Shown here: positions 1 through 64,000 of the stretch, one piece after another
Numbering within the stretch: position 1 is the first letter of the stretch
Layout: each line of letters starts with the position of its first letter
From: Tipula vernalis
Taxonomy: Eukaryota > Arthropoda > Insecta > Diptera > Tipulidae
Length of the DNA: 64,000 bases
Direction of reading: 5' to 3'
Assembly: GCA_958295665.1 (NCBI GenBank)
Contig: OY282560.1
Location: 101,595,930-101,659,929 of the forward strand
The notes under the pieces: generated by a model
Database searches by the model: none
What the model was told of the DNA's origin: nothing
What the model saw: only the letters and a program-made list of their open reading frames with translations
Program-made: the position numbers and the translations under genes

Positions 1-412
1 AGTATAATCGGTATCGATATAAATAAGTCAACTGTGATGCAGTGGTGATGCAGTGTCAAATCTCGAATTCGAATCTTTCGCTGAAGGCTTGCATCGTATT
101 TTCAATGACGAAAACAACAGAGTCATTCCCATTCATGAGACATCAGTGCATCGCATTTCACAACGTGAAAAAAAGGGTGTGCCACCACGACGATTGATCG
201 ACGAAATCGAAATGGTTTATAAAGTCGTCGAGCCGAAAAGTCTATCGGAGGCATTGTCCAGTGCAATTAAAAATGAAATAGATTCATTAAAGAGATATGA
301 AACATAGCAATTGTGCGAATTACCAAAGGACAGAAAAGCGATAGGCTGCAAATGGGTTTATAAAGTAAAAACCGATGCGGAAGGAAAAATTGATCGACAC
401 AAGGCGCGTTTA
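1..412 (+). pseudogene. Copia polyprotein, part 1: start of reverse transcriptase
   Basis: This is the first of three pieces of one Ty1/Copia polyprotein. The frame from about 53 carries a linker with PPRRLIDEI and then the opening of the Copia-type RT domain (EALSSAIKNEIDSLKRYET, then [20 protein letters not shown]). One codon at 305-307 is TAG where the family has Trp (TWQL). The reading continues to residue L of KARL and is cut there by a minus-strand LINE; the next residues of the same domain (VAQGFSQKYG) resume at 3999. Gag, protease, integrase and the 5' LTR would lie left of the window. Identification rests on the Copia RT motifs in all three pieces. The element is dead. Confidence 0.88.
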
Positions 413-533
413 TTTATGTTTATGTTTATTTATTTATTTATTACCAACTTATACATAACTGGTTACATCAATAAGAAATTTAATAAAATTATATAATGTA
501 AAGATTACCAATAATTCAAAAGAAGCTTCGACA

Positions 534-3392
534 TCAATTCCTTAAATACATTTCTAGACAGATTAAAGTCAAAAGCCGGCCGTACTTTATTAAAGGAAGC
601 AGAAGAATGATAAACCGGCTCACATTTACCGTAGTTTTGCCTACAAAACGGCAACTTAATTTGGAAATCTTTATCGCGCAGCACACGTAATGGAGTATAT
701 ATATATCAAGCAAACTCAAAATTTCCGAACAATCGATTTTAGACACCAATAAATCTCGAACAAACATTGCGCTAATTTCAATTCTACGAATAAATAGCGG
801 CTCCATATTTATTAATTTACATCTACCACGATACGCTGGGAGTATGAAAGCAGGTACATTCGCATCTCTAGGCAACCTTCGTAGTGCGTACATTAAAAAT
901 CGCTTCTGAACCCTCTCTATGCGATCTGAATAGTTAATATAAAACGGATTCCATATTACAACACCATATTCCAACAATGAACGAACAAAAGAGACATATA
1001 AAGTTTTAATCACGTAAGGATCATGAAAATCCTTAGCAAACCTTTTAACAAATCCAAGCATAGAATTCGCTTTAGAAATGCAACCTTCAACATGTTTATG
1101 GAACGATAAATTCGAAGTAAAGGTTATACCTAAATCTTTAAAAGTATCAACAGTTTCAATACTACAACCATCAAAGAAGTAATCGTAACTAGTGGGTAAG
1201 ACTACGCGGGTGAAACACATTGTTTTGCATTTGGAGATGTTTAGAATCAAATTATGCGATGTACACCAAGCCTTGAAGTTTGTCAGGTCAGACTGAAAGT
1301 CAAGTGCATCATTGGCGCAAGAAATAGTTTTGAAGATTTTTATATCGTCCGCATAAATGAGAATGTCGGAATGACTTAGACAGTTGACCACATCGTTTAC
1401 GAAAAGAATGAAGAGCATGGGACCCAAAGGGCTGCCTTGAGGGACTCCTGAAGAAACATCAATCACTCTTGAAGTGAAGCTGCCAATTTTCACAAATTGA
1501 GTTCTGGATTTTAGATAAGATCTAATCCAATCAACTGTCAAGTAGTTACAATTCAATGAAATAAGTTTCCGCAACAGCAAGTCATGATCGATCTTGTCAA
1601 AAGCCTTACAAAAATCAGTGTAAACGACCTGCACAATATTACCATTTAATATAGCCCTTGAAATACAATTAGTAAACAAAACTAAATTAGTAATAGTTGA
1701 CCTACCAGGGAAAAATCCATGCTGTTTGGAAGAAATGAAAGTCTTAACATGAAAGAATAATTGATCTTTAACTAGTTTCTCAAAAAGCTTTGGTAAAACT
1801 GATAGAATACAAATACCTCTATAGTTCTCGACATCGCTTCGAGATCCGGATTTGAAAATCGGCTTAATAAGTGAGCGTTTCCATGCAATAGGAAAGCAAC
1901 CCTCAGCGAGACTTTTATTAAATAGTACGGATATATGGGAAGAAATTACCTTACCGGTTAATTTTAGAAAAATGGGTGGAATACTTTGGTTAATATCAAT
2001 ATTAGACAATTCGGATAAAATAGTATCCACTTCCAGACGAAACATTGAAAACTTAGAATTACTTGCAACATTACTGAAATTACCAAGATTTGATTTCGAA
2101 CTATATACACTCTGAAAGAAATCAGCAAATAAATTACAAGTATCCTGTATGTTATCACAGGAACGGTCGTTCAAATACATCGTAGAAGGGTAACCATTAG
2201 ACTTACTTTTGTAGTTAACAAAATGCCAAAAATTATTTGGCTTCGATTTAATTAATGATTCAATTTCCAGAATATAACAGCTGTAAAGAAATCGGTTTAG
2301 ACATATATACTTCTTACGTAATATATCAAACGAGTTGTAATTAACAAAATTAGGATACAATTTATATTTCTTGTGAGCCTTGTCCTTTCTATTTTTTAGA
2401 TTTATCAACTCATTATTATACCACGGTTCCTTCTTAACGCTAAAAGCTTTCAGTCTAGGGATAAATTTCTCAATACCTAGATTAATAATTCTATAAAATT
2501 CGATTAACATGTCATCAATACTATTACAAGCATAAAAAAACGACCAATCATACGTATCCAGAAATGCATTTAAAGAATTGTAATCGCCCTTTATAAAGTT
2601 GTAAGTCCATGAATTAACATTTTCTTCGACTAACTCGCAACATTCAAACATAACTGAAATATTCAGTGGAGAGTGGAAAATACTAGACGATCCAGCCAAA
2701 TCCTCACACGTCGATACGGTCACCTCATGATCAAATGGTACAAAAGCCAGATCCAACACATTACCACTATTATTCGTAACACTGTTACATTGCTTTAACC
2801 CCAACGAAAATATTTCCGAGATGAAGTTATCCATTTCATCGCTCATGTTAATAGGAGTCAAATTGTGATCAACATACTCCCACACAATATCCGGAATGTT
2901 AAAATCTCCAAAAATAAATAGACGATCCTCCGACTGAAGAAGTGGAGCAATATTTGATTTGACAGTGTCCACTAACCTTTGATAAACTGACATACTCGAA
3001 TGGCAGGGTATATATGTAACACAGATGATCAGCGAATATGAATGGAATTGTATACGTACAGCAACAATTTCGGCAACGCAATTAGCCAACGTTATCAGAC
3101 TGGATGAATATTTGTTAGAGACTGCGACTACAATACCGCCACCCTTTTCGTAAGTGTCCCTTTGCAGATGCCTGTCCCTCCGGAAAACAGCATAAGATGA
3201 CGGAAAATACTCCTCAGTTTTAAAGTGGATTGTTAACCACGTTTCAACAATGCAAATAACATCAAAGTCTTCCTCTAAAATTGACAAATACAGAGATTTT
3301 GATTTGGCTCTGATACTATTTGAATTATGGTAGTAGATATTTAAGAATGACCGCGGCTGGGGAACTGCTTCACTGCTACGAAGAGTAAACAA
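534..3392 (-). CDS. LINE ORF2: apurinic endonuclease and reverse transcriptase
   Basis: About 950 residues. The N-terminal endonuclease shows NSNSIRAK, IVETWL, a catalytic FGDFN block and a C-terminal endonuclease remnant. The RT domain has motif A (YTDFCKAFDKIDH), motif B (SGVPQGSPLGP) and motif C (YADDIKIF). Such proteins nick target DNA and prime cDNA synthesis on it. No ATG opens the frame near 3392; the apparent first codon is TTG and the frame continues upstream, so the real start is unclear. Near 645 a one-base shift removes the conserved C-terminal stretch (NYGKCEPVY is readable in the next frame), replacing it with an unrelated tail. No RNase H domain is present. Otherwise the frame is uninterrupted, so the insertion is fairly young. 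Confidence 0.87.
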   Translation of the reverse strand: MFTLRSSEAVPQPRSFLNIYYHNSNSIRAKSKSLYLSILEEDFDVICIVETWLTIHFKTEEYFPSSYAVFRRDRHLQRDTYEKGGGIVVAVSNKYSSSLITLANCVAEIVAVRIQFHSYSLIICVTYIPCHSSMSVYQRLVDTVKSNIAPLLQSEDRLFIFGDFNIPDIVWEYVDHNLTPINMSDEMDNFISEIFSLGLKQCNSVTNNSGNVLDLAFVPFDHEVTVSTCEDLAGSSSIFHSPLNISVMFECCELVEENVNSWTYNFIKGDYNSLNAFLDTYDWSFFYACNSIDDMLIEFYRIINLGIEKFIPRLKAFSVKKEPWYNNELINLKNRKDKAHKKYKLYPNFVNYNSFDILRKKYICLNRFLYSCYILEIESLIKSKPNNFWHFVNYKSKSNGYPSTMYLNDRSCDNIQDTCNLFADFFQSVYSSKSNLGNFSNVASNSKFSMFRLEVDTILSELSNIDINQSIPPIFLKLTGKVISSHISVLFNKSLAEGCFPIAWKRSLIKPIFKSGSRSDVENYRGICILSVLPKLFEKLVKDQLFFHVKTFISSKQHGFFPGRSTITNLVLFTNCISRAILNGNIVQVVYTDFCKAFDKIDHDLLLRKLISLNCNYLTVDWIRSYLKSRTQFVKIGSFTSRVIDVSSGVPQGSPLGPMLFILFVNDVVNCLSHSDILIYADDIKIFKTISCANDALDFQSDLTNFKAWCTSHNLILNISKCKTMCFTRVVLPTSYDYFFDGCSIETVDTFKDLGITFTSNLSFHKHVEGCISKANSMLGFVKRFAKDFHDPYVIKTLYVSFVRSLLEYGVVIWNPFYINYSDRIERVQKRFLMYALRRLPRDANVPAFILPAYRGRCKLINMEPLFIRRIEISAMFVRDLLVSKIDCSEILSLLDIYILHYVCCAIKISKLSCRFVGKTTVNVSRFIILLLPLIKYGRLLTLICLEMYLRN

Positions 3393-3415
3393 TGGTGTCT
3401 TCAGTAACGGGGAAG

Positions 3416-3993
3416 TTACTTTAGATGTTGAAACACGGTCCCTATCCGGTTTTTTGCTATGCGTGGATAATTAGTAAATGGCCGGATTATTACACCAGGA
3501 GGCCAAGCATTGGAGTTATTTAGCAGGTCGAAATGGGCCTCCTTCAACCCAATTTTAAAGGAAACGAACGTGAGTGAACTGTCCAATATGCGGTCTTTGG
3601 AGAGTAACAGTTTACAATTAATTTCCTCAGGTGAGCAATTTTTCAGTTTTTCACAGATGTAGTTAACAATCAGATCAGATGAGACGGATGGATCAATACG
3701 ACTGATATATAAATATTTCTTATCAGGTATAGAAACAGTTTTAATCGAATTGACAGGTGTGCCTGTCCCTACGACAACTTGCGCTAACCTCGGCGATTCG
3801 CAATTAACGGAGTTGGAGCCAGACTCTACAACTTTTGACAAAAATGGTTTAGTGGCGTTATCGTCACCCAATTTATTTATCAAGGTATTGATCAATTTGC
3901 GGTTTTCAGCAACCTCCGTTTCAATCTTCTTTAATTCTAAATTTTCAGCGGCTTTGTCTACAATGACGTCAATTTTGGTTTCGTAGAGGTTTG
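3416..3993 (-). pseudogene. LINE ORF1, C-terminal part
   Basis: The reading frame ends at 3416 just upstream of ORF2 and runs back to the 5' truncation point of the element. It encodes about 190 residues with a charged coiled-coil-like start (ENLELKKIETEVAENRK, read from 3895-3993) and a C-terminal region with LYISRIDPSVSSDLIVNYI, which resembles the RNA-recognition-like fold of Jockey/CR1 ORF1 proteins. No zinc knuckle is seen in what remains. Its role would be nucleic-acid chaperone in the retrotransposition particle. It is cut at its N-terminus by the element truncation, not by a later deletion. Confidence 0.6.
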
Positions 3994-3998
3994 GTTTA

Positions 3999-5120
3999 GT
4001 CGCACAGGGCTTCTCACAAAAATATGGAACTGATTATGATCAAGTGTTTGCTTCTGTTGCTCGACAAACAACATTCAGAACGCTTTTATCGATTGCATCG
4101 AAAGAAAAACTCATTGTGCGACATATTGATGCCAAAAAGGGCGTTTTTAAATGGGAAATTGAATGAAACGATCTACATGAAACAGCCGCCGGGATTTGAG
4201 GAGAATAGTGAACTCATTTGTTTGTTGAAAAAAGGTCTATACGGTCTAAAACAAGCGGCGAAATCATAGAATGACGCTATTCATGAAGTAATGATCGATG
4301 CTGGTTTTCATCAAAGCAAAGCAGATCAATGCTTGTACTCACTAAAGAAAAACGGCGAATGGTCATTTCTTCTGATTTATGTCGACGATATAATTGTGGC
4401 AGCGAAATCAATAAAAACAGGTAACGAAATAAAGGAAATCATCGCATCAAAATTTGAATTGCAAGATCTGGGTGAAATTAAATTTTACCTCGGAATAGAA
4501 ATCATCAAGGACGCCAAAAACATTTATCATTTGTGTCAATCAAAATAAATTCAAAAGGTTGCTGCGGATTTCGGTCTCAGTGATGCGATAGTTTCAAACG
4601 TTACATAAATAAATCCGATGCGGATGATAGTTTTTTGCTGACAAACACAGATTATCAGAAACTCGTCGGGTGTTTGCTTTACATATCCGTGAATACACGA
4701 CCGGATATTTCGGCGAGTGTATCAATATTAGCGGCAACGAGTGCAACAACCACGTCAACAAGATTGGAATGAATTGAAACGGGTTTTGAAATATCTAAAG
4801 GGCACTGCGAATATAAAATTGGCATTAGGCAGTGATGACAATTCGGACAAAAAGGACCGAAAATCAGACACTGGTTATATTTTTATTGTTAATGGTGGCA
4901 TCGTAAGTTGGGCATATCGAAAGCAGAGTTCATCGCATTGTCCGAAGCGTGTCAAGAGGCATTTTGGTTGCGGCGGTTGCTGAACGATTTGCAACAGCCG
5001 GTTCAAACAGCGACAACAATCTACGAAGACAACCAAAGCTGTTTTTGAAGGTAATAGAAGAGGAAAGATTGTCAAATCGAACAAAAGATTACGTGTAACG
5101 AAGAGTTGTATCATGCATAT
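3999..5120 (+). pseudogene. Copia polyprotein, part 2: RT core and start of RNase H
   Basis: The piece resumes with VAQGFSQKYGTDYDQVF and gives HIDAKKAFLNGKLNETIYM (RT motif A), MKQPPGFEE, LYGLKQAAKS, then the catalytic LLIYVDDIIVAAKS with YVDD at 4378-4389. The connection domain and the start of Copia RNase H follow (LKRVLKYLKGTANIKL, SDTGYIFIVNGGIVSW, then EFIALSEACQEAFWLRRLL, and EDNQSC). Frameshifts lie near 4070-4110, 4600, 4840 and 4930, and TAG/TAA stops replace Trp and Tyr codons at about 4267 and 4546. A LOA-like LINE interrupts it at 5121; TCATGCATAT is repeated at 10452-10461, where the last piece resumes. Confidence 0.9.
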
Positions 5121-5259
5121 GGGTTGTTGGGGGAGTAGTTTTAGGAGTCAAAGCTTTCTAGGATATGCGATTCTCATAAGACTTCTTCCTAGTGTAGTTA
5201 CGCCTCCTCGTGGCGACAACCGGGCAATGCATCCTAGAATGTAGCCAAGTAACTTACAC
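5121..5259 (+). ncRNA. Delta-like self-cleaving ribozyme at LINE 5' end (copy 1)
   Basis: The element start fits the HDV-like nested double pseudoknot. P1: GGTTGT (5122-5127) with ACAACC (5216-5221). P2: GTGTAGTTAC (5192-5201) with GTAAC-t-TACAC (5249-5259), one bulge. P3: GCC (5202-5204) with GGC (5212-5214), closing loop L3 TCCTCGT whose CC can pair with GG just after P1 (P1.1). P4: GCAT/ATGT (5229-5242). J4/2 is AGCCAA, holding the candidate catalytic C (5245 or 5246). Cleavage would fall at the element's first base. The segment before P2 is longer than in the viral ribozyme. The fold is inferred by eye. Confidence 0.75.
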
Positions 5260-5459
5260 GACCGTGCCTTGGCGGTAAATCCATTGCCCCAAGCTTTGGT
5301 GGGACAACATACGCTGAGAGCTGCGTGGCTAAGGGGGAGCTTAGTCTTTAGTATGTGAACTCCGGATACCAGGCGACCCCCGGTTTAAAGTAGCCTTCCC
5401 ACACTATACCGATCTCTGCTGTGGGTGACCTTCATTTCTCGGATACTCGTGGGATTCAA

Positions 5460-6809
5460 ATGGAAACCGAATTTAAAAAAAACATAGAGGGTGATGCCTC
5501 TTTAAAAGCATCAACTTCACCAGCTGTTGAGCTGGGTCTCCTAAGATATGATGGAATGGTAGATGCCACAAGGGCCACCACTCTTGATTATCTTAACGTC
5601 CGGACCAAGGAAAAGGTGGAACAGTCCACCTCTTCTACTACGGACACCTTCTGTGATGACAACATAAGTGTAATCTCTCAGTTATCGGGCACCTCAACCA
5701 TTGGTGTTGATATTGGGAACATGTCCCTCAACGCCGGGGAATGGGTTAAGCTCAACTCCTTCGAAAGAAGGCGTTTTAAAAAGGGGCTCAAGGAAGGCAA
5801 AACTAGAGAAGAGGCTCTAGCTGCTGCTAAGTCCGCGACCCCTCTGAAAGCACCCTCGGGGCCTGTTGCTCCTACCCTAGACAAGAGGTCTGGTGGTAAG
5901 CGTGAGAGGTCTTTCGAGGTTGCTCCGGAACTAAACAAACCACCTGCCAAAAAAGCAAAAGAAGGGCTTTCTCCGGTAAAGCCCTCTTTCAGCCAGGTAG
6001 CAGGCAGTGTTAAGCTGGGCATCTTACCAGGTGATCTCAGTGGCAATCCTCTTAGTATGGAGCAAATGGCAAACATACAGGAGTGTGTCATTGACCTCAT
6101 TATTGGGATGCAAGGCTCAAACCACAAGCCGCAATTCCTTGGCTGTTTCCGGAGAACAGGTTGGCTATTCTTTATATGTTCCGATCATTCCACAGCGGAA
6201 TGGATGAGGAACAGTTTTGTAAGCCTAAGGGAAAAAATTGGTCTGAACATAACTTTGGTGGAAGAGGATGATTTTCCTCGGCCAAACATCGTTAGGAGGT
6301 TCTTTCCACAGAGCCTTAGCTTAAATAGCGAGAAGATTCTCGCTACCATGGCCGCGCAGAACGATGGTCTCGCGGCCAACTCATGGAAGATACTGCAACG
6401 GACGACAACTGGCGCACTCGTCCATTTGGTTATGGCCATAGGCGAGTCTTCCATGAAGAAACTGCGCGAATCCAACGGGAACATCGCATACCGCTTTGGT
6501 AGGATAAAACTCCTTCTCAAGAAGGATTCCCCCTCTACCAACCCAACCACTGGAGTCAGCTCCAGTAAGAAGGGTACTTTACCAGCCCCAGTAGTATGCT
6601 CAATCACAGACGAGGAGGCATCCAGGAACAGCAGCGCTATTGAGCATTCTGTTCCTGCTGCCTCTTCGTCGGGAGCACGACCAACGGATCTCTCCGCAAC
6701 TCCTACTGTGGGATCGAGTAAATCAGCACTCACCCCGAAAATTAAGCATATGGGCGCTCGGGGTGTTACTGGGAAAAGTGGCAGAAACAGGCCAAATCCC
6801 GCAAAGTAG
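5460..6809 (+). CDS. LOA-like LINE ORF1 (Gag-like RNA-binding protein)
   Basis: An uninterrupted frame of 449 residues from the ATG at 5460; a GTG at 5421 lies in the same frame but the ATG is the better start. The N-terminal third is low complexity, with a basic stretch (FERRRFKKGLKEGKTREE) and Lys/Pro-rich linker. The C-terminal half (about residues 215-370) has a folded pattern like the domain common in LOA-type ORF1 proteins (DUF4780-like), with WLFFICSDHSTAEWM and ARSWKI-like blocks. No CCHC knuckle is visible. The role is presumably RNP formation with the element RNA. It is the only fully open ORF1 in the window. Identification is by position before ORF2 and by that domain pattern. Confidence 0.75.
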   Translation: METEFKKNIEGDASLKASTSPAVELGLLRYDGMVDATRATTLDYLNVRTKEKVEQSTSSTTDTFCDDNISVISQLSGTSTIGVDIGNMSLNAGEWVKLNSFERRRFKKGLKEGKTREEALAAAKSATPLKAPSGPVAPTLDKRSGGKRERSFEVAPELNKPPAKKAKEGLSPVKPSFSQVAGSVKLGILPGDLSGNPLSMEQMANIQECVIDLIIGMQGSNHKPQFLGCFRRTGWLFFICSDHSTAEWMRNSFVSLREKIGLNITLVEEDDFPRPNIVRRFFPQSLSLNSEKILATMAAQNDGLAANSWKILQRTTTGALVHLVMAIGESSMKKLRESNGNIAYRFGRIKLLLKKDSPSTNPTTGVSSSKKGTLPAPVVCSITDEEASRNSSAIEHSVPAASSSGARPTDLSATPTVGSSKSALTPKIKHMGARGVTGKSGRNRPNPAK

Positions 6810-6861
6810 ACGGCTGGCAAGCAGCCAGGAGCGTAGAGCTCCTTTACCCTAATCATCCAGT

Positions 6862-9800
6862 ATGGCTGGTACTATTAGGGTACTACAAGCGAATCTGCAT
6901 CACGCAAAAGGAGCTTCGGATACCTTTTGCAACATGTTCGCGAAACAACACTTAACCCTTGGCCTTATCCAGGAACCTTGGTTAATGGAGGAAAAATCAG
7001 AGGCCTCCACCTCAAGTCATGTAAGTTGATTTACGATCGAAGGGAGGAAGTTCCCCGAGCAGCAATATTTGTTTCATTTAATATTAACGTTCTTCCAATT
7101 CCAGAGTTCACCACTAAGGATTTGGTTGCAGTAATCCTGGAGGTTCCGACTAGCAGGGGAATGCAGGAGACAATATGTGCCTCTGCGTACTTCCCTGGTG
7201 AGTCGGTTAGTGCTCCACCTGTAGTTGTACAGGATCTGGTGGATTACTGCAACCTAAAAAACAAGCATTTCATCATAGGCTGCGATGCTAATGCACACCA
7301 TATCATTTGGGGCAGCAGTGATACAAATGGCAGAGGTGAGTCCCTTTTAAATTATCTTATGAGTAGTCACAGACATTTTAAATAAAGGTTCGAACCCCAC
7401 TTTCATAAACTCGACTCGGCGAGAGGTGTTGGACCTCACTTTGTCAAGTCAGTTTATTTCCAACTCTGTTGCAAACTGGCATGTTTCAAGCGAAGCTTCT
7501 CTGTCGGACCACATGCACATCAGGTTCGATATACCGGGAGTGATCATACAGGCAACAGAGCGTCGTATCCCTTGTTTTACAAATTGGAAAACATATAGGG
7601 ATATTTTATTTATCAAAGCAGACATGCTGCCAACATCTTTGAGTTCAATTAGTGACCTAGAAACCGCAGCTGGTCTGCTTAATGACGTGCTCCTATCTTC
7701 CTACGAAAGCAGCTGTGTGGTGCGTAACGTTGTGGTTAATCGCAAAGTTCCATGGTGGAACGAACAGCTGGCTAAACTTCGTAAGAAGGTTAGGAAATTA
7801 TTTAATAGGGCAAAGCATTCCAATGAGTGGAATGAATATAGGCAAGCCCTAACCAGTTACAACACAGAACTAAGGCGTTCCAAACGCCTCACGTGGAGGA
7901 AAAACTGTGGAAATATCGAGGATATACCAACAGCTGCTCGACTCCATAAAGTTCTAGCTAAAGATCAGTCCAACGGGATTGGGCTTCTTCTGAAATCCGA
8001 TGGTAGTTATACATCAGGTCGCAAAGAGTCACTCGAAACCCTGCTTCAAGTGCACTTTCCGGGCTGCACTGTTTGCGACACAAATACAATCACTAACTCC
8101 ATATCTGGTACACACATGGGTGTAAATATGGGTTGGGTTAATAGTTTATCCGGTAAGCTTTTTACTCCGGATAAAGTCAAATGGGCCATTAACTCTTTTC
8201 AGCCTTTCAAGGCTCCAGGAGGGGATGGAATCTTCCCAGCCCTCCTCCAAAGGGGCCTGGACTTGATTACCCCTGATCTGGTAGCCTTGTTTAGAACTAG
8301 CTTCAATTGGGGTCACATACCACAGGCTTGGAGTCAAGTAAACGTGGTTTTTATCCCAAAGCCTGGCAATCGGCCATGTGAACTTCCTAAGTCCTTTCGA
8401 CCTATCAGTCTTACATCGTTTATTCTCAAAACCATGGAACGACTTATAGATCTTCATATCAGAGACTGGTTAACTGCAACCAGACCTCTAAATCCAAATC
8501 AATTCGCCTATAGGAAAGGCAAATCCACAGAGGGTGCGCTGCATCTACTTGTCACCAAGATTGAAGCAGCCTATCGCTTGAAAGAAATTGCTCTGTGTGC
8601 ATTTCTGGATATTGAGGGAGCTTTTGACAATACTGGATACGACTCAATTGCTAGGGCAATCAAGCGTAGAGGTATTGACGATCCGACTAACCACTGGATT
8701 AGTTCCATGTTGGTTAGTAGGAAGATTACATCTAAATTAGGTAATGAGTCAGTCACGATTACGGCAGCAAGAGGGTGTCCGCAGGGCGGTGTCCTGTCCC
8801 CTTTGCTGTGGTCACTCGTGATCGACGAGTTGCTTGATAATTTACATCTACTTGGGTACGATGCCATTGGTTATGCGGACGATTTGGTTATCATAGTCTC
8901 TGGAGCGCATGAACGTACGATGTCCGCCAGCATGCAACAGGCTTTGCTTGTTATTTCGAATTGGTGCACTGGGGAGGGCCTTTCGATTAACCCTAGCAAA
9001 ACAGTCCTGGTGCCCTTCACCAAAAGACGTAATTTGAACCTTGGTTCAATTAGTCTAAATGATATATAAATATCGGATACTCCAATGAAGTCAAATATCT
9101 GGATGTTGTCCTAGATAAGAAACTAACTTGGAACTCTCATATTACTTCAACTACCGAACGCGCGGCCAGGGCCATGTGGGCCTGCCGGCGTATGTTCGGC
9201 AGGACCTGGGGCCTGAACTCAAAAATGATTTACTGGATGTACATCATGATAGTAAGGCCAATTGTAACATATGGGGCAATAGTTTGGTGGCCTAAGGTAC
9301 AGCAAAAAGTTATTATGAACAAGCTGACCTCATTACAGAGACTAGCATGTCTCGGAATTACAGGTGCTATGCGCACCTGCCCTACGGCGGCAATGGAAGC
9401 TCTCATCGGGCTCACTCCACTTCATATCCACGTCAAAAAATCAGCTGCTACTTGTGCAGCTAGATTGAAGCTAGTGAATCAATACAGTCATGATGACCAT
9501 ATGGGTCACCTGGACATTTTGAATGAACTTCCAGACCTGAATATGTTCTTTAGTGTCCCGGACGTTATGCCGAAAGAACTCTGCTTTGGCAGGAATTTCG
9601 TGGTAACAATCCCCGATAGAACAGACTGGGATACTGGGTTACCTCAGATGGAACCTAACAGCCTAGTCTGGTACACTGATGGATCAAAAATGGATAGTAG
9701 AGTCGGCATTGGTGTCTTTGGACCCAATCACAAAATATCGAAATCACTGGGTACTTACCCCAGTGTTTTTCTAGCCGAAATTCACGCCATCGAAATCTGC

Positions 9801-10373
9801 GCCTCTACTATTATGACCAAAGGTCTTAAAGGCGCCTCCATCCACATTTTGTCTGACAGCCAAGCAGCACTGAAAGCATTGGCTTCTAACTGCCTGGATT
9901 CCAAGTCGGTTCAAAGTTGTTATAAACTGCTACAATCTCTCTCTTGTCAAAACAAAGTAAGGTTGTGGTGGGTGCCTGGTCACATGGGCATCACTGGAAA
10001 TGAGATAGCCGACGAACTTGCACGGGCAGGCTCGTCGACTAGACAAGCCAAATCTTTGATCAGACCATTTCACCACAAAAATTTGGCGATCAATTTCAGC
10101 AAAGAAAATATTAGGAAACTTGTGAGTTTTCTCTCAGGTCACTGTAACCTGAGATATCATTTGAACAAAATGAACCTGTCCACAGAGACGGAGTGCCGAC
10201 TCTGTTTGGAAGAGACAGAAACCGCAGAACACATACTATGTGAGTGTGTTGCTCTGTGCACACGGAGGTGGATTCATTTTGAAGAGAGGTATCTGACCCC
10301 GGAGAAATGTAAATTGGCCTCTATAAACAGCATTCTCGCCTTTATTAGAGAGGTGGAGAAGCTCCTGGAGTAA
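6862..10373 (+). pseudogene. LOA-like LINE ORF2: endonuclease, reverse transcriptase, RNase H (broken)
   Basis: The ATG at 6862 starts with RVLQANLHHAKGASD and IQEPWL, the endonuclease N-terminus. Frame changes occur near 6985, 7366 and 9065, so four pieces make up one protein of about 1170 residues. RT motif A is FLDIEGAFDN, motif B is ARGCPQGGVLSPLLW (near 8770), motif C is GYADDLVII with YADD at 8872-8883. RNase H follows with WYTDGSKMDS, ILSDSQAALKAL and WWVPGHMGITGNEIADELA. A Cys/His block (CRLCLEETETAEHILCEC) closes the protein. The domain order endonuclease-RT-RNase H is that of LOA and I elements. All catalytic signatures survive; only frameshifts inactivate it. Confidence 0.9.
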
Positions 10374-10450
10374 CAGTACCCAACAGCACAAAAGATCTTT
10401 TAGGTCATAGTGCTAGCCGCTTTTGGGCAGGGTCAAAAAAAAAATAAAAA

Positions 10451-10585
10451 ATCATGCATATATTGCCGTTCAGTAGATATGTTGGCTGATTTACTAACAA
10501 AACCATTGCCGGCAAAGCGGCATATCATGCTACGCGAGCGATGCGGATTAAATTAAATTATACAAATAATTAAATTGAGGAGGAG
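10451..10585 (+). pseudogene. Copia polyprotein, part 3: RNase H end and polypurine tract
   Basis: After the LINE insertion the Copia frame resumes with DMLADLLTKPLPAKRH, the C-terminal signature of Copia RNase H. It ends soon after RERCGL. A purine-rich run (GAGGAGGAG, 10577-10585) follows and immediately precedes TGTTGAAATAAG. That arrangement is the polypurine tract and LTR junction expected of LTR elements. The pieces at 1-412, 3999-5120 and here are therefore one insertion. Confidence 0.87.
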
Positions 10586-11180
10586 TGTTGAAATAAGTTA
10601 TATGGACATTTTGAAATATTTGTTGATGAATTAAGTACTCTGTTTGGCTAAGTGGATGCACATAAGGACTCGTGTATTCCAACATAGTAATGGTTTGGAT
10701 CATATACCAAAACTTTTAAACCAAATCATTCATAATCACCTTAATTTCAGAAGATTCCATTGTTGAATGTCTTTTATACATGAGCTAGAGATTCTAACTC
10801 ATGTGCTAATCACCAACACTATTACAGAGTAAAGCACTTCACGATTGCAATCAACACATGATTGAGCTTTTTGGTAACTCATAGTATAGTTCATATATTC
10901 AAAGTACGATTTATTCAGAGGAATGGGGACGAGTCTATGTACCATTGAGTTAAATGCCGCTGGTGTTTAAGGTATCGGATGATTGGAGCTTGAATGTGTT
11001 ACTAAGTCACTGTAAGTACATTTTCTAAAAATGGAATGTTTATTATTTCAAGAAAATTGAGATTGACTGATTGTTACCCACCTCCAATGTAAATTTTATG
11101 TTACTTTTAATAAACGTACCCGTCCACAATTTTCGTTCCACGATTTTTACCGAGATTAGAGTAATGTTTGGCCTACGGAT
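10586..11180 (+). repeat. Copia 3' LTR, right end unresolved
   Basis: The LTR begins with TGTTG directly after the polypurine tract. The matching 5' LTR is outside the window, so the right boundary cannot be set by comparison. CAACA ends occur at about 10818 and 10857, and an AATAAA-type signal lies near 11107, so the LTR could be between 0.23 and 0.6 kb long. The end coordinate given is an upper estimate. Confidence 0.45.
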
Positions 11181-13381
11181 CTAATTTATCTGATATATAT
11201 TTTACTGGAAACATAAATGAAAATCACAATTCTCATGTCTCATTTATCGACCAAACGTTCTGCAGATGCGCCCCGATGCTTAATCTTTAACCAATTATTT
11301 TAAAAAGTAATATTCAGCCCTTCTGAAATACCCTGTATGTACACACATATTTATAAATCAATTAATAACGTGCAATAATAGCAAAATATGTGAGTGAGTC
11401 ACAAATATTTTATATCCAGATTAGAAGCTAAACAAAAAAATGTTATTCATGTGACATAATTATCCAACTAATTATGTAAACACCGCACTCTAATGAAGTA
11501 CTTGTGCGCATATCCGTCATATTCCCGAGAATCGTTCAATATTGAAAATTACCCCACATTCTGAAATATTAAATCATCGTCGATCGTTCAAGTATATATT
11601 GTGCAGTCATCATCATATGGTCGCACGTCATTACGACGTAAATTGATGTAAATATTGGCGCAAAGCAAAATATATGAGTGTCAGTGTGTGTAATCCGTGT
11701 GATAAGACACCAAATATTTCGTATTTTTTTTATATACTATAAATATAATCCAGTGTACGTATTTTGACGACCACAATAACCGTATAGTTAGCAAAAACTA
11801 TTCCCGTCAAAATATAAATCGTATGGTCATATATCTTCCCAAGCATGAAGAATCACGCTCAAACATGATTAAAATTGAATTCATCATACTGATAAGTGAT
11901 AAATAAGCAAAATTCGTTTGTTTACGAAGAAGACAGGCAACCTGCCTCACGTTATATTATCTTGGCTGCATTAATCTCAACAAATCTATAATATCGATTT
12001 AATGGATGGATGTAAGTATAAACATTTCAGTATTCATCACAACATCTTCGAATTTGTAAGTATGTAGTATTTGTATGTATGTACAGAATAATGTTGCATT
12101 GCAAAGGAAATAAAACAAAACAAAAAATTTATAAGAAAAATGCGCCAACCAACTGATAAGGCAAATAGCTATTCGTGAGCAAACATGTAAAGAATTTTTT
12201 TTGTTTTTTTGTTGTTGTTCATTCATTCATTATATCAATCTAAAAGAAATCTTTATCACACAAATTAAAAACAAACACGTTTTCTTATCAAGGAAACGTA
12301 ACAATAAATCAAGAAGAAGATTTTTTTTTGTGTTAATAAAATGCGAGTTTCTTCGATTTAATGCTTCGATGTAACATGCAACTTCTGTAATGAAATGTTC
12401 GACCTATAGGTTCGAATCTTAATATGTATGCACTTAAATTGTTGTTGCAATAATTAATAATTTTCTATAGAATTAATGAAATTCGTTTGAATTCGTATTT
12501 CATAATTCTTGAAGTATGCGGATGAGACACTAAATTCGATAATAACAAAATATTTCAACAATGTGTCTATTGTAATTCTAACCCTCTAATAGGTCGTCTT
12601 TGTTCGACTGTAAATATGTAAATTTTAATTTCTCATCGAGCAATCGAGAAATTTTGTTTGAGATGGCACGTTAAAAACATGAAACAAAAGTAAAGCAAAA
12701 AAAAAGAAATCTTCGGCTTTCTTTAATTTGTTTTTCATGTAGTAAATTACAATGTTCGCATTTATTTCGTGCTTTTTTTACGAAATATGCTATAAAATGA
12801 TGATCACGGTGACGTATAAGAGAGCATCACCGTGATTGATCATTGATCACTCTTGGAGCGCTCAGTCGTACAACAGGGAAGTTACATGCGATCAAGTTCC
12901 TAAGATCGTTGAGCATCACGTAAAGTCAGTTTGCATATTCAAATTGTAATTCGGTCGGACGAGATTTTACCTCCATTCTCATCGGCTGTACATTTTTCTT
13001 GCTCGATCCCAAATGTTCTTTATTCGGAATGCATGATTCACCTCTCGTGCTCAATTCATTTTCTTCTAGCTTCAAATTACCATTCGATAAATTTAAAATT
13101 GGCAACATCTCGTCGCCATATTCTTCATTTTTCAGCTGATTGTTTATTGCTACATGAGCAACAAAATTCATGCAACAATTGAATTTGTTGCACTTTATCC
13201 GGTACGATGTAAATAAACACATTCTCTGTACGGGCGCCAGCTAATTCCAGTAAAAACTGGGCACATTCCATTATATTTACAAATCCTCGAGTGCGTCATA
13301 AATTATTTGCAAACGATCGGCTCATGTTTGTTTTAACAATGTGTGTAACCTCCGCTCAAATATCTTTGAAATACTTTGCTT
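11181..13381. other. AT-rich DNA without recognised gene
   Basis: No coding signature was recognised. There are short frames on both strands at 12926-13222 but neither resembles a known family. A perfect 10-bp inverted repeat (ATCACGGTGA at 12803-12812 and its complement at 12827-12836) surrounds a TATAAG. The stretch may include unrecognised old transposon pieces. Confidence 0.5.
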
Positions 13382-13393
13382 ATGTATTGTACT

Positions 13394-13558
13394 GGGTGTT
13401 GCATGCGTCTCAATAGGGTTGGGGTTGACCGTCTATAGCCATGTATCTCGTGGTCAATATTCCAACGCTGCAACTATGTAGAAACCACCAAATGTGTCTA
13501 GTATACCTCCATGTGGTAACACCCGGGCAATGATGTGAAGCATCGGCGAAATACTAGA
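13394..13558 (+). ncRNA. Delta-like self-cleaving ribozyme at Jockey-like LINE 5' end (copy 2)
   Basis: This is the cleanest of the four folds. P1: GGGTGTT (13394-13400) pairs perfectly with AACACCC (13518-13524). P2: TCTAGTAT (13497-13504) pairs perfectly with ATACTAGA (13551-13558). P3: ACC (13505-13507) with GGT (13515-13517), loop TCCATGT. After P1 comes GGGCAAT, close to the same position in the viral ribozyme. P4: GATG (13532-13535) with CATC (13541-13544). J4/2 is GGCGAA (13545-13550), with the candidate catalytic C at 13547. The predicted cleavage site is the first base of the element as fixed independently by the 12-bp target duplication. Confidence 0.88.
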
Positions 13559-13728
13559 GGCGAGTGTAGTACACTATAAATGAGCAATGAGCAGAACAAA
13601 TAAGGAAACTAGTACCCCAGGTGGTACCTGTTGCTCAGGTAAATCTACCCTCTTCGGAAGTCGGTCTCATGGATTCTGGGGGAGACCAGCCATTGATATA
13701 AAACAATTATTTTAACCAATCCCAAGAC

Positions 13729-14520
13729 ATGTTGGTGAATAAACAAGCTCAATTGAGTGAAACAGAAAAGGATAATTTACACCCCTTCCAGAGGAGTAAC
13801 AAAGTGGCGTATTCTCCGATAAGAGGTGGTAGTCCCTCCATTGGGGCCAGCAGCCACAACACTCGTTCTACAAACGAAGAAAAGCCTCACAATGAATTGT
13901 GTAAAGCTAATAATGCATTAGTTGAAGCCAACAATATAAACAAGCAACTGAATGTTACAATTGCATGGATGCAGGAGCGTATGAAGACGCTTGAAAACGA
14001 AGTTAAAGCTCTTAAGCCTAAGGAGGACATCGGTTGTACTCCTAACTAGAATACAACTCCACAAGAATATCATACGGATGAAGAAGAACTAGCTCGAGAA
14101 ACTGAGTGGATTAGAGTTAAAGGTGGGAGAAAAAAAAGGAGACGGAATAATACGCCCTGGCCCCCACTTCAATTAAAGGATGATGTTCACAATATTATCC
14201 AGAAACAACCAAAAAAAAATACCTCCACCACCAGCAAAAGTAATAGATGAAGTCAAAGACTACGATGTACTCTATGAGAAAGTAAAAACAATAACTACTA
14301 CTGATAAGTTTAATGCAAAGGTGATGAATGGAAACACCATCAAAATAAACTTAGAAGATGCTGAAACATACAGAAAAATGACAAAAATGTTAAATGAAGA
14401 AAAACGTGCTTGGTACACGTTTAAAGATAAACAAACCAGACCAATTAGGGTCATGGCTAAAAACTTACACTCTACGTGTAAACCAGACAAAATAATTTAT
14501 GACCTGAAAGCAAAAGGATT
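13729..14520 (+). pseudogene. Jockey-like ORF1, N-terminal part
   Basis: The frame opens at or near 13729 and gives a hydrophilic N-terminus with a coiled-coil-like stretch (ANNALVEANNINKQLN, MKTLENEVKAL). TAG at 14047-14049 interrupts it, and a shift in a run of A at about 14210-14220 moves the reading to the frame of PPPPAKVIDEVKDYDVLYEKV. This continues into the Jockey ORF1 pre-zinc-knuckle domain (RPIRVMAKNLHSTC, IIYDLKAKG). The I-like LINE cuts it at 14520; the domain continues at 20141 (FKATEASIKL). The protein would bind element RNA. Confidence 0.8.
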
Positions 14521-14704
14521 ATTCTTTCTCGAAACTTTATTGTGTGAGCGTCTCATTTTAGTGAAGTGTTATAAATTTTACAATTTTCTTTTAATTTTAA
14601 TTAATTTGTATTTTATTTAATTATATCTTATAGTTTATTTTGATTTGTTTATTTTTATCAGTCGGGTAAGTCTTTTCATAGTCTTTTTCTATCCACAAAA
14701 TAAT

Positions 14705-16036
14705 AAATCCACGTAACACAAGCAAGGAGGGACAAAGTACGCAGTACTTTGTACCTCCAACATTTACTTCTACTGATTTCTCAGATTCTGAAGATGAAAT
14801 AAATACTAAAAAATCAAAAATTGTTTTTAATAATGAAATAATAGTAAACGGTGAATTTGATAAAAATCCCAATATGTTAAATAAAAGGAAAATTAATAAT
14901 AATAATAATAAAACTCACGTCGCAGTTTCAAATAATACAGTAACAGCTCCAACATCATCTTCAACTTTATCTGTTGATTCATCGAATAACTCAAATATGC
15001 CGTCAGTTACTGCTGAAAAAATTAATCTATATAACCGATCAGATAATGGCCCATTCACTGTATTTATCAGTAAAGAGAATTTAAATATTGTTCCTTTAGC
15101 TAAAGCCCAAAAATAAATAATTTTAAAAATGTCAAAGAAATCTCTAGCGTTAGCAAAAATGTTGCTAAGGTTATCTTTAGTAATTTTGAAGACGCAAATA
15201 ATTGTGTTAAATCAGATATTTTTAAAAAATTTGATAATTATACGACATACATTCCTAAAAATTTCACATCTTCTATTGGTTTAATCAGGAACATTCCTAT
15301 TGGGCTTTCTAATGAAGAAATACAAGAAAATATTAGATCTAAATACCCTATTTCTAAAGTAGAAAGAATGACTAAATGGAATAGTGCCACTAAAACAGCT
15401 GAGGAAATTGAATTGGTTAAACTTACTTTTGAGTCTGGAACTATTCCATTCAATGTCATTTTATATGATAATCTCTTATTAAAGGTAGAATATTTTATAC
15501 CTAATCCATTATTTTGTAAAAAATGTCTAAATTACGGACATACAATTTCCAAATGTAAATCTAAAACTAATAGATGCCTAACGTGTGCTAATACTATAGA
15601 GGACGAACAAGAACACGTTTGTGACATGAAATTTTCTTGTAAATTTTGTGGAACGGGTCATGTTACTAATTTTTTCAGATGTAATGAACGATACAGGCAG
15701 AAACAAATTAGGGAACATATGATTTTAAATAAAACTAGTTTCAAAGAATCCAAAAGCCACCTTTATGGTAGCCAACAAAAAGTCCCTAAACAAATAGATT
15801 TTGCTAATGATATCTGTGTTGAAAATCAAGCCTGGAAAAATAACTTAATGAATTCTGATGCTAGAAAAATTCAAATCCTAAATAAATTAGTAAACGAATT
15901 AAAAAATCAATTAAATGAAAGAGATTCTATTTTTAATGATGTCAAATCATTTTTAAATAATTCCGATGACTTTAATAAAAATCCAGCTAATTTAGACTCA
16001 CTTAAAATTAAATTAAATAAATTTATTAAAACATAA
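14705..16036 (+). pseudogene. I-like LINE ORF1, zinc-knuckle nucleic-acid-binding protein
   Basis: The readable protein starts with a Ser/Asp-rich region (TFTSTDFSDSEDEINTKK) but no ATG opens that frame; a stop lies just upstream, so the start is lost or non-AUG. A frameshift near 15115 joins the first part to the rest. The C-terminal half has an RRM-like block (IPIGLSNEEIQENIRSKY) and three cysteine clusters: CKKCLNYGHTISKC (true CCHC), CLTCANTIEDEQEHVC and CKFCGTGHVTNFFRC. A Lys/Asn-rich tail follows. Clustered knuckles of this kind are usual in ORF1 of I and Jockey elements, which package element RNA. Confidence 0.82.
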
Positions 16037-16082
16037 ACTTTTCTTTTTCCAGTTTTTTATTTTTTCATTTTATTCTTCCATT

Positions 16083-19000
16083 ATGTTACCTTTAAAAATT
16101 TTACAAATTAACATTCGTAGTTTAAATAGTAATAAAGATCTATTATATCATTATATACAATCCAATCATATTGATATCGTTATTCTATCTGAAACCTGGA
16201 CAAATCCAAATAGTAATTTGACTTTTAACAATTATAATCTTGTTACTGACGATAGACCAGATGGTTTTGGCGGTGTAGGCTTTTTAATACATAAAAAAAT
16301 TTCTTGGAGAATTATTGATTTAAATTTTCATTACATCCGTTTTCAAGTTTTTAAAATTAACCTCAAATTTAAAAACAATTATTTTAATATCTTATCTTTT
16401 TATAATAATTCTGTTATTAGACCTCAGGAAATCGTTAATGAATTTGAACATCTTATAACTCAGAATCTAGATAACTGTTTAATAGCTGGAGACATAAATA
16501 TTCATAATAGTCTTTGGGATATTTCATTGACCCCTACTCACGACAGGGTGGGTGATAAGATTGCAGATATTATCACTGCTAATAATGTCTTTTTATTAAA
16601 TGACGGATCTCATACAAGGCAAGATTTTTTCAGAAATAATTCTGCAGCACTAGACATTACTTTGTGCTCAATCAATCTAATTGAAAAACTATCATGGAAA
16701 GTAGATCCCATTAATTGAGGAAGTGACCATCTCCCAATACTTATTGACTTTAAACTAAATTATTATCAAAAAAAACAAATCACAAACTGGTCAAAAGTAT
16801 TGAAAGACTTTGATCTAAATTCTATTAATGATAAATGCAATATTGAAAAACACCTAGAAAAATTAATTTCTGAAAATACTTCTATTATTACAAGTAAAAA
16901 TACTTTTAAACCTAAACCTTGGTGGAACGATCTTATACAAAGACTATGGAACATAAAAAAACACAAACAACTCATTTATAATTTAAACAAAAACCTTTTT
17001 ACCGCTATTGAACTAAAAAAATCTATACAAAAACTTAAATTAATAATTAGAAGGGAAAAGAAAAAATCTTGGAATATTTTTTTAACAAGCATCAATCACA
17101 AAACTAATAATTCTGATCTCTGGAACAACATCAATAAAATTAAAAATAAAAAACAGTCCAACTACAGAATCCTAGAAGATCCCACACTAGCTACTAATTT
17201 TCTAAATTACAATTTTCCTTTCTCCTTTGAATCCCCTCATAATCTCTCTAATAACTTCAATCCTACTATTAATCCTGCGGAATTTAATAACATTGAAATT
17301 CTTGATATTATTAAAAATTCAAATAATACTGCTCCAGGATATGATAAAGTCTCATATAAAATCATCAAACAATTAGTATCCTCTAATCCTAACCTAATCA
17401 ATACTATTACAAATTATTTCAACAACATCTGGCAAAATCAAATTTACCCTACAAAATGGAAAACGTCATACACAATCGCCATTTTGAAAAAGGGGAGGGA
17501 TGATAGAAATATTATTAACTACCGTCCTATTTGTCTGTTACCTATTTTTTCAAAAATCTTCAATAAACTCATTTTAAAACGAATTAATGATCATCTAATC
17601 TCCAATAATATTCTTAATTATTACAATTTTGGTTTTAGAAAAAATAAAAATATTACTGACTATTTTGTAGAAATGTTTAATTTCATCATCTCCCTCAAAC
17701 AACAACAAAAAAAAATTGTTTTAGTTAACATTGACATTTCCAAAGCTTTTGATAATGTAGATAAAAATATTTTATTAAACACCTTTAAAAACTTCAATTT
17801 CCCTATTAACATTACACATTGGATTTCTCAATTTCTTACAAATAGAATTATATTTATTCAAAATATCAATCAAACTTCCATTCATTACACTAATAAAGGC
17901 ATTCCTCAGGGTAGCTGTTTGAGTCCTACCCTTTTTAATATCTATACCACTTCTTTACACGACATCAATAACCCCGATACAAAAATTTTCCAATATGCCG
18001 ATGATATTTGCATTGTAATTTCTGCCGATAATCATGATAACTTACAATTAATAACAGATTCTACTATACTCTCATTAACTAATAAATTACAATCTTTAAA
18101 ACTACAAATTAACACTGATAAATCTCATTTTTTAAGACTATTCACTAATAAAAATAATTCCAAATCTCTAAATTTAAAAATTAATAATATCTACATAAAA
18201 GAAAGAGTGACTACTAAGATACTGGGTACAACTTTAACAAATAGACTTTCATTATCAATTCATTACACAAACTTAAAAGCAAATATTTCCAACTCCATTA
18301 ATTTACTTAAAACTCTCACCCATTTTAATGGAGGTGTAAATCCTGAAACAATGATCAATATTTTTAAAGCAATAGTTAAATCTAAACTTGAATACACATA
18401 TGTTTTTACAGACAATAAATATAAAAAAGATATTAATATCTGTCAATCTATTAAAAATGCTTGTCTGAGAGCTTGTCTAGGCTTCTTAAGAACTACTCCA
18501 ATTCCAGCTATTTTATCTGAATCCCTAGAAACATCTTCAGATCTAGATTTTATTAAAAAATCACTAATTTATATTTCAAAAAATCTATATAATAATTCCA
18601 AAATCGGTAACGACATTAAAAACAATAGATCTACTCTTCATAAACTTAACGACTTATATTCTAATTATACTTTTCTTTCCAAAATTAAACCTTTTCACAT
18701 AAAAAAAACGTCTCCCACTAATTTTAGCATCATAACAAATATTGAGGGAATCACAAACAAAAATTTTATAAACCATTCTGAACAATATGCATTATCTATG
18801 GCTGAAATTAATAAATATAATAATTTCGCAAAAATTTACACAGATGGCTCTATAATTAACAATAAACCAGGAATTGGAATTTTTGTTGAGGATAAAAATT
18901 GGAAATTTGCCATTCAACTAAAAAACCCTACTTATATTAAAAATATTGAACCATTGCTATTAAAATTGGAATTACTATATCTCTAATCATCAAAAACAAT

Positions 19001-19669
19001 AATATTATCATTATTACTGACTCTCAAAGTTCTTGTATTTCATTAAAAACGGCTCTATTACACTTTACAAATAGACACTCCGAAAATCAAATTATTGATA
19101 CTATCGGCCATAACCAAATTAAAAATTTTGTCATTCATTGGTTCCCGGGTCATTGTGGCTTAAAAGAAAATACTATAGCAGATAGTTTAGCAAAAAAAGC
19201 AGTTTTTTCTCCTACTCACTTTCTTGATAATGAACCAACTCTCACAGACCTATTTAACGATATCTCCAGATCTATAAATAATAAGTGGAAGGAAAACTAC
19301 ACATTAATGTGTAATTCATCCGGCCACTTTTATAAACAAATTTGCCCTTCTCCAAGATCATCTTTCCTATTTAAAGACTCTAATTTTACATCCTGCCAAA
19401 CCAGGCTAATTTACAGATTAATCTCTGGTCATACAGTTAACAAGAAATTTAAATTCCTTTTGGGACTTGAATCTACATCTAATTGTGAGATTTGTAACAC
19501 CGTTGAAGATAACGAACATATTATTAACGATTGTGTCATATATAATAATATAAGAAATAATTTCCCACTTTTATACAGAAAATCCTTATTAGATATCTTA
19601 AAGGACCAAAAAATGGAAGAATATAAAATATTGTGTGATTTTGTGGATAGAATAAATTATAAACTATGA
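16083..19669 (+). pseudogene. I-like LINE ORF2: endonuclease, reverse transcriptase, RNase H
   Basis: From ATG 16083 the endonuclease is readable (ILQINIRSLNSNKDLL, LSETWTNP, AGDINIHNSLWD, then GSDHLPI). The single stop, TGA at 16716-16718, sits where related proteins have Trp before GSDH. The RT domain has motif A (NIDISKAFDNVDK), motif B (KGIPQGSCLSPTLFNIY) and motif C (FQYADDICIV). RNase H starts with IYTDGSIINNKPGIG; a frameshift near 18970 breaks it, and TDSQSS, HWFPGHCGLKENTIAD and a C-terminal Cys/His block (CEICNTVEDNEHIINDC) follow. All catalytic residues I can check are kept. Confidence 0.9.
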
Positions 19670-20140
19670 ATTAAGACTACATTTAATTTTTATTGACTTT
19701 TTCACACAATGATTTTTCTTTGGAATCATTTCATTTTATTTTATTTTATTATAATATTAAGATTTTTGAATATTATATAATTTAATTCTAAATTTAAAAA
19801 AAAAAAAAAAGAAAAAATTATGAATTAATGAATTATAAATTTATATTTTAATTTTAAAACTTTTATTTTTATATGTATCCTTCATCTTCTCTCTAATATT
19901 CTTTATTTATTAACTTTCATTTAATCTAATTTAATTATCAAACTTTGTTTTATATAATTATGCTTTTATTTTATTATTTAATTTTTAATCTAATTTGATT
20001 TTGTACACTTTATTCAACCCTCCAGAACCTCCCCTGAGTGGTCTCTGGAAATTTTGGGCTGTTTCTCAACTCACTGGTCTTATGGATTGAAAGATCTGAC
20101 CTGAGCAAATTTAAAAACAAACAAACAAAGCAAAAGGATT

Positions 20141-20794
20141 TAAGGCAACTGAAGCATCGATTAAGCTAAAACAGAGACCTCTTAACATGTTTATGTTGAC
20201 CTTCGATACTGATGAAGATATCGAAAAAAATTATCAAATTAAGTACATCTTGGGGTGCAAAGTGGTTATTCAGCCTCTAAGAAGATCTAAGCTTATACCA
20301 CAATGTAAACAATGTCAAGCCTATATGGACATACACAAAAATATTGCAACAGGGAACCCAGGTGTGTCAAATGTTTAGGTAAACATTATACCAAAGATTG
20401 TGTAAAAGCCCAAAATGTTCAACCTAAATGCGTTCACTGTGGAGAAAACCATCCGGCTAACTACAGAGGATGCAGCGTTGCTATTGAACTGCAAAACATC
20501 AAAAATAAGAACGTGATTGCTAAAAATCCAAGTTTATTCAGGAAGCAAGCGGTTAAGATGAACCGACCCGAAGTAAATCGTAGAGTGTCGGGAACTACTC
20601 AAGGACAATTTGGTAAAATGACTTATGCTCAAGTAATGATGAGCAACGGAAATCCAGGAAAAACTGCTCAAAATGACGGTATAAGTCAAACACTTAAATT
20701 AATTTTAAGCAGACTAAATACATTTGATGAGCGATTACAGAAACTAAAGTACAGCACTAAGGGAGCCATCCCTAAACAGAAAAATGGCCAATGA
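20141..20794 (+). pseudogene. Jockey-like ORF1, C-terminal zinc-knuckle part
   Basis: The reading resumes after the nested LINE with FKATEASIKLKQRPLNMFML and continues through the pre-knuckle domain (VVIQPLRRSKLIPQCKQCQAY). A shift near 20325 separates the first knuckle half from GHTQKYCNREPRCVKCLGKHYTKDC; a further knuckle is CVHCGENHPANYRGC. This order is the classic Jockey ORF1 end. The frame stops at 20792-20794 and overlaps the ORF2 start by 11 bases, suggesting coupled translation of ORF2. Confidence 0.85.
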
Positions 20795-23367
20795 TCTTAG
20801 AATCTTATGTTGGAATGCCAATGGACTGATGCAACATCAACAAGAACTGCAAGTGGTCCTGGACACAGAAAAAATCGATGTATGTCTCATCACGGAAACA
20901 CACTTCGCTACACAATCAATCATTAAATTTAAAAATTATCAAATTTATCACACTATTCACACTGGAAACACTGCTAAAGGAGGCAGTGCTGTTATAATTA
21001 GAAATAGTATCATCACTATGAGGTGTAAAATATGAAACGGAAGAAATACAAGCAACTGCTGTTATTGTCAAATTCAAAAGTAGTTCTATTTGTATTGCTA
21101 GTATTTACTGCCCACCGAAGCACTCAATGAAAGAAAAAGATTATCTCGAGTTCCTCAGTAAATTAGGAAAACGATTTGTACTTGTATTACTGTACTGTGG
21201 ATCCAGATTAACAACGACTAAGGGTAAAGAACTCCTAAAAGCTATTAGAAGATGCAGTTGTGAAGCCCTCTCAACTGGAAAACCAACCTACTGGCCAACT
21301 GATCCAAACAAAGTACCAGATCTGATTGATTTCTTCATAATGACTTAAACTCTGATCGTTCATCAATACTTCTAACGTTAAGTGAAAAAATCATTCAGAA
21401 AGAAAGAAACCCATTCCTAGTAAATAATCACACTAATTGGGTATGCCTTAGACTATCGCTAGAACAAAAAATTAACTTAATGGTTCCATTAAAGACTGAA
21501 GAACAATTAGACAAAGAAGTTCACAAATTTGTAAACGATATACAGCAATCAGCTTGGGAAAATACTCCTGAAATTAAAACGAAAATCAAGGGAAACAACT
21601 ACCCTATGAAAATTAGGGAACTCCTTGCAGAAAAAAGAAGAGCGAGAAGAGTATGGTAACAAATAACGGTCCCCCAAGATCAAACTCAGTTGAACAATCT
21701 CACTCAACAATTAAGAAGAGAGGTCAAAGAATTGAAAGATGAATCAATCAGCAACTATTTAAGAAAATTAACTAATGATAACAGTACTGATTATTCTCTT
21801 TGGAAAGCAACCAAAAGAATCAAAAGACCAATAATGCAGATTCCCCCAATAAAAATATCAGGTGAGAAATGGGCTAGAAATAATGAAGACAAAGCTCGAG
21901 AATTTGCCGAACACCTCGAAAAAATATTCCAGCCACATGAAGACCAAACGTTGGAAGCCGAGATAATAACTGAACAAGCTGTGCAAGAAAGTAAAGAAAT
22001 CCTACCGACAACACCAAAAGAAGTCTTGCGTGAGATAAAAGCTAATATGAATACGAAAAAAGCTCCTGGGTACGATCTTATTACTGCAGAAATCTTAAAA
22101 GAAATGCCAAGGAAAGCTCTGGTGAAACTCACCAATCTTATAAATGCAGCATTTAGAATCAAATGTGTACCAAGCTTATGGAAAATTGCAGAAGTAATTA
22201 TGATCCCAAAACCTGGGAAACCACCACACATCACATCGTCTGATAGGCCAATTTCGCTATTGCCAGTCATGTCCAAACTCTTTGAGAAGCTTCTGGTAAA
22301 AATATTAAATCCGATAATCGAGAGTAAAAACTTGATCCCAAATCATCAGTTCGGTTTTCGTAACCAACACTCAACAATTGATCAAGTACACAGTATAACC
22401 AGTATAATTGAGAAAGCATTAGAGGAGAAAAAAGTCTGTTCAACAGTATTTCTAGACGTTGCACAAGCGTTTGATAGAGTGTGGCATGAAGGACTTAACC
22501 ACAAGTTAAGGAATCTTCTACCGATGCAATTTGCTAAGATACTGGAATCTTACTTCGAAGATAGGTTCTTCAGGATTAAGTTAGATGATACATTTTATGA
22601 ATTGAAAGAAATCAATGCAAGAGCTCCGCAGGGAAGTGTATTAGGGCCGGTTTTATACCTACTATACACTTATGATCTTCCTACATTAGAAAACAACACA
22701 GTGGCAACTTTTGCAGATGATACGGCGATCTTAGCTGTTGAAAAAAGCAACGAAGAATCAATACAGAAGCTACAATCAACTATAACTCAAATATATAAAT
22801 GGACAAAAAGATGGAAAATAAAACTAAATGAAGCTAAATCAGTTCACATCAACTTTACAAACAGACGATTCGAACACATTCCGATTACCATAAATGGGAA
22901 AATAATACCGCATGCGAACACAGCTAAGTATCTCGGCATGACCCTGGATACGAAACTACGAAAAGTGAAGAATTAAGACTTAACAACAGAAAAATGTATT
23001 GGCTGATGGGAAGGAACTCTTCTTTATCGACATACAACAAGCTTCTACTTTATAAGCAAATATTGAAACCGATTTGGACTTATGGTATTCAGCTTTGGGG
23101 TTGTACCAAACCGAGGACAACGTAAATATCATCCAAAGATTTCAGAATATGGTATTAAGGAACATCGTTGATGCACCTTGGTATGTCAGGAACAATGGCC
23201 TTCATAGGGACCTTAAAATGAACCTCATCTTAAACGAAATCCAGGAAAAAAACACGGAGAAATGAAGAAAAGCTCCGCCAACATGTGAACATTGAGGCAA
23301 CTCAGCTCCTAAGCATCACGAATTTAGTACGCAGACTTAAAAGAACCAAACCTTTTGAGCTGATGTG
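20784..23367 (+). pseudogene. Jockey-like ORF2: endonuclease and reverse transcriptase
   Basis: ATG at 20784 begins DLRILCWNANGLMQHQQEL and ITETHF, the endonuclease N-terminus. A shift near 21030 and a deletion within the catalytic region near 21180 (LGKRFVL joins GSRLTTTKG with the GGDFN-like block missing) disable this domain. Further shifts lie near 21345, 21658 and 22975. The RT core is open from 21690 to 22976: motif A VFLDVAQAFDRVWH, motif B APQGSVLGPVLYLLY, motif C FADDTAILA. There is no RNase H. The C-terminus (PIWTYGIQLWG, LVRRLKR) is readable to about 23367. The protein is typical of the Jockey clade. Confidence 0.88.
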
Positions 23368-23599
23368 ATTGTCAGTTTAAATAGCGTTGTGCTGATCTAA
23401 AATCCACTACAAAGATGTGGTTTACTTCAATTCACCAAACAGTATGGAACGTCAATGGGAAGAAGCCATAGATTAATTTAAGTTAGTAAATTAAATCAGA
23501 AACAAATTGCTCATTAGTCCAGAAGACTAGATTGTAATTACATAAAATAAATAAAAATGTATTGTACTTTTGCTATGAACCAGTTACTTGTTGACAGAA

Positions 23600-24585
23600 T
23601 TTTAAAGAGAGAGGAACGAAATAACGAATGCCAAAGATGTTTTGGAACAACAACAAAGGGGATTATAAGATATTACGCTTTGATGGCGATTCAAATGACC
23701 ACCGCAATGGTAGAAATATCATCTACCAAGGCCCAAGCGGGCGCTCAAGCCACTTCGCACTGCGACCTAAACGATATTTTATGCTTGGACCCTTGGAATC
23801 AATATTTAGGCTCTTAATGAACCTGATAATACAACAGGTCGCAGAACCGGCATATGTCTGTCGGACTTAGGCCCATTTTCTTAAGGTGATACCTTAAGAG
23901 GACGTGACCTGTGAGGAAGCCAGTAAGAAGCCTCAACTCAAGTTTCCTAAGTCCAAGACACTCCTTAACCCTGACTCTTAGCCTGTCGCAAACCTGCAAA
24001 TATGCGGCAGTAGGAGGACTTTTGCATATCCTCCCAGCGTTGTACCGCTTCCCAAAGGTACCTCTTAGTGACGCCGCAAAAGTTCTCTGGTCTAATGAAT
24101 GGAGAGGAAGAATCCTCTTATTTCACACGATTCCAGTGTGATCAGGCACCCAAATAAGTGTTGCCTTATTTGAGCTTCAAAGATATTTAATTACAAAATG
24201 AAATGAACAGTAGTACCGTTTAACAAGAGAGCTATAAAAGCAAGCTTTTCCTCTTCGTAAAAGGGACAGTGACAGTTATGTTTGGATTGACACTGAGTCC
24301 TTCCTGGTCACATCACTGCCATATTAAATTGAGTTGAGCTAACCCCATCAAACTTGCTTCTAATTATGAAAGCCACATCATCCGCCTAGCCCTGGCCATC
24401 AAAGCCATGGCTGCTCAGAAGGACCAATTACCATGAAATAGAAGGTAATACGCCTCCTTGGGGACAGTCCTTTACGGCTCTGATGGTTACTGACTCGCCA
24501 ACTAATCTAGCTGTAATCTTACGACGTTCCAAACTGAATGCGATTGGAATACATAGATTTTATGGAGACTACATGAAATGAAGTA
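23600..24585 (-). pseudogene. Decayed LOA-like LINE ORF2 fragment
   Basis: On the minus strand, reading from 24585 down, RT motif B is recognisable (CPQGGVLPSISW near 24430-24470, preceded by KITARLVGESVTIRAV), then a motif C remnant with DDVAFIIRSKF near 24350-24400. After a deletion the C-terminal region appears (LLTGFLTGHVLLRYHLKKMG and CRFCD, near 23845-23930), and a 3' part continues to about 23600. Spacing shows loss of most of the thumb and RNase H. Many frameshifts indicate an old copy. It is related in type to the LOA-like elements at 5.1 and 38.3 kb. Confidence 0.72.
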
Positions 24586-24589
24586 GTTT

Positions 24590-26674
24590 CTCGGAAATAT
24601 TCAAACGTCTGATACCTTGGAATATTTTAAATAATAGATACAACAACAAAGGGTTAATTATAGCATCCAATAATTGTCAACTAAATAAATCCAAATTTGT
24701 TGATCTACGTGAACAATTTAAATCTGTATTCCATTCTAAATATTGTCAGTATATAAGTGTGATTGAAACTAATATCAAACAAAACCCTAAAACATTTTGG
24801 AAGTTTGTTAACGAAAAACGTAATACAACTGGCTATCCATCGGTAATGATTTTTAATGGAGGTAAACTGAGCACGGTTCCTGAAATCTGCGAGGGTTTTG
24901 CTAGTTTCTTTCAATCGGTATATAAAGTTAATTACGGATCCTTTGAAAGCGACCCTACTGTTAGTAATTGCCAATTTAACATTCCGTACCTATCAATAAC
25001 TGAAGATGACATTTATGAATATCTGTCAGATTTTAATGATGGATGTGGGCCTGATGGGATACCTTCGTCAATACTTAAATGTGTGAGCTCATATATTGTA
25101 ACTCCATTACATATGTTATCTTTTTAACCAATCATTAATTTCTGGACAATTTCCTTCAGCTTGGAAAATTTCTCACATTGTTCCAATTTACAAAAAGGGT
25201 AACCGTTCTGATATATCAAATTATCGTGGTATTTCAATTCTTTCGTCTATACCAAAACTTTTCGAATACTAAAGAGATAATTTCTTGTTTCCAGCATGGT
25301 TTCACCAGTGGAAAATCTATGACTACCAATCTGTTGCAATTTACTAAATTCACTATTGAGTCACTTGAATCTAAAGGCGCCCAAGTTCATTCAATTTACT
25401 TTGATTTTGCTAAAGCTTTTCATTCAATCGACCATAAAATTATTATTGAAAAACTTTCGGTTATTGGTCTTGATCCAAATTTTCTTAAATGGATTTCTTC
25501 TTATCTAGTTGGTAGGAAGCAGTATGTTCTATTGAATGATGTTAAGTCAGATTATATCTATTGTCATTCAGGAGTCCCTCAGGGGTCCCATTTAGGCCCA
25601 ATTATATTTCTTTTATTCGTGAATGATATTCCTAATATTTTTAAATTCTGTAAATGTTTATTATTTGCTGATGATTTGAAGATTTTCATGCATGTTCAAT
25701 CTGTAAGTGATGCTGAGGTTTTGCAATCTGAAATTAATATATTGTCTAGTTGGTGCTCTAAGAATAAATTGTTCATCAATGTACAGAAGTGTAAGGTGAT
25801 GTCGTTTTTCAGAACACTCAATCCAAATATTGTCAATTATTATTTTGTGGAGATCTACTTTGTAGAGTAACTTCAACTGTTGATTTAGGAGTTCTGTTTG
25901 ATCAGAAATTAACTTTTGCGTTACACATAGATAAAATAATATTAAAGGCCAATTCTATGTTAGGTTTTATTTTTAGAATGACAAAGGATTTTATGGATGC
26001 ATTTTCGTGTGTTAGTCTATATACTTCTTTAGTAAGATCTCACCTTGAATATGCTGTAGTGGTTTGGTATCCTCATCAGGATGTGCATATTGCAAGATTG
26101 GAATCTATTCAGAAACGTTTTACTATCTATATGGCCAGGAAGCTTGGTCATTTATCTGATCGTCATCTACCTATGTGGGAACAGGTGCGAAGTCCCCCAT
26201 CGTATGTGATTCGGTGTGAGTGCCTTCACATTGATACGTTGGTTAAACGCCGAAAAATTGCATCTGCCTTGTTTGTTAGTGATTCTCTTAGTGGCCGCAT
26301 TAAGTGTCCTGAACTCATTTCTGCTTGGAGCATTTATGTACCTACCAGAAGCTTGCGTCCAAGGGAATTTTTGTTTGTTGACTTTCATAGAACGAATTAT
26401 GGTTCCAATGAGCCAACCAAGTCAATGGCTAGAATTTTTAATGAATTTTACCATTTATTTAATTTTGAGAGATCCAGAGTGTATTTTCGGAAGGCAATTA
26501 GAAATTGCAATTTTTAATCTCATTTTACGTTTTTAAAGTTTTCGTTTTTTCAGGTAATGTTCCGTATTGTTAGTATTCCTTTTATTTCTTTTTAATCTAT
26601 AATAATTCTTTTTTTACTATTCATTAAGTTTTTAACTGTAGAATAGATGTAAATAAATAAATAAATAAATAAAT
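24590..26674 (+). mobile_element. Jockey/CR1-like LINE, 5'-truncated
   Basis: The element starts inside ORF2 (left edge approximate) and ends in a run of ATAA repeats at 26650-26674. It codes for RT without endonuclease and is the same general type as the LINE at 413-3993, sharing NPKTFWKFVNEK-like, SGVPQGS, FADDLKIF and ANSMLGF blocks. No target duplication could be found; it appears to have landed in or beside the decayed minus-strand LOA-like fragment. Confidence 0.82.
24600..26517 (+). pseudogene. LINE ORF2 reverse transcriptase, truncated
   Basis: The frame is readable from about 24600. Fingers: NPKTFWKFVNEKRNTTGYPS and GPDGIPSSILK. A shift near 25125 precedes FPSAWKISHIVPIYKKG, and another lies near 25270 (deletion of part of the KLFEK region). 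Motif A reads YFDFAKAFHSIDHK, with His where most relatives have Asp after AF; the catalytic Asp of FDF is kept. Motif B is SGVPQGSHLGPIIF, motif C is LLFADDLKIF. After a shift near 25865 the C-terminal region follows through SMLGFIFRMTKDF, RTNYGSNEP and the end at 26517. Confidence 0.85.
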
Positions 26675-28900
26675 CCTACCTAAATTCGCTATTAAACCAA
26701 CAATCAATTAGAAGACAACTAATAAGTAGGTAAACGCAATCAGAAGCTTATAGGAATAGACATCCAATTGTTACGACTATCGAATCTATTGTATACTATC
26801 GTGATGGTGATGTGTCAGAAATTTTGGGTCATCCTGATTTTTGTTTTTTTTGATCTCCTATGTTTTTTTTATTTGTAGTACATTACCTAGGACAACAATC
26901 TTTGTCGTGTGATAAAATGATATACGCTTACAGTTTCGTTGCGTTTGGTTGTATTGACCTATTTATTAGTACATAAATTTGATGATGATTTATTTATTTT
27001 TTTTTTTAATTTATTTCGTCACACTGGATTCCCCAGCGTATGGAATAAATAAATAGAAGAAGTTATTTGGTGTATGTGCAATAACTTGGAATGCAAATAC
27101 AGGGGCATACTTCCTATTTTCGCGGGAACAATTTATTTTTTTTGTATTGTACCGTATATGATCAAAGTTTTTTGTACTAATACCAGGTTATGTATTATAT
27201 ATTCGCCGCATCATATACTGTGTTGGAATAAATAAAAAAAATAAAAATAAATGTTGCTATGTACATACATAGGTAACTCATTATCCTAGACTCAGAAAAT
27301 AAATTTAAAATTGTGAAATTATCTCGTGAGCTCATAGATTCTGAGTGATTCATGGTGTTAAGAACAAAAAAAAAGCAAAAAAAAAAAAAAAAAGAATAAA
27401 GAAGAGGTTATCAAATATTTTTTTTTGTTTTTTTCGTTGGCTAATCATAAAGTAACTTGGTCATTTGTACCTCAAAGTTCTTTAGTTTCAAGTGAAAACA
27501 AAGTTTTGTGATATTAAAAAAAAAAAAACAAGAAAATTAACAAAAAAAAAACATTAGTTAATAAATGATGGGTAAGAATGATTTTTCTTCACAAGATAAC
27601 ATGGACATACCACTAATTTCTCCCGATTTGCAGTAAACCAACAATAAAAGTGACAAATTGGTTTATTCATAAAAGGTGGTATCCACGATAAACGGTCCAT
27701 CCATTTTGTTTTTATTGTAATTAATAAGCTCAAATAAAAAGGTAGAACAATTGTCGATAAGTTGATTTAATTCGCTGGAGTTAAAGATAAAAAAAAACTA
27801 ATGTAGCAATTTTCGATAGGGTCACGCTATGTTCTACTAGTGGGAAGCATACCCTAAGCTAAACATTTCAGTAGTCGCTATACCTACTTGGACCAACAAG
27901 TAAAAATAAAAGAACGGGTTACACAACGGGCATAGCGGCTACCTATACTTTTTTTGTGCTGTGACAAATTAATTAAAAACACTCTAATTTATATTAAATT
28001 CAAAAAAAAAGAAAAAAAAATCTAATAGTTCATAAAAATATGAGATTTAATAATTAATTAATTAGATTAATTTAGTAGAGTTTTTTTTTGAGTCAACTTC
28101 TTGTAAAATTTATAATTTTTTTTTGATTGTTAAATAAGTGATTGAAGTGATAAAAAGAAAAGGAAAGCAGAAGTGTGTTCCATTAATAAAATAGTTTTTT
28201 TCAGCCACACCTAAGACCCCGAAGAGTACTCTACGGCAGATTATGGGTGAGTTATTTTTCATAAAAAAAAAATAAGACAACTTCTGAATGCATTTTCTTT
28301 CATTCACGCTATTCAATGAATTTTTTTTGTTCACTTTACTAAATTAAATAAGTATCTTCCAATCATATTAATATTTTCTGAATTAAGAATTCATAGATTT
28401 AACCATAGATTAATAGTATATTTACATTATATTTATAAGTATGCAAATGCATACATTTTTTTTAGTTTTTATATCGTAAATAAAAAAAGAATATAAAATG
28501 GAATAGTTTAGTATCTTCTTGGTCGATGATGAGGTTTAAGTTCGCTTAAGAGAGTTTTATTTTAACAACACGATGGGTTGTGGTTTCCCGCAAATTACGG
28601 CAAAGAAAGAACCGCCCACAATCCGATTGAGGTTATCCGTCTAGAACGTGTTGATTGTCGTAATTGGGTTACGTAACACAATCATAGAATTCAAAATTAG
28701 ACAATTAAACACAACGAATAAAAAATAATAAATTAGTGAAATTGTTTGAACAGCGCTTCAATTGCTCGAAAGCCCTGAAAGCACACATTTGCAGCAAGAA
28801 CCCATCGCGAATTTGTGTCAGGAAAGAATGAACCATACAATAGACCAAAGAAAAGTATATTTTTTCGCTATATCCTACTGAGGTAGAACGTATCCCTATA
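26675..28900. other. AT-rich DNA without recognised gene
   Basis: Homopolymer A and T runs are frequent and no coding signature was recognised on either strand. Short frames such as the one at 28110-28334 look random. No transposon ends could be paired here. Confidence 0.5.
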
Positions 28901-28925
28901 CCATAACAGGATAATGCAATATTGG

Positions 28926-29040
28926 AGAACGTTCCAACAGATTTTAGACTTCCGTTTCCGGTTCTAGAACATTCTAGAACGTTCTCGAGCATTCCGGAAC
29001 AGGAAGTCCCTTCTGGAACCTTCTAAAACATTCATATAAA
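28926..29040 (+). promoter_or_regulatory. Heat-shock element array with TATA box
   Basis: Heat-shock factor binds alternating 5-bp units nGAAn and nTTCn. Here eight adjoining units run from 28961 to 29000 (GTTCT AGAAC ATTCT AGAAC and on; only the sixth, CGAGC, departs). Five more run from 29010 to 29034 (CTTCT GGAAC CTTCT AAAAC ATTCA, the fourth imperfect). A two-unit site AGAAC GTTCC lies at 28926-28935. TATAAA follows directly at 29035-29040, which would place a start site near 29065. Order and density are those of a strong insect heat-shock promoter on the plus strand. No heat-shock protein frame follows. Confidence 0.82.
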
Positions 29041-29064
29041 AAGAAAATTTCAGTTTGTTAACAA

Positions 29065-29426
29065 CAAAACACTTTTGAAAATGAACTTGAATTGAGTTCG
29101 AAAACTCAAATAAAAAATGATGAAAACTAAAATCGAGCCTGCAACCAATAAAATATTTTTAACGTATACACTTAATCTCTGTGGTCAGTGGCAACGTTAA
29201 GCAACATCAGAATCAGCGATTAATTAAACAACTGAGATCACAACAGATTCGCCAACTAACTTTTTGACAATCTATATCTGATCCGAATTTTCGAAGTTGC
29301 CCGAAAGAATTTTGCGAAAGTGAACACGGAACCAAGTAAGATGAGAGCAAATTTGTATATGTGCATGCAATTCTAACGTTCCTTTATAAATGGCTACTTT
29401 ACAAAAATTTTAATACGATTTTTTAG
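29065..29426 (+). ncRNA. Possible heat-shock transcript leader with small ORF and intron
   Basis: Downstream of the TATA box lies an A-rich leader without a long frame. A 27-codon ORF runs from ATG 29117 to TAA 29198-29200. A donor-like CAA/GTAAGA is at 29336 and an acceptor-like TTTTTTAG ends at 29426, giving a possible 91-bp intron. A non-coding heat-inducible RNA with a very short ORF is known in Drosophila (hsr-omega), and the arrangement is reminiscent of it, but I saw no sequence proof. It could equally be an orphaned promoter or the leader of a gene displaced by transposons. Confidence 0.3.
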
Positions 29427-30862
29427 GTATGGAACAGTGATCGCAAACCCGTGTTACGCGTACCAAACTAGGCACGTTTAGCAATTTGTCCGACACGCCA
29501 AAAAAAAATTGAGTTTTCAAAAATCGACCTTTTTTCAGTTATTCTTACAAAAATGGAAAAGACGTTTTTAGAGTTTTGATAAAGTCCAAATATCGAAATG
29601 CTGGGAAATGGAAAACCATGAAATCAATTTGGGCATATAACCTTTACGAATACCAAATATTTTCGAGAAATACGAAAAGCTTGAAAGAACAATACTACGT
29701 GATAAAATACGGATCGGTTTTTGAACTTCGCGGTCTTTTTGATCCAGTTGTAACAAGTTTTTTTTTATTGTATTGGTTCAGTTGTCCATGACATATCATG
29801 ACATTTGTAGCTATATTGGATGCTTAGTTTATTGTTGGCTAACCAAAGGTTCCCGGCAATTTAGTTTTTGGAACAGGAAGAAATCGCATATATCATGACC
29901 AAAAATTTACGAACAAGCAAACTTTGCTACCATACATTTCATGCCCAAAACATTCGAACATTATCAGCGTGCTCTCTAGCTGTTTAGCAATATTTTAATC
30001 ATTGGCTTATAAAGGTTTAGTTCTGAGTTTGTTTTGAACAACAAATTAACTAAGAAGCACGTTTACGTCAAACTTATTTCCACATACTGAGCCAATGCAG
30101 ACTTTCTTCTCGGCCTAGATTTTAGTGAAATTTTGTGACTCAAATATGTTGTAGATATTACAAATAGTTTCTAATATAAAAAATAATATTATTTCATGAC
30201 CTGAAGGAATTTTTTCGGTCATAAGGTTGCGTTGATCTCAGATTTTGTATACCATATTAAAACATGGCCCAACGATAAGATATATTTTGGAACATTACAG
30301 TTATACTAATGATGGTGGATACCATAAATCAAAATCTAGATTTCCCAATTTTGGTTTTCCATAGCCAATCCAAACAATTTCTTTCCTTTCCAACACCAAA
30401 TGGAACACACACAGTGTCGATATATTTTTGTGAAAATGTATATGCTTTGGCCTTATCGTTTGGACTGGAGTTTAATTTCTTAAATACAATATTTAAATTG
30501 TAAGGAAGTTATTATTTTTCTGGTCCCGCCTCTGAATATTTAAAAATCTTATCAAAATAGCAGAGAAATGCGATTAGGAGAAAGGTTAATTCACTGGATA
30601 TAATCTATACCTATGTATCGAGCCTAAATTCAGACAGCATAATTCCCATGTGTTACTCCTACACATCACGTATTAATGGCTTTCCATTTGGGTCATGTCT
30701 TTGCTAGATTTACTATAGAGAGGTGTTTTTTATTAATCTCGATAGATCTCAATAGATCGCATCCAGATGTTCCCTTTTTTGATTAAACTGAAATTAATGC
30801 GGTTTAATTTCATCCAGTAGGACTTTCACGTTACGTTTTATCGTTTTTAATTCATTTCCTTG
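29427..30862. other. Unassigned DNA between heat-shock promoter and Gypsy element
   Basis: No protein family was recognised. A 22-base stretch at 30726-30747 has a near-perfect inverted partner at 36090-36110 on the other side of the Gypsy insertion, see findings. The rest shows no repeats that I could pair. Confidence 0.45.
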
Positions 30863-31142
30863 CGTAAAAAGATTTTACATTGAATTATTTTATGGATGGC
30901 AGAGCCATCTGTTATTAGTTAGTTGATTTGCTTTATATAATTTAATATTCGTTCAGTTGGTAGTACCTACGTGTACTAAAATCAAATATATTTGGGAGGA
31001 GAAAGAGAAGAAGAATTATTACTGTACAATCGTCGTAGTGAAAAGACGTAATTTAGTTAATTACGTATAATAAAACGTTATATTATAAAAATTCCAAGTT
31101 TTTCTTTCTGTTAGTATTTTATTTTTATTTTATATTATTATA
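30863..31142 (+). repeat. Left LTR of Gypsy element 1
   Basis: It matches the repeat at 35178-35451 over its length. Its first base is C where the right copy has T (TGTAAAAAG), so the usual TG start has decayed on this side. A purine run GGGAGGAGAAAGAGAAG lies inside the LTR. The end is set by where the two copies diverge. Confidence 0.85.
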
Positions 31143-31219
31143 AATCAGAAGTGGGATAAATCCAAAGTTCGTCGTTTATGTGATAAATAAAATGTCATCG
31201 TAAAATTAATAAAATTATA

Positions 31220-32195
31220 ATGGATGGAAAAGAAAATCCACAATTACCGTATTTTCGAGATTGCTCGAGTATTGCGTCGCATGAAGAAGTAAGGTTAAAC
31301 GTTCAACAAACACCATGGCCCCGAAACAACAGTGCGAATATCGCTGTGTCTGCCGATCATAATGTGGCTAATCCACTTACCAACGCAAAATCACCTTATT
31401 ATGCAAACCTTCGATAATGTAAACAGATTACAACAACAATGTCTTACGAATATGCCATATGTGAATCCAAACCAACACGTGTTTCAACATTTCGGTAGTA
31501 TGCAACAACAGCAACATGTTCCGGATGTAACGGGAAATATTCAACAAAATGCGTGTTATTCAACAAATGCTGATGCAGGAATGAAACGTAGTGATATAAA
31601 TTTCGGTGTTCGGTAAATATCAGATATGATTCCTGATTTTAACCCATCAAGTCGTGAGGGTGCCTCGTAAATTACTGGTTGGAATGTGTGTTGAGCAAAT
31701 GCGTAGTATTTATCAATTAAACGATAGATTGGTTTTGTTTACATCTGCGAGTAAGTTAAAAGGTGAAGCTAACACGTGGTATTTCACTGAAATGAGGAGT
31801 GGATCTATACGTAATTGGTATCAGTTTCGTGAAGGGTTGACTCGAGAATTTGGTTCTAATAGCGAAATAAATTTAAATGAATCGTCGGTTATTAAATATA
31901 TAATTCGAGGCTTAAATGACCCGAATTTTACTAAGTCACTGGCGTCGCAGGATATTTCTTCAGTGCATGTTCTTTTAGATCGAATTAGAAATTATCAAAG
32001 TATTGTTCCAATTAGAACTAATGATAGTAATGTAGATAAACACCTTCATTCCGTTGTGCAAAATAAACCACGTAATGATAACGCATACAGACGAATTATT
32101 TGTTCATTTTGCCGTTGTGAGGGGCACTATGAAGTAAACTGTCCTTCGAAGAAACAAAATGTACATAGAATAGAATTGGAGAATGAATATACGTA
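31220..32195 (+). pseudogene. Gypsy 1 Gag
   Basis: ATG 31220 starts a Gln/Asn-rich N-terminus; a shift occurs near 31410 and another gap with stops near 31615-31690, where a capsid segment is probably deleted. The capsid-like block is readable from VEQMRSIYQL through LKGEANTWYFTEMRSG and WYQFREGLTREFGS. One nucleocapsid knuckle CSFCRCEGHYEVNCP (CX2CX4HX4C) lies near 32101-32145. Gag forms the particle that packages element RNA. The frame ends at 32195, with protease beginning at about the same point in another frame. Confidence 0.82.
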
Positions 32196-32198
32196 AAG

Positions 32199-33023
32199 AT
32201 GATAAAGGTAAATGGTATAGATGTGAAAACTTTTATTGATGTTGGTAGCGATTGCGTTACCATTAGAGAATCTTTTGCCAGAAGATTGCGTTTGGAAAAG
32301 ACCCCAAATCACATTTCTCATAAATTGCGAGGTTTCGGTAATAGTCAAATTAGTACATTAGGGGAAACTGTCGTTGATATAAATATTGATGATGTTCAAA
32401 TTAAAAATGTTAAAGTACTTATTGTACCAGATTTTGCTCAACGTGAGGCACTAATGATAGGGCGTAGTGTCCTCGATAAGGAAAACATCGTAGTGCTTAA
32501 AGCACATAAATTATTACAAACTGTTAAGTTACCTTTGAATGAAGACGAAATGTCAATTAATAAAGAAAATGAAAAATATAATTTCAAGTTATCAGCAAAT
32601 ATTAAAAGTGGTTCATGTGTAAATGATCATGTTAGTTCGAAATTAGTAGTTGATAAGGATATGGTCGTAAGTTCCGATTTAAAGACGTCAAATATCCGTG
32701 ATGAAATCGAAAAAGTTCAAAATGATATAGGCAACGAAGATAGTTTTATTCAATTGATTAGTAAGGGTTATTTTGATGGTCAAGTAGATAGTAAGTATAA
32801 TAGTAGTATGAGTGTAGGTTTACGAAACCAGTTAGTTTTAGGAAAAGATCACAATGCTTCGGAGAAGTTATTAAACAAACAGTTTATGCAAATTTCGAGC
32901 GATGTTTTTAACAGTTGCATCAATAAAAAGATTGATGTTGTAACGAAAAACAACATAAAACAATTAATAAATGAATATCGAGATTGTTTTACAATAAAAC
33001 TGATAAAACTGAAATATCAATAG
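32199..33023 (+). pseudogene. Gypsy 1 protease region
   Basis: A retroviral-type aspartic protease follows Gag. The active-site triad is altered: the sequence reads FIDVGSDC where the family has D-S/T-G, so Val replaces the Ser or Thr next to the catalytic Asp. The flap and the ALMIGRSVLD block (the usual I-G-hydrophobic end of the domain) are present. A long hydrophilic linker follows. The frame runs out at 33023 and RT continues in an overlapping frame from about 32984. Confidence 0.8.
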
Positions 33024-34120
33024 AATTAAGTGATAAAGAGCCTGTATGTTATCGTCCCTACAGACTATCTCCAGCGCAGCTAACAGAAGTTAAAGGTCAA
33101 ATAAACGAATTATTAGAGTTAGGAATAGTGAAACCATCAAATTCAGAATATGCGTCTCCTATCGTCTTTGTTAAAAAAAAAAACGGAGAAAATCGAATCT
33201 GTGTAGACTTTCGCCGATTAAATATTAAAATAATTAAAGATAGGTTTCCCATACCAAATATGGAAGATTCACTACAACGGTTGTCTGGAAAGAAGTTTTT
33301 CACCGTATTAGATTTAGCTTCTGGCTATTATCAGGTACCGGTAAGTGAAAGCTCCAGAAAATATACATCCTTCGTAACGCCGGATAATCAATACGAATTC
33401 GTTTGTATGCCATTTGGCTTAGTAAATGCACCAGCCGTATTTCAGCGGCTGATGAATAGATTTTCACAAGAACTTAATAATAAAATCGTCGTATATCTCG
33501 ATGATATTATATTGCCAAGTAATACAGTCAACGGTGGCTTAGATTTATTTAGAAGGGTACTTATAAAGATAAGGGAGTATGGTTTAACAATAAAATTAAC
33601 AAAATATAAGATTATGGTCAGCGAAGTCAAGTATTTAGGACATGAAGTATCATATAATTCAATTAGACCAGGAAGTAAGAAAACTGTTGCTGTTCAAAAA
33701 TTCCCTACACCGAAAAATGTTCATCAAATAAGGCAATTTAAAGGACTTGCACGTTTTTTTAGAAAGTTGGTTCCAAATTTTGATATCCTTGCGGAACCAC
33801 TTACGCGACTGACTCGTAATGATTTTTAATTTGAATGGTTACCGGAGCAAGAAGATTCATTTCAGGCAATTAAAGAAGTTTTGTGTCGCCGAGATGTGTT
33901 AGTCTTGTTTGATTGTACAAAGGAACATGAAATACATACCGATGCAAGTTCATTAGGAATTGCTGGTATGTTGTTACAGAGAGAGAGGAAGATAATCGAT
34001 GGCATGCAGTTTAGTAGACAAACGAGTGATATTTTAGTAGACAAACGAGTGATCTGGAACGTAAATTCCATAGTTATGAATTGGAATCATTAACAGTCGT
34101 AGAAACCTTAGAAAGGTTCA
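32984..34120 (+). pseudogene. Gypsy 1 reverse transcriptase and RNase H start
   Basis: RT is open to 33829 with all signatures: RPYRLSPAQ, ICVDFRRLN, VLDLASGYYQVPV, CMPFGLVNAPAVFQRLM and the catalytic VVYLDDIIL. The tether region follows (KYLGHEVSYNSIRPG, QIRQFKGLARFFRKLVPNF). TAA at 33827-33829 interrupts just before FEWLPEQEDSFQAI. The RNase H start is readable (HTDASSLGIAGMLLQ) to about 34020, then a small duplication and shifts break the domain (SDILVDKR occurs twice-like at 34020-34060). RT copies element RNA into DNA in the particle. Confidence 0.88.
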
Positions 34121-34224
34121 GAACCTTTATTTTAGGAAAAATGGTTATACTTAAGACAGACTTAATACCGCGTATTGGTAGATGGTGGCTTTGATTACAA
34201 GAATTTCAATACGAAATTAGACAC

Positions 34225-35150
34225 TGTTGTGGTAAGCAAATGCTACATATAGATGCGTTAAGTAGAAACGCGGTTGAGGCACCTAGCCAAATTGAACCTG
34301 GCATGTTAGATATTTTTAGGATTAAGGATGTAGAAAATGATTGGTTGAATGTATTGCAACAAAACGATTCTGATATTCGTGAAATAAAAGAGAATATTCA
34401 CGATCCAAAATACGACGATTATATGGTAGAAAATAGTCGGTTATATAAAAAATTTAGTGGTAAATTACTTTTCGTCGTTCCAAAAGGTGTGCGTGGGCGA
34501 ATCTGTCGTAGTTATCATGATGATGCGGGTCATTTCAGCCTCGATTGAACTTTACTTGCAATACGCGAGTTATTTTGGTGGCCACGCATGAGACAATTTA
34601 TTAAAAAATATATATCAACGTGTGTAGAATGTTTATATCATAAAACAAATAGAGATGCTCATAGAATCGAGTTACACCCAATCGAAAAATAGAATCGAGT
34701 TACACCCAAACGAAACCGTGCCACACCTGGCATCTGGATCATTTGGGTCCCTTCATAAAAAGTAAAAGCCAAAATTGTTACATATTGGTAACTGTCGACG
34801 CTTTCACAAAGTATGTATTTTTGAAACCAGTGAAAGACACTACTTCGCGACTTGTTGTGAATGTTCTGGATGGTATAGCTGTATATTTTGGACTGCCAAA
34901 CCGAATTATTACGGATCGTGGTACTGCTTTTACTGCGAAATACTTCACCGAATACTGCAAGCAACACAATATTGTGCATGTGTTAAATGCAACATCAACT
35001 CCACGAGCAAATGGGCAAGTCGAGCGATATAACAGAACCATTTTACATGCTATGAGAACTATGGCTGATAAGGAACCTGAAAATGGGACGTATTGCTAGT
35101 TCCTGATGATGATGAGTTCGGAGAAAATGATGAAATTGAAGAAGATTGAG
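34225..35150 (+). pseudogene. Gypsy 1 integrase
   Basis: HVDALSR-like MLHIDALSRN precedes the integrase N-terminal region (VPKGVRGRICRSYHDDAGHFSLD, then WWPRMRQFIKKYISTCVEC), which keeps the HHCC zinc pattern across a stop at 34546. A local duplication of about 20 bases lies near 34664-34700. The catalytic core reads WHLDHLGPF, ITDRGTAFTAKYF and TPRANGQVERYNRTI, giving the D-D-E triad. The frame ends at 35099; the C-terminal domain is missing. Integrase joins the cDNA to the host chromosome. Confidence 0.86.
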
Positions 35151-35177
35151 GCCAACTTATATTGCAGGATGGCCGAA

Positions 35178-35451
35178 TGTAAAAAGATTTTACATTGAAT
35201 TATTTTATGGATGGCAGAGCCATCTGTTATTAGTCAGTTGATTTGTTGTATTGGTACGAGTAGTACCTACGTGTACTAAAATAAAATATATTTGGGAGGA
35301 GAAAGAGAAGAACAATTATTACTGTACAATCGTCATAGTGAAAAGACGTAATTTAGTTGCTCCGTATTCTATTAATAAATAAAACGATATATTATAAAAA
35401 ATCCAAGTTTTTCTTTCTGTTAGTATTTTATTTTTATTTTATATTTTTATA
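35178..35451 (+). repeat. Right LTR of Gypsy element 1
   Basis: It begins TGTAAAAAG and matches the left LTR at 30863-31142, with several substitutions and small indels. The 4-bp duplication CTTG follows directly at 35452-35455. Confidence 0.85.
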
Positions 35452-35455
35452 CTTG

Positions 35456-37790
35456 AATATTACATAACATATTAAATGTACATGAAAATCATGCTTTCTA
35501 TACAGATATTCTATCGAGACTACAGATTTTCCCTTTCATGAGTACAGACAAATATTAAAAATTTGTATTTCAGCATGGAAACATACCAAAGTTAATTTTT
35601 AGTACATCTGCCATTTTCCTTTAGTACAAAAGGAAACTAGTAGCTCATTTACATTTTGCATTTAATCATTTGCTCTATTTCAAAAGACAGAAGATGTACG
35701 ATAAAAGGATGCCTATTAAAAATGTGTTATTTAATACTATTTACCGTAATCCACAAGATTTTTTTTTGGCGTAAAAGAATGGAAAAATCGGAAAAAGAAC
35801 CTGTTTATAATTTTTCGTAAAAGTTGTTCAAAATTTATAAGATCAAAGTAATATTTTGAAAGAAAAAAAAAAGTTTTAGTATGTCCGTCTCATTTTTATA
35901 TATGGATAAAATGTATTCGCACTTTTCCTTATGTATTTACACTTTTGGAATAACAAATAATGAAAACAACAATGACGTAGCTTTGTCAAATTAAACACAA
36001 TTTTTAGTGCTGCGAGTGCCAGTATTTTTAAGTGGATGATAAAAGTAGCTACAATTTACCATTTTTTTTTTTTACAAATATCTGAATAAATCTATCGAGA
36101 TTAATAAAAAAAGACGACATATAAGCTGTGTTTTTTTATTCGCAAGTTTGACGCACTATTTATTGCCAAACTAAATTTATTTAACATCAAATAATAATTT
36201 TTAATTCAATTGTTTAGCAAAAACTTGATATAAAAAATATTTGGCTCTACCTATTTATACGGAGCGCTATCGAGAACCACTTTTTATATGACGGCTCTCG
36301 ATAGCAGCTATCCGGAGCGAATAAGAAAACGCAGCTGTTAATCTAGCAAAGATTTAAACCATAACTGCTTATAAGTACTTGCTGTAGAAACTAACGTCAA
36401 CACCTATTTTACAGTATAAAATATCAGGTGCACTAAATTATAGTTTACACATGTCTTAAACCAGAGACATTTTATATACATACATAGTTTTAAAACAATA
36501 GAAAATCATATAAATAGTTTTTGAACAAAATGGCGAAAAATTCTATACAATTCTTATACAAGCAAACAATAAACAATAAAAATATTGAGGTTAAATAATG
36601 ACCATAAATAATGTCATTTTGTTTTTGTTTTTATTGCCATTTTGATTTCGCATTTTTGTTGCTGTTGTAGCGTTATTTTGAGCGCAGGCGGAAGAAATAA
36701 AGACACAGCATATTTTTTTTTTTTATATTTTTTTTTAAGATTGAATCATATTTTTGTATTTCATAAATAAATTTATGGTTTGAAATAATAATAAAAAATA
36801 CAAAAAATTAGTGTAGATATTATCTTCAATTTATCTTTATGTACATGCAATGCAATAATAATGATTGCGCTGTAACAAGTGGTGGAAATATAAAACACAA
36901 ATCCTTGAAATTTGCGCTCAACTTTAATATTAAGCCAAATAATAACTAAATTAAGATTGAAGTAGGCTAACATTTAATTGTGTTCTCACGTTTTTTATTC
37001 GACTACTTAAAAAGGAGTTGTAATTGTTTTTTGTAATATTACAATTATAGATGAAATGTACTAACAATAATTGAGTATATGTTTAAGCAGCGACTAATCT
37101 GTAATTGTATATAGTACTTGTACACTTTCAACAGTCTATCTGGGAGACAAGTCAAAATTTATAATCCACTTTACATCTGATTAATCAGCACGCTTTTAAT
37201 ACAATGTTTTGTGTATATAACCATTTAGAACCCTGAATGGCAGATAGAATAATGTGTATGGGTGTGTATTTGTCTGCGTGTGAGTATTTATATTTGTAAA
37301 TCGTTTTCTTTTTTAGATGTTTTATGAATATAATTAAAATCGGTCCGGAAATACTTGAGTGATGACTTAAGATTTTATAGTAAAAATTTGAAATTTTGAA
37401 TGGGAAAACGATGTCGCCACATAGTGATTCTAAAATACTCATCTTAATGTACACATGTTGTGGTTTTTGGACACGAGTTGAGTTTTTAATTTTGGATATA
37501 AATCATAATATATTTTAAGATATTCCAGGGACTAGGATAAGCAATTTCCATATTATTCCAAATATTAATATGTATAATGGGTCGATACCTGTAAAACCCC
37601 ATTATTTAAATTAGGATTTCGAACTTTGTTCAATACTAAGAATTTTTGTAAAGATGCTTCATCGTGAGCGTGACGCTTGAAACTTAATTTATTTTCTCAT
37701 TTTTGGTATTAGCTCTGTAAAGTCACCTGAAAATAGCAGGCCAAGAACAAGCAACATTGCGTTTAAAATAATTCCCAGAACTCCAGAATG
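35456..37790. other. AT-rich DNA without recognised gene; one strong hairpin
   Basis: No coding signature was recognised. GCTATCGAGAACC at 36266-36278 is the inverted partner of GGCTCTCGATAGC at 36293-36305 (12 of 13 positions), forming a hairpin with a 14-base loop. The inverted partner of the 30726-30747 motif lies at 36090-36110. Both could be ends of an old DNA transposon. Confidence 0.5.
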
Positions 37791-37794
37791 TATA

Positions 37795-38240
37795 CTCCAA
37801 GACATATGCGATATGCCAGTCTAAAGGGAATGTTATATTTGCATGGATTTTAGCCAATACTTCTGGCTAAATGTTGATTCGATTAGCGAAGCATAGCAAA
37901 TATCAATATCATGTAACTTATCAACCCAGCACAACGGGGAAAATCAAACCAAAGAGAGAAAAAAAACAGCCTCCACCTATTAATATATTTAATATCAAAG
38001 ACTATCCGACTGTCAAAGCTATGATGGCATCAATCACGGCTGGTAGCACTAAATAGCGATGTCTGGAAGATAAATGTTCCAGACTGCGATACTTATAGAA
38101 ATCTAACAATGCAGCTTAACGCTGAGAAAGTTGAGTTCAAAACACATTGCAAAATATAAACAAAAAACTGTTTATTCCAATCAGCTGAAGTTGATTAATC
38201 GCAAATTAAACATCAACGTTTCAACTTTATTTTTATAATT
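37795..38240 (+). repeat. Dispersed repeat with Jockey ORF1 traces, copy 1
   Basis: This stretch is closely similar to 62435-62815, from ACTCCAA through GCGATATGCCAGTCTAAAGG to CAACTTTATTTTTAT. One frame reads KKQPPPINIFNIKDYPTVK, which resembles the pre-knuckle start of Jockey ORF1 (the LINE at 13.4 kb has PPPPAKVIDEVKDYDVL at the same place). Copy 2 lacks part of that piece. It may be a non-autonomous family derived from a Jockey ORF1 region, or two fragments of one unknown LINE. Confidence 0.7.
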
Positions 38241-38256
38241 AATTTAGTTATACATT

Positions 38257-38406
38257 GGTGGTCAGGTGTAAAATTGCTCGGGGGATTCAAGTTGGCACTT
38301 GTAGCTAGCTCCGTAACTTGCAACTTCCACAAGTGCTCGTGTTACTTCCACGTGGTGACCGCTGGTAACTAGATTGCTGATTCTTTGGCTTCTAGGCTAA
38401 AACACG
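38257..38406 (+). ncRNA. Delta-like self-cleaving ribozyme at LINE 5' end (copy 3)
   Basis: P1: GTGGTC (38258-38263) with GACCGC (38357-38362), one wobble, plus a G-U pair of 38257 with 38363 as at the base of the viral P1. P2: CGTGTT (38338-38343) with AACACG (38401-38406), perfect. P3: ACT (38344-38346) with GGT (38354-38356), loop TCCACGT, whose CC can pair with the GG after P1. P4: CTAGA (38369-38373) with TCTAG (38391-38395). J4/2 GCTAA holds the candidate catalytic C at 38397. All elements of the fold are present. Confidence 0.85.
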
Positions 38407-38597
38407 GCGCTAAAGGAGTCAACCTTAAACAAATCGCTGGGCTGGGTTAAGGTGTTAATCGTATCGTGCCAATAATCGACCAGACTGGGGCCCAGGATTG
38501 GATCCAGATACTTGGCGCCCTCCGGATTAAGTAGCCTTATCTGTGTACTGCGGATCTCTGCACAGATGGACTTTCTCCGCTACTCGTAGGAGCAACT

Positions 38598-39480
38598 ATG
38601 GATCTTAATAAAAACAAAGAACAACAAAAAGAGTCCGGCTCTCTAAAAAATGTGGATAACAAGACTCGGGTCTATAGGCCTGACTCTAAGTCTACAAATA
38701 AACGATGGGACATAAGCTCAAGCGAGGCTCGTTCCTCCACTCGGGTCACCAAATCTGAGAATACAAATACAAAGCGGAACCAAAGAACGAATGAAGCTGG
38801 TTCCTCAAAACCAACCTATAATACTAGGAGGAAGGCCTGGAGGGCCCTGGAAAAGATTAACATCATCTCGCCAGAAGACAGGACGGATAAAGACAAAGCC
38901 ACGCTTGCGTGGGCAAAAAAAGTGACCGAAAAATAGTCGGAAGGCCCTTCAGCTGGCTCATAGCTTAAAAGAAATAGATCTCATGAGGAAAGTCCTAAGA
39001 TCGCAAATCGAACAAAACTCCGTGCTACCACTATGAGGCCTTTTGAGGTCCTCAAGGATCAGCTGGTTGTGGCAGTTATTGACAAATCCTAAGAGGATGG
39101 CAGAATCACGCCCGCCAATTGGAGGAAGGTAGAAGAGGCCTTAGCCACCACCTATCTGAAAGTCCTGTCGGAAAATCCAGGACCTGCACCGACCTGTCGG
39201 GACGCGGGCTGGCACAGGAATCAGGTAAAACTGACTGCCTGTGCAGATCAGAGGTAACTGCTGCTTTATAAGAAGGCAGTGGGGGACTTGGTGACGTATG
39301 GTCCGAAGCCAGCCTTGCTGTGATGGATAGGGAGGAGATCCCCAGCAGACCAAGAGCTAGGGGTACATCCCTTCGGAGCCTATTGATCGATACTCCAGTT
39401 GTTGCAGGTTGGCAACCCGGAGTTTTAAACGCACAACTGGAAAGTTGCCAAGCTCGAGGAGACAAAGGCTGACTATAGGT
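38598..39480 (+). pseudogene. LOA-like LINE ORF1, decayed
   Basis: ATG 38598 opens 112 codons of Lys/Ser/Asn-rich, low-complexity sequence ending TLAWAKKVTEK with TAG at 38934-38936. Beyond it, with several shifts, a folded part is readable (FEVLKDQLVVAVIDK, WHRNQVKLTACAD, EIPSRPRARGTS, TPVVAGWQPGVL) that matches the C-terminal domain type of LOA ORF1. It is too damaged to give one protein. The role would be as for the ORF1 at 5460-6809. Confidence 0.65.
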
Positions 39481-39789
39481 CAGCTTTTATCATCTTAAAC
39501 AGGGAATCACTGACTGCACTGGAATAAACCAACGGTTTAGCCAAGTATGGTTTCAGTGCAGCCACACTCAAGGTGTATAAAAGGACGCGGACAAGCCTGA
39601 GGCTCCGAAGTCATCTTCAGAAACTACCGTGGTGCTTGATACCTCATCTGCGTGCGCGGAGGTAGTCAGCCAAGCGGAAACTCTCTCCACGGACACGGAG
39701 ATGTCATGTTACTGTGATGGAAAAAACTGGTACTGATGTTACTATGGTGGTGAAGGCTGTAGAGATGACACTGACATTTCTGCAAGTTA

Positions 39790-40830
39790 GCCTTCACCAC
39801 TCTAGGGCAGCATCAGCTGCTCTAATTTTCAAAATTGTGAAAGAAGCGACAGATGTCGTCTTGATCTAGGAACCTTGGGTCACTGAAGACCGGGTACTTG
39901 GGCTCAAGACTCCCTATTATAGATTAATGCATGCGAAAAAAGAAGGTAAGGTTCGGTCGTGCATTCTCATTAAAAATAACATAAGCTGTTTTCTGCTATC
40001 AAATTTCAGTAATGGAGATGAAGCAGCGGTCAGCATTGAGGTCGATAAACGAAACCTGAGGCTAGTATCAGCTTACCTTTATAACTAGTAATAGACAGGA
40101 GGTATTGGATATTACTCTTGTCTCAAGCTTTTTGACGATTAGTCTATTAAACTAGAGAGTGTCGGAGGACCACTCCTTTTCTGATCATTGTTATCTTCAA
40201 TTTGAAATGGACTTGACTTCTCCAAAAAGTCCAATATACAGAAACAGGAGCAAAACCAACTGGGATACCTTTAGAATTATTCTGGGTAATTCACTACCAG
40301 TTCCGGTGCCAAAACCTCCAAAAACTGCGCAAGAGCTCGATGGCTTGGTGGACGGTTGTCCAGCGCTTTTAATGAAGCGATACTGGGCTCTAGCCCCCTT
40401 AGCAGGCCTAGGGGTAAATCTCGGCCACCCTGGTGGTCCAAGGACATTCAACAAACACGTCGACAATGCAAAAGACTCTTCAAAACAGCACGGAAAACAA
40501 AATCTGCTGTAGACTGGGACTCCTATAAGGAAGTCCTCAAAATTAACAAATATCAATTGAGAAGTGCCAAGAACAGCTCTTGGAGACTATACTGTAGCAA
40601 AATTCAGGAGTCTTCGGAGATGTCTAGGCTACGCAAAATACTAGCAACTAGTCATTCCATACCAAGTTATCTTCAACGGCCGGATGGGATATGGACCACT
40701 AATAGTGCGGAATCGCTGGAACTTCTGATGGAGACTCATTTTTCTGGTTGTTCCGAATCTGTACCTAGCACATCAGTAGGTAAAAGGGCAAGTAGCCTCC
40801 ACTTTGGAACTGGAACCTGTTGCTGAGGTT
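39790..40830 (+). pseudogene. LOA-like LINE ORF2, endonuclease and RT fingers
   Basis: Endonuclease traces are RASAALIFKIVKEATDVVLI and EPWVTEDR, then VSEDHSFSDHCYL with the SDH motif near 40165-40190. The linker follows with PWWSKDIQQTRRQCKRLFKTARKTK and SWRLYCSKIQESSEMSRLRKILA, and LLMETHFSGCSES, the finger region before RT. Frames change near 40110, 40355 and 40600. The sequence then jumps at about 40800-40830 to the region after RT motif C, so the whole palm is lost. Confidence 0.75.
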
Positions 40831-42078
40831 GATGTTGCTATTGGTGTCCGTGGTAAATATCCCGGCACCCTTAGTGAGCTTATGCAAAATGCCCTGGGCA
40901 CTTTTTCATTATGGGCCAATGGCTGTGGGTTAAATGTGAACCCACACAAAACCGAATTGGTTCTCTTCTCTAGGAAATATAAACTTCCTCACATCGATCC
41001 TCCCACTTTAAATGGGTTCAGCTTGACTTTTATAGTTGAAGCGAAGTTTCTGGGTTTCGTTTTGGATAGCAAATTATATTGGAAACCTAATATTCTGGAA
41101 AGGGTAAAGAAAGCTACGGTAGCGGTATACTCTTGCAAAAATGCCATTGGGAAAGGAAGGGGGCTGGAGCCCCACATCGTACATTGGCCTTATACCGCAG
41201 TAGTCAGACCCATACTCTTGTATGAGGTAATAGTCTGGTGGCCTGCTTTGGATAAAACTGTCAACCAAAAGCTGTTGACAAAAGTTCAGAGAACAATCTC
41301 TCTGTGGATCAGTGGTGCACTGAGGAGCACATCCACTCAGGCACTAGAGACTCTGCTATTTTTGACTCCTTTAGATATCTTGGGGAAACAGTTGGCAGCT
41401 TGTACTGCCATACGGCTGAAATCCATCTTAATGTGGACCTGGAACAATACAGGGCACTCATCTATTTTGTGCAACAAACAAATTTCCAAGACCACCGACT
41501 ATACTGTCCCGTCACTATCTGTTGACACAAAGTTCCGGACTAGGATCTCATCCAGGGAGGACTGGAAGATGGGTGCAGTTTTGGAACCAGGAGTTATAAA
41601 CTTTTGCACTGATGGTTCAAAACGGGACGGGAAAGTCGGGGCTGCAGTGTTCTGCAAGGAACTTCTGTTAAATCTCTCCTTCCGTCTCCCCGACTACTGT
41701 AGCATTTTTCAAGTTGAAGTAACCGCCATAAAGGAAGTCGTAGACTGGTTGAGGTATAATGTAATATCAGTTTGTGATATTCGCATATATACGAACAGTC
41801 AGACTGCCATTAAAGCGCTTCAATCACACCTCCTCACGTCGAAAGTAGTCCAAAACTGTCTCTCATCTCTTAACGAGATGGCAGATCAGTTCAACATCTA
41901 CATTTTATGGATGCCAGGACATTTCATAAGTACAGGGATTATAAACGCCGATGAACTGGCTCGATGTGGTACAACGGACAACTTCTCAGAAAGCAGAAAG
42001 GATATTGAAATGCCTCTTGCGGTACGCAAACTGATGCTTCAGGAAGAAGCTAGCAAGCTGACGAATGGCAGATGGTGA
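40804..42078 (+). pseudogene. LOA-like LINE ORF2, thumb and RNase H, long open frame
   Basis: A frame of about 424 codons without an ATG at its 5' edge (first codon in frame is TTG). It starts with VDVAIGVRGKYPGTLSELMQ, the stretch normally next to motif C, then NGCGLNVNPHKTELVLF, FLGFVLDSKLYW and the thumb. RNase H follows: FCTDGSKRDGKVGAAVF, IYTNSQTAIKAL (Asn replaces the catalytic Asp of TDSQ) and LWMPGHFISTGIINADELA. A Cys/His remnant lies near 42220. That so long a frame is intact beside heavily broken parts is unexpected. Confidence 0.78.
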
Positions 42079-42787
42079 AGTATCACCTCATGCATAATAA
42101 CTGCAAAAAAGCTGATATCACTTCAGCGAAGTCAGATCAGTTTGGTTGTTGAAGTGATTACGAGGCACTGTCTCATAGGGAGGCATGCGAGTAGACTTGG
42201 TGTCTTCTCACATGACTACTGTCGTAGTTGCGAGGACGAAAAGAAGGAATTAGACTATTCATCTTCTTTGCAACCGCCCTCGTCTGGCACGAAACAGACT
42301 AAAGTTTCAAGGGACAAACCTCTTCACGGACCTGACGGACCTCTGTAGGATGGAAGTCAGGAGTGTCCAGCGCTTTTTTAACAGCTCAAAATGGTTCCAA
42401 TGAGTTGGAGGAAACAATTATTTGTAGTATGGCTACGGACCATTTTTGTGTCTATGCCTGGTCCTAGTGGACCGCCACCCAAACCTACCATTGAATAAGA
42501 AGGGTAGGTACTAGGTTTTCAAATTGTATGAAATATTAGTTCAATTTGTCATTCCATATTGTTTCTATGAAATTGTATCCAACTGAAAATCTAACAAGAC
42601 ATACTTTCAAAACCAAATAATTGTGATACCACTGCATCGATTGTAATAAAATGTGGCACACTTACTCAGTTGTTTACGCTGATTTCGATAACCAAAACTA
42701 TTTTTGCCGCAGAAGCTTCGTTCACAAGTTAGCGCTATATTTAGATTACAAAGGTGAGTTTTAAATGCGTTTCGGCGTTATGAAAAT

Positions 42788-44555
42788 ATGAACGAAGAAC
42801 GAGAAACAGAGTTACGAGAAACAGATGCACAAAGGCATAGAATAATTCGAGGCAATATGATAGATGAGCAAACATTTCAAGAAAGAAATAATAATACATT
42901 ACAAAGAATAAGAAATTTAAGAGTACCTACGTTGTATTTTCTTGAGAATATACGATCCATTAATAGTTCACTTGCATTTGCGTCTCCTCCCGGTTATGGA
43001 AATTACTGCTTCAGAATCAACGGTCAAATATATCACAGAGCAGCTGCACTTCATCCAGATAATGATAATCAAAGAAAATTTGCACAATTGTATATTCTTG
43101 ATTCTGATGAAGCATTTGCACAGCAAATGGCGCTGAATGACAAATGCAATCCTGATTTGATGGCAGAATTAAGTCGTTATATGGCTGAAAATAACCAATT
43201 TGCTGAAGCATTTAACATGTTATTTGAAATTGAACAAGAATGTATTAGAGATGTAAAATTGAATGGAAGATCGCGTAATTTAGATCAAATACCACTATAA
43301 AAACACCGATCCAAATTTTAGATCAAATATCACTATAAATACACCGATCCACTATAAAAATACCGATCCAAATTTGCGCCAAACAGAGAGAATCGGTGTT
43401 TAAGATCCTAATTTGGAACCAATGGTATATCCATCATTGTTTCCATTTGGACATCAAAGTTGGAGCATGGACGTTCGGCTATCCTATAATCATTTGGAAA
43501 TTCATAACATAAGAACACCAATCTCTACAAAGCCTAGAACCCGTGTAACCCAAACGTAATACTATTGGTTCTGCGGGTAAATTAACACAACACTATTTTG
43601 TTGATGCTTGCGCTAAGACTGAAGCAAATCGCCTTAATTACTTAAAACAGAATCAAAATATATTACGCGTTGAAAAATAAACGTGTTTGATGGATCATTT
43701 GCAAAACTAAGCTTTGGAAGCAAGAGTTCTACCTGCGGCAAAAGCGTGGTTTTGCCTTCATCATTTCAAGATAGACGATAGTAAGAAATTATGGAAAGCC
43801 CGACTTTTTTGTAACTATGACATGCAACCCTAAATGGCCGGAAATTGTTGAAAATCCCGAAGAAGGTCAATCTTCTCAGTTCAGACCAGATTTATTTGCT
43901 CGAGTTTTCATATTGAACTTAAAGCATTAATGGATGATATAGGAAAAAAACATGTTTTGGGTACACCGGTTGCGAAAATTCATGTTATTGAGTTTCAGAA
44001 GCGTGGACTACCGCATATGCTCATATTTTACTTATCCTTAAAACAGAGGATAAACCAAAGGATAATGAAGACATTGATAAATTCATTTGTCGAGAAATTT
44101 GTGCATGGTGCTTGCAGGATTGACAAAAATGAATTCACTATGTATGGTTGATGGTAAATATTCAAAGAATTCGCGATATGTAAGTGATTTTATTTGGCTT
44201 CAATATATGCATGAGCAGTCTCATACAATCAATAGATTTCCTGTTCATCTTCCTAATGAACAAGACGTATATTTCAATGAACATAACGTACTAAAGATAC
44301 AAAATTAACTGTACGTGGTTCAAGCTGATTCAAGAAGATGAAACAGCTAGAACGATATTGTACTCTGATACTCCTAAACATTACGTATTTGACGAAAAAT
44401 AAATGGAAACTGCGAGAACGATTTCTTGAGAACGTCGTCCTTGCGACGTCAGAATCAAAATTCTTGACCATAAAAAATCAAGAACATCTGATAGAAGGAT
44501 CTGATGCTGTTTTTACAAAAAATGTACTTTATAAGGAGATATTTACTTTATAGTT
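42788..44555 (+). pseudogene. Helitron Rep/helicase remnant 1
   Basis: An open frame at 42788-43300 encodes the Helitron-like N-terminal region: FASPPGYGNYCFRINGQIYHRAAALHPD and RKFAQLYILDSDEAF are characteristic. With shifts, later blocks are YPSLFPFGHQSW, TEANRLNYLKQNQNILR and GTPVAKIHVIEFQKRGLPHMLI, the Rep region with its HUH-like context, then CMVDGKYSKN, FIWLQYMHEQSHTINRFPVHLPNEQDVYF. The helicase domain is absent. Helitrons move by rolling-circle replication. The same GTPVAKIH stretch occurs in the minus-strand copy at 63 kb. Confidence 0.83.
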
Positions 44556-45000
44556 AATAATTGATAATAAAATGATTTTGCAGATTTAAACGTTTCTTTC
44601 TTTTTTATGCCTAACGTCCAACAGGCTTTGGTGCTACTTTAACCATAATTCTATATACCTTAAAATTACAACCTACATAAGTAATTTGACCACCATTTTA
44701 CACATATTATATAGAATTCATATTTTGACATTAATGTAAACATTAACAAGATAAGTAGTTTCTAACAAAAATTAACTAATTTAAATTAAATTAAATACTA
44801 AATACTAAATGTTATTTTCAGGAACATGTACGAAATCAGTCATAGTCGGAATCAAAAATAAATCAACTTTAGCCCCATGATACAAGGTTGGGGAGCTCAA
44901 AGATGTTTTATATACTCTTATACCAGCTGGCCATAGAAATAAAACTAAAATGTGAAACAAATAAAAAATTAAAATTCTTATTAGATTTACGGTTAAATAT
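44556..45000. other. AT-rich spacer
   Basis: No feature was recognised between the Helitron remnant and the first solo LTR. The Helitron 3' end, expected to be a hairpin followed by CTRR, was not identified. Confidence 0.4.
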
Positions 45001-45414
45001 TGTTAAGTTTTTGCCTTGTCAATCAAGGTTCGAATCACTGGATTGTGAATAAAACAAATCACTTCAATTTAACACAAACGAATTTATTTATTGAACAATA
45101 ATTCCAAAATCATTTTTATAATATTTGCACAAATTTTACTAATCACTTTTACTTTTTATATCTCACTAATTCTCTTTTTAAATCTCTTTTAATTCACTGT
45201 AATCCTTATACTTTTGCTTACTAAAAACTAATGAATTCCAATTCGATCTCGTTCGCCTTTTTTATATATACAAACCAAACTTCTAGAAAGTTCATGACTT
45301 TTGGAGTAAGAATAGTGTAGAAACATTTAGAAAAATTGTATCCCATTTTAGTACAGTAAAACTTTGAGCTAATAATTTAACTTATTCTATTACACACTAC
45401 GTGTCACCGTAACA
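45001..45414 (-). repeat. Solo LTR related to Gypsy element 2
   Basis: The reverse complement begins TGTTACGGTGACAC and ends CTTAACA, and matches the LTR at 46201-46658 along its length, including the TATA-containing part. Flanking ATAT and ATAC differ by one base and may be the target duplication. No internal sequence adjoins, so it is a solo LTR left by recombination. Confidence 0.82.
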
Positions 45415-45511
45415 ATACATTTCACTATCCGCCATTTTTTTGTTAGAAACTTCACATCTGAATATTCTTATTGGATTTGTACATGTAGTGTTTTTTGTTT
45501 TTCTTAGAAAC

Positions 45512-45860
45512 TTCACAGGCTTTTCAATTAAGGTTCAAAATAATTCAATTTATCACCAACATATTTAGTTATTGAACAATAAAAATTTACTCAACACAAT
45601 TTATTATATTAATTCACAAAATCACTTTATATAATTTTCACACAAATCGCACTACAACACTTTTTAAATCACTTTTAATTAATTTTTTAATCTTTACACT
45701 ATCGCTTAACAAGTACAAATAAATCCAATTCGACATCGTTCGGCTTTTATATAAACAAACCAAACTTCTAGAAATTTCATGTGACTTATCCATTTTAGTA
45801 AAGTAAAACATTGAGCTATTAATTTAACTTATACTATTACACCCTAGGTGTCACTATAAC
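45512..45860 (-). repeat. Second LTR fragment related to Gypsy element 2
   Basis: The reverse complement starts near GTTATAGTGACACCTAGGG and follows the same LTR sequence, ending around AATTGAAAAGCC. It is more diverged and lacks the last bases. It lies in the same orientation as the solo LTR at 45001-45414, 0.1 kb away. Confidence 0.7.
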
Positions 45861-45876
45861 CCTATGGCACCTATTA

Positions 45877-46145
45877 TACCTCAAACACATAAGCGGCGCT
45901 CTACGCCTGACTTCGCTTCTCTTCGTCTTTATGATTTCGGTCTTCGAGATTTTTTTTACAATTGACTTTCTCAGATGCCCATTTGGATGTGATATTCAGC
46001 TAAAATTAGAGGTTTCCAAGCCATTTATTTTAAAAACAACAACAATAAATATAAATGTCATTCATCACCTCTAAAAATACAAACTGCTAGTTTGACGCCG
46101 CTCTATGTGTTCGCCGCTGTTCGCTCCGTCAATGTGTTTGGGGTA
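45877..46145. mobile_element. MITE with TTA target duplication (PIF/Harbinger-like)
   Basis: Terminal inverted repeats TACCTCAAACACAT (45877-45890) and, read on the minus strand, TACCCCAAACACAT (46132-46145) differ at one position. TTA flanks both ends (45874-45876 and 46146-46148). A 3-bp TTA/TAA duplication is the PIF/Harbinger habit. The 269-bp interior has no frame; GCGGCG-type motifs are also inverted near both ends. Confidence 0.68.
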
Positions 46146-46200
46146 TTACACTTACACCTATAATTCCGAATTTTCTATAGAACCTGTAAGTTAATTATAT

Positions 46201-46658
46201 TGTGACGGTGACACTTAGTGTGTAATAGAAGAAGCTAAATTAATAGCTCAATGTTTAACTGTACTAAAATGGAATTTTCCATGATAAAAATTATTACGTA
46301 ATGTTTCTACACTATTCTAACTGAAAAAGTCATGAGCTCTCTAAAAGTTTGGTTTGTGTATATAAAAAGGCGAACGAAGTCGAATTGGATTAGTAATATT
46401 TGGTAAGCGATAGAGTAAAGATTAAAAAGGAATTAAAAAGTGAATTAAAAAGTGTTTTTGTGGAAATAAAAATTATAAGTGTACAGTAAAAATTTGAGAA
46501 TAATTTATATAAAGTGATTTTGTGAATTTTTATTAATAAACTGTGTTGTGATAATTCTTGTGTGAAATAAATAAATTCATTGGTGATAAATTGAATTGAT
46601 TTTGTATTATTCACAATCCAGTGATACGAACCTTAATTGACAAGGCAAAAACGTAACA
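46201..46658 (+). repeat. Left LTR of Gypsy element 2
   Basis: It begins TGTGACGGTGACAC and ends CGTAACA, 458 bp. A TATATAAAAAGG box lies near 46358-46369 and an AATAAA-type signal in the 3' third, which fits LTR promoter and polyadenylation functions. It is homologous to the minus-strand copies at 45001 and 45512. Confidence 0.88.
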
Positions 46659-46700
46659 ATTGGTGACAGCGGTGGGATTGTGAATAATAAGATAAAGAAA

Positions 46701-47410
46701 ATGAATCTCAACGAATTAAAAGTTCCAAAATTAAAAAGAGAACTAGAGAAACGGGGTTTGGCCACTGATGGTGGTAAAGCAGCTTTACAAGCGCGACTAC
46801 GTGACGCCATGGAGAAAGAAGGATTAGACGCGGATCAGCATGATTTTGGAGAGAAAGAAACGGATGCGGCAACCGTAGAGCAGAAAGAAGGAAATAATAA
46901 TGGAAGTTTCGATTTGTCGCAGTTAATCGCTGTTATGAACCAGATTATGAGACAGATGAGTCTAATGAAACAACAAAACGAACGACAGCTAGGAGAAATT
47001 AAAATTCAAATGGCGCAACAAGCAGTGCAGTCAAATCAAGAAATTAAAAATGAAAAGGAACAACAAAATGTGCGGCAGTTGGAGACTATAAACCAATCTA
47101 ACCAAGAAATTAAATATGAAATGAAAGAACAGATGGGCGAAATTAGACAGTCAAACCAAATTATAGAGCGTCAGATGGGGGAAATCGCCGAAGGTCAAAA
47201 GAATATGGACGAGAAAATTCAAAAATTGTCTACAAATGTGCAAGGCGAAATAGAGAAACTGCAAACGGAAGTTCATCTTGTCAAAACGGAGGTTCAACAG
47301 ATTGAAGAGAAATTTCAAACGGATATTCAACGGGTGTAACATAAATTACAAGCAGAGGTTCAACGTCTTGAGAAAGAGCTAAATGACATCAAGGCAAGTG
47401 GATCAACGAC
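46701..47410 (+). pseudogene. Gypsy 2 Gag N-terminus: SAP domain and coiled coil
   Basis: The ATG at 46701 is preferred over an in-frame GTG at 46680. Residues 4-40 (LKVPKLKRELEKRGLATDG, then GKAALQARLRDA) match the SAP DNA-binding helix-extension-helix pattern. A long coiled coil of repeating SNQEIK, RQMGEI and QTEVHLV heptad-like units follows to TAA at 47337-47339 and continues in frame beyond it. SAP domains bind AT-rich scaffold DNA, so this Gag might contact chromatin, an inference. The capsid follows after a probable deletion. Confidence 0.82.
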
Positions 47411-48108
47411 GCAAGTGGTTCAGACCGTCCAAAATCATTGGAACGACGAACATCGTGTCGCGGCATTAATAGTGGCCCTCAAAGGCGAAGCAGCAGAGGC
47501 TTTACAAACCATCCCAGAACAAGAGGGCAACAGTTATCTCGAAATTATGAAGGCGCTGGATAGGAAGTACGGCAGTGACCACAAGCGGGAAATCTATCGT
47601 ATGGAATTGAAAAGCCGCTACCAAAAGGCAGGAGAATCAATTCTCATCAGCAATCGAGCGATTAGTACACCTAGTGCATACCAGAACATCGGCCGATTAT
47701 ATGGAAAGGCTAAAAATTGACGCATTCATTGACGGCATTCAAGATCCAGAGACACGCAAGGCGGTGATGTTATCAACTAAAGCAACGTTCGCGGAAACCA
47801 TCGCTTGTGCGTTAACAAATGAAACTGCACAATCCATCACCAAACTGTCAATGAAAATACGCCGAGTGGAAATCGATACCAGCATAAACACAGAGTGGTT
47901 AACACCAAGATACCGAGACGGAAGCGGCAAAATCAGATGTTGGGCATGTGATAAGGTCGGTCACATCTCTCGCGATTGCTGGGAAATAAGAAGAAAACGG
48001 GGAAGATCACCATCTCCTATACAGCGACGACCAAGCGGAGCACAGGCAGTGGCCAAACAAGAGGGCCAAATGACGACAGAGTTGTTAAACTTGAACGAGT
48101 CAGCTTAA
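47411..48108 (+). pseudogene. Gypsy 2 Gag, capsid and nucleocapsid
   Basis: VVQTVQNHWNDEHRVAALIVAL, LKGEAAEALQTIPEQEG and LDRKYGSDHKREIYR are capsid retrotransposon-Gag motifs. A frame change near 47665 leads to RTSADYMERLKIDAFIDG and the single knuckle CWACDKVGHISRDC near 47938-47980. An Arg/Ser/Pro-rich tail (RRKRGRSPSPIQRRPS) ends the frame at 48108. Confidence 0.82.
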
Positions 48109-48149
48109 AGGGGCAGAAGCTGACTCCCACAACTGATTGACCCATAACC

Positions 48150-48883
48150 TCCATCCGCGTTTCGAAAGTAGCAAGAGGCGGTAACAGCTTAATAATCAAA
48201 GGCGACATTGATGGCACGGACTGCATCATCACCCTGGATACGGGAGCAAATAGCACGATTGCCCGTAAAGATCTGATCTATGGAGGTATACAACCAGCTA
48301 ATGGATTGAAGTTACAAACAGCAACTGGAGAAAGTTCAATAATAAAAGGCAAAAAGATTGTGAAAATAAAGATCGGAAAAACTCTGTTCCAACACGAAGT
48401 ACTGATTGCAGATATTATGGATAAAGTCATTATGGGGATGGACTTCATGAGGCAAATGGCTTCTTGGTGGATGTTGGACGAAGATTTTTAATTTACTATA
48501 ACATCGAATTGCCACTTCAATCTAGCAGGTGAATTATTATTGATCATCGGGAGAAGCTGCCACCAAACTCGAAGACGATCGTATGGGGAAGATTGGAGGG
48601 AGATTCTGGGTCACCCAGGTTGTGTGTTGTGGAAGCTAACGAAGAGGAGAACGGAGCCAAGGAAATTATGATCGGGAAAGCCGTAGTTAAACCAGACAAC
48701 GACTATAGAGTACCAATTAGGACTCTAAATCTCTCGGATAAGACGGAAACCATCAAGAAAGGGACAGTCATCGGCAAATGTAACGAGGTTTCAACTATAG
48801 TAGAGTGTGAACAGAAAAGTCCGATTGAAAAAGCCGACATGCAAGGGCAGAGAGAAATGGTAGAACTGCAGTACACCGGATAA
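48150..48883 (+). pseudogene. Gypsy 2 protease and linker
   Basis: The protease keeps its active site (IITLDTGANSTIARKDL near 48227-48275) and the VIMGMDFM block that ends the fold. TAA at about 48489 follows LDEDF. The next frame (48593-48883) is a linker with IGKAVVKPDNDYRVPIRTLNLSD, as found between protease and RT in related Gypsy elements. Protease would process Gag and Pol. Confidence 0.8.
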
Positions 48884-48889
48884 TAACGG

Positions 48890-49920
48890 AAGGACCTCAA
48901 TGGTAAAGCATCGAATTGATACGGGAACGGAGATGCCGATTCGTCAACCACCCAGGAGGCTGCTACCTTTGGCAAAACAAGAAGAAGTCAATCGAATGGT
49001 AACAGATATGCAGGCAGCAGGAGTAGTCGAACCATCTAACAGCCCATGGAGCTCACCGGTAGTATTGGTCGAGAAGAAGGACGGTAGCTTGAAATTCTGC
49101 GTTGATTACCGAAAACTCAATGCTGTAACTAAAAAAGATAGCTAGAGCTACCCATTGCCAAGGATCGACGATACATTAGACACATTATCGAGTGCTCGAA
49201 TATTTTCGACATTAGATCTACAAAGCGGCTATTGGCACGTGGAAGTCCATGAGGAAGATCGCGAGAAAACGGCTTTCAGTGTGTGGGTAACGGAGTTTGG
49301 CAATTTAATGTTATGCCATTCGGATTCTGTAATGCCCCTGCGACTTTTGAACGATCAATGGAGCACATGTTAAGGGGATTACATTTGAAGACGTGCCTAA
49401 TATATCTGGACGACATCACCGTCATGGGTAAGGATTTCGACGAGCATCTAAGGAACTTGGCGGAAGTTTTGGATCGGATACAGGCCGCCGAATTAAAGTT
49501 AAGCCCAAAGAAGTGTAAACTGTTCAGAACTGAAGTCAAATATTTAGGTCATCTTGTAACAACTAATGGAATTCACACCGACGAAGAAAAGATCGCAGCG
49601 ATAAAGAACTGGCCAAGACCTAAAAACTTACACGAATTACGAAGCTTTCTGGGATTGTGCGCCTACTATAGACGCTTCGTGCCAGGATTCGCCAACATTG
49701 CCAAGAGTTTACACGAGTTGACCAGGAAAAACAAGCCATTCGAATGGAACGATGACCAGGAGGAAGCATTTGTGGAACTAAGGAGACGGTTATGTGTTGC
49801 GCCAATCCTCGCGTACCCTATACCCAACGTGAAATTTATTTTGGACACCGATGCAAGTCATGACGGTATAGGAGGTGTGTTGGTACTCCAAAACATTATC
49901 AAAACCAGTCGACTTGGAGC
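48890..49920 (+). pseudogene. Gypsy 2 reverse transcriptase
   Basis: RT starts with VKHRIDTGTEMPIRQPPRR and FCVDYRKLNAVTKKDS; TAG at 49143-49145 breaks it before YPLPRIDDTLDTL. STLDLQSGYWHVEVHEEDREKTAF is motif A. A shift near 49283 leads to FNVMPFGFCNAPATFERSM (motif B) and CLIYLDDITVMG (motif C, YLDD). KYLGHLVTTNGIHTDEEKI and LGLCAYYRRFVPGF are the tether. The RNase H start has ILDTDASHDGIGGVL; the remainder is deleted at about 49900-50000. Confidence 0.88.
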
Positions 49921-50004
49921 TAGATCGCGGACAAAACTCCCATTGTCAAGCCTTATTGGGCTCAATGGGATAGTCTCCGTCTTTAGAATGGGTGTTTAAA
50001 ACGA

Positions 50005-50990
50005 TTGTGGGAAAGCACGGATGGCAAAGTGAAACAATTGTTGCTGGTGATACCAAAGTGCCGGATTGCAGAAATACTGAATGGGTATCATGGAGGAACC
50101 AGTGGGGGCCACCTAAGAATTAATAAAACACTAGCAAAGATACGTCAACGATTCTACTGGGCAGGATGTAGGCAGTCTGTGATAGAATGCTGCCAAAAAT
50201 GTGACCAATGTGCGGCGGTGAAAGGACCCGCACGCAAAAGTCGTGGAATCATGAAACAATATAACGTCGGAGCACCATTCGAAAGAATTGCAATGGATGT
50301 AGCGGGGCCATTTCCCACCACCGAGAGCGGCAACAAATATGTGCAAGTAATAATGGATTATTTCAGCAAATGGCCGGAGATATACCCCTTTCCCAATCAG
50401 GAGACGACAACAATAGCTGATGCCGTGGTCAACAATTGGATTAGCAGATTTGGAGTGCCGATGGAGATTCATACCGATTAAGGAAGGAATTTTGAATCGG
50501 TGGTATTTCAAGAAATATGCCAGATGCTGGGTATAAATAAAACGAGAACAACACCTTTGCATCCACAGTCTGATGGTATGGTGGAAAGATTCAATGGTAC
50601 ATTGGAGGAATAACTAGCAAAGTTCGTTGAGAAAAACCAGCGCAACTGGAATCGGCATATACCGATGTTTCTGATGGCCTATCGATCAGCAATACATGAC
50701 ACAACCGGAATAACACCAGCTAAAACGTTATTTGGGGGATAACCTACGATTACCTGGAGATCTAAAGTTTAGGGCTGTACCTTCAGCGGTTTTATGTGGA
50801 CAGGATTACGTAGACAAGATAAACGAGGAACTTAATGAGATTCATCAATTAGTACGGGGAAAAATACAGATGTCAAGTAACCGGATGAAGGCTCGATATG
50901 ACATACGAGCAAATAACCAGGGCTTCCAGGAAGGGCAATTAGGTTCTGGGTTTGGGTTCTGTTCGGGACGAACAGGCTTAGGTGGGGGGT
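50005..50990 (+). pseudogene. Gypsy 2 integrase
   Basis: The H2C2 zinc finger (HGGTSGGHLRINKTLAKI, CCQKCDQC) precedes the core: IAMDVAGPFPTTESGNKYV, MEIHTD and TPLHPQSDGMVERFNGTLEE give the D-D-E triad. TAA at about 50479 follows HTD, where a Gln codon (CAA) is usual, and another stop is at 50611. The C-terminal part (TGITPAKTLFG, RMKARYDIRANNQGFQEG) is readable with a shift near 50735. Confidence 0.85.
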
Positions 50991-50992
50991 AG

Positions 50993-51303
50993 TGTGACGG
51001 TGACACCTAGTGTGTAATACAAGAAACTAAATTAATAGCTCAATGTTTTTACTGTACTAAAATGGAATTTTCCATGATAAAAGTGTTTTAGTGGAAATAA
51101 AAATTATAAGTGTACAGTAAAATTTGAGAATAATTTATATAAAGTGATTTTGTGAATTTTTATTAATAAATTGTATTGAAATTGTGTTGTAATAATTCTT
51201 GGGCTAAATAAATAAATAAATTCGTTGGTGATAAATTGAATTGATTTTGTATTATTCACAATCCAGTGATACGAACCTTAATTGACAAGGCAAAAACGTA
51301 ACA
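50993..51303 (+). repeat. Right LTR of Gypsy element 2, internally deleted
   Basis: It matches the left LTR at both ends but lacks about 150 bp between GATAAAA and GTGTTTT, the part that includes the TATA box in the left copy. LTRs are made identical at integration, so the deletion came later or by recombination with another copy. Confidence 0.86.
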
Positions 51304-51307
51304 ATAT

Positions 51308-52750
51308 TAACAATAAGGTGCTTTCTACTTGGCCCTCACTCGGATCACAAATTTTACCCTAGATTGGCGATTATTTCATAGAGGTTAGCTCTTTTCAGAT
51401 TTGTGATATTCTACTCGGCATAGTTATTTCGGGAAGAGCGTGTTTCTTCACCACGTCTAACGATAACAGGATAGTATCTTGAGATCTTAACCCCAATTTT
51501 ATGAATGGAAAGATTATTAAATTCTTATTCTGAACAGTAGTTGGGAAGACCAACTCGAAAATATTGTCGTATGCCAAACAAGTAACTATTAAGAATAATG
51601 CGAGCTAAGCAACAGTATTATTAAACCATTTAGTTATACATACACGATTTTATTAATAAATTCATGACCTAACATGGTTTTCTTGGAACTAATATATCGA
51701 TTGTATTCGACCATATAAATATAATAAAACAGAAGAAAACATTTCTGACCGGTAATTTTAATCCAAATATTTAAGTCAAAATCCAGGAATTAAACGAAAC
51801 GTAATTAAAACGCATATATTATGCAAATGAATATTTTGTGTAACATTTTCCATAATTATTAAGAAAAATCGAAATAAGATGTTAACACAACACCTACAGT
51901 ATTTTATATATAGTATACATAATAATATACAGAACAGAACACAACAGATCCCAATATAATATATTGCGCTTCGTTAATTATATCGAACTGATACACACAG
52001 ACACTAAATACACAACAAACTTCCAAATAACGAATTTTTTATTTAAGTCACATTTTGTGGTTTCTTCTTATCTCTCGCACATTCGTTTATTTTCTGTAAG
52101 TCTCGTGTGTATTTGGCTTATAAGTATGTAGCTACGTATGTTTATTATTCTAAAAGTTGAAAGATCTTAATTGTAACTGCACCGCAGCGCACGATCACAA
52201 ATGAAAACAAAATTAAAATTAAAAAATCGTTTTATGTTTTTTTCCAAATTATTTATGTTTTTCCATTTAACCCTTTAAAACTGTCATAATAAAATTCTAT
52301 TAACATAAAAATGACATCGAACAGTTATCTGGTATATCGGTATTTATTTGATAACAGATTTCATTTGGTTTTAGTTGTTTATAGTACTATAAAGTAATAG
52401 TAAAAAGTGTAAAGAAGATTTGTTATTTTATGAGAATCCCAATTAAACACAATTTATTGACTTTTATGGGAACAATCTTCGACTGTTAAAGTGGGGGAAT
52501 TATACCTAAGTACATTTTATAATAAACAACTAAAAGATTATTTAAATTGCGGTTTTTATGCTTTTATAATGGTTGAATGTACTGTGAAGGTTTTGATGGA
52601 TAATTATACAGGGTAGTATCCCAGTTAACAGCCTAACAAAATTTCGAACTATTCGAAATTCGATATTGTAATTTTCACTCGCAAATCAAGCGTTGTTTGA
52701 CTTTACTGAAGTTTTTGAAAGTAACATAAAAAATTTATTATGGGTAAAGT
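51308..52750. other. AT-rich DNA without recognised gene
   Basis: No coding signature, tRNA or paired repeat was recognised here. A few short frames (for example minus strand 51395-51577) do not resemble any family. Confidence 0.45.
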
Positions 52751-53004
52751 TTTAGTTTTACTTCGGTCTAAAAAGACCAAAGTATTGAAATCCTGTCAAA
52801 AATGACAAAAAAAATTTGGTTGGTCCAAAACCACTTTTATCAACGTTTTGAAAGTCCGTGAGTCTAAAAAAACGGGACGTCTGGATGTCTGGATGTGCGT
52901 ACCCATGGTATCTCGAGAACGGCTTGTAAGATTTAGTATTTTAGTATTTTCATTTGTTGCTATGGTCAAGGCAAAACATCTGAGTTGGACATTACATCGA
53001 GTTT

Positions 53005-53140
53005 GGTGTTTAGTTGAAGGTTAAGTTAGGGGTCAATTATCAGGTTGAGTTGGAGTTGAGTTGGTTTTTTTGGATTAACATTTAGTGAACAGTTGAGGCT
53101 TGAGTTGGGGTCGGATTAGTGTTTAGTGAGCAGTTATTAT
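53005..53140 (+). repeat. Degenerate GTTGAG/GTTGGGG minisatellite, left block
   Basis: Short units built on GTTGAGTTGG and AGTTGGGGT repeat with many changes. The same unit type forms a longer block at 59096-59462 near the other end of the foldback-like structure, in the same orientation rather than inverted. Confidence 0.6.
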
Positions 53141-53216
53141 AAATATAAAAGTGAGTATTTGTATAAATAGCAGCATATGTGTATGATATTTAAACAAATC
53201 CACTCGCCTTGACCGG

Positions 53217-53555
53217 TTTGACATCTACGATGGAAATGGGATTCTAAAATTATTTTTTGGATAAAGTTCTGGAATATGGCCAAGGATGAGGGACTTGCCT
53301 ATTTCTCAACCGATTATATGATGAAACTCGATGTATGCGTTGAAAATGGGATTCTAAAATGGTTTCTGGATGAAGTTGTGGAATATGGCGAAGAATGAAG
53401 GAACTTGGTTATTTCTAAACCGATTAAGATGAAATTTGAAATGTGCGTTGGAAATGGATTCCAAAATGATTTTTAGATTAAGTTCTGGAATATGTCCAAG
53501 TATGATAGCACTTACCTATTTTTCAACCGATTATGATGAGATTCGATAGCTACAC
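53217..53555 (+). repeat. Tandem repeat of about 110 bp, three units
   Basis: Units start near 53228, 53338 and 53447 with GGAAATGGGATTCTAAAAT or close variants, and each includes AGTTCTGGAATATGG and AACCGATTA. A further unit occurs at 53832-53882 beyond a MITE-like insertion, a partial one near 57960-58020, and an inverted one at 58382-58443. Confidence 0.78.
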
Positions 53556-53805
53556 TACTGCCTTCCCTTATATAAAAGGACCAGTCCTTTTAATGAAATA
53601 GAAGGACCACTAGTCCCTTTATTCGAATAAAAGGACCAGTCCCTTTATTAAGATGTTTTAATTAATATTTAAAAATGTTAAACATCAGAAAGAATATAGA
53701 ATAAATTCACATTTACTGTTCGGTCCTTTAAATATATTTCGGTCCTTCTATTCAAAAAAATTTGACTTTGTTTTTAACTGGTCCTTTTATACGGGAGAAG
53801 ACTAA
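53556..53805. mobile_element. MITE-like element with AAAGGACCAGT repeats
   Basis: The left end (CCTTCCCTTATATAAAAGGA, 53561-53580) and the right end (GTCCTTTTATACGGGAGAAG, 53781-53800) are imperfect inverted repeats sharing TATAAAAGGACCAGT. Inside, the same AAAGGACCAGTCC motif recurs direct and inverted, as in multi-subterminal-repeat MITEs. It interrupts the 110-bp tandem repeat. Target duplication was not clear. Confidence 0.55.
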
Positions 53806-53891
53806 CGGATTTTAGTGGAAATTTACACGTGCGATGGAAATGGGATTCTAAAATGATTTTTAGACAAAGTCCTGGAAAATGGACCAGTAGG

Positions 53892-54023
53892 TGTAACGAT
53901 ACTATGTAAGCTTACCTTAACCTAGTAATGTAAATCCACCTTAACCTATGTACAACTGTCAGATACATGTGAATACCAATAAAGTTATATCTTAACACCC
54001 GACACGAATGGTTGTAACCTTAA
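53892..54023 (+). repeat. Left LTR of Gypsy element 3
   Basis: About 132 bp, differing from the right LTR at only three or so positions. It holds AATAAAG and GTAAGCTTACC. LTRs this short are unusual but known among Gypsy-group elements. Confidence 0.85.
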
Positions 54024-54251
54024 ATGGTGTCAGTGAAAACTAAAATAATAAATAAAATAAAAATCAATTATAATCGGAATATTCATTGATCGAAACGTTT
54101 CAAAGAATAAAAAACACGAATCAATAATAATTACTGAGTAATAATTAAATAAAATAAATAAAAACATAAAGCACGCGGAAATTGTTTTTCAAAAAAATTT
54201 AAAATAGTAGTCCTTATCGAAAAAAAAAAGTAGTTCGAGAAGACCAACAAC

Positions 54252-55271
54252 ATGGCGGAGCATCTTCGACCATCAAAACAATTAATCATCACAGAAAATA
54301 TAGCGGATGATTAGAAAGTGTGGATACAACAATTCCAGTTCTATAGCAAAGCAACGAAGCTAGACAAATAAGAGGAAGAAACTAGAGCGGCTACGCTGAT
54401 GACGTGTTTAGGAATCGAAGCGGGAAAAATCTTCGAGACAGTCCAGCTAAAGGAAAAAAAGTTTGTCGAGCATTTTACACCAAAGAAGAACATCACGTAT
54501 GAACGGTATGTGTTTAATAAAATGTCGCAAGCACAGAACGAAAATTTTGATGAATTCTATACAAGAATCAAAAGTCAGCTAATGAAGTGCAATTTTGACA
54601 AATTAGCCGATGAAATGTTACATGACAAGATAGTTGTAGGTGTATATTCAAACAAAGCAAGAGAACGTTTGTTGGTCGATACTGAACTACAGCTAGCTAA
54701 AACAATAGATATATGCAAAGCGAGTGAATCAACCAGCAAGCAATTATCCGAAATAAATGAAAATCAAGCATTGCATGTTATAGAAATTAAGAAATCAGAT
54801 AGAATTAAGTCAAATGAAACAAAAAAGTCGAGAGATGACCAGGTTTCTGACATGACACAAAATAATTGTAATCCGAAAATTTTCTTTTGCAATCGTTGCA
54901 AAACTAAACACGGTAAAAAAAGTTGTTTGGCATATGGCAAGAAATGTGGAAAATTTGAGAAAGTTGGTCATCTGGCAATAGCATGCAGAATGAAAGATAA
55001 AAACATTAATGAATTAAATGAAAATTTCGACGACGAAGCCGAAGAATTGTATCTCGATATGTTGGTCAACGGAGAGGAACGAGAGAAATCGAAAGCGTGG
55101 TTTGAAAAAATTAAAATAGGCAACGATGTGATAGAATTCGAGATTGACACTGGGGTTCAATGTAATGTGATAATTAAAAAGTTGACAGACAGTCTTAAGT
55201 TAAAAATTGACATAAATCAAAAATATGTTAAAAATCGTAGACGAAAGTACAGGGCCAATATTAGGAATTAA
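54252..55271 (+). pseudogene. Gypsy 3 Gag and protease start
   Basis: ATG 54252 opens MAEHLRPSKQLIITENIAD; TAG at 54312-54314 (Trp expected) and TAA at 54369-54371 break the N-terminus. Capsid motifs YERYVFNKMSQAQNENFDEF and IKSQLMKCNFD follow. The nucleocapsid has CNRCKTKHGKKSC and KKCGKFEKVGHLAIAC, in which Phe replaces the second Cys of the CCHC knuckle. Protease begins with IEFEIDTGVQCNVI (intact DTG). After residue 280 the frame is lost. Confidence 0.83.
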
Positions 55272-55469
55272 TTCATGCATAGATTTTGGTCTAGTAAAAC
55301 GAACGGCCAAAATAAACATACAATCGAATGATGAAAGTTTAGCAATCGAAGATCATGTATTCGAAGGACTAGGTATAAAAGAAAAAAAATAAGATCCGAG
55401 TATGTATAGATCCTTCTAACATAAATAAAAATATTCTTAGACGTCATTAACCACTATAAACTTTAGAAG

Positions 55470-56160
55470 AAATATCAGCACGAGTTAAAGGATCAAAATT
55501 ATTTACGCTTTTAGACTGTAAACGTGGATTCTGGCAAATCAAAGTCACCGAAATAACGCAGAAATATCTGGCGTTTTCGATAACATGGGGTCATTACACC
55601 TGCCTGAGATTACCGTTTGGGTTAGCGTCGGCTCCTGAGGTGTTCCAACAAATAATGTCACAAATGTTAGATAGTTTCGAGAATGTAGAATGTTCGATGG
55701 ACGACATTCTTATTCATGCGGCATCGAGTGAAGAGCTGAAAGTCAGAACAAAAGAGGTGATTAAAAAACTCACATCAGCTGGCTTGAAGCTAAATAGGGA
55801 CAAATGCTTGTTCAATAAGAAAAAATTAAATTCCTAGGGCATATTTTATCATCTGAAGGGCTAACACCAGATGATGAAAAGATTGAGGTCATCGGAAAAA
55901 TCGAGACACCCAAAAATACGAAGCAACTACAAAGGTTTCTGGGAATGGTTACGTATGTAGCTAAATTTATACCCAATTGTTCTGAAATTACTTCGCTACT
56001 CAGGGAATTAGTGTAAAAGAAAGTTAGCTTTGTAGGGGATTATGAATAACAGCAAGCATTCGACAAATTAAAACAACTTTTAGCTCCTACAATTCTAGCT
56101 AGATTACGTAGAATAATATTCGATGTGCTGTAATATGCGCCTAACGTAGTATACAAGAAA
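55470..56160 (+). pseudogene. Gypsy 3 reverse transcriptase
   Basis: LEEISARVKGSKLFTLLDCKRGFWQI is followed by LRLPFGLASAPEVFQQIM. Motif C reads CSMDDILIH, Ser in place of Tyr of YMDD. The frame closes at 55837 (TAG); LGHILSSEGLTPDDEKI and LGMVTYVAKFIPN are in shifted frames to about 56010. The fingers before 55470 and nearly all RNase H after 56100 are deleted. Confidence 0.84.
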
Positions 56161-56229
56161 GATACTGAGATACCAATCGCGGATACATTAAGCAGAGATT
56201 GCATCACGGAACTCGACAATACGAAGGAG

Positions 56230-57570
56230 GAAGAGTTACAAATACAAATAATCCTGCCTATGTCACCAGAAACGCAGTATAAATTGACAGAAGATGTCAA
56301 AATGGACAAAGATCTCAGTCAGGTTATCTCATATATCATAAATGGGTGGCCTAATAAGGAAAGGGACATCTCGCAAAGTATTAGGCATTTTATTAATTTC
56401 AAGGAGGAACTGGCTGTATACGAGGGAATTATCTTTAAAGGTGACAAAATAGTAGTGCCAAACACACAAATTGAAAAATACTAAACACAGCACAAACTGG
56501 TCACTTGGGCATTATGAGCACACTGAAACGGATAAGACAATTATTCTATTGGAAAAACTTATCCAAGGATGTGATTGACTTCGTATAGAAATGCTCAATA
56601 TGTCAACAAACACAAAGGAAAAAAGTAAAAGAACCAATCTTGAACAAGGAAATTCCAGAATATCCGTGGCAAAGAGTAGCAACCGATATATTTACATTCG
56701 AATCACAAGAACATCTGGTAATAGTGAATAGCTACTCAGAGTATGTGGACTTCGAAAAATTACAAACTAGCACGTCGACGGAAGTAATAAAAATTCTGAA
56801 GAAATCGTTTGCCATGCACGGAACGCCAGAAGTGCTAGAGAGTGATAACGGCCCTCAATTCTCATCACGTGAGTTTAAAATTTTCGCAGGGAATTGGGAA
56901 TTTGTTCAGGAATGGTTTGGCGGAACGACCGTTCAACCCGTTAAGTCACTACTAAGAAAATATTCCAAAGACACGACAGACATTTATAAAGCACTGCAAA
57001 ATCTGAAAAATATGCCAAGGGATAATAGCCTAGAATCACCGAATCAGAGATTGCTAAGCAGAATGGCTCGAACGAATCTACCGATCAAAAAAGATTTTCT
57101 TAAGCCAAGATCAATTGAAAATGTCACAGAAAATTTACAACGAGTAAGACAGAAACAAAAAATCTATGCCAACAAAGGGACTAAAGAAGCTCCGGATTTA
57201 GAAATCAATGACAGAATCAGAATACAAACAGGACATAGAGAGTGGACGTCAGGTACAGCTATAGGTAAACCAGATGCACCACGGTCGCTGATAGTGAAAA
57301 CAGACGATGAGCGAACATTCCCGTAGAAACAAACCTCATTTGGCTAATACTATAGCTCACATCAAACCTAAAACGGTGATCACCCCGGACACTTCGGATG
57401 ACTCAAAAAAAAGTAAATCAACCCGAATAACGACAGAAAATAATGACTGTGTATCTCGAAGAAGTCAACGAAATAATTCAGGTACTGAACTAGGAGACCG
57501 TAATACAGAAGTAATAATTACACGATCGAGAAGGGTAATTAAACCATTGTCAAGGTTGAATCTATAGGTC
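56230..57570 (+). pseudogene. Gypsy 3 integrase and C-terminal tail
   Basis: A pre-integrase region (56260-56484) leads into GHLGIMSTLKRIRQLFYW and CSICQQTQRKK, the zinc finger. The core has VATDIFTFESQEHLVIV and VLESDNGPQFSSREFKIF, giving the two Asp; after FAGNWEFVQ a deletion removes the Glu region, and RMARTNLPI and LEINDRIRIQTGHREW belong to the C-terminal half. A Lys/Arg/Ser-rich tail ends at 57567. Reduced length and missing Glu rule out function. Confidence 0.82.
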
Positions 57571-57813
57571 AGGTGAGAGAAATAATAAAATTGCACGGTT
57601 CGTTCCTTGACGTTGAACAATAAAAATAAAATAAAAAAGATTAGTTTGAGTTTATATAAAATTAGTTGTAATTGAATTATATTTTTATAAGATAAATAAG
57701 CTAACCATCCTGAAAAAGATAATAATAAAAATTAAGAAAATGAAATTTAGAATTAAGTAAGACTATGTATATGTAATATAATAATATGTAAAAAAAAAAA
57801 AAAACAAGGGGGA

Positions 57814-57944
57814 TGTAACGATACTATGTAAGCTTACCTTAACCTAGTAATGTAAATCAACCTTAACCTATGTACAACTGTCAGATACATGTGAATAGCA
57901 ATAAAGTTATATCTTAACACCCGACACGAATGGTTGTAATCTTA
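57814..57944 (+). repeat. Right LTR of Gypsy element 3
   Basis: It matches the left LTR from TGTAACGATAC to GGTTGTAA-CTTA and is preceded by a run of A and AAGGGGGA, the likely polypurine tract. Confidence 0.86.
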
Positions 57945-58020
57945 TAGTAGGTTTGGAACTTTGCTATTCCTTAACCGATTATAATGAAACTCGAGATTGG
58001 AAATGAGGATTTAAAATATT

Positions 58021-58375
58021 GTTTCTAATTCGGAAACTGTACAATACCGTTAGTAGTTTCAACACTGCAGCCCGTGTCCGCCACACAATATATTGTTCTA
58101 AACTTACCGCTCTAACAGAAAATACTCAGAAAACAAAATTTTAAAACGAAGGATTGGCAATAAAATTTCTAACCGAAACTTTATTTCAGGATAATATTGA
58201 TTGTTTACCTCATTACTCGTACCTCAACAGCTGCATAATGTACAGAAACCTAAATAGACAATTTTATAGAAGGCATATTGACAAATTTCTCGCAACCTCG
58301 TCTAAAAATAATTGTTGGCTCACATTTCGTTCTGTTCGTCGGAAACGTTAAAATTAGCGTTAAAGTTATATTCTT
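58021..58375 (+). other. Unrecognised stretch with a short open frame
   Basis: A 65-codon frame at 58154-58351 lies in a segment of more balanced composition than the surrounding repeats. It is rich in Arg, Asn and Cys and resembles no family that I know. It may be a remnant of a gene carried by the foldback-like structure or chance. Confidence 0.25.
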
Positions 58376-58477
58376 ATTGACTATATTCCAGAACTTTATC
58401 CAAAAATTATTTTAGAATAGCATTTCCATCGCGGATGTCAAATGTTTCGTCCTAATTGGACATTCATATAATTTGCT

Positions 58478-58551
58478 AAAGGTTCAATTTGAAATGTAAA
58501 AGGTTCAATTTGGAACATAAAAGGTTCAATTTGAAATGCGAAAGGTTCATG
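58478..58551 (+). repeat. 23-bp tandem repeat, about four units
   Basis: Units of AAAGGTTCAATTTGAAATG with small changes start near 58479, 58502, 58525 and 58539 (last one partial). Confidence 0.75.
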
Positions 58552-59095
58552 ATGGTACAATGGTATAATGGTATGACGGTATGATGATCTGATGGTATGA
58601 TGGTACGATGGTATCTTGGTAAGATGTTATACATATGTGACGGTATGATTGTATGATATTATGATGATATAATTTTATGATGGTTTGGTATTATTGTATG
58701 ATGGTGTGATTTTATGATTGGATATACGATAGTACGTTTGATGGTATGACGGTATTTACTTTAGAATGATGGTAGAATAGTACGATGATATGACGGTATA
58801 ATGGGATGACGGTTGAATGGTATGATGTTATCATGGCCTGACAGTATGATGGTATGATTATATGGTGATGTAATGATACGATGGTACGTTGTTACGATGG
58901 AATGATGGTATGAAGGTTTGGTAGATTGATGGTAAGATGTACTATCAAATCGTGGTATGATGGTGTGATGGTTCGACGTTACTATGGTACGGTATTATAA
59001 TTGTATGATGGTTTAATAGTACAGAGTCAAGATGGTATAATGGAATGCTTGTTTAAGGTTATGATTGTATGTTACTATTATGGTATGATGGTGAC
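58552..59095 (+). repeat. Degenerate ATGATGGT minisatellite
   Basis: About 0.54 kb is built from variants of GGTATGATGGTATGATGGT. Units drift freely, so it is an old and imperfect array. Confidence 0.8.
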
Positions 59096-59462
59096 TAGGG
59101 TTTGAATTAAATTGGATTTGAGTGAGAAGTTTGGTTAGGGATTAATTTGGGGTCGAGTTTGGGGTTTAGTGGGAGGTTAGTTTGAGTTGAGTTCATACAC
59201 GCATGCAGCTTGCAAATCAAGTTGATCTTGGGATTGAGTTGACCATTAAGTGTCGAATTGATCAAGTTGAGCTAAAGTTGAGTTATTAGTTGGGGAATTA
59301 TTTAAGGGTTGATTTGGGGTTAGGTTAATGGTTGATTTAGAGTTTGAGTTGAGGGTTGGGTTAGCGGTTAATTTGGAGGCTTAGTTGTAAATTGAGTTGG
59401 AGGTTGAGCTGAAGATTGATTTAAGAGGTTCAGTTAGGGACTGATTTGGGAGTTGAATTGAC
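59096..59462 (+). repeat. Degenerate GTTGAG/GTTGGGG minisatellite, right block
   Basis: Units based on GAGTTGGAGGTTGAG and GGTTAGGTTAATTTGGGG continue for about 0.37 kb. The left block at 53005-53140 is the same type. Confidence 0.75.
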
Positions 59463-60608
59463 CGAAGTTAGCCATTTATATTTTACTAATTTAAAATCTA
59501 TTAAAAAATGGTGAAATTGCTGAATTTTCGTCAGATAAAATCTCTTAACCAGCCGTTACCCATTCTGTCCTGCGTTTGAAACCACTTGCTGACTTGTTTA
59601 AGCTGAAACAAAAACAAGTAAATTTTGTAAATAAAATAAATATAAATAAATACGTCTTATTCGAATCGTAAAAACGTTTATTAAACAGCCCCAAAAAAGA
59701 ATTAAAACCACCAACTTTATTATTATTGTAATAATTATCTTTTTATTATAGTTTCACTATTTTATTTAATCTTTTATTAAATATTCTTTTATTTATCATT
59801 TGTGATAGTGTTTGTTTGCCACATTTACATAAAATCCGTTCTAATTAAACGCTCGAATTCAACTGATCCTTTTAATTTAAAAACCAATTTTTTTTCATGA
59901 CATCATTTGTGATTTAGTTATTTTAAATTTTCAATTTGACGATTGTACTAGTAGGTTAAGCGCCTCTCGCGAGAAATAGAAAACATATACCGGCAATACA
60001 AAAATTGCGTCGTAACCATAGTTAAATGTCTTATCAGCGCTTCTGCGGAAAATAGAAAAAGTGAGGTAGCTACATCAAAATTGAGAGCCGTCAATCGAGG
60101 TGAAATGAATAGTGTTACACAACAGTTTTAAATGGTTTTGGACCAACCAAATTTTTCGTCATTTTTGACAGGATTTCAATTCTTGGTCTTTTTAGACCAA
60201 AGTAATTCCTGCTTCATAAATTTACCGCAAAACAGACGTGAGTTCGAACTGTTTAGAATAAGATACTTTTGGACGCTAAACTCTGTTTGTTTGCTCTATG
60301 CAATTATTGAGGTCGTTTTGAATATTTTTTCATGACTTTTAAATTATAGCAAGCATTTAATTTTATTTCTAACCGTCGTTATGGCTCCAGTTGTTGTTGG
60401 AGCAACAATTTAAAGGAAATTGAAAAAAAAACTTTTTCGATATCTTTTTATTTTAAAGCAATAGTACAAAAGAAATCTTCTGTTTCTACTCCAAACATTG
60501 CTTCAAATTTATTCTAAATTTCCTGCTCAAATGAAATTGTCTTTTTCATTTAAACATCGAATATGCGTTGCTTACAAATGGTAATATTGAAAATAAAACG
60601 AAAAATTT
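59463..60608. other. AT-rich DNA without recognised gene
   Basis: Apart from the right arm of the foldback-like structure (60128-60206), nothing was recognised. GCGCCTCTCGCGAGAAATAG near 59971 and GCGCTTCTGCGGAAAATAG near 60039 are loose copies of each other. Confidence 0.4.
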
Positions 60609-60621
60609 AAGTTGCCTAAAT

Positions 60622-60873
60622 GGTGGTTTGGCGTCTATTGGAGGGGGGGATCAAAGTTGAGTAGATTAATCTACCAGCTCCGTAACCTTCCAGTAGGGTG
60701 CGCATCACGTGAGCTGTTCTGGTCTTGTCATTAGGGAGCTGCGTGATGGGTACAATTGTGTAAGGGGTAACCGGTTCACAATTCGCAAGTGTACGTACTG
60801 CCTCCTCGTGGCAACCACTGGTAACTAAGGCCACTTGGCACATTTTTGGCCATTTGGCACAGGCTAAAGTACG
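60622..60873 (+). ncRNA. Delta-like self-cleaving ribozyme at LINE 5' end (copy 4)
   Basis: P1: GTGGTT (60623-60628) with AACCAC (60813-60818), extendable by a G-U pair (60622 with 60819). P2: CGTACT (60794-60799) with AGTACG (60868-60873), perfect. P3: GCC (60800-60802) with GGC (60810-60812), loop TCCTCGT. GG after P1 can pair with CC of the loop. P4 is less certain, GGCCA (60830) with TGGCC (60847). J4/2 GGCTAA (60862-60867) holds the candidate catalytic C at 60864. P2 differs from that of copy 3 by two compensated base pairs. Confidence 0.83.
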
Positions 60874-61382
60874 GCGCTAAAGGAGAAAACCTTGACAAAA
60901 AACCCTAATCTAAGCTGGAACAGCATATGCCGAAAGATGAATGGCTGATAGGTTAATCAGCCCAAAATATGCGGACTCTGGATACCAGGCACCCTCCAGT
61001 TTTATTTAGCCTTCCTGTAGTAATGCTGGGTGACCTACAGGTGATTTGCAATTCCCAGCAACTCATAAGAGTAAAATCAAACGGAATACGGGGCAGGAGT
61101 AGGAATATACGGGAGTGGGACAACCCTCTCGAGGTCCTTGAGCTCTAATGCTACCGTCTTTCTAGCGGAACTACATGCTGTAGTAAACATCTAGGAGGGA
61201 GAGCAATAAGCCCAGATAGTATGTATCACGTACCGGGAGGCAGTATTGTCAGGTTCATTAAGAACCTGAATATTGACTGGACGGATAATTAAGCAGGGGC
61301 CAGCACAATAGATCTTTTAGGTCGCAGTGCGAAGTGGCTGATCGCCCGCATGGCCCCCCCAATAATAATAATAATAATAATA
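60623..61382 (+). mobile_element. Internally deleted LOA-like LINE with complete ends
   Basis: A 14-bp duplication AAGTTGCCTAAATG (60609-60622 and 61383-61396) flanks 760 bp. The left part is a LOA-like 5' UTR with ribozyme (shared blocks with 5121 and 38257, including GGATACCAGGC and TAGCCTTCCTG). From about 61110 comes a piece of RNase H (VFLAELHAVVN). The end (AGATCTTTTAGGTCGCAGTG) matches the 3' UTR of the element at 10390, then an AAT-repeat tail. It looks like a short non-autonomous derivative that was mobilised as such. Confidence 0.82.
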
Positions 61383-61396
61383 AAGTTGCCTAAATG

Positions 61397-62434
61397 TGGC
61401 ACGGAATTATGACAAGTAAAGAAAAAGTCGGTTCAAAATTCTGATGGTGAAAATAAGGCAAAAATGTATTTACTCTACGCGTTAATTTTATAGTGCAAAA
61501 TCTGAATTTCTTTATGCATGTGTACCGTACCGAATTCTAAATTCGTTGCTTATAGGTTAAAATGTCAATGTCAACAATACAGAAAACTATTTCATCAGGT
61601 AATATTTATTTTTGTACCTTTTTCTTTTTCCTGTCAAACACGATTTTATTCATTAATTCTTCTGTAACTCTCGAAAAGAAGACAAAATAAAGCAAACCCA
61701 CGCCATTTTCGGCAGTCATTTTTCTCATTAAATTAATTACATAATATATGTAAACTTTACATTTAATTTCGGTAAACAAAATTTTGTAGAATGGCATACA
61801 TTGCTTGTGATTTTTTTGTGTTAATGAAACAGCGAAAAATATGTTCCCGTATAAAACGTTCAATCTGTGTCTCAATATAACCCTCCGGTTTATATATATA
61901 TATATAGCATAGCAGTTCATACGGTTGCTTGATAGCCCCCTAAACAACGGTACACGCACTTTCATCACAGCACATTTTTTTATATCTAATGGAGTCAGAT
62001 TTAACCTCAAATATAGAACAACACCACGTTACATAAAGTATATTAATACACCGTTAAGTGCACTCGCTTCGTACACAACACACCCACCATACATGCAATA
62101 TGATAACGACTACAAACTAACAGCTTAAACATTTTCAATTGTGTCGCGCCCGTGTAAGGCTACACACCGCTTTTTACTTTCTTATTTTTAATGGTTTCAT
62201 CTTCGATTTTGTAACTTTTGAAAGCTACTTCCAACCTTTTTATCTAGAGAGATGTCAATAAAATTTGACGGCATGTTTCTTCCCATTTAATATTTACGTA
62301 ATAATTCCAATCGATATGTACCTAAAGACATAATATGTCATATTGCCCTAAAGACATAATATTGCCAATTTAATTTATAGTCAAGAGTGTGTTTTACCGA
62401 TGTGTGTGTGTCGTAAATATTTAGAAGGTTTACT
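61397..62434. other. AT-rich DNA without recognised gene; TA microsatellite
   Basis: A short TA run lies at 61891-61906. Open frames at 61606-62010 (minus) and 61925-62128 (plus) overlap each other and show no family signature. Confidence 0.45.
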
Positions 62435-62815
62435 CCAAAGAAATATGCGATATGCCAGTCTAAAGGGAATGTTATATTTGCATGGATTTTGGCCAATACT
62501 TTTGGCTAAATGTTGATTTGATTAGCGAAGCATAGCAAACATCAACATCGAGCATATTATCAACCCAGCCCAATGCGGAAAATCAAACCAAAGAGAGAAA
62601 AAAACACCCTCCATGATGATGACATCAATCAAGGCTGGCAGCACTAAATAACGATGTCTGGAAGATAACTGTTCCAGACCCAGATACTTATAGAAATCTA
62701 TAAGTATCTGGGCCAAGCAAGACCCATTGCAAAATATAAACAAAAAACTGTTTATTCCAATCAGCTGAAGTTGGTTAATCGCAAATAAAACATCAACCTT
62801 TCAACTTTATTTTTA
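62435..62815 (+). repeat. Dispersed repeat with Jockey ORF1 traces, copy 2
   Basis: It matches 37795-38240 over most of its length (GCGATATGCCAGTCTAAAGG, ATCAAACCAAAGAGAGAAA, CTGTTTATTCCAATCAGCTG). It lacks about 50 bases present in copy 1. A perfect 16-bp inverted repeat (62679-62694 and 62697-62712, CCCAGATACTTATAGA) replaces a different sequence of copy 1. Confidence 0.7.
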
Positions 62816-63039
62816 TGATTTTCAAGTCATGCTCGCGCGCCAAAATCTCAATCTCTTCTTTTCTTTTGTAGGAAAAATTTCGTTTTGTTGAATATTCTAC
62901 TTTACTTTTAATTCAACGCTAGTGACCTCTTTTAGTTAATAGATTAAACTATTTATTATAATATACAGTTAATTTTGTATCTTTCTCTGCAGCTTGTTGC
63001 ATCCTTTATAGTATGTTATGTTCATTGAAATATTCGTCT

Positions 63040-64000
63040 AGTTCATTAGAAAGATGAAGAGAAACTCTAATGATTGTATGAGACTGCTAATGCATATTGA
63101 AGCCAAAAAATCGCCAAACTGCTTCTGGAGCACCTACATATCGCGAATCAATGAATTTTTTAATTTCATCATGATTCAGAGCATTCTCTTGTATTACCAC
63201 ATTTGCACAATCATGATCTTTGTAAACATATTTAAAAAGATATTTCACACTCGTCATCGATATGTAGGATAAGCATTGCAATTTTCAATGGTTTCCTCCT
63301 GAAATGGTTTCGGAAAGTCCTTTGAACATTTACCATCAATCATACATGGTGAATTCCTTTTCGCAAGGACCATGCACCATATGAGTTTGGTTATAATAGC
63401 ATGAAGTCTCGGGTTGATTTTAATATCTGAAATTTCCCCACAAATGAATTTATCAAGGTCTTCATTATCCTATGGTTGATCCTCTGTTTTAAGGATAAGT
63501 AAAATATGTGTGGTAGTCGACGTTCTGAAACTCAATAATATGAATTTTCGCAACTGGTGTACCCAAAACATGTTTTTTCCTATATTTTCCATGATTTTTT
63601 ACTATCCCCATTGCATATTGATAGTTTTGTTGCATATTCCTAGGACTACCTTGAAATGACGAAGGCAAAACCACGATTTTGCCAGGAAGAAATCCAGCTT
63701 CCAAAGCTGGGTTTTGCAAATGATCCATCAAACCCGGTGTATTTTTCAACGCTTAACGAATTTTGATTCTGTTTTAAGTAAGGTAATTTGTTTCAGTCTT
63801 AACGTACGCATCAACAAAATACTGTTGTGTTAATTTACCCGCAGAAAAAAATTGAGTTATATCATTATAAGGTATTTGATCTAAAAACTCGTTTAAGCTT
63901 GCAGAGATTTAAACAAAATTTAACTTAAAGCTTTCCTGATAACAGAGTTCGATTATGATGTCTGTGACCCGACGAAACAACACCTGTATGAGTGGTCTTT
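63040..64000 (-). pseudogene. Helitron Rep remnant 2, running off the window
   Basis: On the minus strand, reading from 64000, are GLMDHLQNPALEAGFLPGK, VVLPSSFQGSPRNMQQNYQ and KKHVLGTPVAKIHIIEFQ, then with shifts ICREI-like, CMIDGKCSKDFPKPFQEE and SVKYLFKYVYKDHDCANV, ending with EIKKFIDSRYVGAPEAVWR near 63110. The GKYRKKHVLGTPVAKIH stretch is shared with the remnant at 43.9 kb, so both are one family. A deletion removes the FVTFTCNP region. The N-terminal part would lie beyond the window. Confidence 0.83.

Follow-up and report, generated by a model that had tools for sequence, protein, structure and literature searches.

The window, 64,000 nt of the Tipula vernalis genome, contains a Jockey-like LINE whose first bases can be drawn as a complete HDV-like (delta-like) ribozyme. 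The locus thus raises the question of whether the first 165 nt of this LINE form an HDV-like self-cleaving ribozyme that sets its 5′ end. From comparison of the window with other copies and related families, we consider that they probably do, with a probability of roughly 0.86.

The fold at the start of the element

The earlier note had placed a complete delta-like fold at 13394..13558, and all helices and core letters were found there, on the forward strand. The fold is 165 nt long, with P1, P1.1, P2, P3, P4 and J4/2 complete. The 5′ strand of P1 (GGGTGTT, 13394..13400) forms 7 bp with the 3′ strand (AACACCC, 13518..13524), and cleavage is predicted immediately 5′ of 13394. It is followed by a J1/2 peripheral domain (13401..13496) with a predicted stem of the P1.2 type. 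This insert between P1 and P2 counts 96 nt, in keeping with the roughly 95 bases first reported. P2 is formed over 8 bp by TCTAGTAT (13497..13504) and ATACTAGA (13551..13558). P3 and its loop occupy 13505..13517, with ACC (13505-13507) and GGT (13515-13517) enclosing L3 (TCCATGT, 13508-13514). From the letters and by alignment to drz-agam-1 and HDV-F-prausnitzii, P1.1 was assigned to C13509-C13510 with G13525-G13526. The letters and the Rfam model alignment likewise give the segment GGGCAA (13525..13530), which contains the P1.1 GG, and J4/2 (GCGAA, 13546..13550), in which C13547 is the putative catalytic C. Between these two segments, P4 (13531..13545) pairs TGATG (13531-13535) with CATCG (13541-13545) around a TGAAG loop.

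The nested double pseudoknot, with P1, P1.1, P2, P3 and P4 in HDV order, is therefore present at the window site. Core nucleotides of HDV-like ribozymes follow a known consensus, which was also read off two Rfam models, and L3 TCC..G, the P1.1 GG and the J4/2 C followed by [GT]AA occur in the window copy as well as in the LINE family to which it belongs (family A) and in a related family (family B). Against the majority sequence of 28 copies, 6 of the 165 positions are changed in the window copy. One is a C-to-U change at 13531 (C in the family A majority), which turns a C-G pair of P4 into U.G. Another change, GG to CA at 13402-13403, breaks two basal pairs of the J1/2 stem; the core is still complete.

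We searched the window with a descriptor consisting of a 7-bp P1, six P2 pairs, P3, the L3 CC, the P1.1 GG, a P4 hairpin and C[GT]A before P2. Such a search had been proposed as a check on the fold, and over the two strands it returned a single match, the 13394-13558 site, and none in 200 dinucleotide shuffles; because the descriptor was composed after the site was seen, the shuffle result limits how often such folds would arise by chance and does not amount to a blind test. The shortness of the single helices and this late composition of the descriptor leave some room for chance pairing inside an ordinary leader. The empty shuffles, together with conservation in family B despite near-saturated synonymous divergence (see below), make a chance fold very unlikely, and we rejected it.

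No Rfam model matches the window site at its gathering score. A lax search (up to E 10) produced just two matches there, HDV-F-prausnitzii (RF02682) with 21 bits against a gathering score of 44 and drz-agam-1 (RF01787) with 12 bits against 37, and we did not give the site an Rfam family name because both lie below these scores. A lax RF01787 scan of the own genome (E up to 10) reported 39 places, of which 12 were read; such weak matches alone are no evidence, since they appeared as well in 11 of 14 control genomes, none above the cut-off. The folding energy of the whole region is not unusual (z 0.07, the pseudoknot lying outside the model), and the stability of J1/2 is mildly unusual in family A (z -1.32) and ordinary in the window copy (z -0.23). 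We treated these z-scores as uninformative.

The host LINE and the 5′ ends of its copies

The LINE is bounded by an exact pair of 12-mers, ATGTATTGTACT, at 13382..13393 and 23557..23568, which we regard as its target-site duplication. The first base of P1, 13394, directly follows the left copy, so the start of P1 coincides with the start of the element, as had been claimed. The 5′ part of the LINE (13394..14520, forward strand) comprises the putative ribozyme, a short leader and the ORF1 start at 13587, and was aligned to 20 copies. The 3′ part (20141..23556, forward strand) holds the remainder of ORF1, ORF2 from 20784 and an A-rich end; ORF2 of the window copy (endonuclease and RT) is broken. 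The two parts are split by a nested LINE of another type (14521..20126, forward strand) with endonuclease and RT domains, which lies outside the finding and is flanked by a 14-bp duplicated word at 14507-14520 and 20127-20140. By eye, ORF1 of the nested LINE is CCHC-like, and a YTDGS stretch hints at RNase H. Of the 20 fetched copies, 19 have the halves of the outer LINE contiguous, overlapping by 11 bases that are part of the 14-bp duplication; the junction is deleted in the remaining one (L050).

Copies with ORF1 open start it from element position 194, and two of 20 copies are open in both ORFs (ORF1, 194-1792, 532 aa; ORF2, 1776-4442, 888 aa). ORF1 of family A matches PRE_C2HC (PF07530, E 1.5e-11 in copy L032), and CCHC knuckles were recognised by eye without a Pfam match. 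ORF2 has an APE-type endonuclease and an RT above cut-off, and RNase H was absent from the family A matches up to E 1. The tails are poly(A) or A-rich and the target duplications short. PRE_C2HC, which occurs in the gag of Helena, is a mark of the Jockey clade. The Jockey-like type first proposed for this LINE is thus supported by its architecture. Since the assignment rests on architecture, the ribozyme could be real and the LINE a member of another RNase H-less clade (CR1/L2 type). We regard this as unlikely, given the PRE_C2HC ORF1, the endonuclease and RT, the lack of an RNase H match, the poly(A) tail and a plan near that of Helena, which belongs to the Jockey clade and has a PRE_C2HC gag (PMC3087515).

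A protein search for ORF2 relatives scored 7988 candidates and kept 1550. Among the best 120 of these 1550, identity reached 76% and none carried a LINE name. No relative was confirmed in viral contigs, and six distant LINE pieces in symbiont or metagenome assemblies (24-34% identity) were set aside. ORF2 of a further Jockey-like family of the same genome (family D) is about 45% identical to that of family A, and that of the nested LINE about 25-27%.

To compare the 5′ ends of copies, we searched the own genome (1.27 Gb in 340 contigs) at the DNA level; the best 40 of 1292 first-look candidates were scored, and all 40 matched. We read 29 of the 39 copies listed besides the window copy, and fetched 20 of the 29 at greater length. 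The 5′ end lies exactly at G1 (= 13394) in 28 of the 29 other copies, which were ranked by their match to the 165 bases, a ranking that favours intact 5′ ends; the exception, L004, is without the first two bases. The sequences upstream of the copies are unrelated (pairwise identity averages 0.34 over 30 nt in 30 copies). Target duplications of 8-15 bp following A-rich tails were found in 15 of 20 copies and none in the other five. The duplication abuts G1 in 13 of the 15, and 2-3 bases intervene in two. Related intact copies had been named as the place to look for missing stems, and within family A both copies with two open ORFs carry the ribozyme stems. We had considered L062 as a member of an older subfamily and rejected this, as it is a decayed A copy.

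These features suggest the following mechanism. The LINE would be transcribed inside a longer RNA initiated upstream, and the ribozyme would fold during synthesis, aided by the structured J1/2 domain that is predicted for it. Cleavage would take place immediately 5′ of G13394, as the fold and the exact 5′ ends of the copies suggest, and the released RNA would bear a 5′-OH G1. This RNA would be translated from the ORF1 start codon, 29 nt past the last ribozyme base, and then copied into new sites. If reverse transcription reaches the cut end, new copies begin at G1 with the ribozyme included. Copy 5′ ends at G1 are observed, and we infer the order of the steps.

A fixed transcription start would also fit exact 5′ ends. 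The leader could act chiefly at the DNA level, as an internal Pol II promoter of the kind known from Drosophila jockey; the fold would then be a side feature, or one half of a dual promoter/ribozyme like Pr77 of trypanosomatids. RGWYV matches occur at +30 in family A and at +32 in family B, but these are off +28 and shift by 2 between the families, and a five-letter degenerate motif is weak evidence. Neither A nor B has an Inr-like CA[GT]T within the first 60 nt. The 13 of 15 duplications that abut G1 also appear to do so without an extra cap-derived base, and a promoter alone leaves the complete double pseudoknot unexplained. We therefore consider an internal promoter as the main role of the leader improbable, and a self-cleaving ribozyme at the 5′ end remains the reading that we prefer.

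Conservation of the fold in related families

Family B was found with a core pattern that excluded the P1 strand of family A. This pattern had 169 matches, versus 0 for the reversed pattern, and an eye count found one identical string at 75 of 100 listed places. Eight of the matching loci were cut out, and seven of them constitute family B. For the one B copy compared at length (L071), amino-acid identity with A (L032) is 46% in ORF1 and 68% in ORF2, and by this comparison family B is Jockey-like. The 5′ end is at G1 in all seven B copies, one of which (L074) has a P1 mismatch. The stems, which the earlier note would have expected in relatives, were recovered by the descriptor in 6 of the 7.

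The ribozyme regions of B and A are 87% identical. At fourfold sites, identity is 38% in ORF1 (78 sites; expected 30%) and 35% in ORF2 (205 sites; expected 31%), close to the saturation expectation, so that silent sites are near saturation between the two families. A comparison in steps of 50 bases gives identities of 0.82-0.90 for positions 1-200 and of 0.58-0.66 for positions 201-400; the fall comes where ORF1 starts, and later steps range from 0.58 to 0.75. This conservation shows that selection has maintained the candidate ribozyme in both families, A and B. If the leader had passed from one family to the other, however, the resulting profile could mimic long-term conservation. Taken with the precise 5′ ends of independent insertions, the A/B conservation supports function.

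Some pairs of the fold differ between the families. P1 pair 7 is U.G in B, J4/2 reads GCTAA, and P4 is CGATT:AATCG versus CGATG:CATCG in A, so that P4 pair 5 shows a two-sided change from G-C to U-A (by eye, with a gap shifted). The minimum-energy fold of B contains P1, P3 and P4 unforced, plus a J1/2 stem shaped as in A; P2 is absent from it because P2 is the pseudoknot. One pair in J1/2 has a two-sided change. For covariation, we aligned 11 rows from A and B, 8 of them distinct; 95% of the cells are paired, versus 35-46% when the pairing is slid. The covariation seen between the two families is not significant (324 of 500 shuffles reach the score and 337 of 500 the percentage paired), a null result that follows from most core pairs never varying. 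Position and conservation accordingly carry the functional case, and a few two-sided changes support it.

We also compared the 3′ ends of A (L032) and B (L084), which are 61% identical over 180 columns. Their last 60 nt or so are alike, reading attgct.attagtc..agactagattgtaatta, and this shared end is perhaps a reverse-transcription signal.

Family E consists of four old copies (L090, L091, L092 and L093) that are 74-76% identical to A across about the first 307 nt, and its classification as Jockey-like rests on the leader and a by-eye resemblance of the ORF1 start. P1 pair 6 has changed from U-A to C-G on both sides in all four copies, pair 1 is G.U in three, and P4 is longer and different. 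The copies form 5, 6, 5 and 7 of the 7 P1 pairs, a poor pairing that is due in part to search patterns that selected altered P1 strands. The register of P2 near the core is not kept, and of the three P4 hairpins that were folded, one is weak (-2.0 kcal/mol). The ribozyme is perhaps kept in this older relative.

The persistence of the leader in E, with its stems kept only partly, would suit a structured translation or packaging element that resembles an HDV-like ribozyme and does not cut. ORF1 also starts shortly after the fold, at element position 194, and an IRES role of the R2 ribozyme is mentioned in PMC8256844. A mere leader, however, need not begin at the exact base where the copies begin, as P1 does, and A and B retain both the core nucleotides and the putative catalytic C. 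We judge a non-cutting leader quite improbable and favour self-cleavage.

Family D (L079-L081 and L085) was obtained from a PRE_C2HC search in which the best 150 of 4931 candidates were scored. It is Jockey-like, with a PRE_C2HC ORF1, and the three 5′ ends that were read start with AGTTGC, one with a preceding C. No HDV-like fold was found in D by eye at these three 5′ ends or with the narrow descriptor at the four loci, and the 0/4 result is weak because the descriptor misses other HDV-like loci. Thus, the expectation that further relatives would carry the stems held in part for E (which the descriptor left at 0/4) and failed for D, and without a fold in D the ribozyme is no general mark of Jockey-like LINEs.

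Overall, the descriptor was positive in 28 of the 29 other A copies, 6 of 7 B copies and 1 of 7 copies of a repeat family C, and in none of the E (0/4), D (0/4) or R2-like loci (0/9) or of two 62-nt units described below (0/2). Its failures within A and B were L074 (B), L004 and the decayed L062. We rejected it as a general detector, as it picks A and B and misses 9/9 R2-like, 4/4 E and 6/7 C loci.

Family C (L076, L082, L083 and L086-L089) is a repeat that opens with another HDV-like fold. In L083, P1 is GGTGGTC:GACCACC and P2 CGTGTT:AACACG, with a long P4 and J4/2 GCTAA; L083 is the only one of the seven to pass the descriptor.

We give an even chance to a broader scheme for the Jockey-clade LINEs of this genome, in which A, B and E would use the ribozyme on read-through RNA and D would do without it, perhaps with an internal promoter as in classical jockey. 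If so, a leader that outlasts silent-site saturation would mean that a whole Jockey sublineage depends on the ribozyme instead of a promoter of its own. The coexistence in one genome of Jockey-like families that have a ribozyme and others that lack it would offer a natural comparison for its gain or loss by LINEs, and for its effects on copy number, capping and translation. The leaders of A and B, which are similar on a background of near-saturated coding regions, form a pair suited to finding the parts that are needed.

Comparison with known ribozymes and LINEs

Other HDV-like sequences were noted in the same genome. R2-like loci (L054-L061) have a drz-agam-1-like match of 26-31 bits, below the cut-off of 37, beside the sequence gcgggagtaactatgactctctt, which corresponds to the 28S target. 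The 28S bases could supply P1 at these loci, as published for R2. A 62-nt HDV-like unit, GGGTAGC...AATCAGG, occurs at L069:1465-1526 and L070:1527-1588 and scores up to 29.9 bits with drz-agam-1. The unit belongs to a longer dispersed repeat and marks no LINE 5′ end; an open frame of roughly 390 aa precedes it, and a tandem array spaced at 173 bases follows after about 85 nt.

Among the LINEs with HDV-like ribozymes, baggins is of the Loa type. Such ribozymes have been named for R2, R4/Dong, baggins, L1Tc and RTE in PMC3774820. The R2 ribozyme also stands at a LINE 5′ end, but R2 uses one 28S site and in many species has 28S bases in its ribozyme, whereas the fold described here lies wholly inside a dispersed Jockey-like LINE (PMC3774820). 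The ribozymes of R4/Dong, baggins, L1Tc and RTE cleave at the exact LINE 5′ end, as predicted here, and belong to other LINE clades (PMC3774820).

The available portions of PMC3636483 and PMC4748587 describe no ribozyme in Jockey elements, and our literature searches found no published description of an HDV-like ribozyme in the Jockey clade. The association of this clade with an HDV-like ribozyme, which the earlier note had suspected to be new, is therefore likely, though not established, to be so. If the association is true, the Jockey clade, the namesake of which has an internal promoter, joins the LINE groups reported with HDV-like ribozymes. Helena resembles family A in its two overlapping ORFs, PRE_C2HC gag, endonuclease and RT and length of 4.5-4.9 kb (PMC3087515). 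The jockey element differs, with a reported internal Pol II promoter with a DPE (PMC4748587).

Of the ribozymes modelled in Rfam, HDV-F-prausnitzii (RF02682) is the best match to the window site, with positions 1-74 of the 74 in the model aligned at 21 bits. It is bacterial and has a short J1/2, and the window site is under its gathering score of 44. By description, and not by sequence, a close likeness is to drz-Agam-2-1 of mosquito, a different ribozyme from drz-agam-1 of Rfam, which has an HDV-like core and a large J1/2 with a predicted stem near P1 (PMC4908430). The drz-Agam-2-1 ribozyme differs in its P2 of 12 bp, versus 8 bp here, and in that its activity was measured; in it, a structured J1/2 speeds cleavage (PMC4908430). 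A long structured J1/2, as predicted for the window copy, is thus not new and is known from drz-Agam-2-1 (PMC4908430).
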